Virus record (IMG/VR): IMGVR_UViG_3300031688_000098
Coordinates: 1-28,188 of that record
DNA length: 28,188 bases
Strand: one strand, 5' to 3'
Source: a virus
Below the pieces are notes generated by a model, which saw only the letters and a program-made list of their open reading frames with translations, was not told the DNA's origin and did no database searches. This document shows, piece after piece, positions 1 through 28,188 of the stretch. Every line of letters begins with the position of its first letter. The first letter of the stretch is position 1. A program made the position numbers and the translations under genes.

Positions 1-1848
1 CTCGTCTGTAATACGCTCTATGTTACCTTCATCAATATCTCCATCCTGAAGAATTGCTTGTAGTTGGCTTGTGGTAGCAGAAGAAATTTTAGTTTTATCT
101 ATCTCACTATCTCCAAACCAATCTTTGTTATACAGCCCACTATCTACAGCGCTGTCTAACGATTCGTTGTCCTCGAGGCCACTTAAAGCTCTACCTGATG
201 ATCGGCCGGCAAAGTTACCTATAATAGCTCCTGTGACACCTCCTATTAAACCACCTATTGCCATTCCAATTGGACCACCAATTGCTCCTATTGCCACCCC
301 AGCCTTAGCTCCACCAATACCACCAGCTACGGTGCCGAAAGCACCGACAGTTCCTTCACCTATTTCTGCTGTCCGTGCCACTTGCTTTTGTTCTTCATCT
401 AGGAACCTGTCATCATCTTTGTCTAACTTAGCTCTATTTTCTATCTCACCCAAATCGCCTGTAGTGGGAGCATCTGAAAAAGGATTTCCCATTTCAAGGC
501 CTTCTTTGACTACAGCCAAAGCAGCAGTAAGTGGCACAGCTACTTTACTAACCACTTTCATAGCAGGAGAATTCATTACCCTTGCCGTTCCCGCTTGAGC
601 TCTAGAAAGCATGCTTGGCTTTATAGGCTTAGGAGTAGCGTTTGCTATGGCCCGGCCTTGTGTAGAATCTGCTGGATAAAATCTACCAGATTTTGCTTTT
701 ACATCTGTTGGATTTGCTCTTGCTGCTGTTCCGCTGGCAGCTGAGCTTGTTGCTTTAGGCAAGGTACTTGTTGGTGGTTTAACAGCTGGCTTGGCTGTTC
801 CTTTTGTAGTAGTTCCTTTTGTATTACCTTTTGTATTACCTTTTGTATTACCTTTTGTATTACCTTTTGTATTACCTTTCGTATTACCTATGGGGCTCCT
901 GCCCCTGCCCCTGCCGGTTCCCAATGGTACCGGAGGCCCCATTCCACCTGGCCCCATATCGCCCATCATCTGATTATACCATTTTTCTAATAGATCGTAT
1001 ATATCAGTTAGGACTTCATGGTTCTGTTCTGGTATTGATTCTGTATCTACACCTGATCTTCCTTCACCCTTTCCAGGTTTTAAAATCCTACCTTCATCTG
1101 CCATGGTTCTAAATTCTTTAAACTTAGCCTTCATTACCTTCTGTTTTTCTGGGTCTTTATTAGCAACTGCAAACATTTTTGTTGAAGTGTCTATACCTTG
1201 AATGCCTAATTTATCAGCAGCTGCTGTAAGCCTTGTTACCTTTTCATCAGTTAAATCCTTTTTGCCTGCCCCTGCATCTGCAATGGCATTTAGCGCGTCT
1301 GTAAACGCTTCTCTGTCTTCTTTACTGGCACTGGCTAATGTTGATGATAATTCATTTATCTGTTCAGGAGTAGAATACTGTCCTGCGAAAGATGCCATTA
1401 TGTTATTAGCATCCATTTCTTGTTTGTTGTTTCCTACACCCTTTCCGCCTACTAAAGAACCAAATATGTCTGCTAGTCTTTCTGTTTGAGGTACCTTCTC
1501 ACCCTCACCTCCCATCATATCCTTAATGTCTTTTATGCCACCTTCAATACGAGATCTAGATTTTTGAGCTCCTGCGTTATGTTTCTTTGTACTCTCTTGA
1601 AAATTCTGCTGTGATATTGTAACGTCTCTGGCCTCTTTATCTCTGCCCAGGTTCATTATCATTTCGCCTGTTTGAAGAACATTGAGAAGTTTATTCTTTT
1701 TAGCGTGATCGCCTAACTCCTCGAACCCTGCATTAATATCGTCTTTATGTTGGCCAACTTCCTCTCTAACACCATCTAATGCGTCTTTCATAGACTGACC
1801 TTCTAAGGCCTTATCCATCAGTCTTTGTATTTCTTTTTTATCTGCCAT
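1..1848 (-). CDS. Probable tape measure protein (gp29 position), C-terminus beyond window
   Basis: A reading frame of 616 codons starts at the ATG at 1848-1846 and is still open at base 1. The start overlaps the stop of the preceding gp51-like frame as TAATG, so translation is probably coupled. The N-terminal ~250 residues are polar and mostly predicted helical. A linker near residues 315-345 carries six tandem Gly-Asn-Thr-Lys units. A Gly/Ala/Ile-rich hydrophobic segment lies at about residues 525-560, and a helical stretch rich in Ala, Val and Leu lies near residue 435. Tape measure proteins set tail length and are encoded directly after the G/GT-type assembly chaperones; that position, the length and the hydrophobic segments are the reasons for the call. 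I do not recognise a specific T4 gp29 motif. A hub or peptidase-bearing structural protein is the main alternative, since the C-terminus is missing. Confidence 0.5.
   Translation of the reverse strand, partial: MADKKEIQRLMDKALEGQSMKDALDGVREEVGQHKDDINAGFEELGDHAKKNKLLNVLQTGEMIMNLGRDKEARDVTISQQNFQESTKKHNAGAQKSRSRIEGGIKDIKDMMGGEGEKVPQTERLADIFGSLVGGKGVGNNKQEMDANNIMASFAGQYSTPEQINELSSTLASASKEDREAFTDALNAIADAGAGKKDLTDEKVTRLTAAADKLGIQGIDTSTKMFAVANKDPEKQKVMKAKFKEFRTMADEGRILKPGKGEGRSGVDTESIPEQNHEVLTDIYDLLEKWYNQMMGDMGPGGMGPPVPLGTGRGRGRSPIGNTKGNTKGNTKGNTKGNTKGNTKGTTTKGTAKPAVKPPTSTLPKATSSAASGTAARANPTDVKAKSGRFYPADSTQGRAIANATPKPIKPSMLSRAQAGTARVMNSPAMKVVSKVAVPLTAALAVVKEGLEMGNPFSDAPTTGDLGEIENRAKLDKDDDRFLDEEQKQVARTAEIGEGTVGAFGTVAGGIGGAKAGVAIGAIGGPIGMAIGGLIGGVTGAIIGNFAGRSSGRALSGLEDNESLDSAVDSGLYNKDWFGDSEIDKTKISSATTSQLQAILQDGDIDEGNIERITDE
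815..886 (-). repeat. Six 12-bp tandem repeats coding Gly-Asn-Thr-Lys
   Basis: On the plus strand the unit is CCTTTTGTATTA, present six times head to tail with a single base change in the last copy (CCTTTCGTATTA). On the coding (minus) strand each unit reads Gly-Asn-Thr-Lys. The repeat sits in a low-complexity linker of the putative tape measure protein, between Gly/Pro/Arg-rich and Pro/Ala/Lys-rich stretches. Near-perfect DNA identity suggests recent slippage, so copy number may vary between relatives. Confidence 0.95.
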
Positions 1849-2719
1849 TAGTAATTCTCTTTATCCTGTTTAATCTTATCCGCCTTCTTCTGAAGGTGTT
1901 CTATTAACATAGCAATATATACTTCTCTTTCCCAGGGCATCATATCTTCTAACTCTGTTAAACTATAATGATGCTCTTGCATTAATAAGAAGTTCGTCTT
2001 GTAATAGTTTTCAAGACGCTCCTGAGAAAGAGTTAGACGAAAAAATGTTCGTAACCATTAATGGAAATACGATTTTCAAACTCACATTTACACTTGTATT
2101 CTACCATGTGTTCTACTTTAGGCATTTTTTGAAAAAACTCTTGAACCTTTTCAAAAACATCTAATGGTAAGTTATCTATAAACTCCATTACGTCTTCTGT
2201 TGTCTCATCTGATATTTCGAGTATTTCATCTTCGCTATATACTCGCTTGATACATTTAACAACAATGTCTGTATCATCTGTATCGCTGATTTCCATAACA
2301 GTTTTTGCTGTAGGATATGCCAGTTCAATAGCAACAGTATCAGATATTTTAATAAGTTTATCTGGTGCTGTATCTAATCCAACAACATTAACATCTGTAA
2401 GGTCTAATGTATACGACATCTTTTCTTCACAACCACCACAAATTAATGTGAACTCTTGTGAACTGCCCGTTGACTTCTCTTTTAATCTCATGAATATATG
2501 TTGTAAGTCAAATATACTTAACTCATCAACTTTAATTTCTTCTTGCGAACAGTTAGCTACGATCTGCTCACAAGCACCAATCATATCTTTGTATTCTCCA
2601 CCTTCACTAGCCAACATCAGTATTTTTTCTTCCCTTACAAGAAACGGTCTAAACTTATAAACCTCTCCTGTAGACGGAATACTAACGTCAAATATTGGCA
2701 CTTCAATTTTTGGTAACAT
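1848..2719 (-). CDS. gp26-gp51 frameshift fusion (tail assembly chaperone, GT-type)
   Basis: Predicted product of a -1 ribosomal frameshift at 2039-2045: 227 residues of gp26 followed by 63 residues from the -1 frame, ending at the TAA at 1850-1848 (290 aa in total). The -1 frame has no ATG, GTG or TTG until an internal ATG at 1982, and that start would cut off the Tyr/Phe-rich beginning of the domain. The extension has the look of T-type chaperone extensions: YYKTNF, then QEHHYSLTELE, then PWEREVYI, and a charged helical tail. In T4 the gene after 26 is 51, a separate hub assembly gene; here the equivalent seems reachable only by frameshifting. By analogy with lambda gpG/gpGT, the fusion would bind the tape measure protein encoded next. 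Fusion is inferred; the open frame, slippery site and missing start are seen directly. Confidence 0.75.
1995..2018 (-). promoter_or_regulatory. Hairpin downstream of the slippery site
   Basis: CGTCTTG (2018-2012 on the minus strand) pairs perfectly with CAAGACG (2001-1995) around a 10-base loop, giving a 7-bp stem. It begins 20 bases after the heptamer, which is farther than the usual 5-9 base spacing for a -1 stimulator, so its role is uncertain. An AGGAG tract directly before the stem has no in-frame start codon after it. Confidence 0.5.
2033..2719 (-). CDS. 26: gp26 baseplate hub / tail assembly protein
   Basis: A 228-aa protein of the T4 gp26 family (T4 gp26 is 208 aa). The N-terminus (IEVPIFDVSIPSTG, then FRPFLVREEKILM) is typical, as is the central Cys pair C94-C97 with a second pair C210-C212, which together look like a zinc ribbon. 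The start at 2719 has a good ribosome binding site, AGGAG, a few bases upstream. In T4, gp26 is needed for making the baseplate hub. Its neighbours here are gp54 upstream and the gp51-like frame and putative tape measure downstream. The last codons contain the slippery T TTT TTC, so this protein is probably the short, in-frame product of a frameshifted pair. Confidence 0.85.
   Translation of the reverse strand: MLPKIEVPIFDVSIPSTGEVYKFRPFLVREEKILMLASEGGEYKDMIGACEQIVANCSQEEIKVDELSIFDLQHIFMRLKEKSTGSSQEFTLICGGCEEKMSYTLDLTDVNVVGLDTAPDKLIKISDTVAIELAYPTAKTVMEISDTDDTDIVVKCIKRVYSEDEILEISDETTEDVMEFIDNLPLDVFEKVQEFFQKMPKVEHMVEYKCKCEFENRISINGYEHFFV
2039..2045 (-). promoter_or_regulatory. -1 slippery heptamer T TTT TTC
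   Basis: In the gp26 frame the codons are CAT TTT TTC GTC TAA, so the heptamer fits the X XXY YYZ rule with the zero-frame codons TTT TTC. After a one-base backward slip both tRNAs re-pair on TTT. The zero-frame stop follows two codons after the heptamer, and the -1 frame is open for 63 codons. Confidence 0.75.
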
Positions 2720-2732
2720 AATTTATCTCCTA

Positions 2733-3503
2733 TTAATTATCTGTTTTCTGAGTAAGGCCTGCGTCTGCAGTTCCCGTATCAGGTCCTTCTTCCACTGGTT
2801 CTTTAAATTCACCGCCCATGTTAACTCTAATATTATTAGAGTCCCAATAAGTAGCTGATACTATTAACGTGGTTCTCACCACTCCTACAGATCCCATACT
2901 CATAGGCTGTAGGTTTAAAACTTTAGGAGTAACTTCATGTAATACCCATGATCTCCTGTAATTATCTTGCATGTCCATAGCGTTTATGCTAATCTGTCCC
3001 CATGTATCACTAGGCCATATAACTTCTTTTGACGTAGGGTCAATGGTCATTGCGAACCATTTTTCAAATGCCTCTCTTAACTTCCAATCTACATCGGTAT
3101 AAAATGTAAAGTTTATTTCTTGTCCTAAGAACTGCATGTTTGAGTTTCTGTAATGTGTCCATGGTCCTACATTAAATTCTTTATTAGCTAATGCCATACC
3201 TGGAATCTGTACTTCTTCACACATTATAGTTGCATACTCTGGCATACGAGTATCAAACGCCTCTCTAACAGATAGTGGAAAACTAAATTGGCATTCGAAT
3301 CTTTCTGTTCTAGCTAATTGTGTGTTGTAAATTGTTTCTTGAAAACTTGTTCTGCCACCTTTACGATACTGGTGGTCTAATTGTGTTAGGGGACCAGTGG
3401 TTAAATTGGGATCAGGATGTTGATGTCCAGGCCCAGGTTTATTCTTCTTAACCTTTGACTTGTTGTAAGCTCCCCGTAATATACTTTTTAAGCTAAATCC
3501 CAT
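2733..3503 (-). CDS. 54: gp54-like baseplate tail-tube initiator
   Basis: A 256-aa protein. Residues 60-225 resemble the tail-tube (gp19-type) fold shared by T4 gp54 and gp48: a beta-rich domain opening with FECQFSFPLSVREAF, then EEVQIPGMALA, then FTFYTDVDWKLREAFEKW and a C-terminal RTTLIVSATYWD. T4 gp54 (320 aa) sits on top of the baseplate and starts tube polymerisation together with gp48. The N-terminal ~50 residues are basic and Pro-rich, and the last ~30 are acidic and probably disordered. Its ATG overlaps the stop of the preceding gene as TAATG. The partner gp48 is encoded on the opposite strand only 1.1 kb away. gp19-like tube protein is the alternative, but length and neighbours favour gp54. 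Confidence 0.7.
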   Translation of the reverse strand: MGFSLKSILRGAYNKSKVKKNKPGPGHQHPDPNLTTGPLTQLDHQYRKGGRTSFQETIYNTQLARTERFECQFSFPLSVREAFDTRMPEYATIMCEEVQIPGMALANKEFNVGPWTHYRNSNMQFLGQEINFTFYTDVDWKLREAFEKWFAMTIDPTSKEVIWPSDTWGQISINAMDMQDNYRRSWVLHEVTPKVLNLQPMSMGSVGVVRTTLIVSATYWDSNNIRVNMGGEFKEPVEEGPDTGTADAGLTQKTDN

Positions 3504-4093
3504 TAGATACTATTCCTCTTGATGTCTGGTTTTTCCATTGTGTCTCTATATACTTTACTATCTGAAGCACCAATAAATTTCTGTACTGGCAAGAATATTG
3601 CTGACTTCCAATGTACTGGGTTTATTTCCATCATCTGCCCACCTATCTGTTGAGTTAAATATCTTTTTACAGACTTCCTACATTCAGGAAACCTACTAAA
3701 GTTCTTAACAAAATTCCAGTTGGATCTCATAACGCTATCAGAATCTAAATCCTGGCCTGGCGATTTGAGTCTATCAATTAAATTTGCTCTTAATAGTGGA
3801 CTTAAATAATGTAGATTAATACCACTAAACCCTGTGGGTAAAGGATCGCAAATTATAACTAACGGAAGATTATCGTAATACGGTAAATCTTTTGCTCCTA
3901 TAGGATTATAATTAAACAGATACATTTTACCAACTTCTAAGGTTGTTGCCATTTTACCGATATCAGATCCTTGTGCTTCCTGCCATGTGTTAATACCTGA
4001 AGCGTAATTTCTTACAGCTTTCTGATACCAACGAGCAGATTGTTCTTGTCCTCGAGCAGAAGATAAAATATCGTTAAAAGGTTTTGTGTCCAT
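3503..4093 (-). CDS. Conserved T4-like protein of unknown function (196 aa)
   Basis: I do not recognise a named T4 function. The protein has a helical N-terminus, then an acidic beta-type core with LPYYDNLPLVIICDPLP and GINLHYLSPLLRANLIDRL, and a C-terminal NPVHWKSAIFLPVQKFIG. Proteins with the same LPYYD...PLV and NLHYL...R pattern are, as I recall, common in T4-like marine phages beside structural genes, so a minor virion or assembly role is likely; the DNA end protector gp2, which neighbours gp4 in T4, is a guess only. It has no Shine-Dalgarno sequence, and the ATG lies just 6 bases after a TATAAATA element. The downstream gene, gp54, overlaps its stop codon. Confidence 0.6.
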   Translation of the reverse strand: MDTKPFNDILSSARGQEQSARWYQKAVRNYASGINTWQEAQGSDIGKMATTLEVGKMYLFNYNPIGAKDLPYYDNLPLVIICDPLPTGFSGINLHYLSPLLRANLIDRLKSPGQDLDSDSVMRSNWNFVKNFSRFPECRKSVKRYLTQQIGGQMMEINPVHWKSAIFLPVQKFIGASDSKVYRDTMEKPDIKRNSI

Positions 4094-4098
4094 ACATG

Positions 4099-4106
4099 TA
4101 TTTATA
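4099..4106 (-). promoter_or_regulatory. T4-type late promoter directly at the start of the 196-aa gene
   Basis: A perfect TATAAATA on the minus strand. Only five bases separate it from the ATG at 4093, so a transcript starting at the usual late-promoter distance would begin at, or within a base of, the start codon. It could otherwise serve the downstream genes gp54 and gp26. AT-rich DNA gives chance matches, so position is the main argument. Confidence 0.5.
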
Positions 4107-4556
4107 CTAGATGCCGAGTTCTTTTTCAGTAACTATTCTAAATTCCATGTTTTGTTTCCTACAAAAGTCTTTGGCGGTATTCCATTTAGCCTCATTAACA
4201 GCATAATTTGCTATCTCTTGTAAGTATCTTTTTGTTTTTCGTTTGCCAGATGCAGGAGGCCTCGTGAATCTATCAGGTTTTACTTCAATTAGATATTGTT
4301 TACGAGTGCCGGTTTCGTCTTTTACTTCCATATAGAAGTCTACAAAGTACCTATGGACTCTATTATCTATAGGACTACGATAAGGGATAACAACTTCTTC
4401 TGAATTCCATCCTAAAACTGAACTGTTACGATCACACCAGTGCATAAACTTCAATTCATAGCTTGATCTATAGACAATAGAAGTAGGATCTCCTAAGTAC
4501 TTAGAAGTATTTCTCGGAAAAAACTTTCCTTTATAAATTTCTTTGGCATAAACCAT
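4107..4556 (-). CDS. 4: gp4 head completion protein
   Basis: A 149-aa protein, almost exactly the length of T4 gp4 (also called 50/65), which completes the filled head before tail joining. Family blocks are all present: KYLGDPTSIVYRSSYELKF, the EEVVIPYRSPIDNRVHRYF block ending in VDF, and YLIEVKP, then TKRYLQEIANYAVNEAKW and a terminal TEKELGI. The D73...E91-x-K93 arrangement with E34 resembles the PD-(D/E)xK nuclease core of the TnsA-like fold to which the family is related. I chose the ATG at 4556 because it gives the family length; the frame stays open upstream to 4748 but there it runs antisense to gp48. No clear ribosome binding site is seen. In T4, gene 4 is followed by 53; here 53 is close by but on the other strand. 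Confidence 0.92.
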   Translation of the reverse strand: MVYAKEIYKGKFFPRNTSKYLGDPTSIVYRSSYELKFMHWCDRNSSVLGWNSEEVVIPYRSPIDNRVHRYFVDFYMEVKDETGTRKQYLIEVKPDRFTRPPASGKRKTKRYLQEIANYAVNEAKWNTAKDFCRKQNMEFRIVTEKELGI

Positions 4557-4563
4557 ATAAATA
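4556..4563 (+). promoter_or_regulatory. T4-type late promoter for the gp48 operon
   Basis: A perfect TATAAATA 48 bases before the GTG of gp48, leaving a leader of about 40 bases. It overlaps the first base of the gp4 coding sequence on the other strand and faces the opposing late promoter at 4589-4596. Confidence 0.7.
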
Positions 4564-4588
4564 AGACTATAACATGTTAATAAACAAC

Positions 4589-4596
4589 TATTTATA
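4589..4596 (-). promoter_or_regulatory. T4-type late promoter for the leftward gp4 operon
   Basis: TATAAATA on the minus strand, 32 bases before the ATG of gp4. With its opposite at 4556-4563 it forms an inverted pair (ATATAAATA and TATTTATAT) around a short AACATGTT palindrome at 4571-4578. The two start sites should lie so that the first bases of both transcripts overlap. Confidence 0.7.
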
Positions 4597-4611
4597 TCGA
4601 GGATAAGGTTA

Positions 4612-5871
4612 GTGGCAGACGAAACACAAGAAGAACAAGCAGGCGGGTTTTTAAACGGATTGATGAATTCTGCAATACCAGGTATTGCGGGCGACAAATC
4701 GAAGCTTCGGAACGCACGACAAGACGCAATCTCCGAGAGGCGTGGCAACTCACAGGCCTTAGATGCATTAGCAGGTTCAAATGTTTTACAATATCCACAG
4801 GATCTATTCTTGGCTAATCAAGTTAATGGTGTATGCTTTTATGTAATGGTTAGAAAAAATAGTGTTGCAGGACAAAATTCGGGAGCTGTAAGCGGTGCAG
4901 CAGCAGAAAGAATAAACGCTCATCAGGACAGTAGATCAGAGTTTGCAACATCGGTTAATAGATCTAGTGTAGAAAATTACGCTACTGTTGTAGGTGCCGG
5001 TGGTATTGTTGCAGGAGCTACTATAATGAGTGGTCTCAAAGTATTACCCGGCAGTGGTAAAGCAACAAAAACTGGCGCCTCACAAAAACTTTGGAGTGCA
5101 GCTTTGGGAGCCGCACAGGTGGTTGGTGGAGCTATTGGTGGTAAAATGATAGCAGACCATATGCTAAATGTAGAGGATGGGAAGCGAAAGGTAGGAAGTC
5201 TAAGTCCAGGAACAAAGTATTTAAACAAAGTAATACAGATGCATGTTCCTCAAGCTATTATTTCACAATACCAAGCAGACTGGAATGAAACAGACTTGGG
5301 TATGGCAGGCATGTTAGCAAATCAAAGATTGGACCAAGCAGATATTTCAGAAGTAGGCGAGTCTGCAATAAGAGGTATAATCTCAGGTGCAGCAAATATT
5401 CCTAAAGCAATGGGTATAGACATGGATTTGGGTGGAGCATTAGAAGCTACAAGTAGAAAAACATCAAACCCTTATAAAGAACAACTATTTAAAAGTATGG
5501 GATTTAGATCTTTTGCATTTCAATATCAATTTTCACCTAAGAACGAAGCCGAATACAACAATGTAAGAGCTATTATTAATACATTTAAATATCACATGCA
5601 CCCAGACATATCACCTGGCCAAACATTTTTAATTTACCCTTCAGAGTTTACAATAGAATTTTTACATTCAGACAAAGGAGCAGTAGCTCGTAACGAACAT
5701 TTACCTAAAATATCAGATTGTGCATTAAAAGACGTAAAAGTTACATATGGTCCTGATGGATTCTTTAATACAATAGCAGGCACTAAAGGCATACCATCTG
5801 AGATAACAATGGAATTAAACTTCACAGAACTAGAAGTACTAACAGCCAACAGAATAGACCAAGGATACTAA
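4612..5871 (+). CDS. 48: gp48 baseplate tail-tube cap protein
   Basis: A 419-aa protein (T4 gp48 is 364 aa) starting at GTG 4612, with a GAGG nine bases upstream. The C-terminal ~140 residues carry the gp48 pattern: NPYKEQLFKSMGFRSFAFQY, SPKNEAEYNNVRAIINTFK, YPSEFTIEF, and a terminal ITMELNFTELEVL. A Gly/Ala-rich hydrophobic segment occupies about residues 125-185. In T4, gp48 caps the hub and, with gp54, starts tail-tube polymerisation. It is the first gene of the rightward late operon and is followed one base later by gp53. Its partner gp54 lies in the leftward operon, so the two halves of this junction are made from diverging transcripts. Confidence 0.85.
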   Translation: MADETQEEQAGGFLNGLMNSAIPGIAGDKSKLRNARQDAISERRGNSQALDALAGSNVLQYPQDLFLANQVNGVCFYVMVRKNSVAGQNSGAVSGAAAERINAHQDSRSEFATSVNRSSVENYATVVGAGGIVAGATIMSGLKVLPGSGKATKTGASQKLWSAALGAAQVVGGAIGGKMIADHMLNVEDGKRKVGSLSPGTKYLNKVIQMHVPQAIISQYQADWNETDLGMAGMLANQRLDQADISEVGESAIRGIISGAANIPKAMGIDMDLGGALEATSRKTSNPYKEQLFKSMGFRSFAFQYQFSPKNEAEYNNVRAIINTFKYHMHPDISPGQTFLIYPSEFTIEFLHSDKGAVARNEHLPKISDCALKDVKVTYGPDGFFNTIAGTKGIPSEITMELNFTELEVLTANRIDQGY

Positions 5872-5872
5872 T

Positions 5873-6379
5873 ATGTACTTTAAAGCAATGCCAAAAATAT
5901 TTTATCCTACAGGCAAAGGTGGTCAAACAGTTACAACTGATATATTCAGAAGAGTACAATTAGACAAATTTTTTAAAAACAGAACTAACCTAGGAGCATA
6001 CTATATACCAGATGGAATGACTCCTGAACTTGTTGCTAAACAGCAATACGGCTCTACAAAGTATCATTGGATAGTGTTACTTGCAAATGAAATTTTAGAC
6101 GTTCAAAGAGAATGGCCTAAATCTAATGAGGAAATAACCCTGTATGTTAAAGACAAATACGGGGCAGACAATAGTACAGATGTACATCATTATGTATTAA
6201 CAGCAAACAAAACTATTGTTGTAGATTGGGACGCAGTTAAATCTGCAGACGGAACATACACAGCAGTTACTAATAGAGATTACGAAGAAGAAGTAAATGA
6301 TACTAAGAGGCAAATATTTATCTTAGATCCTATATTCCTGTCTTCTATTGTTAAACAATTCCGTTCATTGATATCTTAA
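5873..6379 (+). CDS. 53: gp53 baseplate wedge protein
   Basis: A 168-aa protein of the gp53 family (T4 gp53 is 196 aa), which joins neighbouring wedges around the hub. Family features are the MYFKAMPKIFYP start, DIFRRVQLDKFF, a YYIPDGMTPELVAKQQYG block, and YHWIVLLANEILD, which matches the WVLLMCND region of T4 gp53. The C-terminus (KRQIFILDPIFLSSIVKQF) corresponds to the RQIKII...DI..F region. The ATG is one base after the gp48 stop and has no separate ribosome binding site, so coupling to gp48 is likely. Confidence 0.85.
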   Translation: MYFKAMPKIFYPTGKGGQTVTTDIFRRVQLDKFFKNRTNLGAYYIPDGMTPELVAKQQYGSTKYHWIVLLANEILDVQREWPKSNEEITLYVKDKYGADNSTDVHHYVLTANKTIVVDWDAVKSADGTYTAVTNRDYEEEVNDTKRQIFILDPIFLSSIVKQFRSLIS

Positions 6380-6394
6380 AGGGTTTATAATATT

Positions 6395-7762
6395 ATGGAA
6401 GAACAATTAAACCAAGGACAACGAAATTTAGAGATAGATAATCTCACCATTGTTACCCTCGGAGGCGACTCAAAAGACTTTACGCCTTTCTATACAGAAA
6501 TAAGAATATTTGAATCTTTATATGCTCCTGCACTTGAAGCAGATGTTGTTATAGTAGATCCAGAAAATCTTATAGAGGATATGCCTATTGTAGGAGGCGA
6601 AACGGTTCACTTAAAATTAAGAACAACTACCTTCGATGACTCCCCAGGTACTGTAATAGCAAGATCATTTCAAGTAAGATCAATAATAAACAGAGGTCTA
6701 GATAATGACAGACAACAGAACTACACGTTGCAATTATGTAGTCCTGAACTATTAAGAGATACAGCATTTAAATTAGGACGAGCAATACCAGGCGAAGGTG
6801 GAGACACAAACACAGAAGCTATTGCAACACAATTATTTAATGATTACGTTGCGTTACAGCCTAGATACCTACCAGACGGAGACACACCGAAGTTATCAAT
6901 AATGGGTACACCTCATACTTCATCAATACAATACATATCAAACCATTGGTCTGTATTTCAAAATATGAATTATCTTTGTAGAAAGATTGAAGCATCAGAT
7001 ATAAATGGCTCAGACTTCTTTTTCTTTGAATCCAATAAAGATTGGTATCTTTCAAGTCTACAACATATAATATTAGAAGGACAAGATTCATATTTTGAAG
7101 AGTATCATTATACACAACAGTCTTTACCATATCAAAATAGACAAGATGGTAGTTTTTCTGGAACAGCGCTACCAGATTACTTTACAAGAATACAGGAAAT
7201 AGAAATACCTAGAACAATTGATATAGCAGATGCCAACATGTCAGGTTACTCTTGTGGAAACATACAAGCATATGACATGTTTAACAAAAAATTTAAACAT
7301 ATAACCTTAGATATGACTGAGGATTTTGAAAACTATGTTACAACGGATAAACACTTACCAATGCCTTCAGGGCTACCTAAAGATCATACAGCATACACTT
7401 CAGTTAAAATATTAAATTCATATAACTGGAATAACCCAGAGCAATCCTCAGGGGTTAATGATGACGCACTATCATCTCACTATACAGCTGATGCTATGCG
7501 AAAACAATATATAAGTAGCTTCAACGATTATCAATTTTTAATTTCAGTTCCAGGAAGAACAGACATTGAAGTAGGTAGATGTATTAAGTTTTTCTTCCCT
7601 AAACCTCAAGCAAAATCTGGAGACGATGTTTATGTTGAGGATGAAAACTTATCTGGACTGTATGTTATCACAGAAATAAAACACAGAATTAATCCAGTAG
7701 ATTATACAATGACATTAAGAATAACTAAGAATGGAACGGCAAATTCTTTGGGAGGAATGTAA
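6395..7762 (+). CDS. gp27-like baseplate hub protein
   Basis: A 455-aa protein directly before the gp5-like spike, with which it overlaps as TAATG. T4 gp27 (391 aa) is a trimer that joins the tube to the gp5 spike. Here the N-terminal half has the beta-domain pattern of tube-like hub proteins (LEIDNLTIVTLGG, FTPFYTEIRIFESLYAPALEA, VHLKLRTTTF), then NHWSVFQNMNYLCRKIEAS and FFFFESNKDWYL, which resembles the peptidoglycan-hydrolase-free hub proteins seen in myophages. The C-terminus (GLYVITEIKHRINPVDYTMTL) is typical of the last hub domain. Family assignment rests on these patterns and on gene order; sequence similarity to T4 gp27 itself is weak. Confidence 0.75.
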   Translation: MEEQLNQGQRNLEIDNLTIVTLGGDSKDFTPFYTEIRIFESLYAPALEADVVIVDPENLIEDMPIVGGETVHLKLRTTTFDDSPGTVIARSFQVRSIINRGLDNDRQQNYTLQLCSPELLRDTAFKLGRAIPGEGGDTNTEAIATQLFNDYVALQPRYLPDGDTPKLSIMGTPHTSSIQYISNHWSVFQNMNYLCRKIEASDINGSDFFFFESNKDWYLSSLQHIILEGQDSYFEEYHYTQQSLPYQNRQDGSFSGTALPDYFTRIQEIEIPRTIDIADANMSGYSCGNIQAYDMFNKKFKHITLDMTEDFENYVTTDKHLPMPSGLPKDHTAYTSVKILNSYNWNNPEQSSGVNDDALSSHYTADAMRKQYISSFNDYQFLISVPGRTDIEVGRCIKFFFPKPQAKSGDDVYVEDENLSGLYVITEIKHRINPVDYTMTLRITKNGTANSLGGM

Positions 7763-9429
7763 TGGAAAATAATACAATGTTACCACAATTTAGATGGTGG
7801 ACAGGTATCGTTGAAGATAGAATAGATCCAGCAGAAACTGGCAGAGTACGAGTAAGAATATTTGGTTATCATTCTCCAAGCACTGAAGATTTACCTACAT
7901 CAGAATTACCTTACGCTACTATAATGAATCCGGTTACAAGTTCAGGTATGAACGGCATAATGGAAGTACCTAACTTGGTTAAAGGATCAACAGTAGTAGG
8001 GTTCTTTGCAGATGAAGAATCACAAGTACCTATTGTAATGGGTACTATTGCAGGAATTCCTACAGAAAGAAACTTCCCAGAAGGACAAGGGTTTGTAGAT
8101 CCAGCACATAATTATCCTAAAGAGCCAGCTAACGGCTATTCAGGTATTGGAGAATCTGATATACCTAGACTTGCCAGAGGTGAAGTAGCGGAAACACATT
8201 TCTCTTTAGAAAACTTAAGAGAGCAGAGAGATGTAGAAGTACCTGTTGCCAAAGGAGTTAGTGTTGCAGGTATACTAGATGACAAATCTAGCATAGATTA
8301 CGAAACAAAAACATGGGACGAACCTCACCCAAGAGGAGTATCCAAAGACGAAGCAGTTTACTTTAATCTAAAAAAAGATCTAAAAGATGGAGGCGGGGGT
8401 AAACCGTCAGGAGATGAAACGTCTATCTATCCTTACAACCTAGTTAAAGAAACAGAATCGGGCATTGTACAAGAGTTAGATAACACACCCGGTAATATTA
8501 GAATACATGAGTTTCATCCTTCAGGAACAAATAGAGAAATACAAAACGATGGAACTAGAGTATGTAACATATCAGGTTCGGACTATGAGATAATAGTTAA
8601 AGATAAAAACGTTCTTGTAAGAGGCTCAGCTAACGTAACTATTGAGGGTGATGCTAAACTTCTAATTAAGGGAAACAAATACGAAGAGATATCAAAAGAC
8701 TATCATTTAACAGTAGGTGGAGATAAGATTGAGGGTATAAATGGTAGTCATATCATGAACATAGGAACAGATCAAATTTCCAATATTAGTGGTAGTCGTT
8801 ACGTTGACATAGCGTCTGGTCCAGACAAAAAAGGTGGAGACTTTGAAACTATAATAGGCGGACAAACCACAAGCATTGGCGCAGTACAGAATGTTAGTGT
8901 AGGTGGAGCAGGAGATATTACTATTAAAGGCAATCTTAATTTAAATGTAGGTAAGTCTTTTGTAGAAAAAGTAGGCACTAATCCTAAAACAGGTGGTGGT
9001 AAATTATCCACAGTTAGAGATAATTATCTTATAAGACAAACATCGGCAACAAATGTAGATGGAATAGAAAACTTTTTCTTAATAGAGTCTAAAGGAACAC
9101 AGAATCTCCTATCAGGGAAAGAACAACATCTAACAGTAGCAACAGCACAAACAATTACAATAGGCGCTACAATACCTGTAGAGAATACAACATTAGGTAG
9201 GCAAGTAATAACAACAGCAGAAGCACAAACAATGGCAATAACAGGCCAACAATCAATTACTGCCTCTAATACAGATATTAACAATACAGTAGATATAACA
9301 GGCGATCAAACAATAACAGGAACAAGCACAGCAGAAGTAGACCACGTATCAGCCGGCAAATCTGGAGCATCACATACACATACAGATACACCAGGCACAG
9401 CAGCTGGCACTACCTCAGGGCCTAACTAG
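7762..9429 (+). CDS. 5: gp5-like baseplate hub spike, no lysozyme domain
   Basis: A 555-aa trimeric spike protein. The OB-fold domain (residues ~8-115) has the gp5 signature WWTGIVEDRIDPAETGRVRVRIFGYH. A short charged linker (~130-235) replaces the T4 lysozyme domain. Then comes the gp5C junction (YPYNLVKETESGIVQELDNT), which matches T4 gp5 closely, and a beta-helix needle with repeated VxGxxxxx-type octapeptides. The last residues contain His538-Thr-His540 followed by a Pro/Gly/Thr tail, like the metal-binding tips of P2 gpV-type spikes. The protein therefore pierces the envelope mechanically and probably brings no muramidase. The start overlaps the gp27-like stop and has GGAGG six bases upstream. 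A separate lysozyme gene, if any, lies outside the window. Confidence 0.88.
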   Translation: MENNTMLPQFRWWTGIVEDRIDPAETGRVRVRIFGYHSPSTEDLPTSELPYATIMNPVTSSGMNGIMEVPNLVKGSTVVGFFADEESQVPIVMGTIAGIPTERNFPEGQGFVDPAHNYPKEPANGYSGIGESDIPRLARGEVAETHFSLENLREQRDVEVPVAKGVSVAGILDDKSSIDYETKTWDEPHPRGVSKDEAVYFNLKKDLKDGGGGKPSGDETSIYPYNLVKETESGIVQELDNTPGNIRIHEFHPSGTNREIQNDGTRVCNISGSDYEIIVKDKNVLVRGSANVTIEGDAKLLIKGNKYEEISKDYHLTVGGDKIEGINGSHIMNIGTDQISNISGSRYVDIASGPDKKGGDFETIIGGQTTSIGAVQNVSVGGAGDITIKGNLNLNVGKSFVEKVGTNPKTGGGKLSTVRDNYLIRQTSATNVDGIENFFLIESKGTQNLLSGKEQHLTVATAQTITIGATIPVENTTLGRQVITTAEAQTMAITGQQSITASNTDINNTVDITGDQTITGTSTAEVDHVSAGKSGASHTHTDTPGTAAGTTSGPN

Positions 9430-9438
9430 GAGATATAA

Positions 9439-10050
9439 ATGAGTTGCGGACCAAGTAAAGCATTAGCAGGATTAGCAGAAAAGGTAGACTTAGCTAATGA
9501 GAAAATTGATGAACTAATACTTCAACCAACGATTGGGAAGCTTGATGATTTAAAGCAACAAGCTGAAGACGAACTCAATGGTATGTTAGGAGACTTAGAA
9601 GCAATGATACCTGAGATAGATCTCGGTATTGAAATACCTGAAGAATTAAAGTCGTTACAAGATGATTTTAAGGACGTGGGCAACTTCCTATTATTAGGTC
9701 TTGCAAAGAAAGACGCTCTAGTAAACAAAATGGCACAGATAGAAAGTAAATGGGGTAATGTAGATTTAGGAGACTTTGAAAATCTTCAAGATATATCTAA
9801 AGCATTGATGACAGGTGCAGCAGATATAGACTCATTATGTAAGTTATTACCTAATGTTCAAACAGATGGTATAGACATTTCAGTAAAAGGTACGCCATTG
9901 TCATTCCCTAATTTAGACTTAGGGGCTATACTACTAGGTGATGATGTACCTAAATTTAAAAAGCCTAAATTCGAGTTAGATATTAAGGCAATTAAAAAGG
10001 GTTTAAACTCAGATTTCTTTACAACTAGAATACCAAACATAGATTTCTAA
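9439..10050 (+). CDS. Unknown protein between gp5 and gp25 (203 aa)
   Basis: I do not recognise a function. The start at 9439 has AGGAG eight bases upstream. The N-terminal ~120 residues are acidic and helical, with heptad-like Leu/Ile spacing suggesting a coiled coil. The C-terminal part is shorter, with KFKKPKFELDIKAIKKG and a terminal Phe. The position inside the hub and wedge cluster suggests a virion or assembly role. It has no signal peptide or membrane segment. Only two cysteine-containing sites are seen (near residues 3 and 139). Confidence 0.6.
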   Translation: MSCGPSKALAGLAEKVDLANEKIDELILQPTIGKLDDLKQQAEDELNGMLGDLEAMIPEIDLGIEIPEELKSLQDDFKDVGNFLLLGLAKKDALVNKMAQIESKWGNVDLGDFENLQDISKALMTGAADIDSLCKLLPNVQTDGIDISVKGTPLSFPNLDLGAILLGDDVPKFKKPKFELDIKAIKKGLNSDFFTTRIPNIDF

Positions 10051-10051
10051 G

Positions 10052-10059
10052 TATAAATA
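10052..10059 (+). promoter_or_regulatory. T4-type late promoter directly at the gp25 start
   Basis: A perfect TATAAATA with five bases between it and the gp25 ATG, the same spacing as at the 196-aa gene. It lies inside an AAGTAT-AA-ATACTT inverted repeat. gp25 has no Shine-Dalgarno sequence, so a transcript from this promoter would be leaderless or nearly so. Confidence 0.55.
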
Positions 10060-10064
10060 CTTAT

Positions 10065-10469
10065 ATGGCAAACGTAAAAGAAAAGCAATCCAGAGTATTT
10101 AAAGATATAGATTTATCTTTTACAGCTAACGCGCTGACTGGAGATATAGGCAAAAAACTAAACGCTAATGCAATTAAACAATCTGTTAAGAGTTTGTTAC
10201 TAACGAAGCCACATGAAAAACCCTTTCATCCAGATAAAGGTTCTGAATTAGAAAAATATTTATTTGAACCAATGATGCCAGGTATTGAGATATCTATAAC
10301 GAAAAGTATAGAGTTAATGCTAGAAAATTATGAACCAAGAGTTCAAATAATATCTATAGACGTTAACCCTCAATATGATAGGAATTATTACAGTATGACA
10401 TTACGTTATAACATTATAGGAATAAACGAACCACAAGAATTAACAGCAAACCTAACAAGGTTGAGATAG
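10065..10469 (+). CDS. 25: gp25 baseplate wedge protein
   Basis: A 134-aa protein of the GPW/gp25 family, the same size as T4 gp25 (132 aa). Visible family features are DIDLSFTANALTGDIGK, a helix with AIKQSVKSLLLT, the conserved KPFHPDKGSELEKYLFEPM block and the EPR triad at residues 90-92. gp25 sits in the inner wedge next to gp6 and gp53 and is needed to nucleate the contractile sheath. It is followed four bases later by gp6, its structural partner. Confidence 0.95.
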   Translation: MANVKEKQSRVFKDIDLSFTANALTGDIGKKLNANAIKQSVKSLLLTKPHEKPFHPDKGSELEKYLFEPMMPGIEISITKSIELMLENYEPRVQIISIDVNPQYDRNYYSMTLRYNIIGINEPQELTANLTRLR

Positions 10470-10473
10470 GAAC

Positions 10474-12678
10474 ATGGCACAACTAAACGTATCAGAATTA
10501 GACTTTGACGCAATCAAAGCAAACTTAAAAACTTTTTTAAAGTCACAGTCAGAATTTACAGACTATAACTTTGAAGGATCAGGTATGAATGTCATACTAG
10601 ATCTATTAGCATATAATACACATTACAACGGAATGTTAGCACACATGCTTGCTAATGAAAACTTTATAGATACGGCAGTTAAAAGAGAGTCAGTAGTTTC
10701 AATAGCAAAAGCATTAGGGTATACACCAAGATCAAGAAGGGGAGCAATATCAAAGATTAATCTTTCAATAACTCCTCCAGCTAGTTACACAAGCACAACA
10801 TTACAAGTAGATAGAAACAAAACTTTCAGTACAACTATAGAAGGCACTGGCTATACTTTTTATCCTACAGAATCAACCACAGTAAATGCTACTACAGCAG
10901 GTGGCGTAGGACCATACTATGTGTATGGCACAGGAATATTACCAGCAGCATCATTAGATGATAAAGGATTTTATTATCCTGTTTATTTAACCGAAGCAGC
11001 AGCTGAAGCTGAAGACTCAGGCGGAACAGGAGCATCAACTTACACACTTAAAGAGTATTCAGGTATTAGTTTTTATATACCCAATAGTAATATAAACGCA
11101 GGCAAAGATACTTTAGGAACGGTTGTTAATACATCTGCAGGGGTAACAACAGATAGCGGTTTAGCATATGGTAGATACACCGGACAAGCTGCCGACTCTA
11201 CAACATCTACACAATTCAATTTTAATCTATTAGAAATTAAAGAAGGCTTTAGAGTAGCCAATAAATTTGTAGTAGAAACAGCAAACATTCAAGGTCCATT
11301 TGTTATACCTAACATAGCAGTAGATACAGAAACACTACGAGTTAGAGTACAAAACTCAGCATCAGATATAACAACAATTACATACAACAAAGTCGAAAAG
11401 ATTCTAGACGTTAAAGGAGACACTAGATGTTTCTGGGTAGAAGAAGGAGCAGATGGCTTATATCAACTCAAATTTGGCGACGGTGTTATAGGTAAAAAGT
11501 TAACAACAGGAAATCTTGTTATTGTAGACTATATAACATCAAATGCTGAAGGAGCTAATTTTGCAAAAACATTTACACTCTCAGGAGCTGTATCTCAAGC
11601 AGGCGAAATAGTAGTATTAAATACAGCAGTAGTAGGATACGGCGGAGCAGTAAAAGAAGCAGTAGATGAAATAAGATTTAACGCACCAAGATTTAACGCT
11701 ACAAGAGATAGGGCAGTGACTTCATCAGACTATGAAGCATTAATATTAGCAAGTAATAGTAATATACAATCTGTTTCTGTTTGGGGAGGAGAGAAGAACG
11801 ATCCACCTATATATGGTAAAGTATTTATCTCACTAAATCCTCAAGTAGGTTCTATTATAACAGCAGCAGATAAAGATAACATTAAGACTTCTATTATAGA
11901 TCCTAAAACACCGGTAGCTATTATACCCGAATTTGTAGACCCAGAGATTGTTTATATTGGTTTAGACATTAACCTAGCTTATAATCCTAGATTAACTACA
12001 TTAAGCAAAGGTGATGTAGAGGCAGCAGTTAATGCAGCCACAGTATCTTATTTTAATACACAATTAAATAAACTTAATAAGAGTTTCTATAATACTAAAC
12101 TTCATGACACAATTAAAGCTACTTCTGAATCAATAATTGCAATAGGAATTACAAACAGATTACAGAAAAGAGCCAAACCGAATTTTGCAAATACACATAA
12201 TTATTCTATACAGTTTAATCAAAGACTACAACCAAGAGAGATTAGTAGTACTTGGTTTAATATAACAACTAGTAGCGTAGATTATAAAGTATCCTTAGTA
12301 GATGTTCCTTCAGCAACTGTCATACCACCACTATATAGTGGAACAGGTGTAATAAACGCAGTAACATCTGATGGTACTATTATTGCTGAGGTAGGCACAA
12401 TAGACTACGATTCAGGTACAATAACATTGCCTTCAATAAATATAAAATCCTTATACGGCACAGAAACATTACTTAGAGTTAATGCAGTTACACAAAGGGA
12501 TATTAGAGACATTACAACACAAGCTTTAATTAGAACATCAGACACATCATCAGCAGCAGTGGTTGCTAAACCTAGTAGAAATATGGTGTTGTCTTTAGAC
12601 GATAGTGCAACAAATTCTATAATAAATACTAGAGCAGGATTAAAAATAACAGCAACAGCTGAAGTCGAAGAGATTTAA
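10474..12678 (+). CDS. 6: gp6 baseplate wedge protein
   Basis: A 734-aa protein (T4 gp6 is 660 aa), which forms the dimeric iris around the hub and keeps the baseplate together during the switch. The start [20 protein letters not shown], then [18 protein letters not shown] and a [18 protein letters not shown] block are typical. A baseplate J-like core appears as [12 protein letters not shown], then [21 protein letters not shown]. The extra length seems to lie in a Gly/Ser/Thr-rich insert at about residues 125-250. The last codon overlaps the next start as TAATG. Confidence 0.93.
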
Positions 12679-15185
12679 TGACAGATTATATACCATCACA
12701 TTATAGATTTGTATCATCTATAACCATAACGGCCGGAGGAACAGGTTACAATAATGTACCTACGGTCAGCATAAGTGGTGGTGGCGGAACAGGAGCAACA
12801 GCTACTGCAACGGTTTATAGTGGTCTTATAACAAAAGTAACAGTTACAAATATAGGCTCTGGATACACAGAAACACCAACAGTAACAATAACACCTAATG
12901 CTCTAGACACAACAGCAACAGGCGCAACAGCAGCTGCCGTTTTAGACGCAGCCCAAGGCACCACGTTATCAGAATATAGAAACACTTCATACAATATTAA
13001 AAACCAAATACCCGAGTGGGTAAGAGAAGGTAATCCTTCTTTCGTTACGTTCCTAGAAAAGTATTATACTTTTATGGATACAGATGGCAACGCTGGTTCA
13101 GAAGTTTTAAATTATTCTAATGACATAGACTACGCAACTGATGAATTCTTAGAAAAATGGCGTAGAGTATTAGTCAACGATTTCTCAAAAGGAATAAAAA
13201 CAGACAAAAAGTTCTTTTATAAAAGAGCTAAAGATTTTTATGAGGCAAAAGGTAGTAGACGTTCTATAGAAACTTTCTTTAGAGCTATGTATGGCGAAGA
13301 GGTAACTGTTGAGTACCCAGGCCAGTATACACTTAAACCTTCAGACGGTGTTTACACCGTGGAAAGAGCTATTAAATTACAAGAATCAGAGCATGGTGGC
13401 ACAAAAGAGCCCCTAACTTTGACAGGTAAAAAGATTGATATACGTTACTATGAGACAACAGGCTCTGTAACAATATTAAAAACACTTGGTGCAACAGTAA
13501 CAAGAGTAGAAAAGAACACATACCAAACAAACGGTCTTACATTACAACGATTTGAGTTGATTGTAGATTTTGATATAGTAACAACAACTGTAAATGGACC
13601 GGGAGCAGGTGCCTCAGCTACTGCCACAATAAGTTCTGGAGCAGTTACAGGGTTTACAATATCAAAAGGTGGTGGTGGATATACCAGTGCACCAAAAGTA
13701 ACAGTATTCCATGAATCGGGAACTGGAGCAACAGGTACTGCAACAATATCAGACGGAGTAATTACAGGCATCAGTTTAACAGCAGCAGGCACAGGATATT
13801 CAAGTGCCCCTACTGTAGAGTTTGATACAGATAGTTTAAAAACTTATGTTGTGGATGATGGTGATGCTAACAATTCAGATGATATTTATGGTTATTTAGT
13901 TAGAGTTTTAACAGGAGTTAAATATAAATCTTACGCAGGCTCAGCAGCAGATTCAGGGTTTAAAGTAGGACAAATATATTTAATTAATGAAACGGGAGAC
14001 GACGGCAGAGGCTACGCAGTTACCGGTTACTTTGATGAAGACTATACATTTAAAGGTGGGGCAAACGATGCGTATGTAAGAGTTACAGCTATAGACTCAG
14101 CAGGTAAACCTACAGCATTTACAGTTATAAACCCAGGCTCAACATTCTTAAACGCCTCAACAGACATATTACTTACTTCTCCAAATGCGGAGCAAGTAAC
14201 GGTTACAATTTCAACAGGTTACCTTTTTGAATATGAAGGTAAATGGAAAGATGATAGAGGGAAACTATCAGATGTTAATGTAATCCAAGACAATAAAAGA
14301 TTTCAACCATATTCTTACATTATTAAATCCAATGTTGCACAAACAACTTGGGATAGAAAATTAAGAGATACAGTCCATCCAGCAGGCATGGAAGTATTTG
14401 GAGATCTTATTATAAGGAGTGAAATACTCTTTAACCCAGAGTTTATAGTAGAAACCACAGGAACGATATTCTATAAATTCATAGCTACAGACATTGTATC
14501 TACTACTGAAACATTAGTTTTTGTAAGCGAATACGCTAAAACAGATACAACCACAGTAACCGAAGCAAAGGTAATATCCTTTAATCAGGGTTCACACATA
14601 GAATCAATATCAGCCTCAGACCAAGGCAATCAACCTTATGTTGTAGACGGATATTGGAATGATAGTACAGACAGCAATGTTGCTGATAACTATTGTTTAG
14701 GTGATGAACAATTTGCTAAGTTACTATCAAAAGTAGCAACAGACTCTGTTTCAATCTCAGACGTTTTACAAACTGCCGCATCTTATGTAAGGGCGTTTTC
14801 AGATACACCAACAGTATCGGAATCACTCCTCATGGGACACAGCAGAGATTTCTCTGAGACAATAACAGTAACACAAGCGTTTGTATTACAGACTATACAT
14901 AGTAGAACAGAAACAGTTTCTATAAGTGATAGTCTAGATACAATAGCAATTAATAAAGGAGTTTCGGAAGGATTAAATGCTACTGAAGCTCTAGACAGTA
15001 TAAATACAAGTAAAGGAATAACAGATACAGGTAGTATCACAGAATCCGTAGCACAAGCATTAAGTAAACCAGCAATAGCTGACACGGCAAACGCTACAGA
15101 CACAGGAGTAGGGTCAATGCAAAATTACATAGACCCATCATACTTAGGTGAAGACTACGTTGGTATAGGTTGGACAATTACATAA
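12678..15185 (+). CDS. 7: gp7-like baseplate wedge initiator with Gly-rich repeats
   Basis: An 835-aa protein in the gp7 position between gp6 and gp8 (T4 gp7 is 1032 aa and starts wedge assembly by binding gp10 and gp8). The domain order is a Gly-rich beta repeat (residues ~13-70, [19 protein letters not shown]), a helical block with [20 protein letters not shown] (~111-130) and [17 protein letters not shown], a second pair of repeats (~308-385), a beta-rich middle, and a C-terminal array of degenerate Ser/Asp/Thr units of the VSISDSL type (~688-811). The core near residues 105-240 is the best evidence for gp7. Similarity to T4 is weak, so the name rests partly on position. Confidence 0.6.
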
Positions 15186-15204
15186 ACATAATTAGGAGAT
15201 AAAA

Positions 15205-15648
15205 ATGTTTAAATTAGACAAAACTAAAGCTACAGGTAAGCTTACAGTTGAAATCAAAGGCAAAGACGGCCATGTTAAAGAAACTAGGGAAATAAAAAAC
15301 CTAGTAGTACAAGCAGGTTTGGATTTTATAGCATCCCGAATGAAGGATGTATCATCTGGCGTCATGTCCCACATGGGGATTGGCACAGGAACAACAGCAG
15401 CAGCTTCTGGAGATACAACTCTAGGAACTGAAGCAGCACGTCAAGGCCTTACAAGCACAACAGTTAACAATAACGCGGTTTCATACGTTGCATCTTTTGC
15501 AGCAGGAACAGGTACTGGAGCTATCACAGAAGCAGGCATTTTAAATGCATCTGCAAGTGGTACACTACTTTGTAGAACAGTATTTTCAGTAGTTAACAAA
15601 GGTGCAAGTGATTCAATGACAATTACTTGGACAATAACTATTTCTTAA
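15205..15648 (+). CDS. Small virion protein inserted between gp7 and gp8
   Basis: A 147-aa protein with TAGGAG seven bases before its ATG. It opens with a basic beta strand, then a helix (VVQAGLDFIASRM) and a beta-sandwich with GIGTGTTAAASGDTTLGTE, an EAGILNA turn and a terminal SMTITWTITIS. Proteins with this pattern are widespread in phages and prophages as tail-fibre or decoration-type structural proteins, though their exact role is not established. It has no counterpart in the T4 gp7-gp8 interval. A fibre, tip or decoration protein on the baseplate is likely. Confidence 0.7.
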   Translation: MFKLDKTKATGKLTVEIKGKDGHVKETREIKNLVVQAGLDFIASRMKDVSSGVMSHMGIGTGTTAAASGDTTLGTEAARQGLTSTTVNNNAVSYVASFAAGTGTGAITEAGILNASASGTLLCRTVFSVVNKGASDSMTITWTITIS

Positions 15649-15657
15649 GGGAAATAA

Positions 15658-17250
15658 ATGGCATTAATACTTCGTAGACTAGGCAGGGTAGAGTTAGCTC
15701 GGACGTTCCATAGGGACATCAAGAATAACAACGACTATTTCCACTTTGCCGTAGGTAGGACAACAGCTTGGGCAGATGATACTGTTCCTGAAACTCCTAT
15801 TGATTCAGATTCTTACGTCTCAGAAATGAGACGTGGGATGATGTTTACTCAAAGAATAGATTCATCAGACGTGTGCCTTTTAGCTGTAAGACGAAATTGG
15901 CTTTCAGGCACAGTCTATGATAACTATGATGACAATTATTCTACAACGATACAATCTAATTCTGGAGCAACAACATTAGCTGATGCTACATTTTTTGTTG
16001 TAACTGATGAGTTTAAGGTCTACAAATGTATTAGCAACAATTCAAATGGACAGTCAACTGTCAAACCTACAAGTACAGGAACAGCTGTATTTGAACTATC
16101 TGATAAGTATAATTGGAAATTTATGTTCCAGATATCAGCATCAGATCAAACTAAATTTTTAGACGCAGATTATATTCCTGTTAGAAAGTTAACAGGTAAT
16201 CCTTTACATGACGTAACAGGCGAAGTAGATAGTATTTCTGTTACAGCCGGCGGTGCTAGTTACACTACAGCACCAACAGTAGTTATCTCTGGAGACGGAG
16301 ATGGATTAGCAACAGGTACAGCAACCATAAGTGGTGGAGCAGTAACTGGTGTAACTATTAATACATCGGGCTCAGGGTTTAGTTTTGCTTTTGTATCCTT
16401 CACAGGTGGTGGCGGAACTGGAGCAGTAGGAACAGTTAACTTGGGAGACGCAGATTCTTTACCAGCATTACAAAGTGCTGTCGAGGGTGCCACAATAAAT
16501 GGTACATTAGATAGGGTTATAGTAACTAATGGTGGTAAGGACTATGCACAAGGAGACGTACAAATTTCTGTTGAAGGAGATGGTTCAGGAGCTGAAGCAT
16601 CTGCTTATGTTAACGCAGCAACAGGAGCGTTAACAGAAATAAGAGTTACAAATCCTGGTTCAGGTTATTCATACGCAAAGATAGTTATTACAAACACATC
16701 GGCACCAGGTACAGCAGCCAAGGGTAGAGCAGTTATCTCCCCTCAAGGCGGACATGGTTCTAATGCAGTAAGAGAATTATTTGCACACAACTTAGGAATT
16801 ACAGTAAACTTTTCTGATAATTCTAATAGAGATTTAATATTAGGCAATGACTTTAGACAAATTGCTTTAATAAAAAATATAACTAACGCATCGAATGTTG
16901 TTTATACAACCAACACAGCGACAGCATGTTATATAATAAACGTAGCGACTGGACAGACAAGTAACTACGCAGCAGACGATGAAATAACTACAGACGATGG
17001 TGGCAAGTTTAGAGTAATACAGATAGACGAAACAAATAAAAATATTTACTTAACATCAGAAATACCACTAATAACAAATTCATCAACATTAACGAATTCT
17101 ACTAAAAGTATCGCTAGTCTGAGTATAAATAGTTACATAGCACCAGAAGTTAAAAACTCATCTGGTGAAATAATTTATATAGATAATAGGTCGCCTATTA
17201 TTAGATCGGCGGATCAAGTAGAACAAATAAAGGCATTAATTAGGTTTTAA
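15658..17250 (+). CDS. 8: gp8 baseplate wedge protein with inserted Gly-rich repeats
   Basis: A 530-aa protein, much longer than T4 gp8 (334 aa). Core gp8 features are TFHRDIKNNNDYFHFAVGRT at the start, YNWKFMFQISASDQTKFL, SPQGGHGSNAVRELFAHNL (from about residue 360), DFRQIALIKN (~398) and a terminal IYIDNRSPIIRSADQVEQIK. The surplus length is a Gly-rich beta repeat region (~189-262 and ~285-360) of the same type as in the gp7-like and giant proteins. gp8 dimerises and holds gp7 and gp10 in the wedge. It has an AAGGGA ribosome binding site. Confidence 0.85.
   Translation: MALILRRLGRVELARTFHRDIKNNNDYFHFAVGRTTAWADDTVPETPIDSDSYVSEMRRGMMFTQRIDSSDVCLLAVRRNWLSGTVYDNYDDNYSTTIQSNSGATTLADATFFVVTDEFKVYKCISNNSNGQSTVKPTSTGTAVFELSDKYNWKFMFQISASDQTKFLDADYIPVRKLTGNPLHDVTGEVDSISVTAGGASYTTAPTVVISGDGDGLATGTATISGGAVTGVTINTSGSGFSFAFVSFTGGGGTGAVGTVNLGDADSLPALQSAVEGATINGTLDRVIVTNGGKDYAQGDVQISVEGDGSGAEASAYVNAATGALTEIRVTNPGSGYSYAKIVITNTSAPGTAAKGRAVISPQGGHGSNAVRELFAHNLGITVNFSDNSNRDLILGNDFRQIALIKNITNASNVVYTTNTATACYIINVATGQTSNYAADDEITTDDGGKFRVIQIDETNKNIYLTSEIPLITNSSTLTNSTKSIASLSINSYIAPEVKNSSGEIIYIDNRSPIIRSADQVEQIKALIRF
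17124..17131 (+). promoter_or_regulatory. Possible late promoter before the giant virion gene
   Basis: A perfect TATAAATA inside the 3' end of gp8, 123 bases before the next ATG. It could raise expression of the giant gene, but several chance matches are expected in DNA this rich in A and T. Confidence 0.3.
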
Positions 17251-17253
17251 CAA

Positions 17254-20200
17254 ATGGCACTAGATTTAAACACATCACCATATTACGACGATTTCTCTGG
17301 AGCTAAGAACTTCCATAGAGTATTGTTCAAACCAGGTGTTGCGGTTCAAGCGAGAGAGCTTACGCAATTACAAACCCTACTACAAGACCAAATGGGAAAA
17401 GGATTTGGCTTTGTCTTACAAGAAGGCGCCATTGTAACAGGTTGTGCCGAAACTGTAGCACCAAGAGAATGGATCAAGATCTTTGATACCGATAACTCTT
17501 CAGTTGCAGTAGACAATAGCACCCTAGTTAATTATGTAGGAGACACCATTACAGGTGGAACCACAGGCCTAACTGCTTTAATTACAAACACAGCAACAGG
17601 AACACAAGCTGCAACACCAGCACTTAAAAAATTGTATTTTAATTATACAAATGGTTCCTCAACACATACAAAATTCCAAACATCAGAAGTTTTAACAATT
17701 ACTTCAACAGATGCAGGAAGGAACGGAGATACTTTCGTTGCTTTTACAAGCACATCATCTACAGATACAAGAGAACATTATATAGGTACTACTAATGAGT
17801 ACATTCTAGATTCAGGTATTATATACGCTAGAGGTAACTTCATTAGAACTGATAAGATAAAAGTTCTACAAAATAGATATTCTAAACTATCTTATGCAAA
17901 CATAGGTTTTGTTATATCAGAAACAGCAGTCAATTCAGCTACAGATACAACATTACTAGATCCTGCACAGGGGTCTTTTAACTACAACGCTCCAGGAGCA
18001 GATAGGTTAAAGTTTTCTGTAACATTATCATCAATAATAAGAGGAGCCACTCCGCCAGAAAACTTTTTCACTTATCTTATAATTGAGCATGGTGGAATAA
18101 CAAGGTCTAAAGTAAAAGATAATCCTTTATCTGGTGTTGGTCAAGTTCTAGCAAATAGAACTTATGACGAATCAGGTAACTATACAGTACAAGGAATGCA
18201 AGTAGATGTCAGAGAACATTTACAAAATGCAACTAATACAAATGGTGGGCTTTACACAGCAGCACAAGACGGATTAAACAACGGTTTAATATTAGGCATA
18301 TCACCAGGTAAAAGTTATGTTGGTGGTTACAAAAGAACATTAGATCAAACCAAACGTATTGCCATTAATAAAGCAAATGACTTTGTTAATAGAGAGGCAA
18401 TGGCAGTTTCTACATCTTTTGGTAACTATGTAAACATTACATACGTTTCTGGGATATGGGATATTGACGGTGGCGGTTCAATAGATTTATATAACACAAT
18501 ACAAAACGGAGATGCCTCAGCAGCAGGATTAAAAGTAGGAACAGCAAAAGCTAGGCATGTAGTTTATAGCAGCGGTACGCCAGGTACAACAGCAGCGGCA
18601 TACAAGCTCTACATATATGACATCCAAATGATATCTGGAAACTTCCAATCTGTAAAGGGTGTTAGATATGAAAACGATATCCAAGATGGTGTAGCAAACA
18701 ACACACTAGAAAGTAGTATAGCTGTATTAAAAGAAGGACAGCAAAACAAATTAATGTTTGCAATGCCAAACAACAATATTAAAACATTGGCATCAGACAC
18801 AGGTAATACATACGATTACACATTCCAATACACAAAAGAATTTGATGTAACATTAGGCGCAGGAAATGGTAGTGTTACACTATCAACAACAGGTGATGAA
18901 ACATTCCCTTATGATGTCTCAGGAAGTGCGTTACTATCTACAATCAAAAACGCAAATATTATTGTTGTAGCTAAGAAAGGGTATACACAAAACAGTGCAA
19001 GTATATCAGCAGGCCAATATATAAATATGTCAGCAGCAACCTCCTCGGTTACTTTAGCTTCAGCACAAACTATGACAATAGACCTAGGTGGAGCAGTTAC
19101 AATAACAGGCTCTGAAACTAGAGATGTTAGAGTATATGTTAATGTTCTTAAATCAGACTCAGCTCCAGTAGCAAAAACATTAGTTAAAAATAGAATTATT
19201 AAAATTGATACTTCTACTAATGTAAACGGCGTATCCGGAGAGTACGATTTAGGATTATCAGATGGTCATGAACTAGTATCAGTTACAGCAGGAACAAATT
19301 CAGACTATACAACAGGACAGACAAACGTAACAGATCAGTTTAGATTCACCAAAGGACAAGAAGATAACTTTGTTGGACACTCTAAGATATATAAGAAAGG
19401 TACAAGTACTTTAAACTTAACAACAAACAAATATTTGGTTGTTACAATTCATCACTTTACACAATCAATAACAAGTGCTACATTCTCTTGTGTTGATAGT
19501 TATCCAGTAGATGATACAGCAACCCCAGAACCAAATCAAATTAGAACAGAAAACATTCCAGTATATAGATCTAATATACATGGAGACTTTGATTTAAGAA
19601 ATACTATTGACTTTAGACCTAGAATTTTAGACACAGCAACTTCAACGACAACATTAGGAAGTGCTTCAGTCAACCCGTCTACAAACCAGGCAGTTGATAG
19701 ACCAGGTAACGGGTTAACTAATCCAGTACCTGTTTCATCGTTCACAACAGATTACAATTATTACAGAGGCAAAAATCTAAGAGTCATATTAGATGACAGC
19801 GGAGATTTTAGAATACTAGAAGGTGCTTATGCAGATAAGCCAGCAACACCAGTAGAGCCTGAAAAGTGTATGACACTTGCAACTGTACAATTAAAACCTT
19901 ATCCTTGTTTAGGACAAGTAGCAGCCAAACTTGCTGGTAGAGCAGACTACGGTGCAGTAGTAGGCCAACTTTCCAATAAAAGATTTACAATGAAGGATAT
20001 TGGTTCATTAGAATCAAGAATTAAAAATCTAGAATACTATGCTTCATTAAATTTATTAGAAGGGTTTGCTAAAGATCAAACTATTGTAAATGCAAGTGGC
20101 ATAGATAGATTTAAAAATGGTATATTAGTAGATGGATTTACAGGCCACAATGTTGGCGCAGTTTTAGATCCAGACTATCATATAGCAATAGATACAAAAC

Positions 20201-23200
20201 AAAAACATGCTAGGCCGTTCTTTAAAACAGAAACAATACCTACAACAGTTCATACAGACATAGGAAACAACGCAGCGCAATCAAGTTTAGCCCTAACAGG
20301 TAAGTCGTTAACATTGCCATACAATGTTCAACCATTTAGAGCTCAGATGCAAGCTTCTCAAACTATTAACTTAGCAGAGGAATTAATATTCCATTACAAC
20401 GGTGTAATGACGTTAACACCAGACACAGATAATTGGGTAGCAACAGATGTCCAACCAGCAGTTACTAAAAACTTTGATGGCAACTACGATGCATGGGAAA
20501 ACATGGCAGACGCTTGGGGCACACAATGGGGCTCTTGGGAAGACACGGGTGTTACACAATCAAGTTCAAATACAGAAAGTTTAGGAACAGTCATCAACTC
20601 AAATGGTGGAGGTTCAGGAACACAGCACGATTCATTACAAACAACAACTACCACACAAGTATCTCAGGTACGACAAGGAGTATCCTTAAACATTAACGCA
20701 TCTACTGAGACTCAAAACTTAGGAGAAAAGGTAGTAGATGTTTCTTTTGCTCCGTTTATGAGATCAATGAGTATTGATTTTAGATCATTACGATTAAAGC
20801 CTAATACGATTGTTTACCCATATTTTGATGGAGAGCTAGTAACAGCACATTGTAAACAAGGCAACGCGGCATTCGGTGCTGTAATGACAACAGACGCAGA
20901 CGGAAGAATTAATGGTGAATTTAGAATTCCTGAAGGGCAATTTAAAACAGGCGCCAAAATATTTAAGATAACAGACAGTGCATCTAATAACGATAAAGAT
21001 GCTAATACAATAAGTACTGCAATTTACGAAACATCAGGCTTAAGACAAAAAACACAAGACACAATAATTGCATTAAAGACAGCAAATGTAGCATCCACTT
21101 TCCAAACAGATGATAGAACTAGAACAGATGTTAGTGTAGAGAATTCAATAGGAGTAGGAGTACCATTACCCCCTCCCCCAGCACCTATCATTATACAAGA
21201 AACAATAACTATTATTAATGAAATAGAAGTGCCTTCAACACCTATCATAATTGAAAATATAGTAGAAGTAATTAAAACCGTTGAAGTACCAGTAATAACA
21301 GTAGTAGAGGTAGAGATAGAAGTACCGGTTATTGTTGAGATCTTTGTACCTTTTATACCAGATCCAGTTATCCCTCCAATTATAATTGGCCTACCGGAGC
21401 CCATCGCGATCGATCCTGTGGTAAACATGTTCGGTTTAGATAATTTCGATTTCGATTTTATAGGGGAAATGAACTTTGGAATGTTCAATGGTGGTGGAGA
21501 TCCATTAGCCCAAACATTTATAGTACAGGGTGTACCAGGTGGTATATTCTTATCAGATATTAAAATATTCTTTAAGACTAAACCATCGTCTGGAAACAAC
21601 GGTGTAACATTAGAACTAAGAGAAGTTATTAATGGTGTACCAGGACCTAAGGTTCTTCCTAACGGACTAGTATACAAAACAAGAGAAAATGTACAAACAT
21701 CTTCAACAATAGATAGTGTTACAACATTCACTCCTTCAATATTCGCATTTAGTGATCCTGTATATCTTAAAAACGATACAGAGTATTGTTTTGTTCCTAA
21801 ACCAGAGAACGACGACACAGGATATGAACTTTGGATATCAGAACTAGGTGAAAATCAATTTGGAACAACAAACAGAATAACTAAACAACCAGCAGCAGGC
21901 ATGATGTTTACATCTGCTAATGATAGAACATGGAACGCACACCAGTCAAAAGACTTAATGTTTGAAATAAGAAGATGTTGGTTTAAAAAGGGTGTTAAAT
22001 ATTCAGGCACACTTACAAATCAAGGTTTGGATTGGATGAACTTTACATTCCCAGCTTCCGGCGGTCCTTCAACAGAATCTTTTGTAGGTGGTGAGTTTAT
22101 AAACGGCCACACACTTGCTATTACAGCAGGTGGAACAGGATATTCAAGTGCTCCTACAGTTAGTGTAACAAGAGGCTCAGGCGACACATCGGGAACAGGA
22201 CTAACAATAACATCAACAGTATCAGGCGGAGTGGTAACAGCTTTAACAGTTACAAATCCTGGACATAGTTATTCACGAAATCCTGTTATTACAATCGCAT
22301 CAACAGGTTCATCATTAGCAACAGCTACCGATACGTTAGCACAAGGTAAGATATTAAATTGGAACAGTTTAGATAAACAATCAACATCACTACTTCATCA
22401 AGGTAAGTTTACGACAGGAATGCTTATAGGCTCTTCAAATGGATACGCAACAATAGCCAGCTTTACAGATAAAAAAGTAAATGATTTACTACCTAGTTTC
22501 TCAATTCTTAATCCAGGAGTTGGATGTTCAATAGCAGCCAAAGCAGCCCTTACAAATACAGGAGCAGGTAGTGCTAATACGTCAGTATTCCAAGAAATAG
22601 ATCTCAATCAAACAACTACATTAACAACTGAAAAGACTATTTACAGTAATAGCAATGAACAGACAACATATTCAGATACTCGAACAGGTAGAATAAATGT
22701 TACAATGCTCTCTACAAGTTCTAATCTATCACCATTGATAGACATATCACAATCAGATATGTTAGGTATATGTAATGAAGTAAACAATGATGCAACAAAT
22801 GAAACAGGTAGAACAGGCGGAAATGCTTTGTCCAAATATATAACAAGACGTGTTATACTAGAAGAAGGACAAGACGCTGAAGACATACAAGTTTATTTAG
22901 ATGCAGAAATACCAGCAAGTTCATCATTAAGAGTATATGGTAAATTCTTAAACGCAGCAGATTCAGGTAACTTCCAAGAAGATTTGGATTGGGTTCAGTT
23001 AGAAGAGAATAAGAAACCATCAGAAACAACAGAAAATTTCGCAGAGTATAGTTACAAAATACCAGCTAAGTCAGGTGGTGTAGGAACAAACGCAAGTGGC
23101 ATATTAGAGTATGATGTAGATGTAGTACAAAGTATTGCAGTATCAGGTTCTATGTCAGGGTATACAAGTTCCCCCAATGTAACAATTACTGGAGGCGGTG

Positions 23201-23463
23201 GCTTTGGAGCTACAGCAACAGCAACAGTATCAGGCGGTGTGGTAACAGCTTTTGTTATTACAAACCCAGGTAGAAAATATACAAGTGCACCAACAATAGC
23301 ACTTCAAGGCGGTGGTGGAACAGGAGCAGTAGGAACAGCAACAGTAGCAACTATAACATACACAGGTTATAAGACATTTGCAGTTAAGATAGTTCCTCTA
23401 AGTTCAACAACCGTAAATGTTCCTAAGTTTAAAGACTTAAGAGCAATAGCATTACAAGTTTAA
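17254..23463 (+). CDS. Giant virion structural protein (DUF4815-type), 2069 aa
   Basis: A very long virion protein that in marine T4-like phages follows gp8 where T4 has gp9-gp12; it probably forms part of the outer baseplate or a fibre. The N-terminus has the DUF4815-type signature [20 protein letters not shown], then [20 protein letters not shown]. The middle has [23 protein letters not shown]-type helices (~910-940). Residues ~1303-1390 are a Pro/Val/Ile/Glu-rich low-complexity linker. It is followed by [17 protein letters not shown] (~1413), a block typical of cyanophage giant proteins, and by Gly-rich beta repeats at ~1620-1685 and ~1955-2030. There is no clear ribosome binding site. Its stop overlaps the next start as TAATG. 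Confidence 0.75.
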
Positions 23464-23702
23464 TGAAAATGAATAATTCTTTTGAAAAAGATATTATAAA
23501 TATTGATGGAGATAGAAGTTTAGTTAGGGATAAAAATTCCAAAGCGTTACTAAGCAGAAATCATGAGGGTTTAAAGGCATATAAAATTCAAAGAAATAGA
23601 AATAATAAAATTCTAGAGTATGAAAATGATATAAATACTTTAAAGAAAGACGTAACTGAAATTCGAAGCGCATTAGAATTATTAGTTAATAAATTAACAT
23701 AG
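23463..23702 (+). CDS. Small coiled-coil protein (79 aa)
   Basis: Begins in the TAATG shared with the giant gene, or six bases on at a second ATG. The pattern is an acidic start (DIINIDGDRSLVRDKNSKALL), a basic helix and a C-terminal coiled coil (LKKDVTEIRSALELLVNKL). Similar short proteins with an NxDGDRSLVRD motif accompany structural genes in marine T4-like phages; their function is not known to me. The position between the giant protein and fibre genes suggests a fibre-assembly or attachment role. Confidence 0.65.
   Translation: MKMNNSFEKDIINIDGDRSLVRDKNSKALLSRNHEGLKAYKIQRNRNNKILEYENDINTLKKDVTEIRSALELLVNKLT
23630..23637 (+). promoter_or_regulatory. Possible late promoter before the fibre genes
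   Basis: A perfect TATAAATA 77 bases before the ATG of the 173-aa fibre gene, inside the preceding coding sequence. A further match at 23495-23502 lies closer to the start of that coding sequence. Spacing would suit the fibre pair, but chance is possible. Confidence 0.4.
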
Positions 23703-23713
23703 GTAGGAATTAA

Positions 23714-24235
23714 ATGGCAGCAATAACACTAAGATCATCGAAAGGAAGTCCGCTTACCAATAACGAGGTAGACGCCAACTTCACTAATCTTAATACTGCT
23801 AAATACGAAGCGAGTAGCAATATTTCGGCGGGTACAATCGCTGGCTCAACACTTACCTTAACGGGTACATTAACTGTAGGTGGCTCGTCTATCCTCAGTG
23901 CTTCAGCAGCGGTAACAGCAGCGGGTACAACCCAGGGAGCAGCTACAGCATTAACAGCTTCTTACAACATAGTAACATCTGCAACAGCAGCATCAGCAGA
24001 TGGTATTAAACTACCAGATACTGCAACAGGATTAGAAGTATTCGTATTAAACGATACGAGTGCAAGTATAAAAATCTACCCAAGTACAGGAGAAAGTATA
24101 GACTCTTTATCAGCCAACCTAAGTGTTGCATTAGCGCCAGGTACTTCTCTTAAACTAGTAGGTGTAAGTTCAACCAAATGGAATAGGTTAAGCCCTGTTG
24201 TCATTTATAACTCTTCAGGGACACGAGTAAACTAA
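23714..24235 (+). CDS. Fibre or baseplate-attached virion protein (173 aa)
   Basis: The ATG has AGGA seven bases upstream. The N-terminus, LRSSKGSPLTNNEVDANFTN, is the attachment motif that opens many marine T4-like fibre genes. Then comes a Ser/Thr/Ala/Gly-rich beta region and a C-terminal domain with GIKLPDTATGLEVFVLND and a YPSTGESIDSL block, common in phage fibre and tip proteins. A short trimeric fibre or collar is the likely structure. It is followed one base later by the longer fibre gene. Confidence 0.7.
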   Translation: MAAITLRSSKGSPLTNNEVDANFTNLNTAKYEASSNISAGTIAGSTLTLTGTLTVGGSSILSASAAVTAAGTTQGAATALTASYNIVTSATAASADGIKLPDTATGLEVFVLNDTSASIKIYPSTGESIDSLSANLSVALAPGTSLKLVGVSSTKWNRLSPVVIYNSSGTRVN

Positions 24236-24236
24236 A

Positions 24237-25454
24237 ATGAGACCATTAAAAATCAAAGCATCTTCGTATCCAGTCAGTGCCTCAAACTTCCAAGGTTTGC
24301 AGGAAATGACAGATACAGAAATCGAACAATATTATAGTGCAACATTATTAGCCGATTATGCCACAAATACTGATGGTACTGGAACAGGCGAATTGAATGT
24401 AACAACTGACGGCTCAGGAGCAGGAACTACAATAGGTTCTATTACTGATACAAAACGTCAAGATGCTATAGGAACTCACCCAACGTCAGGCTCTACAAGC
24501 AATGTTAATGTGTATACATTCAAACAAGTTAACGGAGCAGCTTCAGAATCAGTTACAAATAGACCAGTAGGCTATGAAGATTCCGGCTCAGTTGGCATTA
24601 ACGAATTCACAGATGCAGAGTTAGACACAGACATTTTAGATAAGGTTCTCGGTGACTTAGTAGCACAAGGCGACTATGTTACAGGACAATATAAGTTATC
24701 AACAAGTGCACCAGCAGGTGGCACATGGACATCTAGGTATACACTAATAGATACGCAAGTAGATGAAACAGAAGCAACTAAGTACATTTGGCAAAAAACA
24801 ACAGCTTCAACAGCAGCAGTATCCAATTATAAACCTGTTAAATTAGATGGTACAGCTTTAAAGGAAATGTCCGTAGCTGAAATGAAACAAGCAACGCCGA
24901 ATATGAGAAATAGAATTACAGATTCTACAATAGGCACATATTCATTAGCAACTAACGCACCAGGTTCAGGTACTTGGGTACAACAAGGCGAGACGTTTGT
25001 AGATACAAGACAACAAGTTGGTTCAGTAAATTACGCAGGAGCCTATGCAGGTAACTATGCAGGTAACTATACAGGAGCCAAAGATTATTCAGGAGCTTAT
25101 TCTGGAGCATACACAGGTAGTTATACTGGAGCATACACAGGGACCTCAGCATACGCAGGAGCCTATGCCGGAGCTTACACAGGATACTACGCACAAGACT
25201 ATTCAGGATACGCAGGTACTTCATACACAGGTTACTACACAGGATACTACACAGGGTATTACACAGGTGCTAAGAACTACTCAGGAGCATATTCTGGGGC
25301 ATACACAGGTAGTTATACTGGTACTTACACAGGAACCTCAGCATACGCAGGAACTTATTCAGGTACTTACACAGGATACTATGCAGGCGATACAGTATTA
25401 GCAGCAGAAGAAGATGTTAATACGGTTAAACTGTGGATTAAGACAGCAGCGTAA
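24237..25454 (+). CDS. Tail-fibre-like protein with Tyr-Gly tetrapeptide repeats
   Basis: A 405-aa protein. The N-terminal ~145 residues form a compact region starting PLKIKASSYPVSASNFQGLQ. Two related short blocks follow, with TSAPAGGTWTSRYTLIDT (from ~158) and TNAPGSGTWVQQGETFVDT (from ~240). Residues ~265-386 are almost only Tyr, Gly, Ala, Thr and Ser in a four-residue rhythm such as AYTG and YYTG. The end, EDVNTVKLWIKTA, is typical of marine phage fibre genes. Part of the repeat is duplicated over 192 bp. Fibre is the best call from position, N-terminus and repeat type; a receptor-binding tip is possible. Confidence 0.7.
   Translation: MRPLKIKASSYPVSASNFQGLQEMTDTEIEQYYSATLLADYATNTDGTGTGELNVTTDGSGAGTTIGSITDTKRQDAIGTHPTSGSTSNVNVYTFKQVNGAASESVTNRPVGYEDSGSVGINEFTDAELDTDILDKVLGDLVAQGDYVTGQYKLSTSAPAGGTWTSRYTLIDTQVDETEATKYIWQKTTASTAAVSNYKPVKLDGTALKEMSVAEMKQATPNMRNRITDSTIGTYSLATNAPGSGTWVQQGETFVDTRQQVGSVNYAGAYAGNYAGNYTGAKDYSGAYSGAYTGSYTGAYTGTSAYAGAYAGAYTGYYAQDYSGYAGTSYTGYYTGYYTGYYTGAKNYSGAYSGAYTGSYTGTYTGTSAYAGTYSGTYTGYYAGDTVLAAEEDVNTVKLWIKTAA
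25031..25395 (+). repeat. Tyr-Gly tetrapeptide repeat with 192-bp duplication
   Basis: About thirty four-residue units of the form Tyr-(Ala/Thr/Ser)-Gly-x, coded by loosely similar 12-base units. The blocks starting at 25074 (GAKDYSG) and 25266 (GAKNYSG) are 192 bases apart, exactly 16 units, and share a unit order of YSGAYSGAYTGSYTG, a TSAYAG, and YTGYYA. Synonymous differences between the copies show that the duplication is not very recent. The lack of unique spacers rules out a CRISPR array. Confidence 0.9.
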
Positions 25455-25457
25455 CAG

Positions 25458-25465
25458 TATAAATA
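25458..25465 (+). promoter_or_regulatory. T4-type late promoter for the 25487 operon
   Basis: A perfect TATAAATA in the short gap after the fibre gene, 22 bases before the ATG at 25487. It leaves a leader of about 15 bases that contains the GGAG ribosome binding site at 25478-25481. It is the clearest intergenic late promoter in the right half. Confidence 0.75.
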
Positions 25466-25486
25466 AAGTTACATTATGGAGATATT

Positions 25487-26020
25487 ATGGCGAAGAACTC
25501 TAAGCCCGCAAAGGTAAAAGTTGGTGACAAAGAATATACAGTTGAAACTGTTGATGAATCAACCCAAGTAAAAGTAAAACCGAAATACGTTTATCCCTAT
25601 TGGTCTAACAAAGATCAAAAACACATCATCGTTACATTAGAATACGACAACGGTACAAAAGCTACTGCGTCTATTCAAGATCTTGACGGAAAGAACGCAG
25701 ACTACAAAGCAATAATGGAAGAGTTTGGCGAAGAAGTCGTTGATGCTAATACACAAGAAGGTATAGAACGAAGAGACGAACATATAAAGAAACGTCTACA
25801 GCGTAAAGAATCCGAAACTATTAGAGCCAAACAAGAAATGTTATTTGGGGCTAAGTTAGAATCATTTGAAATAGCAGCAGTTAAGGAATCTAAAAATACC
25901 GCATTGAAAAGATTAATCCGAAAAGCAAAAACTCCAATGGAAGTATCTGCTTTAACATCTATACTAATACAAGAGGAATTAATCGCTACAGGAGTACTTA
26001 ATGGAACAAAGCAAACCTGA
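25487..26020 (+). CDS. Conserved marine-phage protein of unknown function (177 aa)
   Basis: Has its own late promoter and a GGAG six bases before the ATG. The N-terminus is a basic beta domain (KVKVGDKEYTVE...YVYPYWSNKD). The centre is charged and helical (RRDEHIKKRLQRKESETIRA). The C-terminus, EMLFGAKLESFEIAAVKESK then TALKRLIRKAKTPMEVSA, is a block I recognise from cyanophage and pelagiphage genes next to fibres, without a known role. A fibre-assembly chaperone or attachment adaptor would fit the place but is only a guess. The last 20 bases overlap the glycosyltransferase start. Confidence 0.65.
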   Translation: MAKNSKPAKVKVGDKEYTVETVDESTQVKVKPKYVYPYWSNKDQKHIIVTLEYDNGTKATASIQDLDGKNADYKAIMEEFGEEVVDANTQEGIERRDEHIKKRLQRKESETIRAKQEMLFGAKLESFEIAAVKESKNTALKRLIRKAKTPMEVSALTSILIQEELIATGVLNGTKQT

Positions 26021-26729
26021 CTTTCCAGATAATGGTTTTGTAATTGTAGCATCCAAACACAAAAGATTCTACAAAGCTGCAATAGAATGTGCAGAATCAG
26101 TTAAACTATTTTACCCAGAAGCTCACATTACAGTATATGTAGACCATGAAGAATGGATAGAACCTACAGACTGGAATCATGCAGACTGGATAGTACATTG
26201 GGAAGTACCCAATCACATAAGAGCTAAACTATGGGCTCTACCTCAAACACCATACAAAGGCAAAACATGTTATCTAGATGCTGACATGCTATGCCAACAC
26301 GAAGACATTGAACACGTCTTCGATCAACTACCAGAAGATCTAGATTTAATCTTTACAAAAATACGCCCATACAACGCAAAGATAACAAAACTATCTAACA
26401 CAGAAGAGATGACAATGCACTGTGGAATGTTTGTTTATAGAAGCAATCCTCAAACACTTGCATTAATGGAATCTTGGTATGGAGAATTTTTAAAACAAGA
26501 AGACCCTAACCATGACATAGGAGATTATCCTCAGGAATGTAGAAAGTGGGATACATTTACAATGTGGAAACTTCTAACATACTCAGAGCATGGTGTTAAG
26601 TGGGACGAGAACCTGCACGTTCGTTGGAACTTTATTAACGGACATTACGATGAAGAGCTCGAAGGAGAAGAGATTGTAATGTGGCATTACTCTATACCCT
26701 CCCATGAGATTTATTTAAAGAAGCGTTAA
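26001..26729 (+). CDS. GT-A-type glycosyltransferase
   Basis: A 242-aa protein resembling nucleotide-sugar transferases of the GT-A fold, probably GT8-like. FVIVASKHKRFYKAAIE forms the first strand and helix, RAKLWALPQTPYKGKTCYL leads into the DAD motif (residues 93-95) that binds the metal and sugar nucleotide, and CGMFVYRSN and a C-terminal WHYSIPSHE complete the pattern. It has AGGAG seven bases before its ATG. It has no signal peptide or membrane segment, so it acts in the cytoplasm. It lies after the fibre genes and overlaps its neighbours on both sides. The target could be a fibre, another virion protein or DNA; the sequence does not say which. Confidence 0.75.
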   Translation: MEQSKPDFPDNGFVIVASKHKRFYKAAIECAESVKLFYPEAHITVYVDHEEWIEPTDWNHADWIVHWEVPNHIRAKLWALPQTPYKGKTCYLDADMLCQHEDIEHVFDQLPEDLDLIFTKIRPYNAKITKLSNTEEMTMHCGMFVYRSNPQTLALMESWYGEFLKQEDPNHDIGDYPQECRKWDTFTMWKLLTYSEHGVKWDENLHVRWNFINGHYDEELEGEEIVMWHYSIPSHEIYLKKR

Positions 26730-26839
26730 TGTTTAAATTGCAAAAATGTATAGGTAAAGCAATCAATAGATTTTTAGAATGGACATGGCAGCGTAAAGCA
26801 AACAAACAATTTGAGGAGTCTCACCGTGATATGGACTGA
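26729..26839 (+). CDS. 36-aa protein between glycosyltransferase and oxygenase
   Basis: Starts in a TAATG shared with the glycosyltransferase stop and ends inside the oxygenase start region, so all three genes overlap. The product, starting MFKLQKCIGKAINRFLEW, is one amphipathic helix with Trp residues followed by a charged tail. Small proteins of this kind (Trp-rich helix then a charged end) occur between structural-region genes of marine T4-like phages, function unknown. It may mainly serve to couple translation. Confidence 0.55.
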   Translation: MFKLQKCIGKAINRFLEWTWQRKANKQFEESHRDMD

Positions 26840-27473
26840 TATATCAGATGAATTACTAGAAATGTTAGAGCCCTATTCAGATTGGTTCTTCAAACAGGAC
26901 CTAACTGCATTGAATGAGTTAGCGCAGGATAATCCTAAAAACACAAGCACAATGGATACAGGTTGTTCTATTGAATACTTAGATCAAGTAGTCAAAGCAG
27001 ATGGACGACATGAAGGGTATCCAGAAATATCATATAGCTATGATTTAAAGGCTGGTAATTTACCTGGTGAATTCCAAGAAAAGTATCAAGACTTATCTGT
27101 GGAATTGTGTACATGGCTGGGAGCTCGTAATGAGGCAGTCCATGTTTATTATCCAAAAAACGGTTTCATGAGTTGGCACAACAATTGGAATGCACATGGA
27201 TACAACATATTATTATCATATACAAAAAGTGGCGGAGGGTTCTTTAAATATAGAGATCCTAAGACCCACGAAGTAGTAGAAATGTTGGATACACCAGGCT
27301 GGTCTTGTAAGGTAGGGTACTATGGCAGGGGTAGAGAACCCGATAAAGTATACTATCACACTGCTGGAACACACGAACCGCGCCTCACATTAGGGTTCGT
27401 AGTCCCTAATCTGGACATGTGGCGTGACATGATTGAAGATATATCAGGCAAATCTGCCGAACACCTCTCCTAA
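26826..27473 (+). CDS. 2-oxoglutarate/Fe(II) oxygenase-like protein
   Basis: The start is GTG 26826, with GAGGAG seven bases upstream; a longer frame from TTG 26811 would have no ribosome binding site. The 215-aa product resembles cyanophage 2OG-Fe(II) oxygenases: GFMSWHNNWNAHGYNILLSY holds the proximal His118, GGGFFKYRDP and DTPGWSCKVG follow, the distal His178 is in VYYHTAG, and Arg186 in EPRLTLGFVV would bind 2-oxoglutarate. The usual HxD is HxN here (Asn120), which weakens metal binding but is seen in related phage proteins as I recall them. Such enzymes hydroxylate proteins or bases. Its place after a glycosyltransferase and fibres suggests virion modification. Confidence 0.6.
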   Translation: MIWTDISDELLEMLEPYSDWFFKQDLTALNELAQDNPKNTSTMDTGCSIEYLDQVVKADGRHEGYPEISYSYDLKAGNLPGEFQEKYQDLSVELCTWLGARNEAVHVYYPKNGFMSWHNNWNAHGYNILLSYTKSGGGFFKYRDPKTHEVVEMLDTPGWSCKVGYYGRGREPDKVYYHTAGTHEPRLTLGFVVPNLDMWRDMIEDISGKSAEHLS

Positions 27474-27474
27474 G

Positions 27475-27492
27475 TTACTGATTCCTCAGTAA
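27475..27492 (+). other. Hairpin at the late/early boundary
   Basis: TTACTGA pairs perfectly with TCAGTAA around a four-base loop, immediately after the oxygenase stop. An A-run follows rather than a T-run, so it is not a classical terminator on the plus strand. Together with the early promoter 30 bases downstream it has the stem-loop plus promoter layout known from mobile early-promoter cassettes of T4-like phages. Confidence 0.45.
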
Positions 27493-27522
27493 AAAAGAAT
27501 GCAAATCTTTTGCTAAAAGTGC

Positions 27523-27551
27523 TTGACTTTTGGTCCGTTAGAGTGCATAAT
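27523..27551 (+). promoter_or_regulatory. Sigma70-type early promoter 1
   Basis: TTGACT, a 17-base spacer, and CATAAT. A start around 27558 is expected, giving a leader with AAGGTGAG before the ATG at 27591. The same leader carries ATGAAGAAACAAACA, shared with promoter 2. Confidence 0.75.
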
Positions 27552-27590
27552 AACGGTATAATGAAGAAACAAACAATAAAAGGTGAGAAT

Positions 27591-27839
27591 ATGAGAGTAA
27601 GTAATTGGGCGAATGTAGGGCAAACTATAACATGGACATCAGCAGCTGGTGTTAACACAGGAGAAGTGTTGCAGATAGATGCTGGGAAAGCAACTGGCCA
27701 CCCTACTATTAAAGCAGATTACTACTTAGTAGGCTATGCGAAATGGCCTTCAGGTAACTGGAAAACTGCTTACCTAAACAGTAACGCAATGAACCAATTA
27801 CAGGTTCAAGTTAACCAAATTCAATTGGAACTCTTTTAA
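27591..27839 (+). CDS. Small early protein (82 aa), unknown function
   Basis: I chose the ATG at 27591 because AAGGTGAG sits just upstream and the ATG is the first with a ribosome binding site. The frame is also open from 27561 (MKKQTIKGEN), which lies only about three bases after the expected transcript start. The product is beta-type with many Trp, Asn and Gly (NWANVGQTITW, VGYAKWPSGNWKTAYL) and a polar Gln-rich end. No family is recognised. It is probably expressed early in infection from the promoter at 27523-27551, unlike the late genes to its left. Confidence 0.65.
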   Translation: MRVSNWANVGQTITWTSAAGVNTGEVLQIDAGKATGHPTIKADYYLVGYAKWPSGNWKTAYLNSNAMNQLQVQVNQIQLELF

Positions 27840-27847
27840 AATAATGC

Positions 27848-27876
27848 TTGACTTATGGTACCCAGGGTGCTATAAT
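27848..27876 (+). promoter_or_regulatory. Sigma70-type early promoter 2
   Basis: TTGACT, a 17-base spacer and a perfect TATAAT, with TGC before the -10 making it an extended -10. A start near 27883 is expected. It matches promoter 1 in the -35, the AACGGTATAA after the -10, and the leader. Confidence 0.85.
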
Positions 27877-27887
27877 AACGGTATAAA

Positions 27888-27923
27888 ATGAAGAAACAAA
27901 CAAAAATAGTGAGGACTAAATAA
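27888..27923 (+). CDS. Leader peptide ORF of 11 codons (possible)
   Basis: ATG at 27888 opens an 11-codon frame (MKKQTKIVRTK) whose TAA overlaps the ATG of the next gene as TAATG. Its first five codons match the leader of promoter 1. The frame starts only about five bases from the expected transcript start and has no ribosome binding site, so translation is doubtful. If used, it would couple translation to the next gene. Confidence 0.3.
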   Translation: MKKQTKIVRTK

Positions 27924-28188
27924 TGAATATTCAAACTTTAAAAATAGCAATGTCAACAATGAGTCAAGATGAATTGAGTCAGATTGTGAACTTTGCAAAT
28001 GGCTTGCAAAGAAGCTCTCGTACTGGGAGTAACTCTTCTCAATTTTCAGTTGGACAGAAAGTAAATGTAGTTCAAAAGACTAAATCTACTTCTGCGGTGA
28101 TTGTGAAGATGAACCCTAAGAAATGTGTTGTTGAAATGAACTGGCAAGGAAGAGGACTTTCAAAAGTCAATGTTCCTTACTCAATGTT
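27923..28188 (+). CDS. Small early protein, C-terminus beyond window
   Basis: ATG 27923 follows a GTGAGG tract. 88 codons are visible, open at the right edge. The N-terminus is helical (LKIAMSTMSQDELSQIVNFANGL), followed by a small beta-barrel-like domain: FSVGQKVNVVQKTKSTSAVIV, NPKKCVVEMNW and SKVNVPYSML. The pattern of QKTK...G/A-x-I then a VPxSML end occurs in small early proteins of T4-like phages; function unknown. Early expression is likely from the promoter at 27848-27876. Confidence 0.6.
   Translation, partial: MNIQTLKIAMSTMSQDELSQIVNFANGLQRSSRTGSNSSQFSVGQKVNVVQKTKSTSAVIVKMNPKKCVVEMNWQGRGLSKVNVPYSM

Follow-up and report, generated by a model that had tools for sequence, protein, structure and literature searches.

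A conserved slippery heptamer at the 3' end of gp26 very probably directs a -1 frameshift into a gp51 domain in T4-like phages

A programmed -1 frameshift that yields two tail assembly chaperones, one short and one long, is with high confidence the best explanation for the organisation of the gp26 locus in a marine T4-like phage known from a virus record. The fragment analysed (28.2 kb; the window hereafter designates this whole stretch of DNA) carries a tail-tube-like gene, gp26, a gp51 frame and a large next gene with a weak match to tape measure proteins, in this order. The features of the locus are the following.

2733-3503, minus strand: tail-tube-like protein, directly upstream of gp26 (phrog_45, E 8e-14)
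2033-2719, minus strand: gp26, putative short tail assembly chaperone, 228 aa, PF12322 (Pfam, phrog_150, AlphaFold2)
2039-2045, minus strand: slippery heptamer TTTTTTC, read T_TTT_TTC in the gp26 frame (sequence; conserved in 85/88 clusters)
2033-2035, minus strand: gp26 stop TAA, one codon past the heptamer
1848-2042, minus strand: -1 frame extension with the gp51 domain (phrog_634; synonymous evolution in relatives)
1995-2018, minus strand: candidate stimulatory hairpin CGUCUUG (2018-2012) / CAAGACG (2001-1995), 20 nt past the heptamer (folding)
1-1848, minus strand: putative tape measure, the next gene, running off the contig (position; weak phrog_23574 and phrog_1047 matches)

The gp26 product matched PF12322 with 178.3 bits (E 2.3e-52), exceeding the curated Pfam cut-off of 24.5 bits, and phrog_150 with an E-value of 5e-56. 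The 3' end of the gene reads GAA CAT TTT TTC GTC TAA, where the heptamer (2045-2039) has the in-frame X_XXY_YYZ form and is followed by a single sense codon, GTC (2038-2036), before the stop. A first-pass annotation of the window had correctly recognised the heptamer near the end of gp26, but had placed it four codons from the stop. Its description of the -1 frame was confirmed: this frame, closed upstream by TAA at 2060-2058, extends for 63 codons beyond the heptamer and ends with TAA at 1850-1848, in a TAATG shared with the start codon of the next gene (ATG 1848-1846). The encoded peptide, described there as a conserved-looking domain, indeed matched phrog_634 ('baseplate hub assembly catalyst', i.e. 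gp51) with an E-value of 7.8e-25 and also aligned with the C-terminal end of phrog_150. The statement that the frame has no usable start was nearly right, the first ATG, GTG or TTG being ATG 1982-1980, which lies 56 nt after the heptamer, has no Shine-Dalgarno sequence and is preceded by 19 conserved codons. For the next gene, announced as the putative tape measure, the position agrees and the sequence match to a tape measure family is weak (phrog_23574, E 2e-5, beside a match to tail lysin phrog_1047); its identity is putative and based mostly on position.

This next gene carries an NTKG tandem repeat, and an opposite-strand ORF over the repeat, reading VLPFVLPF, is a mere mirror of it. Elsewhere in the window, positions 24237-25454 encode a predicted structural protein with a long AYTGTYTG-type repeat. 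In S-PM2 the large gene after gp51 (S-PM2p209, L011 3380-5708) displays an N-terminal ADP-ribosyltransferase match (PF01129, E 5e-6) and, further along, endolysin/peptidase-like regions.

In the proposed mechanism we infer both the occurrence of slippage and its rate: most ribosomes would stop at the gp26 stop and release the short form, gp26, and some would slip from T_TTT_TTC to TTT_TTT_C with re-pairing of both Phe tRNAs. The product of slippage would be gp26 fused to gp51, about 290 aa in length, with the junction ...YEHFF-RLTLSQERLENYYKTNF... The short and long forms together would load the tape measure protein and recruit tail tube subunits.

The two predicted isoforms share their N-terminal domain, as seen from the frame anatomy in the window and its relatives and from the two genes of T4-type phages. 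The AlphaFold2 model of gp26 (mean pLDDT 90.6) matched gp26-family proteins in BFVD with best TM of 0.8-0.9. Against the PDB, no significant match was obtained with the model using Foldseek (the HK97 tail chaperone 2ob9 appeared at E 4.7, TMt 0.44) or with the gp26 profile searched against PDB sequences, including those of solved chaperones; the match of gp26 to the tail chaperone family phrog_2624 was weak (E 0.011). It is nevertheless likely that the short and long forms work like lambda-type chaperones, on the basis of the analogy to lambda gpG/gpGT, the gene order, the short/long pair and the behaviour of T4 gp51, which is needed for assembly and was reported to be missing from the particle (PMC3004832). 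The lambda-like layout noticed in the first-pass annotation agrees with the anatomy found here, namely a short frame that precedes the tape measure position, a heptamer near the 3' end of this frame and a long isoform in the -1 frame. The slippery sequence is different, TTTTTTC here and GGGAAAG in lambda.

Conservation of the site was surveyed in 234 gp26 loci from IMG/VR contigs (seven scans) and annotated phages, the clades including Pelagibacter, Methylophilales, Rhizobium and Ackermannviridae phages. A gp51 domain was present in the -1 frame of 214 loci. The expectation that the heptamer would be conserved across relatives was borne out: 193 of these 214 loci carry TTTTTTN in register, at 0-9 nt upstream of the gp26 stop, and after clustering by gp26 identity the heptamer was kept in 85 of 88 clusters (70% identity) and in 48 of 50 (50% identity). 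The background was estimated from the other open frames in these loci, where 16 of 242 Phe-Phe pairs (about 7%) are written T_TTT_TTN. With clusters treated as independent, the excess corresponds to binomial p-values of about 5e-96 (85/88) and 3e-54 (48/50). While the heptamer is constant among clusters, the gp26 stop varies (TAA, TAG or TGA) and so does its distance (0, 3, 6 or 9 nt). The residue ahead of the Phe pair is variable as well (Ser, Asp, Asn, His and others), its codon ending in T; the final base of the heptamer is mostly C, otherwise T, A or G. Conservation of the heptamer is far beyond chance and goes beyond amino acid and codon constraint. In HTVC008M and Melnitz-2 the run consists of eight T (AGT TTT TTT TAA). 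The arrangement is also found in the finished genomes of cyanophage S-PM2, Vibrio phage KVP40 and HTVC008M, with predicted junctions ...LQSFF-RISMFYNNLENYYR in S-PM2 and ...IEDFF-RIMLGRYSLEEYYK in KVP40. In one locus of the survey (L101) gp26 is truncated by a premature stop that is probably due to a sequencing error.

Coding in the -1 frame was found to begin before any start codon. In 19 of the 85 clusters a -1 stop either immediately precedes the heptamer or is separated from it by 3 nt, so that entry to the -1 frame is possible solely at the heptamer. Across 41 clusters (73 loci), no ATG, GTG or TTG occurs between the opening of the -1 ORF and a point 41 nt or more beyond the heptamer. Within this startless stretch, the -1 frame showed 1609 synonymous and 2619 non-synonymous codon changes between relatives, and the two remaining frames 598/3471 and 574/3569; these counts stem from overlapping, non-independent sequence pairs, but the frame preference is nonetheless clear. 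Conservation extends to the residues that immediately follow the site (F 1.00, L 0.85, H 0.75, L 0.91, Y 0.81, N 0.81, F 0.95). The -1 frame is under coding constraint from the heptamer onward. The counter-evidence foreseen in the first-pass annotation, a start codon with a ribosome binding site ahead of the -1 domain in relatives, was encountered in part: an ATG overlaps the gp26 stop in 9 of the 85 heptamer clusters, for example in KVP40, where the heptamer is kept and both routes, frameshift or separate gp51, are possible. Public records place gp51 at an internal ATG or omit it in HTVC008M, ACG-2014e, ACP17, S13 and KP6 (L012, L013, L017, L118 and L124), and the long isoform is therefore absent from those annotations.

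The 60 nt located 3' of the heptamer were folded for the 85 clusters and compared with synonymous-codon shuffles. RNA structure was enriched, with a mean z of -1.19 and p<=0.05 in 32 of 85 clusters (binomial 4e-20). The hairpin of the window has a folding energy of -6.9 kcal/mol (z -2.1), and a stem-loop formed by GTTCTATAATAAT/ATTATTATAGAAC was found in S-PM2. Covariation of the window hairpin within its own clade was not significant, two pairs being changed on both sides, a number reached by 136 of 500 shuffles. One homologous stem-loop for the whole family was considered and rejected, the structures being lineage-specific. A stimulation of frameshifting by these downstream stem-loops, which are a frequent but dispensable companion of slippery sites, is plausible.

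If gp51 were instead an independent small gene with a start of its own, reached by re-initiation or translational coupling, the T-run would be incidental. Records in the databases do give gp51 as its own CDS at overlapping or internal ATGs, and KVP40, Moby, AF3 and Ag3 have an ATG over the gp26 stop (TAATG). Among the 85 heptamer clusters, however, such an ATG at the stop is present only in the nine mentioned above, and in the 41 startless clusters a conserved frame evolving as -1 coding sequence precedes any start by at least 41 nt. A separate gene would also leave unexplained why the heptamer is kept in 85 of 88 clusters against a background of about 7%, and in the window it would have to start at ATG 1982, devoid of a Shine-Dalgarno sequence, and lose RLTLSQERLENYYKTNFLL. 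The start-codon listing of the -1 frame led to rejection of this model for most clusters, and overall it is considered improbable.

Still less probable is transcriptional slippage on the T-run, by which mixed mRNAs would give rise to the fusion without any ribosomal slip. The runs of eight T in HTVC008M and Melnitz-2 would be favourable to it, but most sites contain exactly six T before C, and a six-T run is short for polymerase slippage. The codon register is moreover fixed, as tandem tRNA slippage demands, and the enrichment of downstream RNA structure over the synonymous-codon null (32/85 clusters with p<=0.05) equally argues against it. The existence of an in-frame fusion in T4-type phages could finally suggest that the gp51 frame is a decaying gene, or that an in-frame fusion was split by an assembly error or an indel. 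This reading can practically be dismissed, as it is refuted by recurrence: many samples yielded the arrangement, in 193 loci altogether, and finished genomes (S-PM2, KVP40, HTVC008M) have it as well, under strong constraint.

As stated in the first-pass annotation, genes 26 and 51 are separate in T4. The T4 proteins belong to the same families as those of the window, with PF12322 in both and phrog_634 at the C-terminus of gp51: T4 gp51 combines a full PF12322 domain (1-201) and the phrog_634 domain in the same frame, and T4 gp26 consists of the PF12322 domain alone, ending with GLKEFFELL. In contrast to the window, T4-type phages have two separate genes without a slippery site, divergent in T4 and 44RR and in tandem in RB43. 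Two PF12322 genes were identified in T4, 44RR, AS-gz and RB43, and a single one in all 12 other phages checked (11 with the heptamer and one of the Ackermannviridae). In a midpoint-rooted tree, in which RB43 gp26 forms a long branch, the T4-type gp26 and gp51 copies are placed together and separate from the one-gene phages (100/97); the gp51 copies in turn cluster with one another (100/99). Together with the two-gene distribution, this grouping fits one duplication replacing the frameshift by two genes, and the T4 group appears from these sequences to have made this exchange. In T4, 44RR and RB43 the shift would thereby have been lost, one copy of the gp26 family providing the in-frame long form (gp51) and the second the short form (gp26).

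The heptamer is absent while the -1 domain is kept in three clusters (21 loci), all of which are Ackermannviridae or close matches (phages of Salmonella, Shigella, Klebsiella and Erwinia); the loss envisaged as an objection in the first-pass annotation thus occurs there and nowhere else in the survey. The site in these phages is the non-canonical [AG]ATTTTC AT[TC] TAA (L117, L120, L124, L126-L143). In members without an ATG at the stop, synonymous changes (TTA/CTA/CTC for Leu) are present in the -1 frame before the first start, and several members have conserved codons ahead of that start. Only slippage of a single Phe-tRNA (T_TTC to TTT_C) fits well with these features, the other option being another start. 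The Vibrio phages D509 and VPALA (L121, L122) have CTTTTC, and no gp51 match was found in their -1 frame, which is open for about 60 codons beyond the gp26 stop.

A more far-reaching scenario, to which we would give slightly less than an even chance, places the gp26-gp51 frameshift at the root of PF12322 as a whole, a family that spans cyanophages, pelagiphages, rhizobial phages, KVP40-type Straboviridae and Ackermannviridae. In the T4 group a single duplication would have abolished it and hard-wired the two isoforms, Ackermannviridae would shift at [AG]ATTTTC by single-tRNA slippage alone, and many lineages would have evolved their own downstream stem-loops independently.

Frameshifting between the tail genes G and T is widely conserved in long-tailed phages (Xu, Hendrix and Duda, 2004; reviewed in PMC5009743), T4 being listed as the exception in that review of 2016. 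A lambda-type chaperone pair in T4-like phages was described by Vladimirov, Gautam and Davidson (2022, Virology 566:9-15), according to the papers citing it (PMC12846349, PMC10885494). The chaperone strategy suggested for this phage group in the first-pass annotation is supported, although, going by those citing papers, the core idea was already published and the locus of the window represents a further instance. In Vandenendeviridae and Andersonviridae, a tail chaperone frameshift takes place at GTTTTT (PMC12846349); it resembles the present case as a -1 shift on a polyT at the 3' end of a short tail chaperone gene, and differs in the phage families and in the motif. In the open-access literature, a description of the frameshift in cyanophages was not found beyond the papers citing Vladimirov et al. 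(2022), nor was any account of how widely the site is conserved, of the start-codon test, of the stem-loops particular to each lineage or of the Ackermannviridae variant; coming from open-access sources only, this absence is weak evidence of novelty.

The exception represented by T4 (PMC5009743) is a local one, since nearly every other sampled branch of the family keeps the shift site. Annotations of gp51 deserve correction in several of the finished genomes checked, where the gene was started internally or missed. The family offers a testable system for the way in which gene duplication can take over isoforms that originate from frameshifting.
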